Virus record (IMG/VR): IMGVR_UViG_3300035698_016128
Coordinates: 60,120-124,119 of that record
Reading direction: 5' to 3' (one strand)
DNA from: a virus
Length of the DNA: 64,000 nt
This document shows positions 1 through 64,000 of the stretch, one piece after another. Made by a program: the position numbers and the translations under genes. The notes beneath the pieces were generated by a model. That model was not told where the DNA came from and did not search any database. It saw nothing but the letters and a program-made list of their open reading frames with translations. Every line of letters begins with the position of its first letter. Position 1 is the stretch's first letter.

Positions 1-92
1 TTCTTCTTTACTGGCTTGCGCACAGGCTTCTTCTCGGCCTCGTCCATGAACTCACCAAGCGAAACCGTCTTCTTCTTAGTCGCCACGTACAT
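1..92 (-). CDS. Partial lysine-rich protein of unknown function
   Basis: Only the N-terminus is in the window. It reads MYVATKKKTVSLGEFMDEAE and continues into a KKPVRKPVKK-type basic repeat that runs off the left edge. The start overlaps the end of the upstream HTH gene by 17 bases, and a GGGGGA Shine-Dalgarno-like run sits just before it. A GTG two codons later is an equally good start. Similar KPxRKP tails occur in the proteins at 18821 and 48637. Function not recognised. Confidence 0.55.
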   Translation of the reverse strand, partial: MYVATKKKTVSLGEFMDEAEKKPVRKPVKK

Positions 93-582
93 CCCCCATA
101 TTAACTACCTTATCGCCCTTTGTAGGCTTGAGCTTCTTCTTCTTGTGCAGACTACCGGAGAGACTATCCTGATACCTGTCGGAAATGGTATCAAGCGAAC
201 CAGTTGCGGTCTTGGAAGTAACATCCCCAGGAGTATCGAGCCGTTGCTCGTGCTGGAGCTTTGCCACGATGTCCACAAGCTTCTTCGTGGACACCTCTTC
301 CAAATCACCCTCGACAGCACGAACCTGTAACTCCTCATACAGCGTAGGCAACAGCCTTGCCACCTGTATGCGACGGAAGTCCTGGTCGACACCTTCGATC
401 TGATTAATTGCCGAATCAATAGCCTCAATAAAATCAGGACGCCGGGTCCACTTGCCAACGGCATTCTGCGAAACGCCAAGGCGTTCGGCTATCTCAGCCT
501 TTGAAAGATTAGTTTGTGCAAGGTATTTCACAGCTTTCTTCTGCTTTGCACTTAGCGAAGTAGGGAATTCAATCTCGGGCAT
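76..582 (-). CDS. HTH DNA-binding protein, terminase small-subunit-like
   Basis: A 168-residue protein. Residues about 9-50 form a helix-turn-helix (AKQKKAVKYLA, SKAEIAERLGVSQNAVGKW, then RRPDFIEAID), the arrangement found at the N-terminus of phBC6A51-type proteins and many phage terminase small subunits. The rest is charged and probably helical, ending in a KKKKLK basic patch. The start follows AAGGAGGAATACC, a strong ribosome site; an ATG 18 codons upstream lacks one. The gene has its own sigma-70-like promoter and a preceding terminator. It could be a packaging protein or a transcription regulator; the large terminase is not in the window, so this stays open. Confidence 0.7.
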   Translation of the reverse strand: MPEIEFPTSLSAKQKKAVKYLAQTNLSKAEIAERLGVSQNAVGKWTRRPDFIEAIDSAINQIEGVDQDFRRIQVARLLPTLYEELQVRAVEGDLEEVSTKKLVDIVAKLQHEQRLDTPGDVTSKTATGSLDTISDRYQDSLSGSLHKKKKLKPTKGDKVVNMGDVRGD

Positions 583-603
583 GGTATTCCTCCTTATGAG
601 ACA

Positions 604-633
604 AAAATACAATAGTTTGGTATACAAAGTCAA
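604..633 (-). promoter_or_regulatory. Sigma-70-like promoter for the HTH gene
   Basis: On the minus strand TTGACT (628-633) and TATTTT (604-609) are 18 bases apart, 22 bases before the start codon of the HTH gene. The promoter lies directly after the terminator at 661-678. Two head-to-tail copies of the 11-mer CATGTCACAAA (634-644 and 645-655) abut the -35 box and could be an operator, for instance for the HTH protein itself. Confidence 0.5.
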
Positions 634-650
634 CATGTCACAAACATGTC

Positions 651-678
651 ACAAAAAAAAACGGGCCAAAAGGCCCGT
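651..678 (-). terminator. Intrinsic terminator after the exonuclease gene
   Basis: A perfect 7-bp stem, ACGGGCC and GGCCCGT around an AAAA loop (661-678), is followed on the minus strand by a run of nine or ten T (651-660). It sits 45 bases after the stop codon of the exonuclease gene and separates that minus-strand operon from the HTH gene. Confidence 0.88.
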
Positions 679-722
679 CTCAAGTGCGTTCTATTATTGG
701 TAATCATTTTTCTCTTGTAATA

Positions 723-1694
723 CTACCGCCCTTTCTTCTGCGGTACCCGCCTCGCCCCCACGCCATACACTGATCCGCTATTGCCAAGGAATTTCATTGG
801 CCTCATGCTGGCAATCGAAACCCGTTCGACATTGCGAAGAAAACTGATCATCTTGTATTTGCGCACCACAGCTCTTAACTTGCTACGCTTATGTGTGAAA
901 TGAAACATGCTTCCGATAACGCCTTCACCAGTACGCAACTTAACAAGCTTGCGGTTACGCATATAATCTTCGTACTTATCATCCGCTAACTCGCCCAAGG
1001 TACCACCACGTATCATAGCCGTCGCTGTCTTGGGGCCAATGCCTTTGACACCTGGGATGTTATCAACCTTGTCACCATCAAGAGCCAAGTAATCAATATG
1101 CTCATTTGGCTCAAACCCGAAACGCTTTCTAAACCGTGCTCTGTTCATGACTACATCACCACGGCAATGCATCTGCACCGTACACTTGGCTGTAGCCTCA
1201 ATGAGTTGAAAGAAGTCCTTATCCTCGGAAACAATCACCACCTTATCATCTGGCCCCTTGCACCGCTTCTTGCATAGCTTGACGGCACGGGCCACAACAT
1301 CATCAGCCTCCCATGCAAGACTGCTGTATATAACCGTAATGCTCATATTGGAAAGGAACTCCATCAGCATCAGGAATCCGTCACCAACCTCATCGTCTAA
1401 GGTTCGCCCTTCCTTGTAGGTAGGCAACAGCTTGGCCCGTTCAGAAATCACCGGCGGGAGCCCCCTAGACGGCGCTACGCCCCTTTTCATGCTTGCATAT
1501 AGGTGAGCGCTAGGGTCAAAGGCAATGACCGTGTGACAGGGCTGATACATGGCATTGATGCGAATGATGGTTCTCATTACACCGTAGGCAATACCGGTCT
1601 TAACGGGTTCGCCATCAATGACCATGGAAAGCTTCGAATGCACGTGCTTACTTTTGTGCAGAGCCAGATTCCCATCTATTACCACGAAGTTCAT
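723..1694 (-). CDS. 5'-3' exonuclease (FEN / Pol I N-terminal type)
   Basis: A 323-residue flap endonuclease-family nuclease, expected to remove RNA primers and 5' flaps during phage DNA replication. Visible acidic metal ligands are D7 (VIDGN), D60 (AFDP), the EADD cluster at 129-132 and SEDKD at 156-160. The helix-three-turn-helix signature GDKVDNIPGVKGIGPKTA spans about 207-224. Length and order match T5 D15, T4 RNase H and the Pol I 5' nuclease domain. It stands alone, with no polymerase domain, which fits a separate DnaE-type polymerase at 56202. It is the last gene of a minus-strand operon ending in the terminator at 661-678. Start supported by GGAGGCGGT upstream. Confidence 0.93.
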   Translation of the reverse strand: MNFVVIDGNLALHKSKHVHSKLSMVIDGEPVKTGIAYGVMRTIIRINAMYQPCHTVIAFDPSAHLYASMKRGVAPSRGLPPVISERAKLLPTYKEGRTLDDEVGDGFLMLMEFLSNMSITVIYSSLAWEADDVVARAVKLCKKRCKGPDDKVVIVSEDKDFFQLIEATAKCTVQMHCRGDVVMNRARFRKRFGFEPNEHIDYLALDGDKVDNIPGVKGIGPKTATAMIRGGTLGELADDKYEDYMRNRKLVKLRTGEGVIGSMFHFTHKRSKLRAVVRKYKMISFLRNVERVSIASMRPMKFLGNSGSVYGVGARRVPQKKGR

Positions 1695-1702
1695 ACCGCC
1701 TC

Positions 1703-1981
1703 CTACAGACGAGTTGATTTCAACGTTACATTCTTGAACCCATGCATCGCCATGATTGCAAGATGAGACATTCCTATCGACCGAGCCTTCAGTCCACCAA
1801 GCTCACGCCTTGCAGTGGCGAGAGCAGTCGTTTTTGTTTTGTCATAATAAAAGCACAGTTCCTTCCTGACCTGTGTGCTACCGTCGACTTCCTGCGCCAT
1901 TATCAAACTCTTCTTGGCAATGCGTACACAGTCACATACCTTCAACTTGCCTTCCGGTGTAAGGACTACGAATTGCGCCAT
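1703..1981 (-). CDS. Unknown 92-residue protein
   Basis: Not recognised. A small protein (MAQFVVLTPEGKLKVCDCVR...) with a beta-rich start, then a helical, basic C-terminal half. It lies between the exonuclease and a Cys-rich small protein. Its ATG overlaps the stop codon of the upstream gene as TAATG, with GGAGG just before, which suggests translational coupling. Confidence 0.8.
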   Translation of the reverse strand: MAQFVVLTPEGKLKVCDCVRIAKKSLIMAQEVDGSTQVRKELCFYYDKTKTTALATARRELGGLKARSIGMSHLAIMAMHGFKNVTLKSTRL

Positions 1982-2190
1982 TACATTCCTCCATTTCGTA
2001 TGTTGATATCTGCTTGCAACGCCTTCCTCATGAAACTTACCCTACCAGCGTAACCTATCTCTGGTCGTACCTTGGTACCGCCTGACCTATTGCATAAATC
2101 CTCGTCATAATTCGAACACTTTCCAGTTATGCAACGACAACTCATAAAATCTGTTCTCACGAACCGGCAACGCATAGGCTTGCGTTTCAT
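1981..2190 (-). CDS. Small cysteine-rich protein
   Basis: A 69-residue basic protein with cysteines in the pattern C8, C18, C20, C25, C32 (SCRCITGKCSNYDEDLC). This suggests metal binding, but it is not a standard zinc ribbon. Function not recognised. It is coupled to the downstream gene through TAATG. Confidence 0.72.
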   Translation of the reverse strand: MKRKPMRCRFVRTDFMSCRCITGKCSNYDEDLCNRSGGTKVRPEIGYAGRVSFMRKALQADINIRNGGM

Positions 2191-2210
2191 ATAGTCGTCT
2201 CCGCTAGTAA

Positions 2211-2516
2211 CTACCCATTCACCGCAATCGGCTTCTCACAGCGCTCCTCGCTACAGCCATCAGTCCCATAATATACCAGAGGGGTATCCATTGCTTCTTC
2301 ATATGCGTCAGCCGCATCGTGTTCTTTCCGTTCAGTGTCTCCGGTCTTATAAATTAAAATGAGCGCACGGCAATGACCACATACAAATGCGCCATCGTCG
2401 GCACTCATGAAGCTCGCATCATAGAAAAGTCCAAACCCACAATCAGGGCATATTGGGTTCTTCATACGCTTCTTCTCAAAAGCTTCATTTTGTTTTTTCT
2501 TTTTGAAAGGCCACAT
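2211..2516 (-). CDS. Zinc-ribbon protein
   Basis: A 101-residue protein. After a basic start (MWPFKKKKQ) come two CxxC knuckles, CPDC near residue 23 and CGHC near residue 47, making a treble-clef or zinc-ribbon fold. An acidic tail holds a further Cys pair (CSEERC). Likely nucleic-acid or protein binding; no specific function can be assigned. Confidence 0.78.
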   Translation of the reverse strand: MWPFKKKKQNEAFEKKRMKNPICPDCGFGLFYDASFMSADDGAFVCGHCRALILIYKTGDTERKEHDAADAYEEAMDTPLVYYGTDGCSEERCEKPIAVNG

Positions 2517-2517
2517 G

Positions 2518-2760
2518 CTAACCTCCCCGCCTCTTCAGCTTCTCGCGTATTGCTTCCAACGAACCAACCACAACCGACCCAAGTGACTCCTCAGCACATA
2601 CCTCCTCCAACGTCACCTTTGGTCCAGTGTAAACGCTATTAAAAGATTTACCAATTGCCGTCATAGCCTCACTGAATTCATTTACTGAAAAGGTGGTATT
2701 CGCCATGGCTTCAGAGAATGCCTCCAGGTTGATACTTAAGCCCTCTGGTAGCAGTGCCAT
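2518..2760 (-). CDS. Unknown 80-residue protein
   Basis: Not recognised. The start MALLPEGLSIN is chosen because AAGGGGCGCAAGA precedes it. An ATG 17 codons further upstream would extend the overlap with the neighbouring gene. The sequence is amphipathic and mostly helical, ending REKLKRRGG. It overlaps the end of the upstream gene by 50 bases. Confidence 0.72.
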   Translation of the reverse strand: MALLPEGLSINLEAFSEAMANTTFSVNEFSEAMTAIGKSFNSVYTGPKVTLEEVCAEESLGSVVVGSLEAIREKLKRRGG

Positions 2761-3139
2761 TCTTGCGCCCCTTACGGTATGCGTTAAACTCATGCAGTGG
2801 CATTGCGCCACAGTCTAGCCTAAGCATCTTACTTTGCTTTTCACGCTTCAGAATATTGTCCCAATTCATATAGCGCCAGATCAACTCTCTTATGTTCGGT
2901 ATTTCTTTTGATTCAGGGTAGTGCTTCCGCATGCTCCTATCAAACGCCCTTCCCTTGATCGGGCCACGCAACGGAACGCCATAGTGCTTCAGGAATGCCT
3001 TGTTAAACCGCGTAGAGTACCTCTCAACACTCTTGTGGACTTTGATTGCATCATGGACTAGCCCGAAACCGTATGCCATCTCAACACGGAGTCTAAACAC
3101 ATATCGCTTAGCCATTCCCTCAAGTGTCTTTCCGCCCAT
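2711..3139 (-). CDS. Unknown basic 142-residue protein
   Basis: Not recognised. Basic and tyrosine/arginine-rich, with a predicted helical middle (RELIWRYMNWDNILKREKQSKM). A GGAGGGC ribosome site precedes the ATG. The 83 bases upstream hold no gene and only a weak TTGATT-N18-TACTAG promoter candidate on the minus strand. Confidence 0.75.
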   Translation of the reverse strand: MGGKTLEGMAKRYVFRLRVEMAYGFGLVHDAIKVHKSVERYSTRFNKAFLKHYGVPLRGPIKGRAFDRSMRKHYPESKEIPNIRELIWRYMNWDNILKREKQSKMLRLDCGAMPLHEFNAYRKGRKNGTATRGLKYQPGGIL

Positions 3140-3222
3140 GAAGCCCTCCTAGTATCACCCCCAAACTCATACAATCAATTCATCCAGTTCACAGTATACA
3201 ACAAGGATTACCTTATTACAAA

Positions 3223-3612
3223 CTAATGCAGAGGGTCACCCGGTTGCCATAACACTCGCCTGCTCATGACTTCCCTTATTTTTTGGCTACGCAGGAACTT
3301 CTGAAGCAAATCCATGATGAGGCCAACAGCCAGATCCTTATTCGTGCAATTGTGGTCCCAACCAAAGGTCTCGGTATCGGTATTGAAGCCAATATCAACT
3401 TCGTAAAGCTCCTTGTACTTTGCGGCCCGAATGTCCTTGCCTCTATCAAGCTGAGTTTCAAGGAAGGCACTCAGGAACTTTATAGCGGCCTCTTCGTCGG
3501 CAAGGTTTGTGTAGAAGCAGGTATCGCGGAACTCTTCATCAACCACAGCCACATCAATCAGCATCCAAATATTCATATCCACATCATCAGGACTACCAGT
3601 GTCCGTTTCCAT
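3223..3612 (-). CDS. Unknown acidic 129-residue protein
   Basis: Not recognised. It begins METDTGSPDDVDMNIWMLID and has an acidic N-terminal half and a basic end (KFLRSQKIREVMSRR). No membrane segment or known motif is visible. A GTAGGGGGAG ribosome site precedes the start. Confidence 0.75.
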   Translation of the reverse strand: METDTGSPDDVDMNIWMLIDVAVVDEEFRDTCFYTNLADEEAAIKFLSAFLETQLDRGKDIRAAKYKELYEVDIGFNTDTETFGWDHNCTNKDLAVGLIMDLLQKFLRSQKIREVMSRRVLWQPGDPLH

Positions 3613-3622
3613 ATTTCTCCCC

Positions 3623-4144
3623 CTACGGCAAATTGTTGATTGCGTCCTGGGCTTCCATAAGGACTAAATCTCTGTCGAGTGGCACTTCTGAGAACCACGA
3701 TATCGACGCGTCCTTCTTATCACCGGCATTGCACATGACATAATACCACACGTACCCCGGAGGCGCATACTCAAGCAGGGTCCACATGCCGTCAGCGGTT
3801 CTGAACCCAAAGGAGGAATCGCCTTCGCGTATGATCGTATTGATTGGCACGTATGGCGAAAGCTCTGCCTCCGTAAACATCTTCCAAGGCTCGTTGGTCC
3901 TCCCGGTGTACTTCCATGTTTTCTGAAAGAAGGCCCACATGCAGTTATCAACCTCCCACGGCGCAGTATCATCGTCGGTAACGACCAAGTCGCCAATCGT
4001 GTACTTGGCTATGGGCCTATCCGGGGCGGTGATAGCAACGGCAGGAAAGATTATGAAGTAGGCCAGGATGATTGCCAACGATAACAATAGATAATTTCTG
4101 CTTGTCACTTGCTTCCCCCTCTCTACCTGTTGCCTATCTCCCAC
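3623..4144 (-). CDS. Membrane-anchored or secreted protein of unknown function
   Basis: A 173-residue protein. Residues about 17-40 (NYLLLSLAIILAYFIIFPAV) form one hydrophobic signal-anchor after a basic N-terminus. The remaining ~130 residues, rich in Trp and Tyr, would lie in the periplasm. It is one of at least three single-anchor envelope proteins in this minus-strand run (with 4827 and 5434), so a role at the host envelope is plausible but not shown. Confidence 0.75.
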   Translation of the reverse strand: MGDRQQVERGKQVTSRNYLLLSLAIILAYFIIFPAVAITAPDRPIAKYTIGDLVVTDDDTAPWEVDNCMWAFFQKTWKYTGRTNEPWKMFTEAELSPYVPINTIIREGDSSFGFRTADGMWTLLEYAPPGYVWYYVMCNAGDKKDASISWFSEVPLDRDLVLMEAQDAINNLP

Positions 4145-4650
4145 AGGATCTGTCGGGATTCAACTACCGTAAGCCCACGGCTCTCCAGCATTGACGGCAA
4201 TTCGATTACGGGCTGGCCTTTCCTCGGGTACTCGGTAATCTCCTTGTACACACCTGCGGGTATGCTTCCGTCGAAGTGCGCACGGAAGGCGATAACGTCA
4301 CATGACTGTACCATATCACGGAACATTTCCATACCAGTACCACCGGCGTCCTTCTCGGCAATACACGCGGCCTGTGTCTCGGGGGTATTCGGGTTCAGCA
4401 CGGTAAACCCAAGGGCTTCGAGAAGAGCCACATCGCGCCTCTCCTGCTTGGTTCCGTACAGGTGCAGGGAATGCGCATAATATACAGACTTCACACCATC
4501 AGGCTTTCCGAGTGCATAAGAATCTTTTCCCGCCATACTCGCACCAGCCTTTCTCAGAGCTTCCTCATCGCTCATGAATTTGGGAAAAAGGATTTCAATA
4601 TTAACGTCTTCATCATGTGGCCTACATGGGCCTTTAAATCGTTTGCTCAT
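4123..4650 (-). CDS. DUF4406 / nucleoside deoxyribosyltransferase-like protein
   Basis: A 175-residue protein. The core KSVYYAHSLHLYGTKQERRD, then GFTVLNPNTPE, then SCDVIAFRAHFDGSIPAGVYKEI resembles the flavodoxin-like nucleoside 2-deoxyribosyltransferase / DUF4406 fold seen in many phages. There the conserved strand, NP motif and CD-hydrophobic strand line a nucleotide pocket. The assignment rests on motif order only. A nucleotide-salvage or base-exchange role would fit the dNTP genes elsewhere. It overlaps the next gene by 22 bases. Confidence 0.6.
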   Translation of the reverse strand: MSKRFKGPCRPHDEDVNIEILFPKFMSDEEALRKAGASMAGKDSYALGKPDGVKSVYYAHSLHLYGTKQERRDVALLEALGFTVLNPNTPETQAACIAEKDAGGTGMEMFRDMVQSCDVIAFRAHFDGSIPAGVYKEITEYPRKGQPVIELPSMLESRGLTVVESRQILWEIGNR

Positions 4651-4656
4651 AATGTT

Positions 4657-4830
4657 TTATCTCTCCTTTGTGTCTAAACCATGAAGATAATGCGGGTCTT
4701 TCTTCTTATCAAATATTTTAAACGTGGGTCGTAGCTTATACGAGCCAATGGTCAACAGATTATGGTCAACCCATCGCCATGTACGTTTGACCTTCTTGAT
4801 AGAACTCCTCACTCGCCGTTTGAATTTCAT
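4657..4830 (-). CDS. Small basic protein (57 residues)
   Basis: A short gene reading MKFKRRVRSSIKKVKRTWRW... and ending HGLDTKER, very rich in Lys and Arg at its N-terminus. Its ATG overlaps the stop of the upstream gene as ATGA, and its end lies directly before the start of the next gene. This tight packing supports a real gene. Function not recognised; nucleic-acid binding is possible from charge alone. Confidence 0.7.
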   Translation of the reverse strand: MKFKRRVRSSIKKVKRTWRWVDHNLLTIGSYKLRPTFKIFDKKKDPHYLHGLDTKER

Positions 4831-5129
4831 TCGTCATCCATTTGCATCAGCTCTTGATTATTTATTTTGAGATTGAATTGCAACTCCCGGTACTCTTGCA
4901 AATCATTCCGGTTCCAATCGCCCTCCTGTTCTCCAGTATCCCTATACCTATCTTCAATCATCCATATCCTCTTCTTCATTGACATCGAATCGTCTGATTT
5001 AATCTTTCTATCAAGACGGTTGGCGACTTGTTGTAAATCAGAAGAGTGGGCGAAATACTCCAGGGCTCCGGCGACCATAGCAACCAGAGTAAATAGCGTA
5101 ACGAGCAGTGTAGCAAATTTCTTATTCAT
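4827..5129 (-). CDS. Small membrane-anchored protein with helical tail
   Basis: A 100-residue protein. Residues 5-25 (FATLLVTLFTLVAMVAGALEY) form a signal anchor. The rest is charged, helical and possibly coiled-coil. Topology suggests an inner-membrane protein facing the periplasm. It overlaps the upstream gene by 8 bases and the downstream one by 4. Confidence 0.75.
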   Translation of the reverse strand: MNKKFATLLVTLFTLVAMVAGALEYFAHSSDLQQVANRLDRKIKSDDSMSMKKRIWMIEDRYRDTGEQEGDWNRNDLQEYRELQFNLKINNQELMQMDDE

Positions 5130-5403
5130 CTTTCTTCTCCTTCAATACGGCGTTAGCCATCACTCCACTATCTCGTTCCAGAATCGCCAGCGAGTAGTCA
5201 TGCTCCCATAGCTCGTCGTGGGTCTCCTTTCGTCCTAAGTCTTCGCAGTGATCGCGGTACCATCCCAGAGCTTCTCGTAATTTCTTCACCTCAGTGAGTA
5301 GTTGCCAGATATAAGCTTCGTGAATCGGTACAGTCGTACCTGCTGATAACTCCGACTGAGTTCGTTGGGGCAGGTAGGCTTGAATCGCTTTCAGGTCAAT
5401 CAT
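5122..5403 (-). CDS. Unknown 93-residue protein
   Basis: Start MIDLKAIQAYL chosen because AAAAGGAGGAGTT precedes it; upstream in-frame codons lack a site. Helical and charged (LLTEVKKLREALGWYRDHCEDLG), perhaps a coiled coil. Not recognised. Confidence 0.75.
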   Translation of the reverse strand: MIDLKAIQAYLPQRTQSELSAGTTVPIHEAYIWQLLTEVKKLREALGWYRDHCEDLGRKETHDELWEHDYSLAILERDSGVMANAVLKEKKDE

Positions 5404-5433
5404 AACTCCTCCTTTTCGGGCCATAGGCACGAG

Positions 5434-5823
5434 TTACGGACACTTACAATCGCACTTCGTTAGGTGCTCTATAAATACTTTGACGGATGCCTCTATATCC
5501 TTTCCCTCCCAACGAAAATTCGGCTCTCCGTCGTTATCAGTATCGTCCCAGAGAATACTACCGACTTCTCCTTCAACTCCACCGCCAAACGTCACAGCCG
5601 TGTAGGGGGCATACATCGTAGCGGCATACAGAGCAGAATCATCAAACGATTTAACAGAGAATGCCTCAAGGATTACATCGTCATTGACATAAATCTCTCC
5701 TGTTGAAGGAAGCTCCACAATGTCTATATCGCCAGCGGCACTCTCACGGTCCCCAATCGACATTACCGCCAAGGCGATTAGCACAAAGCCGATTAGTATA
5801 ACCAAAGTTATTGATTCTCTCAT
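5434..5823 (-). CDS. Signal-anchored protein of unknown function
   Basis: A 129-residue protein. Residues 5-22 (ITLVILIGFVLIALAVMS) are a membrane anchor. The acidic remainder ends in CDCKCP. GGAGG lies about 12 bases before the ATG; a nearer ATG is out of frame. Its leader shares a duplicated block with the next gene (see 5836). Confidence 0.75.
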   Translation of the reverse strand: MRESITLVILIGFVLIALAVMSIGDRESAAGDIDIVELPSTGEIYVNDDVILEAFSVKSFDDSALYAATMYAPYTAVTFGGGVEGEVGSILWDDTDNDGEPNFRWEGKDIEASVKVFIEHLTKCDCKCP

Positions 5824-5835
5824 AACTCATAACTC

Positions 5836-5856
5836 CTCCCATTACGTTTTGATTTA
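5836..5856 (-). repeat. Duplicated gene leader, copy 1
   Basis: The 21-bp block containing CCCATTACGTTTTGATTTA occurs here and at 6287-6307, each time immediately before a minus-strand gene. In each copy the minus strand supplies the GGGAGG ribosome site. The exact match suggests a duplicated leader or a translational control element. Confidence 0.7.
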
Positions 5857-5857
5857 A

Positions 5858-6280
5858 TTAATCTACATGACGAATCATTGCATTAAGCCTGTATTCTAAT
5901 GATTCATTTTCTTTCTTTAATCGCTCGTTCTCGGCCTGGAGTTCTCTTCGATCCGGCATCATGCACAACGGGCAAACCGGCAACTCTGTGTCGAAAGGCT
6001 CGCTGTTCTCTTTCTTCAACCGATCCACCTCCTCCAGCAGGGTGTCCCGATGCTCCCTGATTGTTTTGTGATAGAGGCACTCCGTCACAGGTTCATTTAC
6101 GGCATAATCGAACCGGCACGAACAGATGCCTTCGTTTTCCTCTGCCTCATCAACAGCCTCTTGTTCCAGCAGACCAATTCTGTCCAGCAGGGTGCGGATG
6201 TCTGTTGCGGTAAACTCCACAATGCAGAATGGTGGGTTGTATCGTTCGTACTTATCACGAATCTCTTGCAGGTCATCCAT
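5858..6280 (-). CDS. Coiled-coil protein with Cys motifs
   Basis: A 140-residue protein (MDDLQEIRDKYERY...). It has Cys pairs CSC (about 54-56) and CPLC (about 103-106), and a heptad-like region at the end (RRELQAENERLKKENESLEYRLN). An ATG after GGGAGGTGGGT was preferred over a GTG two codons upstream. Likely the first gene of this minus-strand run. Function not recognised. Confidence 0.75.
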   Translation of the reverse strand: MDDLQEIRDKYERYNPPFCIVEFTATDIRTLLDRIGLLEQEAVDEAEENEGICSCRFDYAVNEPVTECLYHKTIREHRDTLLEEVDRLKKENSEPFDTELPVCPLCMMPDRRELQAENERLKKENESLEYRLNAMIRHVD

Positions 6281-6286
6281 ACCCAC

Positions 6287-6307
6287 CTCCCATTACGTTT
6301 TGATTTA
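6287..6307 (-). repeat. Duplicated gene leader, copy 2
   Basis: Second copy of the 21-bp leader block found at 5836-5856, again supplying the ribosome site of a minus-strand gene. Confidence 0.7.
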
Positions 6308-6308
6308 G

Positions 6309-6346
6309 TTTATCTATTTGTTGTTTATCTATTTGTTGTTTATCTG
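6309..6346. repeat. 15-bp tandem repeat
   Basis: TTTATCTATTTGTTG is repeated twice exactly, with a third partial copy (TTTATCTG). Confidence 0.85.
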
Positions 6347-6526
6347 ATCGCTGTGCTGTTTATGGTTGGTTATTGGGCTTTCCTTATTATGTACCACTTA
6401 TGCCCTGAAAAGCCAAGGGGATGGGGAAATAATTCATTTGTTTGATTTTGAGGGGCTGAACAGGCTGGCAGGCTAGAAAGGGGCTAATGGGGTATATGAG
6501 GGCTTTGTGGGTATATATAATGATAT

Positions 6527-6612
6527 GCGTGTGAGTGGGTGTTGAGTAAGTGTTGAATGAGTGGGAATGAGTGTGAGTGAGTGTGAATTGGTGTGAGTGA
6601 GTGTGAGTGGGG
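6527..6612. repeat. G/T minisatellite
   Basis: Irregular repeats of GTGTGAGTGAG and GTGTTGAGTAA over about 85 bases. Open frames on the opposite strand read only as His/Thr/Ser repeats, which argues against coding. Confidence 0.75.
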
Positions 6613-6850
6613 GTTGATGCGGGTATGAGGGTGTGCGGGGATTCGTCCCAAGTGACGGTTAAATGGGACAAATAGGTATGAACCCGCCATGTTTGCCGAA
6701 TTGAACTCGCATAGTGTTTATTATTCGTCCGATATGGCTACAGGTGGGGATAAATGGGGTATCTACTCGTATATACGTAAAAATGGGATGGGGTTTTTTT
6801 GGGAGGGGCAGGTTTTGTTTCAATGTGAGACCTTCGAGTGGTCTATAGGA

Positions 6851-6892
6851 GTTTCGTAGCGGGTTCGAGTGGTTTCGTAGCGGGTTCGAGTG
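6851..6892. repeat. 21-bp direct repeat, two copies
   Basis: GTTTCGTAGCGGGTTCGAGT starts at 6851 and again at 6872. The GGGTTCGAG core recalls a tRNA T-loop, but no acceptor or anticodon arms are present. Confidence 0.8.
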
Positions 6893-6898
6893 GGGCAG

Positions 6899-6941
6899 TA
6901 CAACAAGTTGTGTTTTGGTAGATCGTATACAACTTATTGTA
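6899..6941. promoter_or_regulatory. Two TACAA/TTGTA palindromes
   Basis: TACAACAAGTTGTG (6899-6912) and TACAACTTATTGTA (6928-6941) match the palindrome TACAANTTNTTGTA, which recurs at 7394, 7432, 8457, 8888, 17880, 17900 and 17937. Two-fold symmetry and repetition suggest a dimeric regulator's binding site. Confidence 0.6.
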
Positions 6942-6991
6942 CAGAGTTACAAAACTCGGGGACGTAGGAAAATGGGGACCCCCGACACGTG

Positions 6992-7196
6992 GTTACGTTT
7001 TTGTAACATATGCGTATATATTTGTAACAAGTTTTCGGCAGTATTCGCACGCGGTTTTCGCATGCAAGAATTGCAATACGAAATATGTACCCACGTGCGA
7101 AAAACGTAATACGAAACCGTACCAGTACGAAAACGTAACAACATGACAGAAACGTAATCACATTACGAAAGCGTAACAACGTGACGAAAACGTAAC
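6992..7196. promoter_or_regulatory. GTTAC-N6-GTAAC site array
   Basis: A perfect site GTTACGTTTTTGTAAC lies at 6992-7007. Four imperfect sites follow at 7124, 7143, 7162 and 7181, exactly 19 bases apart (for example ATTACGAAAGCGTAAC and GTGACGAAAACGTAAC). The same 16-bp palindrome recurs as an array at 10658-10781. Regular spacing close to two helical turns suggests cooperative binding by a regulator or initiator. Confidence 0.7.
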
Positions 7197-7198
7197 AA

Positions 7199-7282
7199 GG
7201 CAGGCAGGGTGACAGCAGGCAGGCAGGGTGACAGCAGGCAGGCAGGGTGACAGCAGGCAGGCAGGGTGACAGCAGGCAGGCA
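7199..7282. repeat. 19-bp tandem repeat
   Basis: AGGGTGACAGCAGGCAGGC is repeated about 4.4 times with no mismatch. The period equals the 19-base spacing of the adjacent GTTAC array, and each unit keeps a GTGAC half-site. Confidence 0.92.
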
Positions 7283-7393
7283 AAAAAACCCAAGTGACGA
7301 AAAACGGCGTTTCGGTGACGTATTACGTCACTTTCTTGCCTATTTTCAGGGTGCCATATTGACAGAAAAAAAGCTTGAAAAAAAACTTTCGCC

Positions 7394-7445
7394 TACAAGT
7401 TATTGTATTCATTACATAAAAAAAAACTTTGTACAATTTCTTGTA
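7394..7445. promoter_or_regulatory. Paired TACAA/TTGTA operators upstream of the cassette promoter
   Basis: TACAAGTTATTGTA (7394-7407) and TACAATTTCTTGTA (7432-7445) are 38 bases apart. The second ends three bases before the -24 element at 7448. Before the plus-strand promoter at 17968 a similar pair is 37 bases apart, so the arrangement is conserved. The sites could bind an activator or a repressor. Confidence 0.65.
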
Positions 7446-7447
7446 TG

Positions 7448-7464
7448 TTGGCACACGGCATGCA
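7448..7464 (+). promoter_or_regulatory. Sigma-54-type promoter (P1) of the hairpin cassette
   Basis: TTGGCACACGGCATGCA has GG at 7450-7451 and GC at 7462-7463 with exactly ten bases between, as required for sigma-54 -24/-12 elements. TGGCAC matches the consensus -24 box; the -12 box (ATGCA) is weaker than TTGCA. Predicted start is near 7475, leaving a roughly 200-base leader before the first gene. Confidence 0.55.
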
Positions 7465-7528
7465 ATGCATAGGGTTGATTCGAACACAGCGTCACGCCAG
7501 CCCCAACTAAGTAAATGGCGAAACACAA

Positions 7529-7599
7529 GGCACCCGAAAGTCAAGGGTGAAAGGCAAGAAGAAAGCCTGCCGAAATAGGAAACCGCCCTTAAGGGTGCC
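7529..7599 (+). other. Structured 5' leader of the cassette
   Basis: GGCACCC (7529-7535) pairs with GGGTGCC (7593-7599) and encloses an inner AGGC/GCCT hairpin. The CCCTTAAGGG palindrome overlaps the closing arm. This could be a regulatory leader; no known riboswitch is recognised. Confidence 0.4.
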
Positions 7600-7624
7600 A
7601 CTTAAAATGCGTTTCCAAAAAATT

Positions 7625-7659
7625 CTAGTTTTTGGCTTTGCAAGCCGTTTCCGTTTTCC
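7625..7659. repeat. 35-bp inverted repeat, left arm
   Basis: This arm is the reverse complement of 8152-8186 at about 32 of 35 positions (shared core CGGAAACGGCTTGCAAA). The two arms enclose exactly one gene with its ribosome site. They could be transposon-like ends, recombination sites of an invertible segment, or the stem of a very large RNA hairpin. No transposase or recombinase is adjacent. Confidence 0.85.
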
Positions 7660-7679
7660 TTCAGAAAGGTAGGTGCCAT

Positions 7680-8135
7680 ATGGCGAAAGCCAAAAAGCGC
7701 TTCCTGTCAATGAAGGAAATGATGTATTTTCATTTCCTTGCTATTGCAACGGCAGGGGAAAGCACCCTGAAAGCTGGGGCGCTTCTGAAGGCCTATCACG
7801 GGGGGAAAGAAACTTCCCGTGAGGTTGGCAATGTGACCGGCGAATTGTTCGCACCTGCTATCATGCTTCGGCACCTTGAAAGCTTCGGCACAGTTTCAAG
7901 CGCAGAAGCGAATGACGGCACAATCATTCGCCTGTTTGACGGCTTCGGCAAAGAAAGCTTCCGGGTTTTCTTTTCCAAGCGGGGAAAATGGGCGGGCCGC
8001 TATGGTGTTTCTGGCGCAGTGAAAAGCGCTATGGAAAACGCCCTGCCTGATTGTTCCTTTGACTGGGAACAGCAGGGCACAAAAAATTACTTCTTCTCAG
8101 GGAACAATGAAGCGCTTCTGCGCTTCGCACCCTGA
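7680..8135 (+). CDS. Orphan protein, paralogue of the 9934-10440 product
   Basis: A 151-residue protein; MAKAKKRFLSMKEMM is chosen as the start after AGAAAGGTAGGTG. Residues about 40-150 align with the C-terminal part of the minus-strand protein at 9934: AYHGGK(E/D)T, NDGT(I/V)(I/V)R(L/V)FD, FFSKRGKW / FFLSKRGKW, (Y/F)GVSG and KNY(F/Y)FSGN are shared. No known domain is recognised. Alone among cassette genes it lies between 35-bp inverted repeats. Its coding sequence at 7797-7821 contains a near-copy of the hairpin that punctuates the rest of the cassette. Confidence 0.85.
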   Translation: MAKAKKRFLSMKEMMYFHFLAIATAGESTLKAGALLKAYHGGKETSREVGNVTGELFAPAIMLRHLESFGTVSSAEANDGTIIRLFDGFGKESFRVFFSKRGKWAGRYGVSGAVKSAMENALPDCSFDWEQQGTKNYFFSGNNEALLRFAP

Positions 8136-8151
8136 CAGGCAGTAATCAACC

Positions 8152-8186
8152 GGGAAACGGAAACGGCTTGCAAAACCCAAAACTAG
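8152..8186. repeat. 35-bp inverted repeat, right arm
   Basis: Partner of the arm at 7625-7659. It begins 17 bases after the stop codon of the enclosed gene and ends 18 bases before the next ATG. Confidence 0.85.
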
Positions 8187-8204
8187 AACAAGAAAGGGGA
8201 AACC

Positions 8205-8291
8205 ATGGAAATTTTTCTTTTTGGCTGTTTTTGGTTTAGCCTGTTTTGCAGTTTCGTCATTCTTTGCATCATGCTCAGCAACAAGTGGTAG
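8205..8291 (+). CDS. 28-residue single-span membrane peptide
   Basis: A short gene encoding MEIFLFGCFWFSLFCSFVIL..., ending MLSNKW. It is one continuous hydrophobic helix with three Cys. AGAAAGGGGAAACC precedes the ATG, the same ribosome-site block used by the other cassette genes. It may be a membrane-acting micropeptide. Confidence 0.7.
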   Translation: MEIFLFGCFWFSLFCSFVILCIMLSNKW

Positions 8292-8303
8292 TAGGGGGAA
8301 ACC

Positions 8304-8426
8304 ATGTTAGAAAGCTTGCACCTTCAGTTTTTCACATTGTTCGTTGATGCTGAAGCGCTTCTGTTTTGGAAAAGGGCGTTTCAGGCTTCGGAAAGCATAA
8401 CCGGGGAAAACTGGTTTGTTTTCTGA
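8304..8426 (+). CDS. 40-residue small protein
   Basis: Encodes MLESLHLQFFTLFVDAEALL... after GTAGGGGGAAACC. Amphipathic and rich in Phe. It lies twelve bases after the previous stop codon, in series with the other cassette genes. Not recognised. Confidence 0.65.
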   Translation: MLESLHLQFFTLFVDAEALLFWKRAFQASESITGENWFVF

Positions 8427-8433
8427 GAAAACC

Positions 8434-8455
8434 GGGGGGAAGGAAACTTCCCCCC
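8434..8455 (+). repeat. GAAA-loop hairpin, copy 1
   Basis: Perfect 9-bp arms GGGGGGAAG and CTTCCCCCC enclose a GAAA tetraloop (GNRA class). It follows a stop codon and precedes the next ribosome site. Identical copies are at 8604, 8859 and 9169. No T-run follows, so it is not a classical terminator. Confidence 0.95.
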
Positions 8456-8456
8456 C

Positions 8457-8470
8457 TACAATTTCTTGTA
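8457..8470. promoter_or_regulatory. TACAA/TTGTA palindrome inside the cassette
   Basis: TACAATTTCTTGTA is identical to the operator at 7432. It lies between the hairpin and the AAGGGGAAACC ribosome site of the next gene, so it could act on DNA or as a small RNA hairpin. Confidence 0.55.
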
Positions 8471-8481
8471 AAGGGGAAACC

Positions 8482-8592
8482 ATGATTTTAGGCTTCTACT
8501 TGATTGCCAACAGGCCGGTTTTCTTGATGCTCACAAACGTGGGGGAAGTTGATCAACTGTTCCAGAAAACAATATGGCTTCAGTTTGTTTGA
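8482..8592 (+). CDS. 36-residue small protein
   Basis: Encodes MILGFYLIANRPVFLMLTNV... and ends KTIWLQFV. Hydrophobic N-terminus. Ribosome site AAAGGGGAAACC. Not recognised. Confidence 0.6.
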   Translation: MILGFYLIANRPVFLMLTNVGEVDQLFQKTIWLQFV

Positions 8593-8603
8593 AGCCGTCA
8601 ACC

Positions 8604-8625
8604 GGGGGGAAGGAAACTTCCCCCC
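8604..8625 (+). repeat. GAAA-loop hairpin, copy 2
   Basis: Identical in arms and loop to the copy at 8434. It begins 12 bases after a stop codon and is followed by CAGAAAGGGG, the next ribosome site. Confidence 0.95.
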
Positions 8626-8641
8626 CCAGAAAGGGGAAAAA

Positions 8642-8851
8642 ATGGAATACGAACACCCAAAAATGAGGAACAAGTTTTTTAAGTTTCTTGGTGACAGCGT
8701 GCTTGAACCACTTTTCTACAAGCTTGGCTTGTGGTACGGCTGTGATGACTGTGATGACTGCGTGAACCACTGGGTTTACAAGGTTTCCGGTTGCAAGGTG
8801 TGCACGCAAAGGAAGTGTGGCAAAATTCTTGACGCAGTGATTTGGAAGTAG
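8642..8851 (+). CDS. Cysteine-rich small protein
   Basis: A 69-residue protein, MEYEHPKMRNKFFKFLGDSV..., with CDDCDDC near the middle and CKVCTQRKC near the end. These suggest one or two metal sites, but the spacing does not match a named zinc finger. The start follows AGAAAGGGG; an upstream ATG would read through the hairpin and is rejected. Confidence 0.75.
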   Translation: MEYEHPKMRNKFFKFLGDSVLEPLFYKLGLWYGCDDCDDCVNHWVYKVSGCKVCTQRKCGKILDAVIWK

Positions 8852-8858
8852 GTCAACC

Positions 8859-8880
8859 GGGGGGAAGGAAACTTCCCCCC
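8859..8880 (+). repeat. GAAA-loop hairpin, copy 3
   Basis: Identical to the other copies. It starts eight bases after the stop codon, preceded by the shared flank GTCAACC. Confidence 0.95.
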
Positions 8881-8887
8881 AAGCTTT

Positions 8888-8901
8888 TACAACTTCTTGC
8901 A
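8888..8901. promoter_or_regulatory. TACAA/TTGTA-like palindrome inside the cassette
   Basis: TACAACTTCTTGCA matches the operator consensus except one base in the right arm. As at 8457, it lies between hairpin and ribosome site. Confidence 0.45.
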
Positions 8902-8915
8902 GAAAGGAAACTGAT

Positions 8916-9155
8916 ATGACACTTGGCAAGGCAAAAAAGCCGAACGGGAAAATGTGTGCAAGGGTAGTTTCGAACGGCTTGGGTGTTGAAATAGAAGTTG
9001 GCTTGCAGAAGGCAGAAAGTGACACACTCATGGCAGTTGGCACCATTCGCCCCAAGTACAAGAATGAAGAAGCGGGCGCGTTTTTCATGACCATGCTGAA
9101 AGAATACGCTGAGGCGCACGGCATTGAATTTGATGTACAGCAATGGGAAGAATAG
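8916..9155 (+). CDS. Unknown 79-residue protein
   Basis: Encodes MTLGKAKKPNGKMCARVVSN.... Beta-rich start, then a helix MTMLKEYAEAHGIEFD. AGAAAGGAAACTGAT precedes the ATG. Not recognised. Confidence 0.8.
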   Translation: MTLGKAKKPNGKMCARVVSNGLGVEIEVGLQKAESDTLMAVGTIRPKYKNEEAGAFFMTMLKEYAEAHGIEFDVQQWEE

Positions 9156-9168
9156 TCAACCGTCAACC

Positions 9169-9190
9169 GGGGGGAAGGAAACTTCCCCCC
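9169..9190 (+). repeat. GAAA-loop hairpin, copy 4
   Basis: Identical to the other three copies. It lies between the stop codon of the previous gene and the AGAAAGGGGAAAGT ribosome site of the last cassette gene. Confidence 0.95.
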
Positions 9191-9204
9191 AGAAAGGGGA
9201 AAGT

Positions 9205-9342
9205 ATGAGAAAGCCTTTCAGCGCAGTACACATTTGTAACAGGTGCAAGCGCAAAGTAGTAATCATCAAACGGCACAAAGCGCTTCCGCTTCCTTACTGC
9301 TACATGTGTGGCAAGTGTTTCAAGAAGGAATACGGCACGTGA
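9205..9342 (+). CDS. 45-residue zinc-ribbon protein
   Basis: Encodes MRKPFSAVHICNRCKRKVVI... with CNRC and, after about 18 residues, CYMCGKC: a compact two-knuckle zinc ribbon. Last gene of the cassette, directly followed by terminators. A nucleic-acid or protein contact role is likely; the target is unknown. Confidence 0.78.
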   Translation: MRKPFSAVHICNRCKRKVVIIKRHKALPLPYCYMCGKCFKKEYGT

Positions 9343-9351
9343 ACGGCTTTG

Positions 9352-9388
9352 AAGGGGGAAGGCGGGTGCAAGCCTGCTTTCCCCTTTT
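9352..9388 (+). terminator. Intrinsic terminator 1 of the cassette
   Basis: AAGGGG...GCGGG and CCTGC...CCCCTTTT form a long stem with a TGCAAG loop, followed by T residues, ten bases after the last stop codon. Confidence 0.8.
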
Positions 9389-9432
9389 AACACGCTCAAA
9401 CAGGCGCACAGGCGCACGCACGTGGAAGGAAC

Positions 9433-9475
9433 GGGGAAGGGGAAGCCAAGCGCTTTCCTTTCCCCCCTTTTTTTT
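9433..9475 (+). terminator. Intrinsic terminator 2 of the cassette
   Basis: A 14-bp stem (9433-9446 with 9452-9465, two G-T pairs) with a short loop is followed by CC and eight T. A very strong rho-independent terminator. With the previous one it forms a double stop facing the convergent minus-strand unit. Confidence 0.9.
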
Positions 9476-9521
9476 GTGCCAAGCAGGGCGTGCGTGACCG
9501 CCATACGACCCCGATATCTGT

Positions 9522-9544
9522 TTAAGCGCCGGTGGATCCTTTGA
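9522..9544. repeat. GGTGGATCCTTTG repeat, copy 1
   Basis: TTAAGCGCCGGTGGATCCTT followed by TGA. The 23-base unit recurs at 9578-9600 with one change; the 13-base core GGTGGATCCTTTG recurs at 9842 and 10810. Confidence 0.85.
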
Positions 9545-9577
9545 TTTGTGGATCACTACGTGACGACCCCTCGTAGG

Positions 9578-9600
9578 TTAAGCGCTGGTGGATCCTTTGA
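9578..9600. repeat. GGTGGATCCTTTG repeat, copy 2
   Basis: TTAAGCGCTGGTGGATCCTT followed by TGA, differing from copy 1 at one base. Confidence 0.85.
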
Positions 9601-9841
9601 AGTACCAAAGCACTCTCAATCAATCGCTGAGGAATAGACCTATACCTGTGCCTATACGTAGACGTGGAAGAACCGGAAGGGTCGGGAAATATAAGCGAGT
9701 AGGAGGCGAGCGAGTTGATCGTACTCCCCACAGAGTCGAACCCCTTCGCCTACCCGATATCCCTGGAACCCTATCGGTTACGAAAAGAGTTACTAACCCC
9801 CGAGCAGGGAGAAGACCTCCACCCCTCCCCGGTCCACGAGC

Positions 9842-9855
9842 GGTGGATCCTTTGG
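9842..9855. repeat. GGTGGATCCTTTG repeat, copy 3
   Basis: Core GGTGGATCCTTTGG, just beyond the minus-strand terminator. Confidence 0.8.
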
Positions 9856-9861
9856 CCTTTC

Positions 9862-9905
9862 CAAAAGGAACCCCCTATCCAACCATAAGCCGGAGTAGGG
9901 GGTTC
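9862..9905 (-). terminator. Intrinsic terminator of the 9934 gene
   Basis: On the minus strand GAACCCCCTA pairs perfectly with TAGGGGGTTC (arms at 9896-9905 and 9868-9877), and CCTTTT follows. It lies 28 bases after the stop codon of the minus-strand gene. Confidence 0.85.
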
Positions 9906-9933
9906 GTACTACACGATATTCGGTACTACCGGA

Positions 9934-10440
9934 CTACGCGCCTAAGTAGCGCATGAGAGCTGCGGTATTCCCGGAGAAGTAGTAGTTCTTACTTTCGGAC
10001 TGACGTACCCAACCGAACTCATCGTTGGTATTGACCGCTTCAATCTGCGTGCGTGCCTTACCCGACACACCGAACTGCCCCGACCATTTGCCCCTTTTCG
10101 ACAGGAAGAACCGGAATGCTTCGGACCCGCAGTTATCAAAGACGCGAACCACCGTACCATCGTTGCATTCCGCTTCCGTGAACCTGAGATCAGCAGCGCT
10201 CATGACCGACGCCACAATGGCGCTTCCGAGGAGTTTGCCAGTAGGACCGTCAACTGCCCTTTCGGTATCCTTCCCACCGTGGTACGCGGAGTTGAACATT
10301 CTGGCGGTCACATCCTCCGGGGTCATTTCCGGGATGACCGGCGCTTCGGGTTCAACGATGGGTTCCACCGGGGCGATGATGACTTCTTCCGCCTTCGGGG
10401 ATACTGCCTTCTTCCGCCTGATCGTTTTCTTGGTTCCCAT
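9934..10440 (-). CDS. Orphan protein, paralogue of the 7680-8135 product
   Basis: A 168-residue protein. It starts MGTKKTIRRKK after GAAAGGAGATTCAAA. Residues about 20-45 are a Pro/Glu/Val linker (APVEPIVEPEAPVIPE). Residues about 53-168 align with the cassette gene product at 7680, sharing AYHGGK, NDGT, FFLSKRGKW, FGVSG and KNYYFSGN. It sits alone between its own sigma-54-type promoter and terminator, beneath the same kind of GTTAC operator array that precedes its paralogue. The conserved block could be a DNA-binding or protein-binding domain; function unknown. Confidence 0.85.
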   Translation of the reverse strand: MGTKKTIRRKKAVSPKAEEVIIAPVEPIVEPEAPVIPEMTPEDVTARMFNSAYHGGKDTERAVDGPTGKLLGSAIVASVMSAADLRFTEAECNDGTVVRVFDNCGSEAFRFFLSKRGKWSGQFGVSGKARTQIEAVNTNDEFGWVRQSESKNYYFSGNTAALMRYLGA

Positions 10441-10503
10441 TTTGAATCTCCTTTCAGAAGGGTTTTGAGTCCCACCACACCACGTGGTGGTACCCGTATA
10501 TAC

Positions 10504-10520
10504 TGCAAGTCGCGTGCCTA
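10504..10520 (-). promoter_or_regulatory. Sigma-54-type promoter P2
   Basis: Minus strand TAGGCACGCGACTTGCA has GG and GC ten bases apart. It matches the consensus TGGCACG-N4-TTGCA at all but the first base, the best match in the window. Predicted start is near 10493, 53 bases before the ATG at 10440. The leader contains an ACCACGTGGT palindrome. Confidence 0.75.
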
Positions 10521-10592
10521 ACAAGGGCATCGGAAATAAAAAAAAAAGGTGGTCGTTTCAGGTACTTACAACTCCGCCCAAAACCGTCGTTC

Positions 10593-10610
10593 AACGAGTG
10601 GGTAAAATAG
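10593..10610. promoter_or_regulatory. AACGAGTGGGTAAA box upstream of P2
   Basis: AACGAGTGGGTAAAATAG lies about 110 bases upstream of the predicted P2 start. The same box recurs upstream of P4, P6 and P7, and in weaker form upstream of P3. Position and recurrence suit an enhancer-binding activator site, though none is proven. Confidence 0.5.
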
Positions 10611-10657
10611 TGCCGTTTTTGGGCTCTTTGGTGACAATTTGCGCCGGAGTACCAAGA

Positions 10658-10781
10658 GTTACGATATCGTACTCGTATAGTTACAAGAGTGTAACTGGTT
10701 ACATTATCGTACTCGGCAGTTACAGGAGCGTAACAGGATATCCCAGTTACAAAAACGTAACTAGAGTTACATAATCGTAAC
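10658..10781. promoter_or_regulatory. GTTAC-N6-GTAAC site array
   Basis: Six sites start at 10658, 10680, 10698, 10719, 10746 and 10766. Four are perfect in both arms (for example GTTACAAGAGTGTAAC and GTTACAAAAACGTAAC); two end in GTACT. The site at 10746 is the exact reverse complement of the one at 6992. The array lies 165-290 bases upstream of the P2 start. Confidence 0.75.
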
Positions 10782-10809
10782 AGGATGTCCCCCGAGGCAG
10801 GTTGCTCCT

Positions 10810-10823
10810 GGTGGATCCTTTGG
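10810..10823. repeat. GGTGGATCCTTTG repeat, copy 4
   Basis: GGTGGATCCTTTGG, followed at once by GGATATC, which pairs with GATATCC at 10840 in the neighbouring hairpin repeat. Confidence 0.8.
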
Positions 10824-10839
10824 ATATCGGGACGACGAA

Positions 10840-10876
10840 GATATCCCCAAGGTGGGAATATAGCTGTGGATCAGTT
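10840..10876. repeat. GATATCCCC / CTGTGGATCAGTT hairpin repeat, copy 1
   Basis: GATATCCCC, then about 15 bases, then TAGCTGTGGATCAGTT. The arms GATatCCcCA and TGtGGATC can pair. Three further copies are at 12524, 16964 and 17039, all in gaps between minus-strand operons. TGTGGATCA is one mismatch from a DnaA box on the other strand. Confidence 0.8.
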
Positions 10877-10907
10877 AAGATCTACCGACTCACACAATCA
10901 TCTTATC

Positions 10908-11132
10908 TTATTTGACGGCCTTCAAGCCGGTTCTTCTCTTCTCCTTGTATTCAATCACCAGCTCGCGTTCAACATCCTCCATCACATGACGCATACGCTC
11001 GGCGGCGCGAGTCAACACTTTGTCGACCTCATAGGCTACAGAGCGATCGCCGTGCACGAAGGCTTTCTCGGAAGCCACATACTCCAGGTCGTGGCCCAAC
11101 TGCTTAACGAGCGCGTTAATGAAAGCTTTCAT
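10908..11132 (-). CDS. Unknown helical 74-residue protein
   Basis: MKAFINALVKQLGHDLEYVA..., almost entirely helical and charged. GGAAGGAGATACG precedes the start. Last gene of the minus-strand operon read from P3. Not recognised. Confidence 0.75.
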   Translation of the reverse strand: MKAFINALVKQLGHDLEYVASEKAFVHGDRSVAYEVDKVLTRAAERMRHVMEDVERELVIEYKEKRRTGLKAVK

Positions 11133-11144
11133 CGTATCTCCTTC

Positions 11145-11294
11145 CTACAGGCTCAGCCAACGATGCATCAGGTTAAGATGCAGTACGCCGAAGAACGACA
11201 CTTCGCTTGCCATGTTAAGAGTTGCGGGCGGAAGAGTCTGCCCATCATAGAAGTTCCCAAGGGATAACAAATCGTACATGTGAAGGTAGAACAT
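11145..11294 (-). CDS. Small 49-residue protein
   Basis: A short frame, MFYLHMYDLLSLGNFYDGQT..., ending MHRWLSL. It fills the gap between two operon genes, with AAGGAA about ten bases before the ATG. Hydrophobic and aromatic-rich. Supported mainly by packing, so moderate confidence. Confidence 0.5.
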   Translation of the reverse strand: MFYLHMYDLLSLGNFYDGQTLPPATLNMASEVSFFGVLHLNLMHRWLSL

Positions 11295-11299
11295 AGGAT

Positions 11300-11581
11300 T
11301 TAGTTCCTTCCCCTAAGGATGTTTCTGATTTCCTCACGATTCTCAATGCCAAGAGTTTCATCACTCAACAGCTGGATGCGCAGTTCCTTCAGCGACACCC
11401 ACAGCGCTTCGAGAACGTCAGGCTCAACGATTGACCTGTACCCCAGAGGCTCATCACCAACTTCGTCGATCAGCGGGGCCAAGACAGTTTGCAGTGACTC
11501 AGCGAGTTGACCAACCAGCCGATACTTGTCAAGCTTGTTGAGCGAGTTGATGTGAGGAAGATCAATTTTCAGCTTTTTCAT
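11300..11581 (-). CDS. Unknown 93-residue protein
   Basis: MKKLKIDLPHINSLNKLDKY..., mainly helical, with an acidic middle and a basic end (REEIRNILRGRN). Ribosome site GGAGGAGTCGTA. Not recognised. Confidence 0.75.
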   Translation of the reverse strand: MKKLKIDLPHINSLNKLDKYRLVGQLAESLQTVLAPLIDEVGDEPLGYRSIVEPDVLEALWVSLKELRIQLLSDETLGIENREEIRNILRGRN

Positions 11582-11593
11582 TACGACTCCTCC

Positions 11594-11758
11594 CTACTGG
11601 GTTACCAGCGTCATGCCGACGTTGTCACATTCCATGCAAAAGAGGTTGCATGCATCAGCGATAGGAATGTCATACGATACAAGGTGAACCTCACCGCAGA
11701 CATTACACTTGAACCGACGCGCACCCTTCCTCAGCAGATAACCAAGCAACTTAGACAT
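11594..11758 (-). CDS. Small zinc-ribbon protein
   Basis: A 54-residue protein starting MSKLLGYLLRKGARRF after GTAGGGGGAATC. CNVC and CMEC, separated by about 22 residues, make a zinc ribbon. Function unknown. Confidence 0.75.
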   Translation of the reverse strand: MSKLLGYLLRKGARRFKCNVCGEVHLVSYDIPIADACNLFCMECDNVGMTLVTQ

Positions 11759-11766
11759 GATTCCCC

Positions 11767-11982
11767 CTACTGGCCGATGCAAACGTTAAGATTGACGTAG
11801 CCCGCTTCCCGCAGATTGATCAGGGCCGTGTTCAACGACCCATCAGTGCGATAGTCACGTGCCTTCACAGCCGATGCAGCCCACGATGTGGTGATTTCCG
11901 ATAAGCCTGTTCGCCTGACTGACCAGACGAACCCGTGTAAAGGATGCTGAATGGTTCTGCGATACATGCGCTTCTTTCCCAT
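11767..11982 (-). CDS. Unknown basic 71-residue protein
   Basis: MGKKRMYRRTIQHPLHGFVW..., first gene after P3, with AAAGGAAAGGAATCGCC before the ATG. Basic N-terminus; no known motif. Confidence 0.72.
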   Translation of the reverse strand: MGKKRMYRRTIQHPLHGFVWSVRRTGLSEITTSWAASAVKARDYRTDGSLNTALINLREAGYVNLNVCIGQ

Positions 11983-12039
11983 GGCGATTCCTTTCCTTTC
12001 TGGTTGACGATAGTTGCCTTTGCCTTCACCCTATATATA

Positions 12040-12056
12040 TGCAAGTCGCATGCCTA
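12040..12056 (-). promoter_or_regulatory. Sigma-54-type promoter P3
   Basis: Minus strand TAGGCATGCGACTTGCA: GG and GC ten bases apart, perfect TTGCA at -12, AGGCA at -24. Start predicted near 12029, 47 bases before the first gene of the operon. TATATATA follows the -12 box. Confidence 0.72.
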
Positions 12057-12318
12057 GAAATAGGCGTCGTACGACATCGTATGGACATCGCTAGACAACG
12101 AGTTGGAAAACAATTACTATCCATGGGCAATAATTGTCACTCATGTGACTCTTTACGCATATCGGTCATTAATCGCATATATATAAGGATATCCACACGA
12201 TGATCTACATAAGAGTAGAGTATCTGTATATAAGGGCGTCTTCGAGTATAAAAGTGCAAGTATCTGTATAAAGAGTGGGAGTTGGCAAACAATGAAGTGA
12301 TGTCCTTTAAGAGCGTTT

Positions 12319-12362
12319 ATATACGAGTTATAGAGTTAAGATATACGAGTTATAGAGTTAAG
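12319..12362. repeat. 22-bp tandem duplication
   Basis: A 22-bp unit beginning ATATACGAGTTATAGAGTTA occurs twice head-to-tail without mismatch, upstream of P3. Confidence 0.85.
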
Positions 12363-12523
12363 AGAAGGGAGTTATACAACATTTGGTAACGATCTCAGTT
12401 TCTTGTAAAACTCACGATCTATATATAATATCTATGATATTAGCTTGGATAAAAGCATCGCCCATATAACATCCCCCTGAGAGTAAACAAGTAAGGAGCT
12501 TATCCATACATCGTAAGGAGAAC

Positions 12524-12559
12524 GATATCCCCCAGTCAGAATATAGCTGTGGATCAGTT
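12524..12559. repeat. GATATCCCC / CTGTGGATCAGTT hairpin repeat, copy 2
   Basis: GATATCCCCCAGTCAG followed by AATATAGCTGTGGATCAGTT. Stem GATatCC-CAG with CTG-GGATC. It lies between the end of the P4 operon and P3. Confidence 0.8.
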
Positions 12560-12618
12560 GATAACAAGCTCTCTATAATAATATATATATAAGAGAGTCT
12601 AAATGTATCTTACCGTAA

Positions 12619-12822
12619 CTACTTAGGCAGATACGCCTTACAGTCGTTGTGCTTATTACGATCAAGGAAGGTTCTTGTCTGTATCCATACCCTTTCCTCC
12701 CTGACCGGGGTGCGTACCAGCTCCCAGTAACCGCAGTGCTTATCGAGCACACACTCCTGATGTAACCCCCTGAAGAGGGTTCTGAACCTACTACACTCTG
12801 AACAAAAGACCTTATCAGGCAT
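12619..12822 (-). CDS. Small Cys-rich protein
   Basis: A 67-residue protein, MPDKVFCSECSRFRTLFRGL..., with CSEC near the start and later single cysteines (C24, C30, C61) that could complete a metal site. AGAAGGGGATACACT precedes the ATG. Last gene of the operon read from P4. Confidence 0.75.
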   Translation of the reverse strand: MPDKVFCSECSRFRTLFRGLHQECVLDKHCGYWELVRTPVREERVWIQTRTFLDRNKHNDCKAYLPK

Positions 12823-12956
12823 AGTGTATCCCCTTCTACTAGCGTTAATACATCTCCCCCTATATGGCTACTTCCAACACCGACGGAAAAGGAAGGGATG
12901 GGATATTATTATATATATAGTATATAGAGGGACGAGTAGAGTTTAGAGTTTAGAGT

Positions 12957-13553
12957 TTACATATCGAATGGGAAAGGCGACCCCTTACCCTTACTCTTAC
13001 TCTCCATCTTCGGGGTAGCCTTCTTCCTTCTCGCCTTCTTCGCCAGCGGCCTCGGGGGGGTAGTAGCGATATATTCCTTCTTCTTCGGCTTCGGGGGCGG
13101 AGTAACGATATATGCTAGCTCTACCGCTACGTCCTCGAGAGTAAGAAGAATCTCTATATCGCTCTCGCTGATAAGGAAGATATTACCGTCGAGCGTTCTT
13201 ATAATAACCTCCCGCTCGGTACCGCCAAGAAGAAACGGCGTTTCGACTTCGAACATCTGGTTCGTATATTCCTCGGGGAAGTAATTCGGTAACCCTCCCA
13301 TAAGGCTCCACTTGATAGTCGTAACTCGGGGAAGGTTAAACCCCGCGTCGTTACGTATACATCCCTTTAACATACCGTAGGTCTTACGAGCGTTATGCAA
13401 ATCCATAACTTCTCCTCTTTCTGTGAAAGGTGTACCGAATCTATCGTCCTTACTTAACTCCGCGATAAGGTTCTTTCTTTCTCTACCTCGGAAGACCGGG
13501 TTAGTATCGCCCTCCTTTAATTGATTTATGAACCTAGAGCTTGCCCCTCTCAC
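12957..13553 (-). CDS. Unknown protein with Pro/Lys-rich tail
   Basis: A 198-residue protein from a GTG overlapping the previous stop (GTGTGA), with GGAAGGAGGT just upstream. An internal ATG at 13406 (MDLHNARKTYG) also has a ribosome site (AGAGGAGAAGTT), so a shorter 149-residue form is possible. The end is a basic, proline-rich tail (TPPPKPKKKEY, then PRPLAKKARRKK). Not recognised. Confidence 0.65.
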   Translation of the reverse strand: MRGASSRFINQLKEGDTNPVFRGRERKNLIAELSKDDRFGTPFTERGEVMDLHNARKTYGMLKGCIRNDAGFNLPRVTTIKWSLMGGLPNYFPEEYTNQMFEVETPFLLGGTEREVIIRTLDGNIFLISESDIEILLTLEDVAVELAYIVTPPPKPKKKEYIATTPPRPLAKKARRKKATPKMESKSKGKGSPFPFDM

Positions 13554-13867
13554 ACCGCACCTCCTTCCAGCGGCATCTCGGTAAGACTCGCCAGTACCCG
13601 TTCCTTGGCGTTCGGGAACTCCATGGCGTAAGCCGGATTGGTAGTACCCAGTTCATAGATCGAGCCTGAGAAGGTGACGACCATACCATCACGCTTACCG
13701 ATGATCTTGGAAGAGCGTACTTCAAGACCGTTAAGGTTAGCACGTGGGTGATCAACGGGGACACCGAGAAGATGTGAGGAAATGAGTTCGGGGGCCATAT
13801 ACGGACTCGTCTGCCCGACTATGATTGCCCAGTTGTTGATCGTAATCGGTTTAACTTTATCTGCCAT
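13550..13867 (-). CDS. Unknown 105-residue beta-rich protein
   Basis: Starts MADKVKPITINNWAIIVGQT after AGAAGGAGGTGCGTA. Strand-rich middle (EVRSSKIIGKRDGMVVTFSG). Its end carries the ribosome site of the next gene. Not recognised. Confidence 0.78.
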   Translation of the reverse strand: MADKVKPITINNWAIIVGQTSPYMAPELISSHLLGVPVDHPRANLNGLEVRSSKIIGKRDGMVVTFSGSIYELGTTNPAYAMEFPNAKERVLASLTEMPLEGGAV

Positions 13868-13880
13868 TACGCACCTCCTT

Positions 13881-14069
13881 CTAGACTTTGACCAGCCCGA
13901 GCCGACCCGGCTCAACCATTGTCATCTTGTTGAGTTCAGCCATTGCCTCTTCCAAAGAAGTAAAGACACGAGCCGCCTCAATATGTTCGACCCAGCGACG
14001 AATACCGTCACGAGTCTCAAAGTACCACAGGGTACCGACCGGCGATGACATACTAATGTGATGCTCCAC
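13881..14069 (-). CDS. Unknown 62-residue protein
   Basis: GTG start (then EHHISMSSPVGTLWYFETRD) six bases after AAGGAGG; an ATG six codons downstream is an alternative. Short alpha/beta protein, not recognised. Confidence 0.65.
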   Translation of the reverse strand: MEHHISMSSPVGTLWYFETRDGIRRWVEHIEAARVFTSLEEAMAELNKMTMVEPGRLGLVKV

Positions 14070-14080
14070 CTCACACCTCC

Positions 14081-14242
14081 TTAGAAAGGACAATCGCCCT
14101 TACAGGGCTGATCATCACAGTCCTTGTCTTCGTTCTCGTAATCGTACGGTTCAAGCCCACAACCTTCGCGAGCCCGATTACATTCAGCCATTGCCTCTGT
14201 TTCCTGACCAGCGATGAATGTCTCCCACCGCATACCTCCCAT
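14081..14242 (-). CDS. Small acidic Cys protein
   Basis: A 53-residue frame, MGGMRWETFIAGQETEAMAE..., ending DQPCKGDCPF, with cysteines C21, C28, C42, C47 and C51. GGGAGGTGCAGT precedes the first ATG; a second ATG three codons on has its own GGAGGT. Packing between neighbours supports it. Confidence 0.65.
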   Translation of the reverse strand: MGGMRWETFIAGQETEAMAECNRAREGCGLEPYDYENEDKDCDDQPCKGDCPF

Positions 14243-14257
14243 ACTGCACCTCCCTTC

Positions 14258-14503
14258 TTACGAGCGGTTATCGGAACGACTCAAGTTACGGCTTGCGTAA
14301 AGGTTATCCATAAGCTGATCGCAAACATCCATCGGCGCGGACTTGTACAATTCGGAAACCCGCTGGCTGAGGATGCTTGTGTACTCCGCATCTATACCGT
14401 GATGCTTGATGCAGACACAGCCACGCTTGACGATAATGTAGTGCTGGCGCTCGCTGACCTTCCACTCTGCCTTGCACACGAAACAAACGACAGGTTTACC
14501 CAT
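14258..14503 (-). CDS. Small zinc-binding protein
   Basis: An 81-residue protein with CFVC near residue 7 and CVCIKHH near residue 29, a plausible mixed Cys/His metal site. The start lies inside the end of the upstream gene, with AAGGAGATTAAAG before it. Confidence 0.72.
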   Translation of the reverse strand: MGKPVVCFVCKAEWKVSERQHYIIVKRGCVCIKHHGIDAEYTSILSQRVSELYKSAPMDVCDQLMDNLYASRNLSRSDNRS

Positions 14504-14678
14504 CTTTAATCTCCTTCTTGGCCTTGTACCACTCGTTGTATTCCTCCCGTTGAGGACACCAGCGCATGTGGGGGTTGCTTTCAGGTCGCCCGTTCATAGT
14601 CCAAGCATACCCTCCGCAAGTACAGTAATGCTTAAAGCTCTTTAATGCCTCCGCCTCTGCCCTTGTCACCCTAGTCAT
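14496..14678 (-). CDS. Small zinc-binding protein
   Basis: A 60-residue protein, MTRVTRAEAEALKSFKHYCT..., with C-x-C (CTC) and a later Cys before a charged helix. GGAGG touches the ATG, so a GTG three codons on (14669) may be the real start. Not recognised. Confidence 0.65.
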   Translation of the reverse strand: MTRVTRAEAEALKSFKHYCTCGGYAWTMNGRPESNPHMRWCPQREEYNEWYKAKKEIKDG

Positions 14679-14883
14679 CCTCCACTGTGCTGACCTTGAT
14701 CTGGTTAACAGCCTTCATGTTGGTCTGAAGGTTCTTGATCACATCCCTATGGTGCTCGAAGACCAGATTCTTGGCGGCTCCAAGAGTCTTCTGTGCGTTG
14801 TGATACTCCGGGTTACCTTCCTTAACCCTGAAGATCCAACTACATGAGCCATCAACGAGGGCGAGATACCTTGCTACTGCCAT
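14671..14883 (-). CDS. Unknown 70-residue protein
   Basis: Starts MAVARYLALVDGSCSWIFRV after CAAGGAGGTGAAGTG. Likely alpha/beta. It overlaps the next gene by 8 bases. Not recognised. Confidence 0.75.
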   Translation of the reverse strand: MAVARYLALVDGSCSWIFRVKEGNPEYHNAQKTLGAAKNLVFEHHRDVIKNLQTNMKAVNQIKVSTVEDD

Positions 14884-14887
14884 CACT

Positions 14888-15061
14888 TCACCTCCTTGGC
14901 CAATCGCAGAAGAGCAGTTTAACATAGGAGGACATGATGTACACCGACTCAGGTATCCACGTTACACCATCAGCGCAGAGTACAAGAAAGTATGGTGCGA
15001 CGTACAATCCCTTGACGATCACGCCCCCATTGTCCTCATAGTAATGAGTTGGAGTCAACAT
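14888..15061 (-). CDS. Small 57-residue protein
   Basis: MLTPTHYYEDNGGVIVKGLY..., ending KLLFCDWPRR, after AAGGAGAAGGGA. Aromatic and hydrophobic. Its last codons (CCA AGG AGG TGA) supply the ribosome site of the next gene, which supports coupled translation. Confidence 0.65.
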   Translation of the reverse strand: MLTPTHYYEDNGGVIVKGLYVAPYFLVLCADGVTWIPESVYIMSSYVKLLFCDWPRR

Positions 15062-15071
15062 TCCCTTCTCC

Positions 15072-15242
15072 TTATCTTACTTCTTGTGCGGTTGCAAGAC
15101 TGTACTCACTGAAGTAGAGGATGAAGCACCCATGTTTGGTGTTCATATCTTCCAGGATGTCATCCGTAACTTCCGTCTGTCCAACGTTGAAGTCATAACA
15201 GCAGGAGTTCAGCCACCAATCGTAGAATGTAAGCCAGAACAT
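15072..15242 (-). CDS. Small MFW-type protein
   Basis: A 56-residue protein, MFWLTFYDWWLNSCCYDFNV..., after GGAGGCAATT. Its start resembles MFWVNFYDWFLISF of the plus-strand gene at 19459, so the two are probably paralogues in opposite operons. Function unknown. Confidence 0.7.
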   Translation of the reverse strand: MFWLTFYDWWLNSCCYDFNVGQTEVTDDILEDMNTKHGCFILYFSEYSLATAQEVR

Positions 15243-15254
15243 AATTGCCTCCGT

Positions 15255-15635
15255 CTAAAGTAGTTTTCCACAAAGAGCCATTAACCGCTGAGCAATATCG
15301 AGATGTTCGGCTTGCTGTGCCTCTGTGAACGGAGTGCCATTGATTTCAGCCAACCGAATAATCTCACTGGCGGAACCAAGAAATGATTTCTCCCAAAAGG
15401 CCATTTCTTCTTTGATCGGTACAGGCTCGTCTGCCTGTTTGACCATAGCCCTGATCGCATCTTTAGTAGGCATGGTATAGAATGGAGCACCCAAGTTGAT
15501 ACACTCCCCATCGCTGTTCTCAACATCATAGTAGTCGATGATACCTTCAGGTGTCTCCGAGTCCCAACACCCATAGACGTAATACGTCATATTGTCAATG
15601 AAATAGACAGTGGTTATCTCGCTTCCCGTTTTCAT
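15255..15635 (-). CDS. Unknown acidic 126-residue protein
   Basis: Starts MKTGSEITTVYFIDNMTYYV after AAAAGGAGATAGGAAA. First gene after P4. Acidic alpha/beta protein; no motif recognised. Confidence 0.78.
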   Translation of the reverse strand: MKTGSEITTVYFIDNMTYYVYGCWDSETPEGIIDYYDVENSDGECINLGAPFYTMPTKDAIRAMVKQADEPVPIKEEMAFWEKSFLGSASEIIRLAEINGTPFTEAQQAEHLDIAQRLMALCGKLL

Positions 15636-15675
15636 TTTCCTATCTCCTTTTCTGGTTGGTGTTACCCTTATTAGT

Positions 15676-15692
15676 TGCAAGTCGTATGCCAA
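15676..15692 (-). promoter_or_regulatory. Sigma-54-type promoter P4
   Basis: Minus strand TTGGCATACGACTTGCA: TTGGCA at -24, TTGCA at -12, GG-N10-GC. Start predicted near 15665, 30 bases before the gene at 15635. It would read the eleven-gene minus-strand operon down to 12619. Confidence 0.75.
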
Positions 15693-15773
15693 GCAAAAAC
15701 CCGTCTATAGACTATGCGATAGGTGTCTGCTTCTCGGTCCATAGGTAATTGTTTTCTTCTTTTGGGTAATCCC

Positions 15774-15791
15774 TTACCCACTCGTTTTACC
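15774..15791. promoter_or_regulatory. TTACCCACTCGTTTTACC box upstream of P4
   Basis: Reverse complement of the AACGAGTGGGTAA box near P2. It lies about 115 bases upstream of the P4 start and overlaps the stop codon of the next gene. Confidence 0.5.
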
Positions 15792-15954
15792 ATACGACAA
15801 CATAGCCTTCCCTATCGGCTATCTCCACCAATGTATCCCAGTTATCTTCGACCCACTTGGTGTGCTTATCGCACGAGTCCTTTTCAAACTTCCTGATGCG
15901 CTCTGCAACACGCCCACCTGCCTCATCCATATCTATTACATTTGACTCGTCCAT
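15787..15954 (-). CDS. Small acidic 55-residue protein
   Basis: MDESNVIDMDEAGGRVAERI..., ending REGYVVVW, after AAAGGAGAGCCACATT. A single-gene unit between P5 and P4. Helical and charged. Not recognised. Confidence 0.72.
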   Translation of the reverse strand: MDESNVIDMDEAGGRVAERIRKFEKDSCDKHTKWVEDNWDTLVEIADREGYVVVW

Positions 15955-15995
15955 AATGTGGCTCTCCTTTCAAGTGTTGGTTCACCATTATATGA

Positions 15996-16012
15996 TGCAA
16001 GTCGTATGCCAA
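15996..16012 (-). promoter_or_regulatory. Sigma-54-type promoter P5
   Basis: Minus strand TTGGCATACGACTTGCA, identical over 17 bases to P4, followed by TCATATAATGG. Start near 15985, 31 bases before the small gene at 15954. TATAAT lies nearby but is only 14 bases from TTGGCA, too close for a sigma-70 pair. Confidence 0.72.
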
Positions 16013-16147
16013 CACTTGGCGACGGTCTTAGATATATATGAGTAATCCACGGAGCTCTATGGTGACGAAATACGGCACCCGATGACGCAAATTGTCACCG
16101 GGGCCGTCAGACAGTCTAAGGTAGGATGTTATGTAAGAGCCCTGACT

Positions 16148-16318
16148 CTACGCCTTCTTGACCTTGCCGGTTCCCGGGACAGAGGCCGCCGCACGAGCAC
16201 GCTTCATGCCACGCGGAGCATTGGGGTTCTTCTGTCCGGTGTTGCGGTTCTTCGAGCAGTTGCTCCGTGCGCCACACGCATCGTAACACGCCTTAACCCT
16301 GAATCCTGTACAAGCCAT
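16148..16318 (-). CDS. Small basic Cys-containing protein
   Basis: A 56-residue protein, MACTGFRVKACYDACGARSN..., then a very basic tail ending GTGKVKKA. Four Cys in the first 22 residues. AAGGAGAAG precedes the start. Second gene after P6. Not recognised. Confidence 0.65.
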   Translation of the reverse strand: MACTGFRVKACYDACGARSNCSKNRNTGQKNPNAPRGMKRARAAASVPGTGKVKKA

Positions 16319-16360
16319 CTCATCTTCTCCTTCGTACCTTCTTGGGTTTAATCCGGTTGG

Positions 16361-16720
16361 CTACAGCGCTTTGTCATCCACCTCCAACGAAGGGTGCTTG
16401 CCTTTGGCCGACCGCAACGTGAAGTTGAACTCGCTTGCCATGATACCGACCTGCTTCGCCGTGAGGGTGAAGATTCTTCCGTCATCCAACGTGCCACGAA
16501 TGGTCTCGACAGTCTTGGCATTGTGAACAACGAAGATGTTGACGATTTTGCCACCGCCAACAACTTCCGGCAGAGGCGGAGCGGGTTCGGGTACCTTCTC
16601 AACGAGTATGCCGGTCCACTGCTTGCCACACTCAGGGCAAGTATGGACCGCCGAAATCTCACCACCACAGCGGTAGCAAGTCTGCTCGTCGGCCTTCTTG
16701 TGGCAGTATGGACATTCCAT
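16361..16720 (-). CDS. Double zinc-ribbon protein
   Basis: A 119-residue protein. CPYC and CYRC (residues about 3-18), then CPEC near 28, form one or two zinc knuckles. A proline linker (PEPAPPLPE) leads to a beta-rich C-terminal domain. GAGGAGGAAAGCGT precedes the ATG. First gene after P6. Possibly a nucleic-acid-binding regulator; unproven. Confidence 0.8.
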   Translation of the reverse strand: MECPYCHKKADEQTCYRCGGEISAVHTCPECGKQWTGILVEKVPEPAPPLPEVVGGGKIVNIFVVHNAKTVETIRGTLDDGRIFTLTAKQVGIMASEFNFTLRSAKGKHPSLEVDDKAL

Positions 16721-16784
16721 ACGCTTTCCTCCTCATGTTGTGCTACGTTCACGATTTGTAACCCTGCCTTCAGCAGTTAGTATA

Positions 16785-16801
16785 TGCGAATCGCATGCCA
16801 A
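16785..16801 (-). promoter_or_regulatory. Sigma-54-type promoter P6
   Basis: Minus strand TTGGCATGCGATTCGCA: GG-N10-GC kept, -12 box TCGCA instead of TTGCA. Start near 16774, 54 bases before the zinc-ribbon gene. Confidence 0.6.
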
Positions 16802-16873
16802 GCTAAATAGACTACGTAGACACGTCTTTGTATACCAAGGGATATCGGTACGATAAATTATATAGGAACCTCC

Positions 16874-16908
16874 TTACCCAATATGTGAAACTCTTTTCCC
16901 ACTCGTTC
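16874..16908. promoter_or_regulatory. Upstream box of P6
   Basis: Read on the minus strand: GAACGAGTGGGAAAAGAG, TTTCACATA, then TTGGGTAA. The same series AACGAGTGGG(T/A)AAAGAG plus TTTCACATA occurs at 17745. Centre about 115 bases upstream of the P6 start. Confidence 0.55.
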
Positions 16909-16963
16909 GCCGACCAATAGATATCGTACCATATATATCTTTATACAAGCAAGATCCCAATAC

Positions 16964-16999
16964 GATATCCCCCAGTCAGGTTTATACTGTGGATCAGTT
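16964..16999. repeat. GATATCCCC / CTGTGGATCAGTT hairpin repeat, copy 3
   Basis: GATATCCCCCAGTCAGG, then TTTATACTGTGGATCAGTT; nearly identical to copy 2 at 12524. Confidence 0.8.
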
Positions 17000-17038
17000 A
17001 ATACCTAACGATAAAGAAAGATAATCTAATTAGATAAC

Positions 17039-17074
17039 GATATCCCCAGGTCAGTTTATTGCTGTGGATTATTA
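17039..17074. repeat. GATATCCCC / CTGTGGATCAGTT hairpin repeat, copy 4
   Basis: GATATCCCCAGGTCAG, then TTTATTGCTGTGGATTATT; the most divergent copy, 75 bases from copy 3. Confidence 0.7.
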
Positions 17075-17295
17075 GATATCGCTTGATAGAATAAAAAAGG
17101 AGACTTCAACCGCCACAGGGTCATAATAAGAGTCAGAAAGGATAACACCCTCTTACTATGAAGCGAAAACGTGTCGGCTAAAGTCCCCTATACAACTCAC
17201 ATGCACCGGCGACGCGCTAGAACTTTGCATAAAGTCCCGGCAGCATGAGGATGCTCACCTATGAACGAAGCCACCCACCTCCTTGATTGTTTATC

Positions 17296-17532
17296 CTACA
17301 ACATCCACCCCTTGGGGGTCAAGTTCTTCTGAAGGACAACCTCATATGATACCCTGTTGATGAACAAGGACAGAACAGTCCACCTGGGCCTTGATTGATA
17401 CGCCACCGACACCCCATGCTTGAAGTCACGGTGGATTGTAACCTGCTTCCTGTTGCTGGTCAGGTGGACAGTGATATGATTCCTACCGCTCGAACCCAAG
17501 CGGTATCTTCTTATATGCAAATTCAATTCCAT
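17296..17532 (-). CDS. Unknown basic 78-residue protein
   Basis: MELNLHIRRYRLGSSGRNHI..., basic and beta-rich. AAAAGGAG touches the ATG directly. A TTG two codons on has normal spacing and could be the real start. Single gene after P7. Confidence 0.65.
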   Translation of the reverse strand: MELNLHIRRYRLGSSGRNHITVHLTSNRKQVTIHRDFKHGVSVAYQSRPRWTVLSLFINRVSYEVVLQKNLTPKGWML

Positions 17533-17564
17533 CTCCTTTTCGCTGTGCTGTTACAGGTTAGTAC

Positions 17565-17581
17565 TGCAAACGGTATGCCAA
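17565..17581 (-). promoter_or_regulatory. Sigma-54-type promoter P7
   Basis: Minus strand TTGGCATACCGTTTGCA: perfect TTGGCA and TTTGCA with GG-N10-GC. Start near 17554, 22 bases before the gene at 17532. Confidence 0.72.
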
Positions 17582-17744
17582 CCTAACAAAGTCGCACCCG
17601 ACCCTATATATATATCGTATTACATCCATAGACATCGTTTATCGCACCCTTTTGCTCAGTTATATGTACTCTAGGAAAACTTTTACCCACCTCTATACCA
17701 TCGTAGTTGCATCTACCTAGTCTATTCAGGTACTTACGCCACTT

Positions 17745-17790
17745 AACGAGTGGGTAAAGAGTTTCACATAATAAGTAATACCTTACCCAA
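17745..17790. promoter_or_regulatory. AACGAGTGGGTAA box in the divergent region
   Basis: AACGAGTGGGTAAAGAG, TTTCACATA and, after a short gap, CCTTACCCAA: two oppositely oriented boxes. A further TTACCCACC lies near 17687. Together they are 135-230 bases from P7 and about 210-250 from P8. Confidence 0.5.
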
Positions 17791-17879
17791 TACGACATCG
17801 CAATAGTATCTTTCAACACCACTTAGAGTATTTACCTATGCTAACGACTCACCTTTCAACACCCTTTTTAATCTTTTAA

Positions 17880-17950
17880 TACAATTTATTGTCTAAAAAT
17901 ACATATTCTTGTATCCAACTAATCTTTTTTACACTCTACAAGTCTTTGTA
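17880..17950. promoter_or_regulatory. Three TACAA/TTGTA palindromes upstream of P8
   Basis: TACAATTTATTGTC (17880), TACATATTCTTGTA (17900) and TACAAGTCTTTGTA (17937), each one mismatch from TACAANTTNTTGTA. Centres are about 50, 90 and 110 bases upstream of the predicted P8 start. The last pair is 37 bases apart, as at P1 (38). Confidence 0.6.
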
Positions 17951-17967
17951 ATTGTCTTTCCTTAACG

Positions 17968-17984
17968 ATGGCACATGTTTTGCA
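17968..17984 (+). promoter_or_regulatory. Sigma-54-type promoter P8
   Basis: ATGGCACATGTTTTGCA: TGGCAC and TTTTGCA with GG (17970) and GC (17982) ten bases apart. Start near 17995, 46 bases before the first plus-strand gene. Confidence 0.72.
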
Positions 17985-18040
17985 CCTACTACCTTATAAC
18001 AACACACACGTACAAGGCGAGTTCAGAAAGGAAAGATGAT

Positions 18041-18352
18041 ATGCCTGAGAAAGATTTGGTAGTTGACCTTGTTGTCGTATACCACATAAACTCTGTGTTC
18101 AATGAGGACGGAGAAGAAGGGTTATCGAGGGTAGCTGAATGGATTGGCAAAACCAAGCTTAACCCGAAGACAATGTTCAGCATCTCATCCAGCATGTTCA
18201 GCAAGCACACAGCTCAGCTCTCCATACGGGGTACAATCAAAGAGTCTAAGTTGCAACGCTTCACCGATATAATTCTCAATGCTCGGTGCTTCGGCACTAC
18301 CACTGACGCTCGTTGGCGGTATGCCAACACATCCGAATGGAATGACCTGTAA
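18041..18352 (+). CDS. Unknown 103-residue protein
   Basis: Starts MPEKDLVVDLVVVYHINSVF after GAAAGGAAAGATGAT. Alpha/beta; no motif recognised. First gene of the P8 operon. Confidence 0.78.
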   Translation: MPEKDLVVDLVVVYHINSVFNEDGEEGLSRVAEWIGKTKLNPKTMFSISSSMFSKHTAQLSIRGTIKESKLQRFTDIILNARCFGTTTDARWRYANTSEWNDL

Positions 18353-18362
18353 AGGAGCCGAT

Positions 18363-18554
18363 ATGCCAAAGCTTGAGTTCAATCTTGATGAGGTAGGCAC
18401 AATCATATCGTTGGTGAGCAGGAATCTGTATGGCATTGACGATAGTAATGTCCGTGAGAAGCAACGGAGTGAAGATATTCTTCGCAAGATAAGCAAAGTA
18501 ATCAGCAAACCCATAAAGAAAGGATGTGAACCATGCCAATCATCACCGAAGTAA
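18363..18554 (+). CDS. Unknown 63-residue protein
   Basis: Starts MPKLEFNLDEVGTIISLVSR after AAAGGAGCCGAT. Helical, ending CEPCQSSPK. It overlaps the next gene by 22 bases. Confidence 0.72.
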   Translation: MPKLEFNLDEVGTIISLVSRNLYGIDDSNVREKQRSEDILRKISKVISKPIKKGCEPCQSSPK

Positions 18555-18814
18555 CCGACGCAATCATGAAGATGAGCATTGAAGATCTCATGGCTGTGCG
18601 CAAATGCGTGACGCACAGACACGAAGCTCTCTCGAACGAGAAACGTTATTCCTTCCGAAGCGGTACACGTGTCGAATGGGTTGGCCCGAAGTCCGGTTAC
18701 AACAAAGGCACCATCAAGAGGCGCAACCCCAAGACCGCTACCATCGACGCTGACGGAAACGGCGAATGGCGTGTCCCCTACCACATGCTCACCGCTATCG
18801 GCGCAGAGGCGTAA
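18533..18814 (+). CDS. Small beta-barrel (KOW/Tudor-like) protein
   Basis: A 93-residue protein. A helical start is followed by FRSGTRVEWVGPKSGYNKGT, then IKRRNPKTATI and WRVPYHMLTAI. The order resembles small SH3/KOW-like barrels that phages use for nucleic-acid contact. AGAAAGGATGTGAACC precedes the ATG. Fold assignment is tentative. Confidence 0.7.
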   Translation: MPIITEVTDAIMKMSIEDLMAVRKCVTHRHEALSNEKRYSFRSGTRVEWVGPKSGYNKGTIKRRNPKTATIDADGNGEWRVPYHMLTAIGAEA

Positions 18815-18820
18815 TCATGG

Positions 18821-19297
18821 GTGACGGATAGCAAGGAAATTCATGTGAAAAAATGGATGCGCAAGGGCATCAACGCCCTACAAGCAAGCTCTTGCCGTGT
18901 ATGGGAATTCGACATTGGTGAGGTCCCCATAAAGCGGTACGCTACACCGGACTCGTTCACTACGAAGGAAGCACGGCTAGATTTGTGGATGGGCAACATG
19001 ATGTGGCAACTCAAAGATCACCACGGCACGAAGATCAACGGAGAACAAGCACGACAGATCATGTTTGAGTATATGTCGTCAGAATTTTACGAGAAAGTTA
19101 ATGCCAAGTTCCATCGTAAGAAGGTGGTACCCAAGGAGAAACCGAGGCTGACCTCTAAGGATGTTGGCTGGCTTGCGGAGACAGCACCACCTCCACCCGA
19201 AGATAAAACCACACCACTACGTAGACCAGTACATAAACCAAATCGCAAACCTGTTCGTAAGCCTACAAGAGTACCAATGAGGAAGGCCATCGAATGA
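18821..19297 (+). CDS. Unknown protein with basic Pro/Arg repeat tail
   Basis: A 158-residue protein from a GTG (TDSKEIHVKKWMRKG...). A second GTG eight codons on has the better site (AAGGAAATTCAT). The last 35 residues are repeats of KPxRKP (NRKPVRKPTRVPMRK), like tails at the window start and at 48637. Not recognised. Confidence 0.7.
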   Translation: MTDSKEIHVKKWMRKGINALQASSCRVWEFDIGEVPIKRYATPDSFTTKEARLDLWMGNMMWQLKDHHGTKINGEQARQIMFEYMSSEFYEKVNAKFHRKKVVPKEKPRLTSKDVGWLAETAPPPPEDKTTPLRRPVHKPNRKPVRKPTRVPMRKAIE

Positions 19298-19374
19298 CGA
19301 GTGAGAAAACTTTTACTATCTACTGGAAACAATGTACCGCTTATGGTATGCAGGTTGCCCATCTAACGGGCCTT

Positions 19375-19394
19375 AGACGCCATCTAAGGCGTCT
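19375..19394. other. Inverted repeat directly upstream of P9
   Basis: AGACGCC-ATCTAA-GGCGTCT, a perfect 7-bp stem with an overlapping alternative GCCTTAG/CTAAGGC pairing. It could end the preceding transcript or bind a regulator; it stops seven bases before the -24 element. Confidence 0.65.
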
Positions 19395-19401
19395 GAACGT
19401 A

Positions 19402-19418
19402 TTGGCATGGGCATTGCA
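19402..19418 (+). promoter_or_regulatory. Sigma-54-type promoter P9
   Basis: TTGGCATGGGCATTGCA: TTGGCA and ATTGCA with GG (19404) and GC (19416) ten bases apart. Start near 19429, 30 bases before the ATG at 19459. Confidence 0.7.
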
Positions 19419-19458
19419 CTAAATACTAATAAAAAGGGCGCACACAGGGGGAAACGAT

Positions 19459-19659
19459 ATGTTTTGGGTTAATTTTTACGACTGGTTCCTTATCTCATTC
19501 GGCACAGAAGTTTACGGTGTCGGTAATGACACCACTCTTTACTTCCTTGACAGCATCGATGAAGAATGTCTCGGTGAATTTGCCGACCTGTATATGACAT
19601 ACACCGGATATAGCGCTGAAGAATGTGTAGACGAATTCATTGGAGTGCAAAATGGCTAA
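19459..19659 (+). CDS. Small acidic MFW-type protein
   Basis: A 66-residue protein, MFWVNFYDWFLISFGTEVYG..., acidic and aromatic. The first 14 residues resemble the minus-strand gene product at 15072. CAGGGGGAAACGAT precedes the ATG. First gene after P9; it carries the ribosome site of the polymerase X-like gene. Confidence 0.78.
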   Translation: MFWVNFYDWFLISFGTEVYGVGNDTTLYFLDSIDEECLGEFADLYMTYTGYSAEECVDEFIGVQNG

Positions 19660-20380
19660 GGGAAGCGACAGGGTATTTCTTCGTGCCGAAGCACTTGATA
19701 TCTTCGATGAAGTGCATGGCGCATTAACCGCAGACGGCATGGTCGTTAAGGCTACGGCTTGTGGTTCGATCAGGCGTGGCAAGATGATGGTCAACGACCT
19801 TGATGTGGTTGTGGTATCGTGCTATGATAATGCCACACCCATCTGGGAGACGATAGCCACAAACCTGTGGGAACCTACCGAACGGCTTACCTGTGGCCCA
19901 GTCGAATTCAAGTTCAAATACAAGGGACTTCAAATTGATCTGAGAAATTTCCTTCCCGAACAAGAAGGAGCCGGACTACTGTTCAGTACAGGCAATGCCA
20001 TGTTCAACATCTCAATGCGCAGTAGGGCTAAGGTGGTCGGCGACAAGAGGGGCGAAACCTTCAAGCTTAACAGGTACGGCGTCCAATTAATCAAAGGTGG
20101 CATTGACGAGAACGTCACCTTTGGCTTCAGCGAGTCAGGTATATTCGGCTTCCTCGGTATGCCATTCGTTGAACCTGCCGACAGAAGCTTGGCTGAATAC
20201 GAAATGCACAGAGCCGACTCACACTCCATACCAATTGAAAACAGCAAAGGAACTGGAGTCTACAATGTGGTGCTGTCTGGGGGCAAGCTCTCCTGTCCGT
20301 GTAAAGGCTTCACATTCCGAGGTAAGTGCCGTCATGTAACCGAGGCACGTGCAATGGTCGATAACATACCCGAAGGGTGA
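19652..20380 (+). CDS. DNA polymerase X-like nucleotidyltransferase with C-terminal SWIM zinc motif
   Basis: A 242-residue protein. Residues 38-55 (GSIRRGK, then NDLDVVVV) are the pol beta-type nucleotidyltransferase signature, with D49 and D51 as metal ligands and D96 (LQIDLR) a likely third. STGN...ISMRSRA (112-126) matches the nucleotide-binding TGS segment of PolX, and FGFLGMPFVEPADR (165-178) the end of the thumb. The 8-kDa lyase/HhH domain is absent. Residues about 204-232 form a SWIM motif, C215-x-C217-x8-C226-x-H228. Expected activity is short-gap DNA synthesis or terminal transfer, with the zinc motif guiding DNA or protein contact. Start MAKGSDR follows GGAGTGCAAA. Confidence 0.82.
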   Translation: MAKGSDRVFLRAEALDIFDEVHGALTADGMVVKATACGSIRRGKMMVNDLDVVVVSCYDNATPIWETIATNLWEPTERLTCGPVEFKFKYKGLQIDLRNFLPEQEGAGLLFSTGNAMFNISMRSRAKVVGDKRGETFKLNRYGVQLIKGGIDENVTFGFSESGIFGFLGMPFVEPADRSLAEYEMHRADSHSIPIENSKGTGVYNVVLSGGKLSCPCKGFTFRGKCRHVTEARAMVDNIPEG

Positions 20381-20383
20381 GAC

Positions 20384-20824
20384 ATGGACGATAGGAAAGA
20401 AAAGATATTAGATAGAATGAAGAAGCAGGGCAAGCCACAAGATGATACGCTTGTGTCGAAGGAAGACCTTGTGATGTGGTACTCAACAGCAATCGAACAT
20501 GTGCTACGGTCTAACCAAGATATGTTGGCAAGCATAGCAGAAAGACTTGCCAAGCAGTACCCTAATATCTTCTGCGAACTGGCTGAGTATGACGATGAGG
20601 AAGAGAGCGAGAACAACGAAGTATTTAATCTAACTGATGCGGTCAGCCAAGAAGTTGCATCTCATCTTAGACGTGGCGAAAGTGAAAATGTAATAACTAT
20701 CCTCATGAGGTTAGGTCGCACGAGAGATGAAGCAATAAAATTTATGGAGAAATATACAGGCAGAATGTTAAGAGGATATGTTGGCCCAAAGAAAACAAAG
20801 GAAGATGAAAACATTCCATTTTAA
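20384..20824 (+). CDS. Unknown acidic protein with KILxRM N-terminus
   Basis: A 146-residue protein starting MDDRKEKILDRMKKQGKPQD. This N-terminal motif recurs in the proteins at 25135, 25878 and, in weaker form, 27743. The middle is acidic (EYDDEEESENNE) and the end basic. Function not recognised. Confidence 0.78.
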   Translation: MDDRKEKILDRMKKQGKPQDDTLVSKEDLVMWYSTAIEHVLRSNQDMLASIAERLAKQYPNIFCELAEYDDEEESENNEVFNLTDAVSQEVASHLRRGESENVITILMRLGRTRDEAIKFMEKYTGRMLRGYVGPKKTKEDENIPF

Positions 20825-20833
20825 GGAGATGAT

Positions 20834-21079
20834 ATGCCTACCAAGGCGAAGCAAAGAGATTACATAGAAGATGAGGCAGTGCCATGTATAGTGATCGGGT
20901 ATGACTTCGCATGCCGAGAGGAGAGAACCTTTCCCGAATGGTACGACAGCACTCAGCCCGACATGCTTGATGCCTTCTTCTTCAACACAATCTTGATCGA
21001 CCCAAATGATAACTCGAAGTATTACATCGTACAGTCAATTGACATGGAGTTTAAAACCACCAACGAACAAGGAGAATGA
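20834..21079 (+). CDS. Unknown 81-residue protein
   Basis: MPTKAKQRDYIEDEAVPCIV... after AAGGAGATGAT. Acidic and aromatic. Not recognised. Confidence 0.78.
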   Translation: MPTKAKQRDYIEDEAVPCIVIGYDFACREERTFPEWYDSTQPDMLDAFFFNTILIDPNDNSKYYIVQSIDMEFKTTNEQGE

Positions 21080-21082
21080 ATC

Positions 21083-21355
21083 ATGGGACAAGGTTATGAT
21101 CCGAAGCAGAACAAAGTGTTGAAGGAAGTCGAAGCAGGTGAAAGCCTCTTCATCACCGTGAACTCCTACAAGGATGGCGAACCCAAGATCCAGATCGCCC
21201 GCACCTACCTCAAGAAGGATGAGACACGCGGGTACGGCAAAACAGGTCGGCTCACCGTCACGGAATACGAAGACCTGTGCGGGGCCATGGAGGAAGTGCT
21301 TGACGGGATCGAACGCACCCCGGCTCCCAAGAAAAAGAAGAAGAAGGGCAAGTGA
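21083..21355 (+). CDS. PC4-like ssDNA-binding / transcription cofactor protein
   Basis: A 90-residue protein. Residues about 18-72 (ESLFITVNSYKDGEPKIQIA, then RTYLKKDETRGYGKTGRLTV and TEYEDL) follow the PC4/p15 pattern: curved beta-sheet strands, a basic loop with a Gly-Lys-Thr turn, then a helix. It ends in six lysines. PC4-like proteins bind ssDNA and occur in phages, where they may act in replication or transcription. Moderate confidence from pattern only. Confidence 0.6.
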   Translation: MGQGYDPKQNKVLKEVEAGESLFITVNSYKDGEPKIQIARTYLKKDETRGYGKTGRLTVTEYEDLCGAMEEVLDGIERTPAPKKKKKKGK

Positions 21356-21513
21356 TGTACTCGGTGCTAGATAGGGAAAAATGCTTCCACTCTATGGTAA
21401 GTAATTGCCCTATCAAAGCGCCGAAGATGTACAATACAGCATCTATAGACGGTTTCCGAGTGGCATGCTGTTTGCATTACTTAATGGTACACGCACAGCA
21501 CCAGAAAGGATAA
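21355..21513 (+). CDS. Possible small Cys/His protein overlapping P10
   Basis: A 52-codon frame (MYSVLDREKCFHSMVSNCPI..., ending VHAQHQKG) starts in a TGATG overlap with the PC4-like gene. It ends within the ribosome site of the next gene, so packing favours it. However, the sigma-54-type site P10 lies inside it, so it may be only a leader sequence. Confidence 0.45.
   Translation: MYSVLDREKCFHSMVSNCPIKAPKMYNTASIDGFRVACCLHYLMVHAQHQKG
21460..21476 (+). promoter_or_regulatory. Sigma-54-type promoter P10
   Basis: GTGGCATGCTGTTTGCA: TGGCAT and TTTGCA with GG (21462) and GC (21474) ten bases apart. Start near 21487, 31 bases before the ATG at 21518. Confidence 0.62.
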
Positions 21514-21517
21514 GCAA

Positions 21518-21871
21518 ATGAATTGTGATAGAAGCGGGGCCACTCCGGTAACGAACCCGGCGCTCCTAGGAATATGGGAACAAATCCAGAATGAAGATGA
21601 ACAAAGAACCAAGGAAGAGAAAACGGAAACTGACATACTCAAACCAATCTTCATGGAATACATCTTAGCAATACAAATCAGCGAAGATCGCACATGTGTT
21701 TCGCTTGCCTTTGCTACATTAATCGGGGCCATGCGCAGTCTAATCGCACCACCATTACGTAATAGGGTAGCGAGCGTCGTAACAAGCGATAGAGCATATC
21801 AGGCTATGGTAGCCACACTCGACAACACCCAATGCAAGGAGAACAGAGATGGCGAGCAAGAAGAAGGGTAA
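21518..21871 (+). CDS. Unknown 117-residue protein
   Basis: MNCDRSGATPVTNPALLGIW... after AAAGGATAAGCAA. Charged ends around a helical middle (SLAFATLIGAMRSLI). Not recognised. Confidence 0.72.
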   Translation: MNCDRSGATPVTNPALLGIWEQIQNEDEQRTKEEKTETDILKPIFMEYILAIQISEDRTCVSLAFATLIGAMRSLIAPPLRNRVASVVTSDRAYQAMVATLDNTQCKENRDGEQEEG

Positions 21872-22493
21872 GAAGAACTCAGTCTCCGGTACCAAGAAGG
21901 AGCTGAAGAAGAAGCTGTCGAAGCCCCAGGACATCAGCCTCAAGAAGAGCGCACCCGAAACGAAGCCGGAGAAGGCTCCGAAGGGCGAGCCGGGAACCAA
22001 GCGGATTCCACTCAGGAAGGTGAAGGCCAGCGATACGGCTTCCTTCCGCGACCGTGCCTACAACGGACCCAACGTGGTCAGGCGCACCGTTGGCTCCACC
22101 CTCGAAGGCAAGGCCCGCGAGAAGTTGGAAAACACGGTGTTCATGGAGGAACTGCGCAATCGTTTCGCCGACGCAAAGCGGTGCATCATGACCTGTGCCG
22201 ACAATGCGAACGGCCTGATCTGGCGCTTCTTCCTCGTGGGAACTGACAAGAACATCCGGTTCTGCACCGACGCCACCTTCTCCAAGGGCATTGGCATGGG
22301 CAACCCGACGTGGACCGGCAAGAAGAAGACCACTGGTGGCTTCGGCTGTGTCGACTACGTTTCGGGCGACGGCGTGATTCCCCAGAGGAACAAGCCGGAG
22401 AGCTACCGTTACATCCCGTCAACGGAAGCGAACCTCGAAGGCGTGACGGAATTCATGGAGGCAATGGGGTTCGAGCGCATTGTGGCCGACTGA
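21849..22493 (+). CDS. Lysine-headed orphan protein, possible distant paralogue of the 7680/9934 pair
   Basis: A 214-residue protein. Residues 1-60 are extremely Lys/Pro-rich (MASKKKGKKNSVSGTKKELK...). The remainder has DRAYNGPNVVRRTVGS..., then ADNANGLIWRFFLVG. This order weakly resembles AYHGGKxTxRxVG and NDGTxxRxFD...FRFF of the 7680 and 9934 proteins. The relation needs a profile comparison. AAGGAGAACAGAG precedes the start. Confidence 0.75.
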   Translation: MASKKKGKKNSVSGTKKELKKKLSKPQDISLKKSAPETKPEKAPKGEPGTKRIPLRKVKASDTASFRDRAYNGPNVVRRTVGSTLEGKAREKLENTVFMEELRNRFADAKRCIMTCADNANGLIWRFFLVGTDKNIRFCTDATFSKGIGMGNPTWTGKKKTTGGFGCVDYVSGDGVIPQRNKPESYRYIPSTEANLEGVTEFMEAMGFERIVAD

Positions 22494-22529
22494 CAACCCA
22501 AACACCCAACATACACGGAGGGCAAGGTA

Positions 22530-22955
22530 ATGGCAGGAGAAAAGAGATTCGTCCCCATTGATTTGATCGAAGAAGAATGGGAAACCGTGAACATCGGCAT
22601 GACCAAGCACATGGGTTGTATCACGACCCCCACCATTTTCTGGACGAAAAGCAAGAGAAACAGGTACAGCCTCACGCTCATGGGCGACCTTCCGTTCCAG
22701 ACGGGCGAAATGGTCACCTTCAGGGTGAAGAGAGCCCCGGCTGACGGCAAGGCTGTCGCCATTATGATCACACCGGGAGACGGTGTACACGAGAAACGGC
22801 TGACGCTCAACACAACCGACCGCAATTCGCGGACCCGCAAGCACAGAATCTCGTGCAAGGAATTGTGGGAGGCGACCCGACCCCCCGCTGGCCTTCGCAT
22901 TGAAGGAGTTTCTGGCCTGACCGGGGAAAACCCCACCATCATCTTCATGTTGTAA
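22530..22955 (+). CDS. Unknown beta-rich 141-residue protein
   Basis: MAGEKRFVPIDLIEEEWETV... after CGGAGGGCAAGGTA. Strand-rich with many basic residues (RNSRTRKHRISCKELW). Followed by a perfect hairpin. Not recognised. Confidence 0.78.
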   Translation: MAGEKRFVPIDLIEEEWETVNIGMTKHMGCITTPTIFWTKSKRNRYSLTLMGDLPFQTGEMVTFRVKRAPADGKAVAIMITPGDGVHEKRLTLNTTDRNSRTRKHRISCKELWEATRPPAGLRIEGVSGLTGENPTIIFML

Positions 22956-22961
22956 GCATCT

Positions 22962-22985
22962 GTGGGTATTCTCACGAATACCCAC
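22962..22985 (+). terminator. Hairpin after the 22530 gene
   Basis: GTGGGTATT-CTCACG-AATACCCAC, a perfect 9-bp stem seven bases after the stop codon. No T-run follows, so it may protect the mRNA end or attenuate rather than terminate. Confidence 0.55.
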
Positions 22986-23011
22986 GGACCTTAACACATG
23001 AGGAGGGAAGA

Positions 23012-23248
23012 ATGTCTAAGCCAAAATTTACGATGAGAAAATACATGGGTGATGATAAACTCTCATGGGCTGTGTTCAAGGACGGCAGAGCATACATAAC
23101 AGGGCTGTCAAGGAACATGGCCTCTTACTACAAGAAGCAAGAGGAAGCAAAGTACGACGCGCCCATACAGAGGAAGCCACACGCAAGGGCTACCGAAATC
23201 CATAAGGATAAAACAAAATATGACCGCAAGAGAAAAGATCGTAGTTAG
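23012..23248 (+). CDS. Small basic protein
   Basis: A 78-residue protein, MSKPKFTMRKYMGDDKLSWA..., with AVFKDGRAYITGLSRNMASY, a short strand-turn-helix seen in many phage small proteins, then a Lys/Arg tail. GAGGAGGGAAGA precedes the ATG. It overlaps the radical SAM gene by 29 bases. Confidence 0.75.
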   Translation: MSKPKFTMRKYMGDDKLSWAVFKDGRAYITGLSRNMASYYKKQEEAKYDAPIQRKPHARATEIHKDKTKYDRKRKDRS

Positions 23249-23972
23249 TGATCTCTCTATTGAGGTAACTCGCCGATGTAACCTACACTGCGAGCACTGC
23301 CTTCGTGGACCGGCTCAGTACAGAAGCATATCTGACGATATACTGCGCAAGCTGTTCAAACAACTGGACAGTGTCATATCGCTAACAATCACCGGAGGCG
23401 AACCAAGCCTCGTGCCCTCCCGCATAGCAAAGGTACTCCACTTCGCCAAACTCTACAAGGTAACCATAGAGAACTTCTTCATATCCACAAACGGAGTAGA
23501 AACAAAGCAGACTCCCAAGTTTATAACAGAGGTAATGAATCTCTGGCAGTACTGTGACGACAACGAGTACAGCGGTATACAAATAAGCGACACAGAGTTT
23601 CACAAGTGGGAACATGATGAAGAAATAGACTTCAGTAGACACCCGTTAAACATCTTCAAAAACACCACGCTACGTGGTGAGTACGGAAACCTTAACGACA
23701 GCAGGTACCCCGTCCTCATTGATCAGGGACGTGCTTCGGAAAGCTCATGGCCCACACGTAAGAACAGTGTTGCAGAGCTTGAGTTAGAAGAGTATGCCGA
23801 CACTGTCAATGTAGCTGGCGACAGCCTGTACATCAACGTCAAGGGACAACTAATAGAGGGATGTGATTGGTCGTATGAAAGCCAGAACAAGAGAGCATTC
23901 GGCACTCTACATGACGGTCTTATAATCGAACAACTCTTAAAAATAATTAAAGAAAGAGAAGTGAAAGACTAA
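23220..23972 (+). CDS. Radical SAM enzyme
   Basis: A 250-residue protein. C20-x3-C24-x2-C27 (CNLHCEHC) is the signature that binds the 4Fe-4S cluster and S-adenosylmethionine. TGGEP at 58-62 contacts SAM, and STNG at 89-92 lies on the next strand. The end (INVKGQLIEGCDWSYE) recalls the start of a SPASM-like region but has a single Cys, so no full auxiliary cluster is visible. The reaction cannot be named: peptide, tRNA, nucleotide or protein modification are all possible. The start is weakly preceded by AAGGATAAAACAAA. Confidence 0.88.
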   Translation: MTAREKIVVSDLSIEVTRRCNLHCEHCLRGPAQYRSISDDILRKLFKQLDSVISLTITGGEPSLVPSRIAKVLHFAKLYKVTIENFFISTNGVETKQTPKFITEVMNLWQYCDDNEYSGIQISDTEFHKWEHDEEIDFSRHPLNIFKNTTLRGEYGNLNDSRYPVLIDQGRASESSWPTRKNSVAELELEEYADTVNVAGDSLYINVKGQLIEGCDWSYESQNKRAFGTLHDGLIIEQLLKIIKEREVKD

Positions 23973-23980
23973 GAAAATGC

Positions 23981-24009
23981 TTGACCACGATTTGACCCCC
24001 TTGTATCAT
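23981..24009 (+). promoter_or_regulatory. Sigma-70-type promoter (TTGACC-N17-TATCAT)
   Basis: TTGACC (23981-23986) and TATCAT (24004-24009), 17 bases apart. The surroundings GCTTGACC...CTTGTA...GTATGG are shared with the promoter at 31367, suggesting a recurring phage promoter class. Confidence 0.7.
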
Positions 24010-24045
24010 ATAAGTATGGGAAAAACCACACTGAAAGGAGTTGAG

Positions 24046-24321
24046 ATGAAAGGCGCAGGTCAGGCACTTAAGAAGATTCTACAGGAAGAAGAACATTTAT
24101 CTCAGTTCGTTGCAAGAAGGAAGGAGAACGAAGCCAGAGTCAAGGCTCGCCAAGCCAGGGAGATTGCTAAAAGGGCAGCAGATCCCGTGAAAACCATGTG
24201 GTCCATATTCGTGATCGCCGCAAGAAGGTCGGCAATCGAAATGAAGGCGCATGATGAATTCTGGCAGAAAGATGAACACTATGATTTGATCAAGGAGATT
24301 CATGATGCCGACCGTAAGTGA
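24046..24321 (+). CDS. Unknown helical 91-residue protein
   Basis: Starts MKGAGQALKKILQEEEHLSQ after GAAAGGAGTTGAG. Helical and highly charged. First gene after the TTGACC promoter. Not recognised. Confidence 0.78.
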   Translation: MKGAGQALKKILQEEEHLSQFVARRKENEARVKARQAREIAKRAADPVKTMWSIFVIAARRSAIEMKAHDEFWQKDEHYDLIKEIHDADRK

Positions 24322-25024
24322 GTGGCGACAAAAACTGAAGAAGCCAGCACCGGCTCCGGCCCCCACTGAAGACGATGAAGATGGTGGGTACAATGCGCTT
24401 GATCCCCCGCCGGATGAAGTTGTATTCGATCACACCGCCAACATAGTGCCTCTGATCAAGCGTGACCCCAGTAAGATCCGTGATAAAATCATCGGCAAGT
24501 TCTCACTCAAGACAGCACACAAAGCAACACCTCCACCGCCAGCCTTACCGGAAGACACCGAAGAACATCACGCAGGGTTCAGTCCAACCCAGACAGAAGC
24601 GTATGCCTACGTAACAAGGCGAGTAGTTGATTATGCCGACCGCAACGCCTTCTTCGGGTCAATCCATGAGAAGTACCGCAAGTATGGTCGGTTCACGCCA
24701 AGGCAACTAGAGGCCGTTGCTAAGGCAATGCTCCGTGAGCCGATAGCAACCATCGGGCCACGGCTATTACTCGTCAAAAGCTTTAACGAGATACTTAAAT
24801 ATCTCAATGATGAAGTACACCCCAACATCGGTACCAACAGCAAGAAACGACAGCATATGAATGAACTGGTCGGTGTCATTAAGAACAGCGAAGACTACAA
24901 CGGAAGTGTAACAGAGAAACAATTCCACTATGCAGTATACAGACTATATAAAATAGCACCACATTTCCTCAAGGGGATTGATACATCCAGGACAAGAGGT
25001 ATACCTGTTGGCTGGAAGGCGTGA
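24302..25024 (+). CDS. Unknown 240-residue protein
   Basis: A Pro-rich acidic start (PAPAPAPTEDDEDGG) leads to a helical domain of about 150 residues (TEAYAYVTRRVVDYADRNAF...). No known motif. AAGGAGATTC precedes two tandem ATG codons. Confidence 0.75.
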   Translation: MMPTVSEWRQKLKKPAPAPAPTEDDEDGGYNALDPPPDEVVFDHTANIVPLIKRDPSKIRDKIIGKFSLKTAHKATPPPPALPEDTEEHHAGFSPTQTEAYAYVTRRVVDYADRNAFFGSIHEKYRKYGRFTPRQLEAVAKAMLREPIATIGPRLLLVKSFNEILKYLNDEVHPNIGTNSKKRQHMNELVGVIKNSEDYNGSVTEKQFHYAVYRLYKIAPHFLKGIDTSRTRGIPVGWKA

Positions 25025-25028
25025 GACT

Positions 25029-25127
25029 ATGGATAAGAAAGAATTTATGGCTATCGTTGATACTATTTATTGGGCAGTCTATGGCAGTGGTTTTATCTAC
25101 ACAGTCGTTATAGGTTTTAATATTTAA
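25029..25127 (+). CDS. 32-residue membrane peptide
   Basis: MDKKEFMAIVDTIYWAVYGS..., ending YTVVIGFNI: a charged start and one hydrophobic span. It fits between two genes and carries the next ribosome site just after its stop. Confidence 0.55.
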   Translation: MDKKEFMAIVDTIYWAVYGSGFIYTVVIGFNI

Positions 25128-25134
25128 AGGAGCC

Positions 25135-25878
25135 ATGATGGAATCGGCCAAGCAAACAATTTTGCAACGCATGGAGCGCAACAGCACATACGGGTTGCAA
25201 AAAGAGTCCGAAGGTTTGCGTAAGGAAATGGCAATCAAACAGATTAACATCAACACCCTCAAAGATCTTAACGAAGTACAAAAAGTTAAGATGAAAGAAC
25301 AAGAACGTAAAATAATCTCACTCGCATCACAGCTTGAGTCAATAGCCGAACACAGTCGCGCCAAAGATAATGTCAATGTTTATTTGCAGACAGTAAGCAT
25401 TGAAGCTGAAACGCAGGAGCAACACATTCTAGATAAACTACTCATGCCATTGGGTCTGACCCACAGAACAAAGGCGCTCGCGATATTCTTCAGGCATAAA
25501 GGAAAGATCCCTCAACATATCCACAAGGTTCAATATCACCGTGACTCTCGCACAAACGCTTGGGTAAAGAGCCCTATACTTCACAACCTTGCATTCATCT
25601 ACAATTTGGCTGACGAGATGGGGGAAAGAAATCAATTGGCCTTTGCCCTGATGATCTACAATAGGATGCTGAATGGCTCGCCAATGTCAGGTGCATATAT
25701 AGACTTTACTTTAAGACCTGAAACAACAGAACAAAGGGAAAAGATTATAAAGATGTGGGATGCTATACGCCCTCCTACATTTAAGAAATGGCGCACAGCA
25801 GGGAATATCATCGTGAAGCACTTCGAAGACATAGAGAAGAGGAAGGCAAAAAAGAAAGCTAAAGGGATGATGAAATAA
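25135..25878 (+). CDS. Coiled-coil protein with KILxRM-type N-terminus
   Basis: A 247-residue protein. ILQRMERN at the start, heptad-like residues about 25-75, a compact middle domain, then a KKAKKK tail. TAAAGGAGCC precedes tandem ATG codons. The stop overlaps the next start (TAATG). Function unknown. Confidence 0.78.
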   Translation: MMESAKQTILQRMERNSTYGLQKESEGLRKEMAIKQININTLKDLNEVQKVKMKEQERKIISLASQLESIAEHSRAKDNVNVYLQTVSIEAETQEQHILDKLLMPLGLTHRTKALAIFFRHKGKIPQHIHKVQYHRDSRTNAWVKSPILHNLAFIYNLADEMGERNQLAFALMIYNRMLNGSPMSGAYIDFTLRPETTEQREKIIKMWDAIRPPTFKKWRTAGNIIVKHFEDIEKRKAKKKAKGMMK

Positions 25879-26186
25879 TGACAACGAAGGATAAAATCTT
25901 AAATAGAATGAATGACCAAGGAGTTACCAAACTCCAAAAGGAAATAAGTGATACTAGGTCCCAGCTTAATAGTGAATTGAATGATCTTAGGTACCATCTT
26001 ATAACTGTTAAAGATAGTAGAACTGCTATGCGAAAAGATCTTGACAACCAAACGTCCCGTATAGGTAGTCTATCTACATTGGTGACTGATCTTCAATTCA
26101 GGCTTGTAGAAGAAGAGAGTACAGTGCGCTCGCTCACAAAAGAGAATGAAGAATTGAAGCACGACCTTAAAGAATTGAGAGGTTAA
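25878..26186 (+). CDS. Coiled-coil protein
   Basis: A 102-residue protein, MTTKDKILNRMNDQGVTKLQ..., nearly all heptad-type helix (SLTKENEELKHDLKELRG). It shares its N-terminal motif with 20384 and 25135. Probably a structural or oligomerisation partner. Confidence 0.78.
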   Translation: MTTKDKILNRMNDQGVTKLQKEISDTRSQLNSELNDLRYHLITVKDSRTAMRKDLDNQTSRIGSLSTLVTDLQFRLVEEESTVRSLTKENEELKHDLKELRG

Positions 26187-26190
26187 GCAA

Positions 26191-26565
26191 ATGAATTCAT
26201 ACAAATCTAGAACAGACTTTGAGGAAGAAGCCAAGGCTCTCAAGGAAGCAAACGAAAAGCTATCGTATGAGAATGGACAGCTTACTGAGAAGGTAGGCCG
26301 ACTCGAAGATGAAATTGAAGGCGGTATATCTGAACATGAACTCACTGATGAACTCGCAACACACCACAGGACCTTGCTCAAGCTTCAGCGGTTCGTCGAG
26401 AAACTACCAATGAGACGACGTGACCAGCGCACAACGTTTGATCTATTCAGAGAGGTTTTAGGAGACTTCGAACAGGCTATAGAACTAGGCAATGTCGAAG
26501 AAGAAAGGGTGTACCGTATACTCAACGGAGAGAGGTGGGGAGATGGCTACAAACAGGTGTGGTAA
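26191..26565 (+). CDS. Coiled-coil protein
   Basis: A 124-residue protein, MNSYKSRTDFEEEAKALKEA..., with a long helix over residues 8-50 and a second helical region. Not recognised. Confidence 0.76.
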   Translation: MNSYKSRTDFEEEAKALKEANEKLSYENGQLTEKVGRLEDEIEGGISEHELTDELATHHRTLLKLQRFVEKLPMRRRDQRTTFDLFREVLGDFEQAIELGNVEEERVYRILNGERWGDGYKQVW

Positions 26566-26818
26566 GAGCGACAACGCCCATCATAAGAGGCCTTCGCTAT
26601 TGAGCGAGAAGGCAGGAACATCGCCATTCTTCCACCTTGAAGACTGGTGCACATATCACAGTGGCTCCTGCCAGGACAACTGCGGAACCAACATGCCACA
26701 CATGCGCCCTTGCATCCAGGCAGTCATGATCCACAAACGCAAGACAGAAATAGAAGAAAAGATAAGCTTCGATCAGTGGGTCGAAGAGTACGCCAGCGGC
26801 AATAGGAGCTTGATATGA
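26543..26818 (+). CDS. Cys/His-rich 91-residue protein
   Basis: Starts MATNRCGKSDNAHHKRPSLL after AGAGGTGGGGAG. Later CTYHSGSCQDNCGTNMPHMR contains several Cys and His, suggesting a metal site. Overlaps both neighbours. Confidence 0.7.
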   Translation: MATNRCGKSDNAHHKRPSLLSEKAGTSPFFHLEDWCTYHSGSCQDNCGTNMPHMRPCIQAVMIHKRKTEIEEKISFDQWVEEYASGNRSLI

Positions 26819-27021
26819 GATTTATCTTTGGCTTCAATGGTGATCATATTAATCTAAGACCATTTGATTCTCCAGGATCAACTTCATTTGAGAAGGCAAA
26901 GAAAGAAGCACTTGAATATCTCTCTTGCCATATCAAAACAATTGCCGACAAGACAAAACAGTTAAGAGAATTAACAGAAAAAGACTTTGTAGAAGGAAAG
27001 GTGAAGGTATTCAAGCTATGA
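26815..27021 (+). CDS. Unknown 68-residue protein
   Basis: MRFIFGFNGDHINLRPFDSP..., in ATGA overlap with both neighbours, with AGGAGCTTGAT upstream. Not recognised. Confidence 0.76.
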   Translation: MRFIFGFNGDHINLRPFDSPGSTSFEKAKKEALEYLSCHIKTIADKTKQLRELTEKDFVEGKVKVFKL

Positions 27022-27746
27022 ATCCATTTCGCGACAGTGAGGTATTTAAAGCTATCGGCGCTCATGGCATAGAGCCATACGAAAAAGGCAACATGAAGAT
27101 TGTCAAGCGCAAGCTGTTTGGCACAGTAGACGACTACCTGACAAAGCAAATCCATTTCGGGGAACATGACATCCCCATTCTAATCATAGACGGTGTGCTT
27201 TGGATGAGCCTTACCCCAATGGAGATTCAAAGCATGTGGGTACCGCTCGAGGAGGCCACAGGAACGGTCGCTACGGCAGGGCTTGGGCTTGGGTGGTTCG
27301 CACTCAGGGCCGCTCGTAAGACTAACGTGAAGCGTGTCATTGTGGCAGAACGTGATCGGCGTGTGATTGACTGGTTCACCAAAACATTCAAGGGTCGAAA
27401 AGGTTTCAATAAGATCGAAATAATTGAAGGTGACGCACGAACCATCTTCAACAAAGGCACCTACGATTTTATGTTTATGGACATTTATAGTTCCTTGTGC
27501 GGTGATGTCGCCATTACCGACTCAGCATTGTTCATGCGCAATAACGAGATAGAAAATTATAGATTTTGGGGGCTTGAAAGAGTTATCATATCAGCCCACA
27601 TAGAACATCGCATGCGCCCAACCATTAACGAATCGGAAAGGGAATTCGCCCGCATGTTCTTAAGGTCCAGGAAGGCACAACTATACGACCCTTTCTGGAA
27701 TAAAGACTTTGTAGGTGACGTACTCAAGGAGCTTGGAAGAATATGA
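27018..27746 (+). CDS. Class I SAM-dependent methyltransferase / spermidine synthase-like protein
   Basis: A 242-residue protein. The Rossmann signature TVATAGLGLGWFALRAA (83-99), VIVAERDRR with acidic E111, EGDA (137-140) and YDFMFMDIYSS (149-159) follow the order of class I methyltransferases and polyamine synthases. The N-terminal 75 residues are beta-rich, as in spermidine synthase. Substrate unknown. Coupled by ATGA overlaps to both neighbours. Confidence 0.78.
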   Translation: MNPFRDSEVFKAIGAHGIEPYEKGNMKIVKRKLFGTVDDYLTKQIHFGEHDIPILIIDGVLWMSLTPMEIQSMWVPLEEATGTVATAGLGLGWFALRAARKTNVKRVIVAERDRRVIDWFTKTFKGRKGFNKIEIIEGDARTIFNKGTYDFMFMDIYSSLCGDVAITDSALFMRNNEIENYRFWGLERVIISAHIEHRMRPTINESEREFARMFLRSRKAQLYDPFWNKDFVGDVLKELGRI

Positions 27747-28159
27747 CTACAGCAAAACAAAAACTCCTCAAGCAATTAGCCGACAAGGATGCTAAGCGCA
27801 AGAGGGAAGAATCTAAAAAACTAAAGAGAAAACCTATCAAGAAGATTGACCATACCAAAGATACATTCCGTAATGATGATGAAGAACCTGAAGAAGATGA
27901 AGAAATAGATGAAGAGGATGAAGAAATAGATGACGAAGATGATGAATATGAAGAACCTGATTGCCACGGAGAATATAAAGATCCAAAAGAATGTTTTGAA
28001 ATGGGTTGTGAAGACGCCATGAGGCGAGATTGTGCAGGTAGACGTTACATCAAAGAGAACAAGGAGGAGTTCAATGACTGGTTCGAAAGAAAAGAAAAGA
28101 CTGCCGAAGGGAAGCGAAAGCGAAAGCGAAAGAAAGTCGTCAGCGGTCGCGTCTGGTGA
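27743..28159 (+). CDS. Acidic-linker protein with Cys4 motif and basic tail
   Basis: A 138-residue protein. The start MTTAKQKLLKQLADKD resembles the KILxRM motif. Residues about 45-70 are almost pure Asp/Glu, followed by a four-cysteine motif (CHGEYKDPKEC, FEMGC, RRDC) and a Lys/Arg tail. The same design recurs at 44570 and 62960. Confidence 0.75.
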   Translation: MTTAKQKLLKQLADKDAKRKREESKKLKRKPIKKIDHTKDTFRNDDEEPEEDEEIDEEDEEIDDEDDEYEEPDCHGEYKDPKECFEMGCEDAMRRDCAGRRYIKENKEEFNDWFERKEKTAEGKRKRKRKKVVSGRVW

Positions 28160-28367
28160 GGCAGGGGTCCCGGTGCAGGTGCAAATCATGCCCGACCAGT
28201 TCAGCGTGATCACGGCAAGCCAATCCAGCACGGAAATCAAGCGTGATGCCAAGGGTGTCGTGGGATTTACCGTCAAGGCTTACGCCAACTCGGTAGAGGA
28301 AGCCGCATCGGACGCCATGAAGACCTTCAACAGTGTCGTCGCAGAATTCGAAACGGGGGAAGAGTAA
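28074..28367 (+). CDS. Unknown 97-residue protein
   Basis: Starts MTGSKEKKRLPKGSESESER after AAGGAGGAGTTCA and overlaps the previous gene by 86 bases in another frame. After a basic, Ser-rich head comes a beta-alpha domain (FTVKAYANSVEEAASDAMKT). Not recognised. Confidence 0.74.
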   Translation: MTGSKEKKRLPKGSESESERKSSAVASGEAGVPVQVQIMPDQFSVITASQSSTEIKRDAKGVVGFTVKAYANSVEEAASDAMKTFNSVVAEFETGEE

Positions 28368-28369
28368 CA

Positions 28370-28576
28370 ATGAAAGCAATCCTGGTCCTGGCTACTTGGG
28401 TGCTCGCGTTCGTTCCAGTCTATACTTGCCTATGGCTTTGGAATGTTCTCGACCCGACTTCCTTCCTAGAGAAGTTGGCAACGATCGCCCTGTTCTGCAT
28501 TGGCGGAGGCACAGTACAATTACTTCTCTTGTGCGTGGCTGTTATCTTAACGGATGTCATACTCGAAGAAGAATGA
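28370..28576 (+). CDS. Two-span membrane protein
   Basis: A 68-residue protein, MKAILVLATWVLAFVPVYTC..., with hydrophobic spans at about 3-26 and 36-62 and an acidic end (DVILEEE). Could be a small inner-membrane or holin-like protein, but no lysis genes are near. Confidence 0.72.
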   Translation: MKAILVLATWVLAFVPVYTCLWLWNVLDPTSFLEKLATIALFCIGGGTVQLLLLCVAVILTDVILEEE

Positions 28577-28589
28577 AAGGTAGGGCAAC

Positions 28590-28850
28590 ATGATAAAGAG
28601 ACGAGTGAAACCTATCAAGGTAGGTAAGTCTGGCGGCTCCCTCGCGGACATGATAGCGAAGAGTGTTGAAAGAGCACGTAAGGCCGCAGAGTATGTTGAA
28701 AAAACCGGCCTCTGCAGTGCTTGCAAGAAGCATCCCGCCATGATCAATAGCCTTATCTGCACGGTGTGTAACGATGAAAAGGAAGAGGCGCTCAAGCAAC
28801 TTCGCGGACCCGGCTTCATGGAGTTAAGTATCCCTATAACCCGAAAGTAA
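28590..28850 (+). CDS. Small zinc-binding protein
   Basis: An 86-residue protein. Basic start (MIKRRVKPIKVGK), helix, then CSACKKH and CTVCNDE making a zinc ribbon. AAAGGTAGGGCAAC precedes the ATG. Function unknown. Confidence 0.76.
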   Translation: MIKRRVKPIKVGKSGGSLADMIAKSVERARKAAEYVEKTGLCSACKKHPAMINSLICTVCNDEKEEALKQLRGPGFMELSIPITRK

Positions 28851-28866
28851 GGCGAGGGTAAATTAA

Positions 28867-29445
28867 ATGAAAATCATAACGACTATACGTGGCTATGCCC
28901 CTGTCAACTATGGACTCAACGGCCCGGTCCAGAGCGCAATCCTACACAGGAGGAACTGTACGAAGGCAGAGCTCAAAAAGGAAATGAAGGACTTTTGGCA
29001 AAGGTATGCTCCCGGAAAAAAGCTGAGGAAGAGCGACCTCAGAGGAAAGATAGACCTGTTTCACAACATGTGGGAGGGCAGATACGAAATAGAACGCGGG
29101 CTAAGGAAGATCCGCATAACAAACACAATAACTGTTAAGGCAGTCGAAGAGCCACTGCTTGACTACGTTGTGAAGATGACTTGCACCGGGTACATCCCAG
29201 CCAAGGCACCGCTGAAGACATTAGTTGCAATGGCAATCGCCGATGAAGCATGGCATGCCATTGACTTGGACAATGACTTGCCTAACATTACCGAAATAGG
29301 GAAGTTCATCGAACTCTCCTTCAACGAGAGCATGCCGAAGCGTTTAAAGGATGCCAACGAATGCTTCGAGTCCATTCCCAACAAAGACAGATTCATGATG
29401 CTCATTGGCTTAACCTCTTGTGTTGAAATTGAAGAATCGAAATAA
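28867..29445 (+). CDS. Unknown 192-residue protein
   Basis: MKIITTIRGYAPVNYGLNGP..., basic N-terminal half and helical C-terminal half. No motif recognised. Last gene before a 350-base gap. Confidence 0.76.
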   Translation: MKIITTIRGYAPVNYGLNGPVQSAILHRRNCTKAELKKEMKDFWQRYAPGKKLRKSDLRGKIDLFHNMWEGRYEIERGLRKIRITNTITVKAVEEPLLDYVVKMTCTGYIPAKAPLKTLVAMAIADEAWHAIDLDNDLPNITEIGKFIELSFNESMPKRLKDANECFESIPNKDRFMMLIGLTSCVEIEESK

Positions 29446-29795
29446 CTTGGGGAAAGGGGGTAGGGGGATAGGGGTATAAGGTAAAGTGATTCATTATATG
29501 ATCTATATCTTAACATATCTTAGTATAGTGATTTATTTGATAGTATAATCCTTTACCTTTCCTTTCCTTAAGATAGTCATCTTGTTAATATACGAACGAA
29601 GTGAGTTTCCGAGCGTAAGCGAGGAAGTATATAGATCATAGTGTATTACGCCGGAAACTACGAGTAGAAAAAAGTATTAGCATCACTTGACCCCGATAAG
29701 GCGAAATGTTATGCTGTTTCAAGGTAGGAAATACGGCGTTGTAAAACTCCATTGTAGGATATCACTTAACTCCAACGGAGATAAGGTAACCCTAC
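29446..29795. other. AT-rich gap with nested inverted repeats and a promoter
   Basis: No gene is supported. AAGGTAAAG (29479-29487) pairs with CTTTACCTT (29551-29559). ATGATCTATAT near 29497 pairs with ATATAGATCAT near 29631. A TTGACC promoter lies at 29687. The arms could fold into a branched RNA or mark a regulatory or replication site. Confidence 0.5.
29687..29715 (+). promoter_or_regulatory. Sigma-70-type promoter (TTGACC-N17-TATGCT)
   Basis: TTGACC (29687-29692) and TATGCT (29710-29715), 17 bases apart, about 80 bases before the zincin-like gene. Confidence 0.65.
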
Positions 29796-30188
29796 ATGGA
29801 GAAGAAACGAACCGACTACCTTATCAAGCGAATCTACAAGCTACTCATGAACGACACCGGAGACCTGATAATTCGCCTGAAGAAAATACACGACCCAAGC
29901 GTATACGGAATGTGCTGGTCATGGCTTGGGGTTATCCACATCGACCCAAGAAAGGAATTACTGCCAACGCTTATCCATGAAGCCCTTCACATGCTCTACC
30001 CAGAGTGGTGTGAAACAATTGTGTTAAGATCAGAGAAATCAATATGCTACAAAATGAGCGACAGGCAATACGCAAACCTCTTAGTAAGATTCGCAGACTA
30101 CCTTGTGCGTATTGGCTTAGCTGATCGTAAGGAAACAAATGGCAACCATAATCGTAAACGGAAAGAAGTACCACAGGTCCGGTCATGA
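29796..30188 (+). CDS. SprT-like zinc metalloprotein (HExxH)
   Basis: A 130-residue protein. LIHEALHMLYPEW (residues 59-71) contains the HExxH zinc-binding helix. The surrounding order, strand DPRKELLPT then HExxH then a helical end, fits small SprT/zincin-like proteins. In hosts, SprT relatives cut DNA-protein crosslinks; whether this phage protein is catalytic is unknown. GGAGATAAGG lies 12-15 bases upstream. Confidence 0.65.
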   Translation: MEKKRTDYLIKRIYKLLMNDTGDLIIRLKKIHDPSVYGMCWSWLGVIHIDPRKELLPTLIHEALHMLYPEWCETIVLRSEKSICYKMSDRQYANLLVRFADYLVRIGLADRKETNGNHNRKRKEVPQVRS

Positions 30189-30747
30189 TTTGATCGAATG
30201 CAAAGCTCCTAAGGATTCTGAAGATTGCCCAGTCTGTAACGTAGAAAAAGAAAAGGAGATTAAAGCGTGGCTTGCCATGTGCAAGACGGCATGCCTATTG
30301 TGTCATGAGAAACCTCCTTGTTTTATCTGCATGAAGGCGCAATGCAAAGACTGGCACGCTGATAAGAAATATCTTGAAGAGGTTGGCTCTCATCATGGCT
30401 GTCGTAAGCTGAGCCTGAGTAGTTATTGCACAGAGTTTTTTTGCAGATACGGTTTAAGGGGATGGTGGAAGAAAAACTGGAGGGGAATTAACAAGCCCCT
30501 CGTTTTAAAGATAAAAGCAAAAATGCACAAGCGAAAGATTGCTGAGTTGTCTACAGCAAAAAGTAAGGAGAAGCGCCGTGCGAATAAAGAAACAAAAAAA
30601 CCGACTAACCGTAAGGCTCTGGTCAAGAAACACTCTGTGGCGAAGGTTGTTCGAAGACCTACCCGTAATAAATCATCCGTGGAAAGCCGACATAGAAACG
30701 TACATCCAAGAGTTCGTATTCCCCAGAGTAGAAAATCACATCCGTAG
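30139..30747 (+). CDS. Cys-rich protein with very basic tail
   Basis: A 202-residue protein starting MATIIVNGKKYHRSGHDLIE after GTAAGGAAACAA. Cysteines cluster at about 30-105 (CPVC, CKTACLLC, CFICMKAQC), suggesting zinc knuckles. The last 75 residues are Lys/Arg-rich. That tail is encoded by DNA that also encodes the start of the next gene (170-base overlap). Confidence 0.7.
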   Translation: MATIIVNGKKYHRSGHDLIECKAPKDSEDCPVCNVEKEKEIKAWLAMCKTACLLCHEKPPCFICMKAQCKDWHADKKYLEEVGSHHGCRKLSLSSYCTEFFCRYGLRGWWKKNWRGINKPLVLKIKAKMHKRKIAELSTAKSKEKRRANKETKKPTNRKALVKKHSVAKVVRRPTRNKSSVESRHRNVHPRVRIPQSRKSHP

Positions 30748-31300
30748 TGTATCCATTACGGACATTGATATCGAAGTTCGATGGCTGTGGGAACACCCTT
30801 GGGAAATATACGCATCGTCTGAAAGCACAATAACTATCTCCGAAGTCAGGCATAGTGATCCACAAAAATTCCACGGAGGCATGGGCTTCTGGTCGCTCAA
30901 CCTGAACAACCAACTCATAGACCCTGAGCAATTTGTCTTAGCTACTGCGTGGAGTGATAAACACAGATTCTTTAAAAGTAACCTCACATCTGAGAAGTTC
31001 ACCGAATTGCTGACAGCCACCATTATCAAAACCCCCCTAGATAGCCTGAGGATGGCCCCTGTTGCGTCTGAAGCTGGTTTTGATGTCAACACCCATAGGA
31101 AGGAACGGGAAGGCAAGGAAGACGTGTTTACAGTACTTCATAAAGACCTTGTGAGCGCCTGTAAATCGCTTGGGTACAACCAGAACGAGATAGACCCATC
31201 ATTACTTGATAACATCGTCCATGAATCCATGAAGGATGGTGCGGGTACAATTGAAGACTGTGTTAGTATCTTCCTGAAGAGAAGAAGAGAATATTTGTAG
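30578..31300 (+). CDS. Unknown 240-residue protein
   Basis: GTG start after AAGGAGAAGCGCC (then RIKKQKNRLTVRLWSRNTLW). No later start keeps the well-formed N-terminal region PWKADIETYIQEFVFPRVEN. Mixed alpha/beta, no motif recognised. It overlaps the previous gene by 170 bases. Confidence 0.7.
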   Translation: MRIKKQKNRLTVRLWSRNTLWRRLFEDLPVINHPWKADIETYIQEFVFPRVENHIRSVSITDIDIEVRWLWEHPWEIYASSESTITISEVRHSDPQKFHGGMGFWSLNLNNQLIDPEQFVLATAWSDKHRFFKSNLTSEKFTELLTATIIKTPLDSLRMAPVASEAGFDVNTHRKEREGKEDVFTVLHKDLVSACKSLGYNQNEIDPSLLDNIVHESMKDGAGTIEDCVSIFLKRRREYL

Positions 31301-31366
31301 GGGTTTAAGAATCTTCTTCAGATAAAAATAAAAATAAAAAAGATTATTAGTAGATAACAAAAGTGC

Positions 31367-31395
31367 TTGACCGGGATTTTTGGGCCTTGTAATAT
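31367..31395 (+). promoter_or_regulatory. Sigma-70-type promoter (TTGACC-N17-TAATAT)
   Basis: TTGACC (31367-31372) and TAATAT (31390-31395), 17 bases apart, 53 bases before the MoxR-type gene. Closely similar to the promoter at 23981. Confidence 0.75.
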
Positions 31396-31447
31396 GTAGG
31401 TATGGCAAAAAACGGCAACAGTAAACCACAGAGAAGGAGACAGTAAG

Positions 31448-32527
31448 ATGACAGAGAAGAAACACAAAAAGAAGAAGAAGGCTCCTGAAGAAGGGGAAGA
31501 GTATTTCTTCGGTAATGCGCGTCTGGTAAAGCGTGACCGGAAGAATTACGGCTCGTGTGCCTGGAAGGGTGCCTGCAAGGTTGATCCGAAGTGTGACGGC
31601 AAAGATGAGGAATGCGAAGACTTCGAAAGCATTCAGCCGTTCATTCCCCCGATCGATGAACACTATAACCTTAACCTTGAGATCGGCGAAACCATTGCCT
31701 TTGCTCTTGCTGACGAAAACAGGCACAACATCCTGCTGGTTGGCCCTCCTGGGTGCGGTAAGTCTTCGCTGGTCATGATGATCGGGGCAATCACTGATTG
31801 GGAAGTCATGCGCTTCTCTTGCTCTGAGGAAACACGGCAGTCACAGGTTATCGGCCAATGGATTGTGGTGGGTGACAAGATGCGGTGGGTTGACGGCTAC
31901 GTCACCGATGCGCTTCGGCAGGGCAAAATCCTTCTTGAGGATGAAGCTGACTTCATGCGTCCTGAACTGCGTGGCGCTCTCCACCCACTGCTTGAGAAGG
32001 ATGGTACCATCACCCTTCAGGGGTACCATCCGAAAACAGGGGAACCTTTCCTCGAAGTGGTTGACCGTCATCCGAATTTCCGGTGGGTCTCCACAGCCAA
32101 CACCACAGGGCTTGGCGATGATTCCTTCATGTATCACGGGACTCAGTTCATGAATGCCGCCGCTCGCGACCGTTATGCGGTGATCATCCCCATGAATTAC
32201 CTGAGCGTCGAGGAAGAAACTGAGATTCTGGTCAACAAGACCAAAACGGAAACTTCAATAGCTGAGTCGATGAGCAAAACGGCACACGCAATCCGCGAAG
32301 TGTTCGAACAGCAGAAGGTCCAGTACCAGTTCAGTATGCGCCGTCTGCTTGCGTGGGCTGACTACCACAACTTCTACAAAGACCGCAAGCCCTCGGAGGC
32401 CGTGAGGCTTGCCATTCTGTCGTTCGCCCGGGATGATGACATTCAGCAACTCGTTGATCTGATTCGGCTCAACATGGGCGCTGACTTCATCGAAGGTATC
32501 AACCGGTCGGCCAAGGGGGTGAGATAA
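31448..32527 (+). CDS. MoxR-type AAA+ ATPase (CobS-like)
   Basis: A 359-residue protein. After a Lys-rich head and a Cys cluster (C37, C43, C49, C56) comes the AAA+ core: Walker A GPPGCGKSS (99-107), Walker B ILLEDEADF (161-169), sensor region STANTTG. MoxR/CobS ATPases remodel proteins or insert metals together with a VWA partner. Here the partner follows at once, with the stop and start overlapping (GAGATAATGG). CobS/CobT-like pairs are known in other large phages; their target is not settled. GAAGGAGACAGTAAG precedes the ATG. Confidence 0.9.
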   Translation: MTEKKHKKKKKAPEEGEEYFFGNARLVKRDRKNYGSCAWKGACKVDPKCDGKDEECEDFESIQPFIPPIDEHYNLNLEIGETIAFALADENRHNILLVGPPGCGKSSLVMMIGAITDWEVMRFSCSEETRQSQVIGQWIVVGDKMRWVDGYVTDALRQGKILLEDEADFMRPELRGALHPLLEKDGTITLQGYHPKTGEPFLEVVDRHPNFRWVSTANTTGLGDDSFMYHGTQFMNAAARDRYAVIIPMNYLSVEEETEILVNKTKTETSIAESMSKTAHAIREVFEQQKVQYQFSMRRLLAWADYHNFYKDRKPSEAVRLAILSFARDDDIQQLVDLIRLNMGADFIEGINRSAKGVR

Positions 32528-34953
32528 TGGCAGGTAAACGTAGTCCTCTAACAGCAAGGAAGGTCGACGCACTGACCACCCTTGTCCAGTTTCAAACTGG
32601 TCACTATGGCGATGTGCGAATTATCCACAGCGCAGAAGCACACCTGAAAACCGATGGCAAGAATGTCTTCGTGCCGTGGATACCTGATGATGTGTTTGAT
32701 GAATACTCCGACCTGATGTTCAGCGGGGTGGTCCACGAGGGTGCGCACATCAAGCGTTCCTCCTTCACTGCACTCAGGCTCTTCAGGGGGCAACGCCTTG
32801 CGCAGATGTTTGGCAATGCCATTGAAGACTCACGCATTGAACACTTCGAACAGATTGAATACCGGTCGCTTGAAAGGGAATTCAGGGCATTCTCTGATTA
32901 TTTCCAAAGAGACTACCTGAAGGAAAAGAAGGAAAACGAAGATAAGGCAATCAAAGACCCCGGCTACATGCTGTTCCTTGTGGGATGTGTCATGAACCTG
33001 TATCTGAGTGGGTATGAGTACGATTACTTTCCTTACCATGTAATCGAACTCGCCATGTCATGCAAGGATATTCTTGATGATTTTAAAGAGAATTGGCCCA
33101 GTGATAAGACTGGCTCAAGTAAGGCTCTTGAGGCCGGGGCCAAGATTGTTGAGCGTTTCGAAAAGCTCTTCAAGACAATGCCGAAGATCAAACCCCCCAA
33201 AGGTGCCGGTGCATGGGGCGATGATGGTGATGATGAAGGAGAGGGCGAAGAAAAGGAGAGCGACAGCAAAAAAGGCAAACCAAAACCGGGTTCATCGGAA
33301 GAAGGTGATGAAGATGAAGACGACGATGGAAGAAGAGATGAGGATGATGAGGGAAGCGGTGAAGGAGATGGGATGGGCGGCGGCGGAGATGAGGAGGATG
33401 AAGAGGACGGGGAAAGTGGAAGCGGAGACAGTGACAGTGAAGAGGACGATGACGGCAGTGACGAAGGAGACAGTGAAGGTAGTTCCGCTGGCGGGGAAGC
33501 AGGGGACGGTGACGATGAGGAACGTGATGACGAGGAAGATGACAACCCCCTGGACAGTGGCATTGGAACGAACGAAGACGGCCCTGACGCTGATAAGAAG
33601 AAGAATAGCAAAAACGATGGCGATGACGGTGGCGAAAGCGCTGAAGGACTTGGTGACGAAAGTGACGCGGACGGCGGTGAAGAAGAAGGCGAGGCAGAAG
33701 GCGAAAGAGACACAATCACCGACGAAGAATACGGAAAAAAGAAAGACGGCTCAGAAGTAGAAGTAGAATCGGAATTTGAAGGCATGATTCATGAAGATGA
33801 TATGCCAAAGGAAGACCCTGCAATGAAAAGGGCAGGTAAGAAAATCGCCAATGCCTTGGAGAACGCCATGGCGGAGGCCGCTGATGCCGATGGCAACCTT
33901 GACATTACAAAGATTGATGATCACATTGACAGTGGTGGTCCTGGTGGTATTCCTGCATGGAAGATGCTTGAAAAGGCAAAGGACGCCGGAGTTAAAACCA
34001 TCAGGGAACATATCTATGATAAGGCACGTGGCGAGATCATTGCCAAGTCTTCCACAGGTAAGCAACACATGGCACATCCTGATGCGATGAAGCATGACAA
34101 GGAAGTCACCCCCAGTCTCGATGCAACGCCTATGGAGAAAGCACATTACACCAACATAGTCAATGCTCTCGGGCCTGAAATAGGCCGACTTTCAACTCAA
34201 ATGCTCAGCCTCATTATGTCTCAGAAGCGAGTGCACTTCGCACCTGACTCTGAGGAAGGCGAAATTGACACCGCCGCTCTTTGGTCCTTGAAGCACGGCA
34301 ACAAGCGCATCTTTAACCGACATACTTGGGGGCGTAAGCTGAACACAGCAATTGAGATTCTTGTTGATTGCTCAGGCTCCATGGGTAGCAGTGGAAAGGT
34401 CGAAGGGGCGATGAAAGCAGCAATCGCCTTCGGGGAAGTGTTGACAAGAATCGGCGGTGTGCCTTTCGAGGTTACCGGCTTCACCACACACGGATATGGT
34501 GCCCTTTACGGTAAGGAATCGGCAATGTACAACCGCTTTGAATCTTTACTGCACTATGTCTACAAAACGTTTGAAGAGAACTACCACACAGTGAAGTATC
34601 GGCTTCTTGCGATTAAGGCCGGTGGCAATAACTGTGACGGTGAGTCTGTCATGTGGGCAGGGAAACGTCTCATGGCAAGGCCCGAAAAGAGAAAAATGAT
34701 GTTCGTTTTCTCTGACGGTATGCCAGCATGTTACGATGGCGGTCACCCCGGACTGCTTGACCAAGATCTTAAAGAAACAGTCATAAGGCTTGAGAAGCTT
34801 AAGGTCGAAGTCTATGGCATAGGCATTTACACAGATGCCCCTGCTGAATTTTACAAGGACCATGCAATCATCAACCGCAGAGAAGATGATATTGCCCGAG
34901 CACTGTTTGGGTGCCTCAAGAAGAGATTCATGGGTGGTATGAACGGAATGTGA
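32527..34953 (+). CDS. Large VWA-domain protein (CobT-like) with long acidic linker
   Basis: An 808-residue protein. An N-terminal helical domain includes SGVVHEGAHIK (a CobT/zincin-like feature) and a basic, aromatic region. Residues about 230-425 are a low-complexity Asp/Glu/Ser/Gly linker. The C-terminal VWA domain starts near 605 with the MIDAS motif DCSGSMGSS (D614), followed by a conserved Thr in TGFTTHG and a Asp in FSDGMPA. It acts as the substrate or partner arm of the upstream MoxR ATPase, by analogy with CobT/CobS. Substrate unknown; no cobalamin genes are present, although the class II ribonucleotide reductase at 52772 needs B12. Confidence 0.9.
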   Translation: MAGKRSPLTARKVDALTTLVQFQTGHYGDVRIIHSAEAHLKTDGKNVFVPWIPDDVFDEYSDLMFSGVVHEGAHIKRSSFTALRLFRGQRLAQMFGNAIEDSRIEHFEQIEYRSLEREFRAFSDYFQRDYLKEKKENEDKAIKDPGYMLFLVGCVMNLYLSGYEYDYFPYHVIELAMSCKDILDDFKENWPSDKTGSSKALEAGAKIVERFEKLFKTMPKIKPPKGAGAWGDDGDDEGEGEEKESDSKKGKPKPGSSEEGDEDEDDDGRRDEDDEGSGEGDGMGGGGDEEDEEDGESGSGDSDSEEDDDGSDEGDSEGSSAGGEAGDGDDEERDDEEDDNPLDSGIGTNEDGPDADKKKNSKNDGDDGGESAEGLGDESDADGGEEEGEAEGERDTITDEEYGKKKDGSEVEVESEFEGMIHEDDMPKEDPAMKRAGKKIANALENAMAEAADADGNLDITKIDDHIDSGGPGGIPAWKMLEKAKDAGVKTIREHIYDKARGEIIAKSSTGKQHMAHPDAMKHDKEVTPSLDATPMEKAHYTNIVNALGPEIGRLSTQMLSLIMSQKRVHFAPDSEEGEIDTAALWSLKHGNKRIFNRHTWGRKLNTAIEILVDCSGSMGSSGKVEGAMKAAIAFGEVLTRIGGVPFEVTGFTTHGYGALYGKESAMYNRFESLLHYVYKTFEENYHTVKYRLLAIKAGGNNCDGESVMWAGKRLMARPEKRKMMFVFSDGMPACYDGGHPGLLDQDLKETVIRLEKLKVEVYGIGIYTDAPAEFYKDHAIINRREDDIARALFGCLKKRFMGGMNGM

Positions 34954-34957
34954 TTAA

Positions 34958-35042
34958 AAATCCGCCGGGGGGTAACCTTGTGGAGTTGCCGCCACATCGG
35001 GGGCAAAAGTCTCCTACCCCCCACCGCCCTCCGGCGGATTCC
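34958..35042 (+). ncRNA. Structured intergenic RNA or complex terminator
   Basis: The outer stem AATCCGCCGG / CCGGCGGATT is perfect. Inside are GGGGGTA / TACCCCC and a competing pair of inner hairpins (TGTGG/CCACA, TTGCC/GGCAA). CCTTTTCCC follows. The size and multi-stem form exceed a simple terminator; it may also shape the leader of the sigma-like gene 20 bases on. Confidence 0.5.
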
Positions 35043-35063
35043 TTTTCCCAAAAGGGGAATTAG

Positions 35064-35705
35064 ATGAAAAAGTATGAAGACTTCATTGCCTTAGCAACAC
35101 CGATAATAAGACAAGAGGCAAGGCGGTTCAGCAAACGAATTCAAAGTCATGATGTTGAAGATCTTGAGCAAGAAATAAAGTTTAAGATTTGGCGAAGTTT
35201 TGACACCATTGATTTGGATAAATATCCCCCAAAGGCTGTTGCGAGAAATATCGCTGTGCAGACGTGCTTGCGAATATACGGACGTAAGCCGAAGGAAATT
35301 GGCAGTATCAAATTGGAAGAGAACTTTTGGGGGACAAGTGGTTTTGCCAGCATCGAAGTAAGACACTTATCAGATAAACCACATGCGGATGCCGTCATAC
35401 GGGAAGAGGACTTTACCTGCACGGCAGGTACAGCGGAAGTCGAAGTCTGTGACCTACTGGCTACGCTGTCACCACAACTAAGCGATGTAGCGCATACCGT
35501 TCTACGCATCCGGCTTGATCCCCCGCAGGGTTTGATTTCAAAGGCATGCCGTGGTATGCTTGAAACTAAGAAGACCAGCAGGGACAGGTCTACCTTTCGC
35601 ATAACAAATAAAATGTTCAGCGACTACCTTGGCCTAACAAGGTACCGCTATGCTGTTGCTCTTGAAGAGATAAGAGAAAAGCTTGGGGCGCTAGGAGAAT
35701 TGTGA
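35064..35705 (+). CDS. Sigma-factor-like protein
   Basis: A 213-residue protein. Residues about 5-70 (FIALATPIIRQEARRFSKRI, then DVEDLEQEIKFKIWRSFDTI) resemble region 2 of sigma-70/ECF factors, which contacts core RNA polymerase and the -10 element. A region-4-like helix-turn-helix may lie near the end (ITNKMFSDYLGLTRYRYAVA). It could redirect host polymerase to later phage promoters. It cannot replace sigma-54, which belongs to a different family. Confidence 0.65.
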   Translation: MKKYEDFIALATPIIRQEARRFSKRIQSHDVEDLEQEIKFKIWRSFDTIDLDKYPPKAVARNIAVQTCLRIYGRKPKEIGSIKLEENFWGTSGFASIEVRHLSDKPHADAVIREEDFTCTAGTAEVEVCDLLATLSPQLSDVAHTVLRIRLDPPQGLISKACRGMLETKKTSRDRSTFRITNKMFSDYLGLTRYRYAVALEEIREKLGALGEL

Positions 35706-37246
35706 AGACCATACCTATTAAAATATCTGGCAACAAGGCCAGAATTCTTTGCAAATTACCATCTGCTTTGGATGACGTTCTAACCCGAAAGCTTGGATAT
35801 TACACCACAGTCATGGCTATACAGAAAAACTCCACCGGGGGTGTTATCTTCCAAGGTGGTAGGCCTCTGTTCAGACCATCACGCGAGTTAAAGACAAAAT
35901 ACGCTTACCTTGATCGTGAATTCCCTGCCGGTATGGTTAATCGTGCAGTGAAGGTCTTTAAGAAACGCGGGTACAGGGTAAAAATCCTTGATGAACGCCC
36001 AAGGCCGACAATAGACAATGATGCCGTGGCTGAGCGAATTGGTGAACTGCCGATAACCTTACGCCCCTACCAGATTGATGCTGTGACCCGCGGACTACGC
36101 AAGCCACACATGACTTTCCACATGGCTACCGGGACAGGCAAAACAATTACCTTTGGTGCAATAATTGCGGCTCTCAATCTGAAAACACTTCTGGTTGTAG
36201 ACCGCACCGACCTCGTCAAACAACACTATGACACATTAGTCTTTCTTTTTGGAGAAGAACGGGTAGGTATCATTCAGGGCAATAAGCTAGACACAGAGAA
36301 GCAAATAAACATTGCTATGGTACCGACTGTTTGCTCGAAGCTGAAGCAAGGCAATAAACTCCGAAACAAGATGATAAAATATTTGTTAAGTATTGAATAT
36401 CTTATCGGCGATGAGTGCCACCACTCACGCAGTACTACATGGAAGAGAGTCTATGTTAATTGTAAAAATGTCTTAGCCACCCACAGCTTCAGTGGCTCGC
36501 CTTGGGATCAATCATCACAAAACATTGAACTTGAATCTGTCAGTGGCCCTATTCTCTTCAAGTACACTACAAGCGATGCCATTGAAGAAGGATATTTAGC
36601 AACACCTCATATACGATTCCACAAGTACCCCGGTAACACAGATCCATGTGAGAATGGGAACATGCAAGCTGTGTACGAAAGTGCGATTGTTAACAACGAA
36701 GATCGCAACCTTGAGATCGCAATAGTTGCACAAAAAGTTTGGCAAACAACAGAGTTTCTTACTCTCATAGTAGTACAAAGGATTAAGCACGGGTATATCA
36801 TAGCTGACTATCTTCGTAGGGTCGGAATACCTGACGACGAAATTGGTTACCTTCATGGTCGCAAGGGAAAAATAATACGGGAAGAAGGCAAGAAGGAATT
36901 TGAGTCTGGGCGAACAAGGATTATGATCGTGAGCCATATCTGGAATGAGGGCATTGACATACCCGCCTGTGATGTTCTCATCAAAGCAGACGCCCTAGGA
37001 GGCGGTGCCGAAGTTAAAGAAGGAGAAGGTGTACGGGCTTACGTACAGCAGATAGGTCGCGTACTACGTAAACCAGTAGACCCAAAAACAGGCAGTATTT
37101 GTGTCACAAAGGAACATATTGTTTATGTCCATGACTTCGTTGATGCTCAGCATAGGTTTGTCGATAACTGGACTACCAATAGGTACGACACGTGCGAGAA
37201 TGAACGTGCATTTATCGTGAAAATGGACGGTGGTCCCCCTACCTAG
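35702..37246 (+). CDS. SF2 DNA helicase (UvsW/RadD-like)
   Basis: A 514-residue protein from a GTG inside the previous stop (ATTGTGA), with TAGGAGAATT upstream. Motif I MATGTGKT (about 141-148), motif II DECH (about 236-239), motif III SGSPWD (about 264), motif VI QIGRVLRKP (about 448). A roughly 100-residue N-terminal domain precedes them, as in T4 UvsW. Likely handles branched DNA or R-loops in phage recombination and replication. Confidence 0.9.
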   Translation: MKTIPIKISGNKARILCKLPSALDDVLTRKLGYYTTVMAIQKNSTGGVIFQGGRPLFRPSRELKTKYAYLDREFPAGMVNRAVKVFKKRGYRVKILDERPRPTIDNDAVAERIGELPITLRPYQIDAVTRGLRKPHMTFHMATGTGKTITFGAIIAALNLKTLLVVDRTDLVKQHYDTLVFLFGEERVGIIQGNKLDTEKQINIAMVPTVCSKLKQGNKLRNKMIKYLLSIEYLIGDECHHSRSTTWKRVYVNCKNVLATHSFSGSPWDQSSQNIELESVSGPILFKYTTSDAIEEGYLATPHIRFHKYPGNTDPCENGNMQAVYESAIVNNEDRNLEIAIVAQKVWQTTEFLTLIVVQRIKHGYIIADYLRRVGIPDDEIGYLHGRKGKIIREEGKKEFESGRTRIMIVSHIWNEGIDIPACDVLIKADALGGGAEVKEGEGVRAYVQQIGRVLRKPVDPKTGSICVTKEHIVYVHDFVDAQHRFVDNWTTNRYDTCENERAFIVKMDGGPPT

Positions 37247-37305
37247 TAAAACATCTTTATAGGACCTTTCAAAACAGGGATTTTCGCTAAGACGGGAGGG
37301 CAGTC

Positions 37306-37620
37306 ATGTATCTAATCTTTATCGTTGCATTATTCGTCTTCGTTTCCCCGGCTGATGCTGGTACAATGTTCTGTGGAGACCATATCATCTCAGAAGGTGA
37401 CAGCCAAGCCGATGTTGAACGTGCATGCGGTGATCCATACATGAAAAGTCCTGCACGGTATGTATTCCGTAAGAAAAAGAGACGGATGGTACCAATAGAG
37501 GGCGGTACATGGTACTACAATCAAGGGAGTAACGCATCAAGGAAGACTCTTAAGTTTCAAGACGGAAAGCTATTGTTGATTGAAGAAGAAGATAGGCGTG
37601 GTTGGGGATCAAGTCGCTGA
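37306..37620 (+). CDS. Secreted DUF2845-family protein
   Basis: A 104-residue protein with a signal peptide (MYLIFIVALFVFVSPADAG). The mature part has FCGDHIISEGDSQADVERAC, then GDPYMK, TWYYNQGS and LKFQDGKLLLIE, the order of DUF2845, a small periplasmic family related to SmpA/OmlA-like folds. GGGAGGGCAGTC precedes the ATG. A periplasmic role during infection is plausible. Confidence 0.75.
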   Translation: MYLIFIVALFVFVSPADAGTMFCGDHIISEGDSQADVERACGDPYMKSPARYVFRKKKRRMVPIEGGTWYYNQGSNASRKTLKFQDGKLLLIEEEDRRGWGSSR

Positions 37621-37655
37621 CTGAAACCTAGACTACAACAAGAGAGGGTAAGGAG

Positions 37656-37952
37656 ATGAAATCACGTAACACGGTGGTAATGATCCACCAAAAGGGACAG
37701 ACATCGTACCGCTACACCCACGAAATCCCCGAGTTGGGCGAGGAAAACAGGGAGGTCATCCGAATCATGGGTAGTGGCAAGAAATTCCATCTCAAACCGG
37801 GAAGCAACAAAGATCTCTGGGAGGCAGTGCTCGGCAACATCCAGAAGCTTGCAATCAAGGACAAAGGTGACATATTGAAGACTCGTGTCTACCGAGGCCA
37901 CAAAACGCCAAAGGAGGTCAAGGCGATATCGGCTAAACTTCGAAGGACGTAA
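37656..37952 (+). CDS. Unknown basic 98-residue protein
   Basis: MKSRNTVVMIHQKGQTSYRY..., basic, strand-rich start and helical end. AGGGTAAGGAG touches the ATG. Not recognised. Confidence 0.72.
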   Translation: MKSRNTVVMIHQKGQTSYRYTHEIPELGEENREVIRIMGSGKKFHLKPGSNKDLWEAVLGNIQKLAIKDKGDILKTRVYRGHKTPKEVKAISAKLRRT

Positions 37953-37998
37953 AGGCAGGTTGGAAATTCGACTTGGATGTAGACTTATGAGGCATTGA

Positions 37999-38550
37999 AT
38001 GGATTTGAAGAAATCAGAATCAGTCTTCATACGTGAACTCGGCATATACTATAACTCCACACCCTCACCAGCGAGTATCGCAAAACTTTCTTGGATATTC
38101 GAGGAAATACAAGACAGTAATTATTGCGAGCAGGATATAATTAATTATGTTGAGTTCACATACATTGTAATCAAAAGAATCAAGGACCGGTCAAGACGTG
38201 GAAGCGCCCCCTACTTTGTAGCGATACTTGCTAACAAAGAAAACTGGGCAAGGTTCCTTGATCAACTTGATGCCCAACGGGAAATAGAAAATGAGACGGG
38301 TACGGATGCAGAAGAACCAGCCCCTTCGGTATCAATGGTTGAATGGAATGACAAGCCCTATGTTAAGGTCGGGACAATTGGTAACGTTGATGTGTATTTC
38401 TCCAAAGAGGAAACCAATTTCGTCATTTGTGATTTAAATGAAATTGTGCCAAAATACATGAGGCTACCAAAGTGGAATAAGAACAACCCATCCGAGAAGA
38501 TTACCTACAAACAACTTAAAAAGCTATTGGAGAAAAAGGGGTTGCTATGA
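37999..38550 (+). CDS. Unknown 183-residue protein in the replication cluster
   Basis: MDLKKSESVFIRELGIYYNS..., a helical first half that resembles replication-accessory proteins in general layout, then an acidic linker and a beta-rich end. No motif allows a firm call. TGAGGCATTGA precedes the ATG. It lies three genes before the helicase loader. Confidence 0.72.
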   Translation: MDLKKSESVFIRELGIYYNSTPSPASIAKLSWIFEEIQDSNYCEQDIINYVEFTYIVIKRIKDRSRRGSAPYFVAILANKENWARFLDQLDAQREIENETGTDAEEPAPSVSMVEWNDKPYVKVGTIGNVDVYFSKEETNFVICDLNEIVPKYMRLPKWNKNNPSEKITYKQLKKLLEKKGLL

Positions 38551-39026
38551 ATTTCAATTTCCTTTTTAATCTATTGGCATTTATCTTTATGTGGCTGACC
38601 GGAGCCTCACGGTTCATGAACGGCTTCAAGACAATAATGATTGACTTTGACGGCGTGCTGTTCCCGACGAACGGAAAGCTTTTCGAAACAGATTTTGAAA
38701 ACAACTCAGTTCCATACACAATGATCTTATTTATTAGCTGGCTATACGAAAATGATTTTAAGGTCATCATCCATACAAGCAGGGTTATCAACAACCCCCT
38801 TCATTATTTCAAAATAAGAAAATATCTTAAAAGATATGGCATCAGGTTTGAATACATCACGGCGATAAAATTTCCAGCCCTGCTATATGTTGACGACTCA
38901 GCCGTTGTGTTCAGCACCGAATGCAAGGGGCAGGATAATAAATACTTCTTTCATTACCTTGTAGAGAAAACAGAAAGAACATTGGAAGAGAAATTGCACA
39001 AACGTAAGGACCAGTGGGGGTTCTAG
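38547..39026 (+). CDS. HAD-superfamily phosphatase-like protein
   Basis: A 159-residue protein. DFDGVLFP (residues 33-40) is HAD motif I with nucleophile D33 and acid D35, HTSR is motif II and YVDDSA resembles motif IV. A hydrophobic N-terminal segment (5-18) may be a membrane anchor, or the true start may be MNGFKTIM at codon 24. Possibly a nucleotide or polynucleotide phosphatase. Starts in an ATGA overlap. Confidence 0.72.
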   Translation: MNFNFLFNLLAFIFMWLTGASRFMNGFKTIMIDFDGVLFPTNGKLFETDFENNSVPYTMILFISWLYENDFKVIIHTSRVINNPLHYFKIRKYLKRYGIRFEYITAIKFPALLYVDDSAVVFSTECKGQDNKYFFHYLVEKTERTLEEKLHKRKDQWGF

Positions 39027-39027
39027 T

Positions 39028-39924
39028 ATGTCAGGCGAACGATCAGGGCGTTACTTAAAAGAGTTATCCCGCCTTTCTTATATAATTCAAGAGTGTGATA
39101 AGTGCGGAGGCACTGGCCTTTCGAAAGAAGGACTGTTATCGGAAGCACGCGTGACCAAGGCTTCTCTTAAAGATCTTCGTAAGGCAGAATTGAGAAGTTC
39201 AAGCAGAACGCAACGAGCCCAACAGGAATGGGTGAAGAAGAACAAGGAGAATCCACGCAACCCCGGCTTTGGACTATGTGCGTGCAAACGAAAGTCAGAA
39301 GCGTTGAGAGAAATAATCATTGCTGACATACCCCGCAAGTTCCATACCATCGTACCCGCCGACCTTGTCCCCCGCAACATAACTGTGCTTGGCGTACAGA
39401 AAATGCCGATGCAAAAATTTATCAAATGGTATACCAACAAATTCGATGAGGCCAAGAAGAACGCAATGGGCCTTAATATCTATGGCAAGTACGGTAGGGG
39501 TAAGACTTTTGCTACCCAATACATATGCACACAACTCGCCAAGCACAGGTACTCTGTTCACCACATCCCATTCTTCCAATTACTTGACCTAGTTCGATAT
39601 CCAGATAAACAACTTGATTTCCTCAGAGAAATCCTTGAAGTTGATTTCCTTGTGGTCGATGATATTGGTGCTGAACATGCATCACGCCGTGGATTCTGCG
39701 GTGAGGTTGCCTACTCACTCAGGCGGCGAATTGCAAAGAAGCGCCCTACCTGTTTCGTATTTGATGAGGGGGTACAGAAGCCAGATGAAATCCTGGGTGT
39801 GTACGGCGCACCCTTCTCAGCGGTATGCCGTGAACGCAATATGAATCTCGTATTAGCCAAGCGTGTAATTGATTCGGCAACAAGCGATAGATTTGTGAAG
39901 CGGTTCTTCCAAGGAATAACTTGA
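39028..39924 (+). CDS. DnaC-like replicative helicase loader
   Basis: A 298-residue protein. An N-terminal zinc module has C23 and C26 (CDKC) with C84 and C86 (CAC). The AAA+ domain has Walker A YGKYGRGKTF (152-161), Walker B LVVDDIGAE (about 207-215) and an arginine-finger region near the end. This matches DnaC/DnaI-type loaders of phages and plasmids. It lies directly before the DnaB-like helicase it would load. Confidence 0.87.
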   Translation: MSGERSGRYLKELSRLSYIIQECDKCGGTGLSKEGLLSEARVTKASLKDLRKAELRSSSRTQRAQQEWVKKNKENPRNPGFGLCACKRKSEALREIIIADIPRKFHTIVPADLVPRNITVLGVQKMPMQKFIKWYTNKFDEAKKNAMGLNIYGKYGRGKTFATQYICTQLAKHRYSVHHIPFFQLLDLVRYPDKQLDFLREILEVDFLVVDDIGAEHASRRGFCGEVAYSLRRRIAKKRPTCFVFDEGVQKPDEILGVYGAPFSAVCRERNMNLVLAKRVIDSATSDRFVKRFFQGIT

Positions 39925-39934
39925 AAGGTAACCA

Positions 39935-41263
39935 ATGAGTAGTGCGAACGTTGAGCGAGACGTATTAGCTACACTCCTAGTTGATCAATCAATCTTGACC
40001 AAAATGGGAACAAAGCTAAAAACAGAACATCTCACAGTTCCATATTTGAGATGGATATACAAGAAGCTTTCACGCTTTGAAGCGAAGTACGGTGACTTGC
40101 CCAAGGTTTCATATTTTGTAAGAGAAATTGCAAAGGATAAGAGACTATCTAGGGAAGAGAAGGAACGATACGAAAGACTTGTGCGCCGGTTGTACAGAAG
40201 AAAGATCTCAAAGGGTTCAAAGTTATATGCCCTCGAAGAAGTTGAGAGGTTTGCCGCCAAGCAACAGGTCATGCTAAGTATAGAAAAAAGTCTTGATAGG
40301 CTTGAGCGTGACGAGTTGGAAGAGGCAGTTGGAGAACTCACATCAACCGCAAGGATACGTTCATCAGAACGAGACTTTGAAATATCAAATTGGGGTACCG
40401 GCTGGAAGGAACGCCAGCAGTTCAGAAAACTTTGGAAGAAAGATCCCGCCGCAGTAGGTATCATTCCCTTTCCATGGGACGGTCTCAACAAAATCATTCA
40501 CGGGATTCAGCGCAAAGAAGTATGCACCATAGCCGCTACCACGAACGTCGGCAAATCAATTGCAATCATGCTGTGCGGTAGGTATGCATTCACTGATGGA
40601 AAGAAAGTTCTACATATAGAAATTGAGGACAGCAAGGAATTGATTGAGCGCAGGTATGATTCTTCAATACTTGGGGTATCCTCTGAAGCATTGAAGACCT
40701 TTTCGTTAAGCAAGGGCCAGAGAAGAAAGATTAATGAGAAGGTAAAGTTTATCCGTAGCGCACTTGGTGATAATCTTATAGTTGCCAAATGCTACCCCCG
40801 TAAATCAAGTATCATAACGATAGATAGAATCCTTTGGGAACTTGAACAGCAGGGTTGGAAGCCTGACTTCGTAGTCATCGATCACGCTGACGTTATGGCC
40901 CCATCAGAAAAACAAGATCAATACCGTCTTGATCAGGGCGTTGTATATTGGGATTTAAATACATTAGCTGACATGCGCAAGCTTCCCATACTCACAGCCA
41001 CACAGGTGAAGGTTGGGTTCAAGGGGAAACGTGCAACAGCGGAGGCACTATCAGAAGCGTATGACAAGGCACGGATTTTGAATATGATTCTCACCCTGAA
41101 TCAACCTGACGAATCATCCCCCGAAATGGCCCTGTTTGTTGCCAAGAATCGTGATGGTCCAAAGGGTGCAGTCATACCACTCATTGCAAGATTTAATATG
41201 ATGAGACTATATGAGGCTAGGTTCATTAAAGGCGCAGTAACAGAGGAGGATGAAGATGAGTAA
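39935..41263 (+). CDS. DnaB-like replicative helicase
   Basis: A 442-residue RecA-fold helicase. Helical N-terminal domain (1-145), then Walker A TTNVGKS (about 202-208), Walker B FVVIDHADV (about 307-315), and an ATQVK sensor-like motif. Unwinds the fork and recruits the DnaG-like primase at 43432. GAAAGGTAACCA precedes the ATG. Confidence 0.88.
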   Translation: MSSANVERDVLATLLVDQSILTKMGTKLKTEHLTVPYLRWIYKKLSRFEAKYGDLPKVSYFVREIAKDKRLSREEKERYERLVRRLYRRKISKGSKLYALEEVERFAAKQQVMLSIEKSLDRLERDELEEAVGELTSTARIRSSERDFEISNWGTGWKERQQFRKLWKKDPAAVGIIPFPWDGLNKIIHGIQRKEVCTIAATTNVGKSIAIMLCGRYAFTDGKKVLHIEIEDSKELIERRYDSSILGVSSEALKTFSLSKGQRRKINEKVKFIRSALGDNLIVAKCYPRKSSIITIDRILWELEQQGWKPDFVVIDHADVMAPSEKQDQYRLDQGVVYWDLNTLADMRKLPILTATQVKVGFKGKRATAEALSEAYDKARILNMILTLNQPDESSPEMALFVAKNRDGPKGAVIPLIARFNMMRLYEARFIKGAVTEEDEDE

Positions 41264-41681
41264 GAAACCTAGGAAATTTAAGGCTCCAAGCAAGCGCCCC
41301 ATGTCAACAGTAAAGGCAGGGGGTGGTACCAAGTATGATCCAATGCAAGATTTTTTCCAAAAGACAATGGAACAGGTTGAGCAACGGGTTCGCATTGCAG
41401 AGATGAAATCTCAAATGGCTACCGATAAGCTTGAAGGTGCGCTTGATGCAATCAAAGCGAATCAGGCAGTCATGCAATTGCTTGTTGGCAAAAGCGGATT
41501 GTATACCGCTGAGCAATTTCAATTTGAATTTGCCAAATATGTAGAAGAGGAACTCGGCATAGTTGAGGATGGCAAAATCAAAGGTGCTGTGTTTGTCAAC
41601 TTTTTCAACGTTGGAGCGATGGCGCCGGTCACAAGCGCAGTAGCCGAGCATGATGGCAAGGGTCCTGTATTTTTTCAATAA
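41256..41681 (+). CDS. Unknown 141-residue protein
   Basis: Start MSKKPRKFKAPSKRPMS is favoured because AGAGGAGGATGAAG gives normal spacing; an ATG two codons upstream touches the site. Basic head, helical middle, beta-rich end. Not recognised. Confidence 0.74.
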   Translation: MSKKPRKFKAPSKRPMSTVKAGGGTKYDPMQDFFQKTMEQVEQRVRIAEMKSQMATDKLEGALDAIKANQAVMQLLVGKSGLYTAEQFQFEFAKYVEEELGIVEDGKIKGAVFVNFFNVGAMAPVTSAVAEHDGKGPVFFQ

Positions 41682-41693
41682 TGGAGGGGTATC

Positions 41694-43442
41694 ATGAAAA
41701 TAGTAAAAATCGTAAAAGACATTGATCTCAGTAAGCTCATTGGCACCAACAAAAAACTGAAGGCAGGAAGGTCGTATTTATTCTCTGATCTCTTAGTGGG
41801 CCAGTTAAGCTATATAATCCCAGAGAATATCGGCGTAGCCCTCGATATTAGCGCCATGTACAATGGATACAAAGGAGAAGACCTCAGCGATAAAACTCTT
41901 CTGTGCTGGCGGCACGGTGGCATCGGCGACCTCATGTTTATGATGCCCCCCTTGAGACTGCTGAAGAAGAAATACCCCACATGCAAACTCGTAGTTGCGG
42001 TTGGCGCAAAGTACATAGACATATGGAGAAATATACCATACATAGATGAAGTACATCAGCTTCCAATAGATTCGGATATTCTCAAAGCGGCCGACTACCA
42101 TCTCCACTTCGAACAGATTATTGAGGGAAGCAAGAAGGCAGAAGCCATGAACGCCTATGACTTGTTTCTTGAACGGTTTGGATTCAATTCGGAGGAGGTA
42201 CCCAGTGCAGAAAAGCGCCCCGATATATTCTTTACCACAAAAGAGAAATTGGATGCTGACGCTTTGATGCACAGCGTCAAGTTCAACAACGGAATTACCG
42301 TGGTGGGGCTACAGCTATCCGCAAGCACACCGCTTCGCTCCTTCCCCCATCAGAAAAACTATCTGCTAATCAAAGAATTGGTAAGCCGGGGTATTGCCGT
42401 GATATTATTCGGCGGTCCTGCGCAGATCAAAATGGCAGAGAACATCATGGCAACATTAATCGGCGAAGAACTTCCCGACATTGAAGTCAACGGAGTAACA
42501 TACAAGACAGAAGAGTTGGTGATAAACCTTCCCGGTATGCGATTTTCATTACGGCAATCAATGACTATCGTTGCTCACTGCAACGTCATGGTATGCCCTG
42601 ACAGTTCAATGATACACATATCTGCTGGCATTGGGGTGCCTGTGGTGGGTCTGTACGGGCCGTTTCCTTCTGAGCTACGTATGAAGTACTACTACAACGC
42701 AATTGCCCTTGATGCCAGTACTGCGTGCTCCCCCTGCTTCACTCACACGCATGCGGGTTGCCCGAAGGGGGTACCGTCACCATGCTTCAGCCTGATTGAG
42801 ATTGAACAGATATTAATTGCAATCAATGTCCTGCTCAGCAAGACAAAGCAATGTGCTATGGCAGAAATGGATAAATACAGAAAGAATAAGTTCGCAAATA
42901 TGCTAACCCACTGCGATGACTATCTCACAGGGCATGGGATTGATTTCGGAAGCGGCTACTCTGCATGGCGGTATGAAGATGGTAAGAGAAAGTATGATTG
43001 CATGACAATCGACTTCAACCCGCTGTGCGAACCCGATACGATATTTGATTTCATGGACCCGGTCTTCGTACAAGACAAGCCACCCGAAGGTAAGGAGCTT
43101 GATTATGTTATTTCAAGCTTCAGCGTCAACACAGAGGCACAGCTTACACGAGTCATTGATATGGCCGATACATTGCTTGCCGTAGGCGGTCACCTCATTC
43201 TGTACATAGGTGACAGCAGGTTAACACAGAGCATTGATAACTCCGACGGACTTATGTCGAAGCAAATGGCCGACTACATGCGCAGTGAATTGACTCACGA
43301 GCAGATTGTCGATGCGGTATCCAAAAGAAAATATATGCAAGCCCACGAAGTATTGCCTACTGCAAAATTGACAGATGAAGATTTCGAGCCCATCAGTTCA
43401 AACTTCGGAATCCTTACAGTGTGGAAAAAGTATGCCGACTAA
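41694..43442 (+). CDS. GT9 (heptosyltransferase-like) glycosyltransferase fused to a SAM methyltransferase-like domain
   Basis: A 582-residue two-domain protein. Residues about 60-385 follow the glycosyltransferase 9 family: WRHGGIGDLMFMMP near the start, VCPDSSMIHISAGIGVPVVG (about 300-320), GPFPSELR, then the CSPCF...GC...C cluster typical of bacterial heptosyltransferases. Residues about 413-582 look like a class I methyltransferase: GIDFGSGYSAW, TIDFNP, LDYVISSFSV. It may modify a sugar on lipopolysaccharide or on phage DNA or protein. The gene sits in the replication cluster, after GGAGGGGTATC. Confidence 0.82.
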   Translation: MKIVKIVKDIDLSKLIGTNKKLKAGRSYLFSDLLVGQLSYIIPENIGVALDISAMYNGYKGEDLSDKTLLCWRHGGIGDLMFMMPPLRLLKKKYPTCKLVVAVGAKYIDIWRNIPYIDEVHQLPIDSDILKAADYHLHFEQIIEGSKKAEAMNAYDLFLERFGFNSEEVPSAEKRPDIFFTTKEKLDADALMHSVKFNNGITVVGLQLSASTPLRSFPHQKNYLLIKELVSRGIAVILFGGPAQIKMAENIMATLIGEELPDIEVNGVTYKTEELVINLPGMRFSLRQSMTIVAHCNVMVCPDSSMIHISAGIGVPVVGLYGPFPSELRMKYYYNAIALDASTACSPCFTHTHAGCPKGVPSPCFSLIEIEQILIAINVLLSKTKQCAMAEMDKYRKNKFANMLTHCDDYLTGHGIDFGSGYSAWRYEDGKRKYDCMTIDFNPLCEPDTIFDFMDPVFVQDKPPEGKELDYVISSFSVNTEAQLTRVIDMADTLLAVGGHLILYIGDSRLTQSIDNSDGLMSKQMADYMRSELTHEQIVDAVSKRKYMQAHEVLPTAKLTDEDFEPISSNFGILTVWKKYAD

Positions 43443-44499
43443 TGCAATAATCTGTAAGCGAGGGGCTTCAAAGTATAAAGCCCCTAAGGATGTACCTGCA
43501 ACCCTAAAACGCCTCGGGGTAGAATTTGTTCCCGCCAGCACAGGTGCGGAATTACGCATGGATTGCATTGATCCGTCATGCCCCAACCCAAAGAAACATC
43601 TGTACATGAATAAGAAAACTGGGCTGTTCATCTGTCACCGCTGTGGATTAACGGGCAACATTCTAGTACTGGTTAAGATTGTAAAGAAGGTTACAATCTC
43701 TACAGCTAGGTTGATGATCTTCGGTGAGGAAGTATCCTGGGCTCCTACCATGGCCGACCTTCGAAAACGTATTGCCGAAATGCCTGAGCTGGAAACAGAC
43801 ATCGAGCAGACGTTTGGCCTTAAGGTTATCATCAATCCTCCGCCGGGAAGCAAGGGCATAAAGAAAAAACTTTTCCCGAAGATCCTCAACGAACGAAAGA
43901 TACCATATAGTCTTGCCAAGGAGATGGACGTTCGCATGTGCCACACCGAACGATATACCAACAGGTTGATATTTCCTTTCAAATGTAACGGCAATAAGAG
44001 CTTCGTTGCATACAGGACAAACGAGTACCAGAAACCCAAAACCCTTAACCCTTTTGGGTCAGAAAACGAACACCTACTTTACCCCTTCGATTGGGCGCAG
44101 GAAAAAGGCCCAAATTCCAATGACTTAATAGTTGTCGAAGGTATATTTGACTGTTTGCGAATACTTTTGTATAATTATTGTAGTGTTGCACTTCTGAAGA
44201 GCTACCTTAGCGAAGAACAAGCAATACTCCTGAATCAAAGTAAATGCAAACGCATAATTTTTATTCTGGATGGCGATGTGCCACCGGAAAGGTATGAGCG
44301 CAATGCAAAGAATGTTTCCCTTATCACAGAACGTCCTACCTTCTTCTCACCAATCAGTGACGAATGGAAAGACCCTGATCAATTCTCACTAGAGGAATTG
44401 GAGCACCATATTGCTATGGCTAGGCCAGCCGGTCGTGAATTCAGAGTAAGATCCAAGTTAGCAAAAATTCGCAAAAGCACTCGGCATACTATGGCGTGA
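43432..44499 (+). CDS. DnaG-like primase
   Basis: A 355-residue protein. A zinc-binding start (C45, C50, C68, C71; LFICHRCG) is followed by a TOPRIM domain: VVEGIFDCLR (about 232-241) and FILDGDV (about 277-283). Shorter than bacterial DnaG; the helicase-binding C-terminal domain is reduced. Lays RNA primers for the DnaE-type polymerase. Overlaps the previous gene by 11 bases. Confidence 0.85.
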   Translation: MPTNAIICKRGASKYKAPKDVPATLKRLGVEFVPASTGAELRMDCIDPSCPNPKKHLYMNKKTGLFICHRCGLTGNILVLVKIVKKVTISTARLMIFGEEVSWAPTMADLRKRIAEMPELETDIEQTFGLKVIINPPPGSKGIKKKLFPKILNERKIPYSLAKEMDVRMCHTERYTNRLIFPFKCNGNKSFVAYRTNEYQKPKTLNPFGSENEHLLYPFDWAQEKGPNSNDLIVVEGIFDCLRILLYNYCSVALLKSYLSEEQAILLNQSKCKRIIFILDGDVPPERYERNAKNVSLITERPTFFSPISDEWKDPDQFSLEELEHHIAMARPAGREFRVRSKLAKIRKSTRHTMA

Positions 44500-44505
44500 A
44501 CGGCA

Positions 44506-44511
44506 TATAAT
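44506..44511 (+). promoter_or_regulatory. Possible -10 box before the hyperacidic gene
   Basis: TATAAT lies about 60 bases upstream of the ATG, but no good -35 element is seen at 16-18 bases. Weak evidence. Confidence 0.3.
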
Positions 44512-44569
44512 AAAGTGAACGGGGTGTGCAAAGAACATAGCAATAAACCAGAGTAAAAAGGAGAGTATC

Positions 44570-45700
44570 ATGGCACGTAAGAAGAAGGATGAGGAAAAGA
44601 AAAAGAAAGAAGAGGAACTGGAGGAAAGCGAATGTCCTGAGTTCGGTAACCCCGATGAGGAGGACGATGCCTGTCAGTCATGCGAGGCGCTGAAAGCATG
44701 CAAGAAGCAGAAGAAGAAGAAACTCGCCGAAGAAGAAGAACCCGACGATGACGATGAAGGGGACGACGATCTCGAAGAAGGTGATGACGAAGATGGCGAC
44801 GATGGGGATGACGACGCCGACGACGAAAACACCGACGACGATGAGGACGATGACGATGATGATGACACCGACGGGGACGAGGACAGCGAAAAAGAAGGCG
44901 ATGACGATCCGGACGATGAAGACGACGAAGACTCGGGCGACGATTCGGGTGAGGCCGACGACGGCGACGATGACGATGATGACGGCGATGATGGCGATGA
45001 TGAAGAGGACGGCGATGGCGATGATGACGATGATGAAGAAGAGCCGCCGCCTCCCAAGAAGAAAAAGGGTAAGAAGAAAATTCAGGTCGACAAATCGGTG
45101 AAGAAAACCAAGGAAGAGAAACCCGCAAGGAAAGAGGGAAAGAAGGAGGACGAGACGATGGCGAAGAAAGGTAAGACGGCGAAGCCCGCCAAGAAGCGTG
45201 AATCGGCCCCGCGAACGCCGATGATTGAAGGAACCCACATCCCCGAGGGGTTCGAGAAGATGATGGCGCTCCTGGAGAAGCGCGGTGAACTTTCGAACAA
45301 GGCCACGGCAACGGTCGTGAAATTCAAGGACGCTCGTATCGGCTCCTTCGTCCGGGGTACGGGCAACGCAGACCGTGCGCGGTTCATCATTTATCGCTCT
45401 GGGGACTGGAAATGCCCCTCCGAATTGGATGCTATGAACAGCGAGAACACCCGGCACAACAGTGAACTGATCGTTACGATCCCGGCCCGGTCCCAGGTCA
45501 AGACCACCAAGGCCATCCTGGAACTGGTCGAGAGCAACATGGCTTCCTTCCGCGCCAAGGCTCCCAAGAAGAAAGCGCCTCCGGCGGAACCCAAGAAGGA
45601 TGTAAAGAAGGCTGGCAAGGCGAAGAAGGCCGCGGAGACGGACGATCCCCCGCCTACCGGGAAGAGCAAGAAGAAGAAGGGCAAGAAAAGCAAAAAGTAA
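44570..45700 (+). CDS. Hyperacidic protein with Cys motif and basic C-terminal region
   Basis: A 376-residue protein. A basic start (ARKKKDEEKKKKEE), a Cys group (ECPEF...ACQSCEALKAC), about 110 residues of nearly pure Asp/Glu, a Lys/Pro stretch, then a folded domain (residues about 220-325, GFEKMMALLEKRGELSNKAT...) and a KKAGKAKKAA-type tail. The extreme charge pattern suggests DNA mimicry, a chaperone-like or nucleoprotein role, but none is shown. AAAAGGAGAGTATC precedes the ATG. Confidence 0.8.
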   Translation: MARKKKDEEKKKKEEELEESECPEFGNPDEEDDACQSCEALKACKKQKKKKLAEEEEPDDDDEGDDDLEEGDDEDGDDGDDDADDENTDDDEDDDDDDDTDGDEDSEKEGDDDPDDEDDEDSGDDSGEADDGDDDDDDGDDGDDEEDGDGDDDDDEEEPPPPKKKKGKKKIQVDKSVKKTKEEKPARKEGKKEDETMAKKGKTAKPAKKRESAPRTPMIEGTHIPEGFEKMMALLEKRGELSNKATATVVKFKDARIGSFVRGTGNADRARFIIYRSGDWKCPSELDAMNSENTRHNSELIVTIPARSQVKTTKAILELVESNMASFRAKAPKKKAPPAEPKKDVKKAGKAKKAAETDDPPPTGKSKKKKGKKSKK

Positions 45701-45737
45701 GGGGAAGCATTTAAATCCCCCCGGTGCTTCACCTTAC
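45697..45737 (+). terminator. Terminator-like hairpin after the hyperacidic gene
   Basis: GTAAGG-GAAGCA pairs with TGCTTC-CCTTAC across the stop codon; TGAAAAAAG follows, so it lacks a T-run on the plus strand. It may instead regulate mRNA ends. Confidence 0.45.
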
Positions 45738-45745
45738 TGAAAAAA

Positions 45746-54970: not shown

Positions 54971-55097
54971 ATTTTGCCCAGACTGCAATGTAGAAATGAA
55001 ACAGAAGCGTATGTACCTTGTACGTGATATGTCAGAACTCTTCTGGCTATGCCCAAAATGCGGTAAAGTATGGCGATTGTATAATAACCTAAAGTAA
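54933..55097 (+). CDS. Small zinc-ribbon protein
   Basis: A 54-residue protein from a GTG after CCGGAGGCGGTT, inside the end of the ribonucleotide reductase gene. It reads (M)SRAEYAAGQNAEFCPDCNV... and CPKCGKVWRLYNN: a two-knuckle zinc ribbon. It repeats the zinc-finger style of the reductase tail in another frame. Function unknown. Confidence 0.68.
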   Translation: MSRAEYAAGQNAEFCPDCNVEMKQKRMYLVRDMSELFWLCPKCGKVWRLYNNLK

Positions 55098-55108
55098 AGG
55101 AGACCATC

Positions 55109-55606
55109 ATGGCAGAGAAAAAGAAACACGCCCATTCAATCAACGACACATTCACCCTACAAGGCAACGGAATTGATGGGGGCTTCTACGCCATACCGGA
55201 CAGCAGTGGGTTGCCAGTTATCGTAGGATGCATACTGACTGACGGTACGAATATTGCGCGGGGTATGTCCTTCTACAAATACGAGCCGGAGTGGCCCTGC
55301 AATATCGAGATGGGTTCTCGCGGTGCTCTGTGGAATGCGATGAAGGCCATGACGGAAAAGAAAAACTCAAGCCCATTCAATATATTCTCACAGACAGAAT
55401 ATGAAACGGATGGTAAGAAAATCACGCCACGTATTCGTGACTGCGGGAAGCACCTGTTTATCCACGGACTTGAATGGCTGGTTGACGCACAGCACAACAT
55501 CTACCACAGCTTCTATAACCCGAAGCGCCTCACCAAGAAAGAAAAACGAATCATCTTCAGCATCAAGCGTAAGGAGAGAGAAGCCAGCAAAACCGACACC
55601 GTTTAA
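55109..55606 (+). CDS. Unknown 165-residue protein
   Basis: MAEKKKHAHSINDTFTLQGN... after AAAGGAGACCATC. Beta-rich with a basic end (KRKEREASK). Lies between the reductase and the deaminase. Not recognised. Confidence 0.78.
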   Translation: MAEKKKHAHSINDTFTLQGNGIDGGFYAIPDSSGLPVIVGCILTDGTNIARGMSFYKYEPEWPCNIEMGSRGALWNAMKAMTEKKNSSPFNIFSQTEYETDGKKITPRIRDCGKHLFIHGLEWLVDAQHNIYHSFYNPKRLTKKEKRIIFSIKRKEREASKTDTV

Positions 55607-55621
55607 GCCAAGGGGAAGGGC

Positions 55622-56200
55622 ATGCTTGTACAACCAAACCTGAATAAAGAACAGTTGTTCATGGAGATGTGCGTGACACTCTCTCGGGCGAGCAAGTGCA
55701 TTTCGAGAAGGGTAGGCGCTGTCATTGTCGGCCCTGAGAATGTGGTCCTGTCTACAGGATACAACGGCCCTCCGAGAAATGTTCCGCATTGTGGTGACAG
55801 ATACTTCGCCGACCAAGCGCTTATCAAGGAACTTACGAGGCGGGGTATTGATCCCAACCTATACAACCGGCGACATTCCTCCTTCGGCGGCACGGTTCCT
55901 TGTCCCAGAAATGTCATGCAGTTCCCCTCTGGTGAAGGAATGGAGTGGTGCATAGCAAGCCACGCAGAACAGAATGCAATACTTCAATCAGCAATGGTAG
56001 GGGGGCCAGCGCTTCGGGGAAGTCGTATGTATATCAGTGCTCCTTCGCCGTGCAGAGAATGCATGAAGGCAATCATCCAAGCTGGCATTGTTGAGTTGAT
56101 ATGCCAAGGCAAAGGGTGGTATGATGGTTCTGTCAAATTCTTGGCACAGTCAACGGGCATCAAAATCCGCAAGCACATAGACCCTAGGCAAGAGGCATAG
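55622..56200 (+). CDS. dCMP deaminase
   Basis: A 192-residue zinc deaminase. SHAEQNAI (about 113-120) supplies the zinc His and catalytic Glu; PCRECM (about 142-147) supplies two zinc Cys. RVGAVIVGPENVVLSTGYNG is typical of deoxycytidylate deaminases, as is the inserted Cys/His segment near 57-107. Makes dUMP for thymidylate synthesis, which fits the neighbours. AAGGGGAAGGGC precedes the ATG. Confidence 0.9.
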   Translation: MLVQPNLNKEQLFMEMCVTLSRASKCISRRVGAVIVGPENVVLSTGYNGPPRNVPHCGDRYFADQALIKELTRRGIDPNLYNRRHSSFGGTVPCPRNVMQFPSGEGMEWCIASHAEQNAILQSAMVGGPALRGSRMYISAPSPCRECMKAIIQAGIVELICQGKGWYDGSVKFLAQSTGIKIRKHIDPRQEA

Positions 56201-56201
56201 C

Positions 56202-59200
56202 ATGAAATTCGCCCACCTCCATCTTCATTCTGACGGTAGCTTACTTGATGGTGTAGCTACCCCAAAGTCATTTCTCGAAGCGGCAAAGAAAAAAGGGATA
56301 GCCGCGATTGCATTCACAGACCATGGTGCCATGGGCGTGCACTTGGAGGCTCAGCTTGAAGCGGCGAAGATTGAAGATTGCCCGAAGGTACTATTTGGGA
56401 GTGAATTCTATGTTGTGGATGACATTGATGCCCGTGTACGTGCTGAACCCAAACGGCACCTCGTACTCATTGCCAAGGATAATGATGGATACAAGAACCT
56501 CATTGCCCTGAACAACTTTGCATGGCGCAACTTCTATTACAAGCCAAGGGTAGACTTCGAAACAATCAAGAAGCATTCCAAAGGGCTCGTAGCCCTAAGC
56601 GCTTGTGCGAAGGGCGTTGTTGGCAGTCACATACTTGCCAATGATTACGACAACGCGATTAAAGCCACCAAGAAGTACAAGAAGGTCTTTGGCAGTGACT
56701 TCTATCTTGAGATGCAATTAATCAACATCATGGTTGATGGCGTTAATCTCCAAGAGAATGTCAACGAGGCAATGCTCGTACTATCCAAGAAGTTTAATAT
56801 TGAATACGTCATTACAAATGATTGCCATTACATTGAGGCAAAGGACCACGAGCTCCAATCAAAGGTGCTTCACCTTTCCACCGATGTCGGGTTTATATTT
56901 GCAACGAATGACCTTTGGCTACGTACCAAAGATGAATTCGAACAGGCCCGCAAGGAGTACTTTGAAGATACCATCACGCATAAGGCCATGCTCAAAGGGC
57001 TGAAGAATACAATAAAGATTGCTGAGCAGTGCGATGTTAATATACCGATTGGCGGTCAGCACATCCCTGAGTTCGATCACACCATGCATAAGGAATACAA
57101 GAAGGGCAGTAAGAAAGAGTTCTTTCATCGCCTATGTAAGAGAAAACTGAACGCATTCCTCATGGATAATCCAAAGCTTGATCAGGCTGAATACATGGAG
57201 CGACTTGATTATGAGCTCGACGCGATTGATAAGATGGGTGCGATTGATTATTTCCTTATTGTGGAAGATCTCATTGCTTACCTCCGTGGTCTTGGCAATC
57301 TCGTTCTTATCAGAGGCAGTGCCAACGGCAGTCTGGTTTGCTACGTTCTTCGGTTTGGTTACATTGACCCTATTAAACACCAGATACTTTTCGATAGATT
57401 TATTTCTCCTGCTCGTGTTGAATCTGGCCTTTTTGATGTTGACATTGATATTGATATGGAGTCAGAAATCAGGTCTGTTGCCCTAGTTTATTTAAAGGAG
57501 CGCTACGGCGAAGATAAAGTCTGTAGCGTTGGCAGTTACGGGCGCTTGCAGTGGAAGGCCGCGATTAAAGATATGGCACGTGTTGAGGCGCTGGAAATCA
57601 AATACAAAATTGATAAGGATAAGTCTTTATCGACAGGTGAAATATTAGAGTTGGAAGATAGGCTGTCGCAGGTAAGTTTCCAGCAAATGAATAATGTCAC
57701 CCGCCTACTTGAGCATGGTAGCAAGCAGGAAGGTGGGGATATTTCCATAGAAGAGAGCATTCAGAAGTACCCCGAACTTGAGAAGTGGTGGGCTATAAAT
57801 AAAAATTGGATCAAACGCTTTGTTGCCCCTGTTGTTGGCATACGCAAGAGTGCCAGCATACATCCCGCCAGTGTTGTCGTGCTCCCCGGTGCGCTTGATG
57901 ATTGGCTTCCGGTCAGAAGTCAACCTAATCCCAGAAATAAAAATGAAAGACTTCTCTGTACCCAGTGGGAAGGCTCACATACAGGCCGAGAAGACTTACG
58001 TGCATACGGGGTAATGGCACTCGACGTCCTTGGAGTTAAAACATTATCAATCTGTGCCGCCGCAATGCGGGATGTCAAAAAGAATCATGGTGCTGATATT
58101 TCTTTCGAATCAATGTCACTGAAAGACAAGAGAACAATCCGTGGCTTCAAGGAGGGAGAAACTCTTGGCGTGTTCCAGTTGAGCGCCCCAACGGTTACAC
58201 AGATTGTTAAAGACATTGCCCCTGACTGCTTCGCTGATGTAGCCAACCTGACAGCCATTGACAGGCCGGGGGCGTTAGCGAATAAGGCCCATGTGAGCTA
58301 TGCCAAGCGTAAACACGGCAAGGAACCCGTTGAGGTACTGCACCCTAGCATTTCCCCTATCATGCATGACACCTACGGCATTCCAATATACAGTGAACAC
58401 ATCATGCTTATATCCAAGGCGTTCGCAGGGTTCTCTCCCGTTGAGGCCGAACACTTACGGCAGTTGATGAAAAGCAAGGACAGGAAAATATTCGCCCAGT
58501 ACGAAGAGAAATTTATTAAGGGCGCAATGAAACTCCATGGGAAAAAGGTTGAAGCGCGGGCCAATAAAATTTGGAAGATGATACTAAAATTCGGGGCGTA
58601 CAGTTTTCCAAAAGCGCACGCCACAAGTTACGGACTCATCTCGTGGATGACAATGTACCTCAAAACAAATTACCCGGCTGAGTTTTTCGCAAGCCATCTG
58701 AACTACAGTGATCATAAGGGCTACGCCGAAATCAGAGCAGTTGCCAAGCGTCACTATAAGATAAAATTTGTACTTCCTGAAGTTAATGCCTCGTCCGATA
58801 AATTCACAGTAAGGGACGGAAAGATTATATGGTCACTCAGTGGCATCAAGGGCATTGGCGGTAAGGCGCTTGAAGATATTGTAGCAAAGCAACCCTTCAC
58901 ATCGTTTGACGATTTCCATGAGCGTGTGAATAAGCGACAGGTAAACGTAGCAAGGATAACAAGTCTCATATATGCAGGGTGCTTCAGAAAGTTTGGAGAA
59001 CCGTTGCAGTTATTCAAGCGACTGTTTGATCTTCGCAAGGCTGAGAAGAAGAAAGAGGTATTCAATAAAGAGCTTGAGTCATATGGGAAATCAGATTGGC
59101 TTAAGGCCAAGACTGAATTCCTTGGCTTCCAAACAGCAGGGTTCCAAACCTTATTCAAGGCTGATATAGTGGGCTATACGTTCACCCCGCTATCAGAATT

Positions 59201-59477
59201 CAGCTTCGCTTCGTCGTACGATAACGTGCGCATGTTCGGGCAAGCCAACAAGGTGAGAGTATTCGACTCGCGTGTGGGGCGTATCATGTCCGGCGTTATC
59301 ACAGACATAGACGGCACAATCAATTGGGTAGTATGGGCAGATAAATATGAGGAGATAAAAAAGGAAATCGCAATACGCGATGGCGATATGATTATGATTG
59401 AAGGAACCAAACGTAAGAACCGTGATGAATGGAGCTTGTCAATAGGCAAGGGTGGCTCCATTAAAAAGGTGGCATGA
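56202..59477 (+). CDS. DNA polymerase III alpha subunit (DnaE-type) with PHP domain
   Basis: A 1091-residue C-family polymerase. The PHP domain starts at once (HLHLHSDGS, then FTDHGAMG near 38-45). The palm holds GSANGSLVCY (about 373-382) and LFDVDIDID (about 411-419) with the catalytic aspartates. The fingers include the SFPKAHATSYG-type motif near 815, and an OB-fold region lies near the end (GVITDIDGTINWVVWADK). Shorter than E. coli DnaE but complete. This would be the replicative polymerase of the phage; no separate proofreading subunit is visible here. GAGGCATAGC precedes the ATG. Confidence 0.95.
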   Translation: MKFAHLHLHSDGSLLDGVATPKSFLEAAKKKGIAAIAFTDHGAMGVHLEAQLEAAKIEDCPKVLFGSEFYVVDDIDARVRAEPKRHLVLIAKDNDGYKNLIALNNFAWRNFYYKPRVDFETIKKHSKGLVALSACAKGVVGSHILANDYDNAIKATKKYKKVFGSDFYLEMQLINIMVDGVNLQENVNEAMLVLSKKFNIEYVITNDCHYIEAKDHELQSKVLHLSTDVGFIFATNDLWLRTKDEFEQARKEYFEDTITHKAMLKGLKNTIKIAEQCDVNIPIGGQHIPEFDHTMHKEYKKGSKKEFFHRLCKRKLNAFLMDNPKLDQAEYMERLDYELDAIDKMGAIDYFLIVEDLIAYLRGLGNLVLIRGSANGSLVCYVLRFGYIDPIKHQILFDRFISPARVESGLFDVDIDIDMESEIRSVALVYLKERYGEDKVCSVGSYGRLQWKAAIKDMARVEALEIKYKIDKDKSLSTGEILELEDRLSQVSFQQMNNVTRLLEHGSKQEGGDISIEESIQKYPELEKWWAINKNWIKRFVAPVVGIRKSASIHPASVVVLPGALDDWLPVRSQPNPRNKNERLLCTQWEGSHTGREDLRAYGVMALDVLGVKTLSICAAAMRDVKKNHGADISFESMSLKDKRTIRGFKEGETLGVFQLSAPTVTQIVKDIAPDCFADVANLTAIDRPGALANKAHVSYAKRKHGKEPVEVLHPSISPIMHDTYGIPIYSEHIMLISKAFAGFSPVEAEHLRQLMKSKDRKIFAQYEEKFIKGAMKLHGKKVEARANKIWKMILKFGAYSFPKAHATSYGLISWMTMYLKTNYPAEFFASHLNYSDHKGYAEIRAVAKRHYKIKFVLPEVNASSDKFTVRDGKIIWSLSGIKGIGGKALEDIVAKQPFTSFDDFHERVNKRQVNVARITSLIYAGCFRKFGEPLQLFKRLFDLRKAEKKKEVFNKELESYGKSDWLKAKTEFLGFQTAGFQTLFKADIVGYTFTPLSEFSFASSYDNVRMFGQANKVRVFDSRVGRIMSGVITDIDGTINWVVWADKYEEIKKEIAIRDGDMIMIEGTKRKNRDEWSLSIGKGGSIKKVA

Positions 59478-59478
59478 T

Positions 59479-60261
59479 ATGGCTAAGCTTGTAAGGAAGA
59501 ATGGCGATATAAAGATAAAAGAAATAGATGGCGTGATTGGCTTGAAGATGCCGCGCTCAGCGCTCAAACATTCAGATAAACTTGAAAAATATGACATCAA
59601 CAAAGCGCTTGCTATTCGCAAGAGTGTAGCATCTGAAGTAATGCCAGATGGCACCAACAAAATATGGCTTGGTGAAGATGATGACTTTGTGGCCTTCATG
59701 GAGAGCGGTAAGGTCTTGTTTACAAGAGACAACTTAGGTATATTTCAAATTGCTTCGGGATTAAGATTTGAAACAACAGGGCATAGAAAAGAGTACCCAA
59801 TAATAAAGACAGGTGTTGCCGGGGTGTCCTTTAAGGATGGTAACATCAGCAGACAGGTAACTATCCAGCAACTTGGCTCATACAACAAGATTGAAGGGTC
59901 CTCATTCTCAGCAGCACTCAAGAGAGAGCATGACGATTTTGCCAGAAGCGTACTGATTTCAGTGCATACCAGAAACGGCACCCCAATGATTGATAAAAAA
60001 GTTGGCTTTCTTCCCCGCCAGCTATCAAGAATATTGACAATACTAAGTGAATGGTATAGTATTGAATACACTGCCGAAGTGCACAAAATCAAATCAAATC
60101 TGACGAAGGGAAGCAAGCCATTGCGCTTTCCGTGTAGTGTCTCTCTTATTCTACGCCCGAACGTATTTTTGACAAAGGCTCCAATGATCAGGAATATAAA
60201 TGTGTCCGGAATGTCTGTCTCTGAAATACGAAACAAGCTAAAGAAAAAGAGGGAAATGTAA
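59479..60261 (+). CDS. Unknown 260-residue protein
   Basis: Starts MAKLVRKNGDIKIKEIDGVI after AAAGGTGGCATGAT. Mostly beta-strands, ending SVSEIRNKLKKKREM. The basic end resembles that of the 60776 protein (DNIRKRLRRK). Not recognised; the location suggests a replication accessory role. Confidence 0.78.
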   Translation: MAKLVRKNGDIKIKEIDGVIGLKMPRSALKHSDKLEKYDINKALAIRKSVASEVMPDGTNKIWLGEDDDFVAFMESGKVLFTRDNLGIFQIASGLRFETTGHRKEYPIIKTGVAGVSFKDGNISRQVTIQQLGSYNKIEGSSFSAALKREHDDFARSVLISVHTRNGTPMIDKKVGFLPRQLSRILTILSEWYSIEYTAEVHKIKSNLTKGSKPLRFPCSVSLILRPNVFLTKAPMIRNINVSGMSVSEIRNKLKKKREM

Positions 60262-60263
60262 CT

Positions 60264-60608
60264 ATGCCGATCCATGATTACACATGCGAAAACTGCGGTC
60301 ACTCTTTCGATGCTTACATACATGTTTCGAAAGATGTTAAGAAGAAGCTCAAGTGTCAAGTTTGCGGTGGTAAGGCGGTCAAGGTGCTATCGGCCTTCAA
60401 CACAGGCGGTAGGCTTTTCAAAAAACTGAGTGGCGTTGACGACACAGACGACCTCACGATTGGAAAGATTGTGGCCGAAGGAAAAATCCCAGCTGAACAT
60501 GCGAGGCCAGTCCGTGAAAGAATCTCTAAACATAAAAAAAACAAGGCAGAATTCGAAGAAAGAAAACGAACCATTGGCTTCAAAGAGGATGGAAAGCGAA
60601 CAGATTGA
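60264..60608 (+). CDS. FmdB-like zinc-ribbon protein
   Basis: A 114-residue protein. MPIHDYTCENCGHSFDAYIH and CQVCGGKAVKVLS match the FmdB-type zinc ribbon, a small domain of unknown biochemical role often called regulatory. The C-terminal half is helical and basic. Confidence 0.82.
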   Translation: MPIHDYTCENCGHSFDAYIHVSKDVKKKLKCQVCGGKAVKVLSAFNTGGRLFKKLSGVDDTDDLTIGKIVAEGKIPAEHARPVRERISKHKKNKAEFEERKRTIGFKEDGKRTD

Positions 60609-60771
60609 AATCAAACGCACAGTCCATCTCAAGTACAACTTCCGTTCTGAAGAGGCGCAAGGAAAAGCAAGGAAGCTTTGCAGTAGCTTTACAGAGAAGG
60701 GGTATGAGATCATATATTACGAGCCCGGATTTGTAGAGTTCGCCGTAGTACGGAGAGTTGTAAGCGGGTAG
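60589..60771 (+). CDS. Unknown 60-residue protein
   Basis: MESEQIEIKRTVHLKYNFRS..., overlaps the previous gene by 20 bases; CAAAGAGG touches the ATG. Alpha/beta. Not recognised. Confidence 0.65.
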   Translation: MESEQIEIKRTVHLKYNFRSEEAQGKARKLCSSFTEKGYEIIYYEPGFVEFAVVRRVVSG

Positions 60772-60775
60772 CGAA

Positions 60776-61675
60776 ATGGCTTTCTTAGAAATAATAGGTA
60801 ATATGAGAACCACGCATTCTCCTAATGATTTGTATGACCGCATCGAGTACGGTGCTAAAGACGTAAGATCAAACCTAGGAGAAAAGCCAACCGTAGAAGT
60901 TTCAGTAGACCCAGTCTCCCACGAGTACACATTCCAAGTAGTAAAGAAATTTTCCTCCCACGAAAGCTATGGATACGCAGAAATAAAAATGACCCACGCC
61001 GTTGTCCGTGAGCATTCTGTTCTGCGTGACGCTAGGCCCCACCACCCTCTTGATATTGATGTATTATTTATACAGAAAACGTTCAGGAAATCGCCATACT
61101 TTGGCATTATTGCATTATCAAAAGGAACTCCTATCTTTTATATCTTTGCAACAGAAGAAGATATTGTGCACACATCGGATGACCTGAAAATAACTGCAAA
61201 TATTAAAGCGCCGTGGCATAATCTCTGGACCAGAATGGCAGGCGACACACAACTCAAAAATATACACTGCCTTATGAAACCAGAATCAAAGACAGTTGTT
61301 ACTCGCACAGCAGTTAGCGAAATAACATGTGGCGCTCTTGTTTGCAATAACCCTATGAAAACAGGAGTTGAACATACCAGCGGCGGTAGTAGCAGTGCCA
61401 TAGGCGTTGCGATAGCTGATGCAAAAGCAGGAGAATTAGTAGAAATTGCCTTAGTGAACGCCACCCACTTTCCAACCAAAATGTCAATGAGCGATGGCAC
61501 GAGCGCCGCCACAATGTTTGTTGGTCCTGCTACCGCCTTTGTTGATGATGAAAATAAATTAGTACCAATGCCAGGAGAAGCTACAATAGAGATTAAAAGC
61601 ATTCCAGTAAAGAAGCCTGATACTGTAACGGTTGGTTCAATTGATAACATCAGGAAAAGACTTAGGAGGAAATAA
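60776..61675 (+). CDS. Unknown 299-residue protein
   Basis: MAFLEIIGNMRTTHSPNDLY... with an alpha/beta first half and a beta-rich, Gly/Ala/Thr-rich second half, ending DNIRKRLRRK. No motif recognised. The stop overlaps the next start (TAATG). Confidence 0.78.
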   Translation: MAFLEIIGNMRTTHSPNDLYDRIEYGAKDVRSNLGEKPTVEVSVDPVSHEYTFQVVKKFSSHESYGYAEIKMTHAVVREHSVLRDARPHHPLDIDVLFIQKTFRKSPYFGIIALSKGTPIFYIFATEEDIVHTSDDLKITANIKAPWHNLWTRMAGDTQLKNIHCLMKPESKTVVTRTAVSEITCGALVCNNPMKTGVEHTSGGSSSAIGVAIADAKAGELVEIALVNATHFPTKMSMSDGTSAATMFVGPATAFVDDENKLVPMPGEATIEIKSIPVKKPDTVTVGSIDNIRKRLRRK

Positions 61676-62124
61676 TGCTAAACGATAAGCTTCTTGATAA
61701 CAAAGAGATACGTAAATTTATTACAACCATTGAAGCGGTTGATGGAGACGTAATACATCGGCCCCTGATCATGGACAATGAGCAGGTAAGGCAACACTTC
61801 CTTGAAACTGCCGAGGCGCTTGACTTGGATACCATCACCCTCCGTTACGAGAAAGCTCAGGTGTACGGCATCAGCTTTTGTCAAAACGGGTTGGACAGCG
61901 TATTCGAAAACATCAGGCGCAAGTACGACATTGTAGCAGAGAACATGTTCAGGCGATTAATCCTTGCACGGCAAGCCCCCACCAAGAAACACCTTCGGTA
62001 CCTGTATGATGGACTCCTCGACCTGAAGAACTACAGCGGTATGGCCCTGTGGTTCATCATTGCCGTATATGGCGACATGCTTCTTGAAGTCAAACATGAA
62101 CTCGAAGAGCAAAGGCAGGTTTGA
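61675..62124 (+). CDS. Unknown helical 149-residue protein
   Basis: MLNDKLLDNKEIRKFITTIE..., helical and charged, after GGAGGAAATA. Not recognised. Confidence 0.78.
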   Translation: MLNDKLLDNKEIRKFITTIEAVDGDVIHRPLIMDNEQVRQHFLETAEALDLDTITLRYEKAQVYGISFCQNGLDSVFENIRRKYDIVAENMFRRLILARQAPTKKHLRYLYDGLLDLKNYSGMALWFIIAVYGDMLLEVKHELEEQRQV

Positions 62125-62125
62125 A

Positions 62126-62698
62126 ATGGGCGATGAATATATTGATTATGAAGATGTGCAAACTCTCGTAACCATTGAGGCTGACCTTGGCGGTGACATT
62201 TACGAGATAAGTGTTGCCCGCGACCTTAACATGGGGGGCTTCGAAAATGCAGTGAATACCATATCCATGAAAATAGCCTTCATGGAGAAAGTCGCCGCCG
62301 CATGTTGGGCCGCATACGAGAACTGCAAGGCCGAACTCACAGTGCTTGAGGCTGAAATTGATGAAAAGGTACGTGCCATTAGGGGAATGCGTGGGGAACA
62401 GCGCATCATGAGGCACATACAGCGCAATCCTAGCTGGCTCAAGAAGAAGTATGTGGTCAATGAGGCCAATGCAAACTATCTTGCCGCCAAGGGTGCCGTG
62501 GATGCGTACAAATCATTTGACCGTATGCTTGAGGTCAAGAGTAACAACATGCGCAAATTCCCCGAGATGAGAGAACAGAAAGCCTTCTTCACAAAGAAGA
62601 AATTCTTCATACGGAAAAGCGCCAAGCTGATAGAGGATGATGAAATCCGCAAACCCAAACGAAAGAGGATCAAACTTCACAAGAAAAAGGAGGAGTAA
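62126..62698 (+). CDS. Unknown helical 190-residue protein
   Basis: Starts MGDEYIDYEDVQTLVTIEAD after AAAGGCAGGTTTGAA. A long helical region (about 45-110) is followed by a basic tail (KPKRKRIKLHKKKEE). Possibly a recombination or replication accessory protein by location only. Confidence 0.76.
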   Translation: MGDEYIDYEDVQTLVTIEADLGGDIYEISVARDLNMGGFENAVNTISMKIAFMEKVAAACWAAYENCKAELTVLEAEIDEKVRAIRGMRGEQRIMRHIQRNPSWLKKKYVVNEANANYLAAKGAVDAYKSFDRMLEVKSNNMRKFPEMREQKAFFTKKKFFIRKSAKLIEDDEIRKPKRKRIKLHKKKEE

Positions 62699-62923
62699 AT
62701 GAAAGATGCCCTTTTTATTCAAAATGAGGGAACACCAGAGGAAATGACTCTGGACCTATCTGAAGCAATGAGGATGGTGGCAAGAGCATCATCCACTTCA
62801 GCGCCGAATTTGATTGCAGACCTCATCACCTTACTGACAGAGAAAGGGGTAATCAGTCCGGAAGAAGCAGTCATGCTCATCCCAAGAAAAGAACGTGAAG
62901 TGGTTAGCATTAAACTCTCGTAA
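62699..62923 (+). CDS. Unknown 74-residue protein
   Basis: MKDALFIQNEGTPEEMTLDL..., helical, after AAGGAGGAGTAA. Not recognised. Confidence 0.76.
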   Translation: MKDALFIQNEGTPEEMTLDLSEAMRMVARASSTSAPNLIADLITLLTEKGVISPEEAVMLIPRKEREVVSIKLS

Positions 62924-62959
62924 CAAGGCCATCACATCCAACCAAGGAGGAAAGTACAA

Positions 62960-64000
62960 ATGGCTATCAACATGAAGAAACTGAGGAAGAAGAGCCGTGA
63001 CCGGGAAGAACACAAGAAGCAAAGAGAGGAGAGCAGAAAGAACCGTGTGAACTTCTACCAGCCTATTGAAGGTTGGAACTACGTGGCGATTCTGCCTGAT
63101 CACCCGAACATGAATGAACTTCCCTACTGCCCCAAGGGACGCCACCGGAAATGCGGGCCGGACGGCAAGGCTGAATTCCTGTGTCGCCGTGGTGAAGAGC
63201 AAGACCCCATCAACGACTGCCCCCAGTGCGAGAAGGTCATCTCCCTGTACGGCACCGGCAAGGAACGGGACAAGAATATCGCAGGTGACCAGCGCCGAAA
63301 CCAGCGGTACTACTGGAACTCCTGTACACTGGAAGCCGCCAGCGATGGCGATACACCGACCATGCCGGATTGCTTCCTCCAGTACCCTTCCGAGGAAAAT
63401 GCAGAAGCCGACAAGAAGAAGCGCAAGAAGGTGTGCGCCAAGTGCGAATGGGAAGCCGATTGCAAGCGTGGCCTCATGGTCCTCAGTACGGGCGTGACCC
63501 TGTTCGACGAATTCATGGACATGTTCGAAGAACACGACGGCGACATCACCAACCTCAAGGAACTTATCGGCGCGAAGTTCAAGCGGGTTGGGTCCACAGC
63601 CACCAACACGAAGTACAAGTCGGTCAAGTCGATGAAGGCCATTGAATTTCCCAAGGCCGTGCGGAAATTCATCGAGGAGAACCTCGCTGACCTCACCCTT
63701 ATCAGCCCCTCGAAATCCAAGGACGAGATCAAGAACTTGATGCAGGGCATCGAGACGACTGAGGCTGAGGAGGAAGAGGAAGAGGGCGAAGAGGAAACCC
63801 CGGAACCTGACTGCTACGGCAACTTCGACAAGAGCAAGAAGAAGTGCAAGAAGTGCCAGTTCAACGAGAAGTGTCAGGTCGAAACCGACGGCGAAGAAGA
63901 AGGCGACGACGATGACGATGAAGAGGACGAGCCGCCGCCCCCCAAGAAGAAGCGCAAGAGCAAAAAGGCAGTGAAGGAGGAAGAGAAGGAGGAAGAGCCC
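62960..64000 (+). CDS. Putative ssDNA-binding protein with acidic tail (partial)
   Basis: Open to the right edge (347 codons seen). Layout: Lys/Arg-rich N-terminus (MAINMKKLRKKSRDREEHKK), a core starting VNFYQPIEGWNYVAILPDHP with Cys pairs (CPKGRHRKC, CPQC, CAKC) that could bind zinc, then an acidic linker. Next a Cys4 motif (CYGNFDKSKKKCKKC, then QFNEKC), more Asp/Glu and PPPPKKKRKS. Basic start, zinc core and acidic tail recall T4 gp32, but no OB-fold signature proves it. CAAGGAGGAAAGTACAA precedes the ATG. Confidence 0.6.
   Translation, partial: MAINMKKLRKKSRDREEHKKQREESRKNRVNFYQPIEGWNYVAILPDHPNMNELPYCPKGRHRKCGPDGKAEFLCRRGEEQDPINDCPQCEKVISLYGTGKERDKNIAGDQRRNQRYYWNSCTLEAASDGDTPTMPDCFLQYPSEENAEADKKKRKKVCAKCEWEADCKRGLMVLSTGVTLFDEFMDMFEEHDGDITNLKELIGAKFKRVGSTATNTKYKSVKSMKAIEFPKAVRKFIEENLADLTLISPSKSKDEIKNLMQGIETTEAEEEEEEGEEETPEPDCYGNFDKSKKKCKKCQFNEKCQVETDGEEEGDDDDDEEDEPPPPKKKRKSKKAVKEEEKEEEP

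Follow-up and report, generated by a model that had tools for sequence, protein, structure and literature searches.

Four identical hairpins between the small genes of a phage cassette are most likely intercistronic RNA elements, and neither DNA sites nor intrinsic terminators. They lie in a DNA stretch of 64,000 nt (positions 60,120 to 124,119 of IMG/VR virus record IMGVR_UViG_3300035698_016128), which we call the window in what follows. It is probable, in our judgement, that they are post-stop protective hairpins that bound the cistron segments of one mRNA. The virus record is phage-like, encoding a head maturation protease, a major head protein, a DnaE-type polymerase, a helicase and a ribonucleotide reductase; no close named relative was found, the polymerase being less than 60% identical to that of every phage record matched.

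The element, GGGGGGAAG-GAAA-CTTCCCCCC, occurs four times in the window by exact match, on the plus strand only. The full 22-mer (GGGGGGAAGGAAACTTCCCCCC) has no mismatch in any copy, and the four copies, which span 757 nt, start where an initial annotation of the sequence had placed them (8434, 8604, 8859 and 9169). No further match with up to three mismatches was found in the window, none of 100 dinucleotide shuffles of the window gave one, and the chance expectation for four exact copies is zero. Outside the cassette, the full 124,119-nt virus record contains no copy. Stop codons precede copies 1-4 by 7, 11, 7 and 13 nt and the next ATG follows after 26, 16, 35 and 14 nt, with the GAAA loop on the coding strand in all four. 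The flank TCAACC stands before copies 2, 3 and 4, and AAAACC before copy 1; the initial annotation was thus correct on the stop codons and on the three flanks. Coordinates of the cassette features are collected in Table 1.

Table 1. Features of the small-gene cassette, in window coordinates
Feature	Position	Strand	Basis
Gene 1, 151 aa; near-copy of hairpin at 7797-7821; paralogue at 9934-10446 (-)	7680..8135	+	no family hit
Ribosome site AGAAAGGGGAAA of gene 2, no hairpin ahead	8191..8202	+	exact motif
Gene 2, 28 aa, hydrophobic	8205..8291	+	
Gene 3, 40 aa; stop 7 nt before copy 1	8304..8426	+	
Hairpin copy 1, GGGGGGAAG-GAAA-CTTCCCCCC	8434..8455	+	exact match; pair probabilities 0.61-1.00, inner seven at least 0.91
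Palindrome TACAATTTCTTGTA, between copy 1 and gene 4 ribosome site	8457..8470	+	
Gene 4, 36 aa; start 26 nt after copy 1	8482..8592	+	
TCAACC flank of copy 2	8598..8603	+	read from sequence
Hairpin copy 2	8604..8625	+	exact match; forms in 1800-nt fold
Ribosome site AGAAAGGGGAAA of gene 5	8628..8639	+	exact motif
Gene 5, 69 aa, Cys-rich; start 16 nt after copy 2	8642..8851	+	
TCAACC flank of copy 3	8853..8858	+	read from sequence
Hairpin copy 3	8859..8880	+	exact match; nine pairs all 1.00 in fold
Palindrome TACAACTTCTTGCA, between copy 3 and gene 6 ribosome site	8888..8901	+	
Gene 6, 79 aa; start 35 nt after copy 3	8916..9155	+	
TCAACC flank of copy 4; TCAACCG doubled there	9163..9168	+	read from sequence
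Hairpin copy 4	9169..9190	+	exact match; nine pairs all 1.00 in fold
Ribosome site AGAAAGGGGAAA of gene 7	9191..9202	+	exact motif
Gene 7, 45 aa, Cys-rich; start 14 nt after copy 4	9205..9342	+	
True T-tailed terminator (T8) at cassette end, in contrast to the four hairpins	9433..9473	+	

The cassette consists of seven small plus-strand genes (151, 28, 40, 36, 69, 79 and 45 aa) flanked by minus-strand gene groups, and the hairpins occupy its last four gaps (3-4, 4-5, 5-6 and 6-7). Codon statistics favour the named frame in five of the seven genes; the 28-aa and 45-aa genes score slightly higher in another frame. Family searches assigned none of the seven products to a family, the zinc-ribbon-like hits of gene 7 all being sub-threshold. 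A DNA search in phages found no relatives of the cassette. Protein relatives of gene 1 (ORF1) were absent from phages and viral contigs, those of gene 6 from phages and those of the gene 1 paralogue from plasmids, and an alignment of ORF1 with this paralogue found no relatives in viral and genome collections. Records that share the phage's exonuclease gene contain neither a copy of the element nor ORF1; they were rejected as useful relatives since the fetched stretches have almost no other gene in common with this phage.

The ribosome sites, which the initial annotation called nearly constant, fairly deserve that description: AGAAAGGGGAAA is exact at three genes, and genes 4 and 6 are preceded by TAAAGGGGA and AGAAAGGAAAC, respectively. 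Within the window, exact AGAAAGGGGAAA is confined to the cassette; the larger genes of the record mostly use AGGAG. Gaps 4-5 and 6-7 are homologous over ~45 nt (GTCAACC, hairpin, AGAAAGGGGAAA) while the genes that they join have no evident likeness, so that at least these two linkers are copies. The earlier suggestion that the hairpins mark past insertion of gene units is borne out as far as copied linkers are concerned.

A scan of the record for perfect hairpins between stop and start returned three T-less hairpins of other sequence, at 22962 (window) and at 40690 and 27674 (record coordinates), along with two that are clearly T-tailed. The major head protein gene is followed, 23 nt on, by the hairpin at 40690; the one at 22962-22985 (GTGGGTATTC-TCAC-GAATACCCAC) lies 6 nt from a stop and 26 nt from a start. 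The same layout occurs elsewhere in the genome with other sequences, so exact identity belongs to the cassette in particular, and copying is the best reading of it; judged from these sequence comparisons, the identity of the four hairpins probably has this source. That the copies are nonetheless a repeat without function, which slippage or recombination spread recently, we regard as extremely improbable. Exact identity and the doubled TCAACCG at copy 4 would suit such spread, but all copies share one orientation and sit between stop and start, and the same arrangement is under compensatory selection in unrelated phages (below).

Folded alone, the element reaches -18.8 kcal/mol with nine pairs and a G(GAAA)C tetraloop. 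All four stems form in the fold of an 1800-nt transcript, with the inner seven pairs at 0.91 or more. If pairing of the 5′ arm is forbidden, the ribosome-site G's of genes 4, 5 and 7 drop to 0.00-0.02 unpaired. This raises a translation switch, quite an unlikely one, in which the 3′ arm (CTTCCCC) pairs with GGGGAA of the next ribosome site and covering of the 5′ arm shuts the next gene. The GGGG-containing site is special to the cassette, other genes having AGGAG, which speaks for such a switch. However, the hairpin is favoured over the pairing of 3′ arm and ribosome site by ~14 kcal/mol in the fold, a terminating ribosome would cover little of the 5′ arm at this distance from the stop, gene 6 lacks GGGG and changes little, and no ligand or antisense partner was identified.

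Of the properties of a rho-independent terminator, the GC-rich stable hairpin is present and the T-run directly 3′ of the stem is absent. The best 8-nt stretches 3′ of copies 1-4 hold 4, 0, 4 and 0 T, and copies 2 and 4 are followed by CCAGAAAGGGG and AGAAAGGGG, with zero T.

Hairpins of the same kind are found in other phages. IMG/VR contains one further exact copy of the 22-mer (stretch L001), in an unrelated phage, just after a stop and followed by TATTTTTTT; the same stem can therefore serve a terminator. An 18-nt core is present in 87 IMG/VR stretches. The loop and strand counts that follow refer to the matches listed and to genes from a simple ORF caller, and are samples, not censuses. 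With the stem fixed and the loop left free, at least 31 of 61 distinct loops among the matches listed are GNRA (GAAA 16, GCAA 10), against 6% expected from equal base use. On the mirrored stem UUCG is preferred (13 of 63 distinct loops among the matches listed). Stable RNA tetraloops are GNRA or UUCG according to the closing pair, and GNRA on the stem with UUCG on its mirror image is what selection on the RNA form would produce. Among the matches listed, 32 of 47 distinct sites lie within 40 nt after a same-strand stop when the strand reading GNRA is taken, versus 4 of 47 on the complementary strand; the figures for a start within the next 60 nt are 33 of 47 versus 8 of 47. Most of the listed post-stop GNRA sites are 5-17 nt from the stop.

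T-runs (at least five T in 8 nt) accompany 20 of the 43 intergenic GNRA sites listed, and 16 of the 26 listed sites with both a stop and a start have none. Weak or partial terminators, intrinsic or factor-assisted, that lower expression stepwise along the cassette are an unlikely explanation of the four copies. They are suggested by these T-runs elsewhere, by the TATTTTTTT tail of the sole other exact 22-mer and by the scattered T (4 of 8) at copies 1 and 3. Against them stand the T-free 3′ sides of copies 2 and 4, a coding gene within 35 nt after each hairpin, and the proper T8 terminator at the cassette end, which indicates that the phage has T-tailed terminators where a stop is wanted. The earlier opinion that termination is unlikely is thus upheld by the lack of T-runs in the window; about half of the listed distinct GNRA sites elsewhere likewise have none.

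The genes upstream of GNRA hairpins in other phages include gp23, capsid protein E, gp32 and Hsp20, and hairpins directly 3′ of gp32 genes are among them. The initial annotation asked whether the element always sits between small genes; it does not, since in other phages its place is behind large genes in abundant use, such as those for the major capsid protein, gp32 and Hsp20. In the hsp20-clpS gap of uncultivated phages (stretches L339-L418, ~25-60 nt before position 801), a hairpin is kept by 47 of the 48 distinct sequences; 34 have a GAAA or GCAA loop, and a T-run is usually lacking. In 35 aligned stems compensatory changes occur at six of the seven pairs; covariation is 0.312 versus 0.169 in shuffled alignments, and both-side-change cells number 21 versus 4.3 in shuffles, a result somewhat favoured by construction, as the aligned hairpins were picked for pairing. 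TCAACC also precedes the GNRA hairpin in three hsp20-clpS gaps of other phages, too few to interpret. Rfam searches at the gathering score matched no family, either in the window or in 14 loci that bear such hairpins. In one further phage (IMGVR_UViG_3300035512_000378; stretches L242 and L337) a CTTCCCCTTCAGGGGAAG-type hairpin joined to a second GC-rich palindrome is repeated, with five copies in 14 kb. Strand, loop preference, folding and hsp20-clpS covariation together support a GNRA-capped mRNA element at cistron boundaries.

The same data bear on a double-stranded DNA element, either a phage-protein binding site or a recombination junction for small-gene exchange, which we consider very unlikely. 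Four identical copies and the copied linkers 4-5 and 6-7, which join unrelated genes, are in its favour, as is the description of PeSL elements of T4-type phages as gene-shuffling mediators in work cited in PMC4503421. Yet GAAA is on the coding strand in all four window copies, and the strand and GNRA/UUCG loop preferences across phages are properties of RNA, unlike those of a symmetric DNA site; on this ground a DNA or recombination site is rejected as the primary function. Gene shuffling is compatible with a protective hairpin as a by-product.

Three other candidates were rejected. The four hairpin-bearing gaps (8426-9205) are all 1 mod 3 (55, 49, 64 and 49), which puts the next gene in the same relative frame each time. 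No slippery motif is shared before the stops, and programmed +1 frameshifting or bypass was dismissed, the frames being a coincidence with a chance of ~1 in 27; no gene 60-type take-off and landing pairs were seen by eye in the four gaps. An RNase III site needs a duplex of about 20 pairs, and a stem of only nine is too short. A phage RNA-polymerase promoter before the hairpin was discarded because the conserved upstream sequence, TCAACC, is too short.

The initial annotation saw in the near-copy inside gene 1 a hint of the element's origin. Positions 7800-7818 match the first 19 nt of the element with one mismatch (expected 0.01 per window), a similarity beyond chance. When folded, the near-copy has a 7-nt loop in place of the GAAA tetraloop and reaches -12.5 kcal/mol, compared with -18.8 for the element. 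It encodes GGKETS within a motif, YHGGK-E/D-T, that gene 1 shares with its paralogue, whose codons there differ, so the coding motif is older than the resemblance to the hairpin. On these sequences, the hairpin could have been copied from gene 1 or the resemblance could have arisen by convergence, and both fit; the similarity stands, and the hint is in this way half supported.

Several features around the cassette were recorded in passing. The two paralogues (7680-8135, plus; 9934-10446, minus) are 46% identical and share the motifs AYHGGK(E/D)T and FSKRGKW-GVSG. Gene 1 is enclosed by a 37-nt inverted repeat (92%; 7623-7659 and 8152-8188) that in the transcript fold forms a stem of ~-54 kcal/mol with pair probabilities near 1; from this model it could be a processing stem or the trace of an inversion or insertion. 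The palindrome TACAAN4TTGTA, with up to one mismatch, occurs 12 times in the window versus 1.8 expected (including 6899, 6928, 7394, 7432, 8457, 8888, 17880, 17900 and 17937), mostly in non-coding leaders of gene groups, while two copies separate a cassette hairpin from the next ribosome site; it is possibly an operator or promoter element. In the long non-coding region ahead of the cassette, 7123-7292 consists of tandem repeats with a 19-nt period (ACGTAAC-type, then AGGCAGGCAGGGTGACAGC) and resembles an origin or regulatory array. Farther away, two neighbouring plus-strand genes (31448-34953) have PHROG hits that are porphyrin-biosynthesis/AAA-ATPase-like and cobaltochelatase CobT-like, and the gene at 19640-20380 has hits to the thumb and palm domains of DNA polymerase beta (PolX-type).

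Several known systems resemble the cassette. REP/REPIN elements are likewise extragenic palindromes and can block 3′ exonucleases. They are dispersed genome-wide, whereas the hairpins have four copies in one cassette and none elsewhere in the record. PMC8948821 describes CUUCGG hairpins as intergenic in many phages (citing Tuerk et al. 1988) and a 5′ CUUCGG hairpin as stabilising the T4 gene 32 mRNA. Like these T4 C(UUCG)G hairpins, which lie mainly between genes and ahead of some of them, the cassette elements carry a very stable tetraloop in intergenic position on the coding strand; they differ in that GAAA closed by G-C replaces UUCG closed by C-G, in the purine 5′ arm and in the presence of four identical copies within 757 nt. 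In E. coli, T-less hairpins form the 3′ boundary of stabilised operon segments (PMC5927463). These malE-type protective hairpins share with ours stability, the lack of a uridine tract and location at a cistron boundary, although in E. coli many are located within the coding sequence of the downstream gene and differ in sequence, whereas the cassette copies are identical and strictly between stop and start.

The PeSL elements of T4-type phages (Arbiol 2010 and Comeau 2014, as cited in PMC4503421) likewise consist of short stem-loops, repeated in a variable region where they separate small genes, with possible module shuffling. Compared with them, the cassette has no consistent early promoter and no terminator tail, and an adjoining palindrome in two of four copies; no promoter-like sites were listed on the plus strand of the four gaps, where TCAACC is the only conserved flank. 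SAS/ESAS of cluster K mycobacteriophages (PMC3203893) are repeats that contain inverted repeats and stand ahead of the starts of some non-structural genes. The SAS repeat, of GGGATAGGAGCCC type, measures 13 bp and resembles a ribosome site, and ESAS has 17-bp arms without kept RNA pairing (PMC3203893); the cassette has AGAAAGGGGAAA as ribosome site and perfectly paired arms. The cassette hairpin is best explained as the GNRA version of known phage intercistronic tetraloop hairpins, and its unusual feature is the presence of four identical repeats in a cassette of orphan micro-genes.

In the protective reading, each hairpin in the common mRNA of genes 3-7 would form its nine-pair stem and G(GAAA)C tetraloop just after the stop, at a distance (7-13 nt) where a terminating ribosome should hardly contact it, and would form a barrier on the cistron's 3′ side. 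After an endonuclease cut or incomplete downstream transcription, 3′-to-5′ exonucleases would be halted at the hairpin, each short ORF would retain a defined, protected end, and the next ribosome site would stay free. We infer this exonuclease barrier and the protein ratios that would result from it. The linker module (TCAACC and hairpin, plus AGAAAGGGGAAA in two gaps) would have spread by copying within the cassette. The post-stop position, the lack of T-runs, RNA-level selection in other phages and the abundant expression of upstream genes there fit a protective boundary. The exact identity of the four copies, which exceeds what structure alone requires, counts against it, as do, on sequence grounds, the T-runs at about half of the listed GNRA sites elsewhere. 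As a whole, the interpretation offered in the initial annotation is supported in part.

More broadly, and tentatively, the order stop, GNRA hairpin, ribosome site, start may be a general phage cistron joint, the GNRA twin of the UUCG hairpins. Here it may have become a copyable module that adds unrelated micro-genes to one mRNA, with protected ends and with ribosome sites that the 3′ arm can mask.

Many phage micro-genes are packed into single transcripts, which raises the question of how each is dosed. Should transcript ends be set by the hairpins, the cassette would offer four natural steps in which one element stays constant, well suited to measuring the effect of an intercistronic hairpin on decay and translation. 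Uncultivated phages commonly carry GNRA or UUCG hairpins, often T-less, just behind the stop codons of capsid, gp32 and Hsp20 genes, and a hairpin that follows a stop without a T-run should not automatically be called a terminator in annotation.
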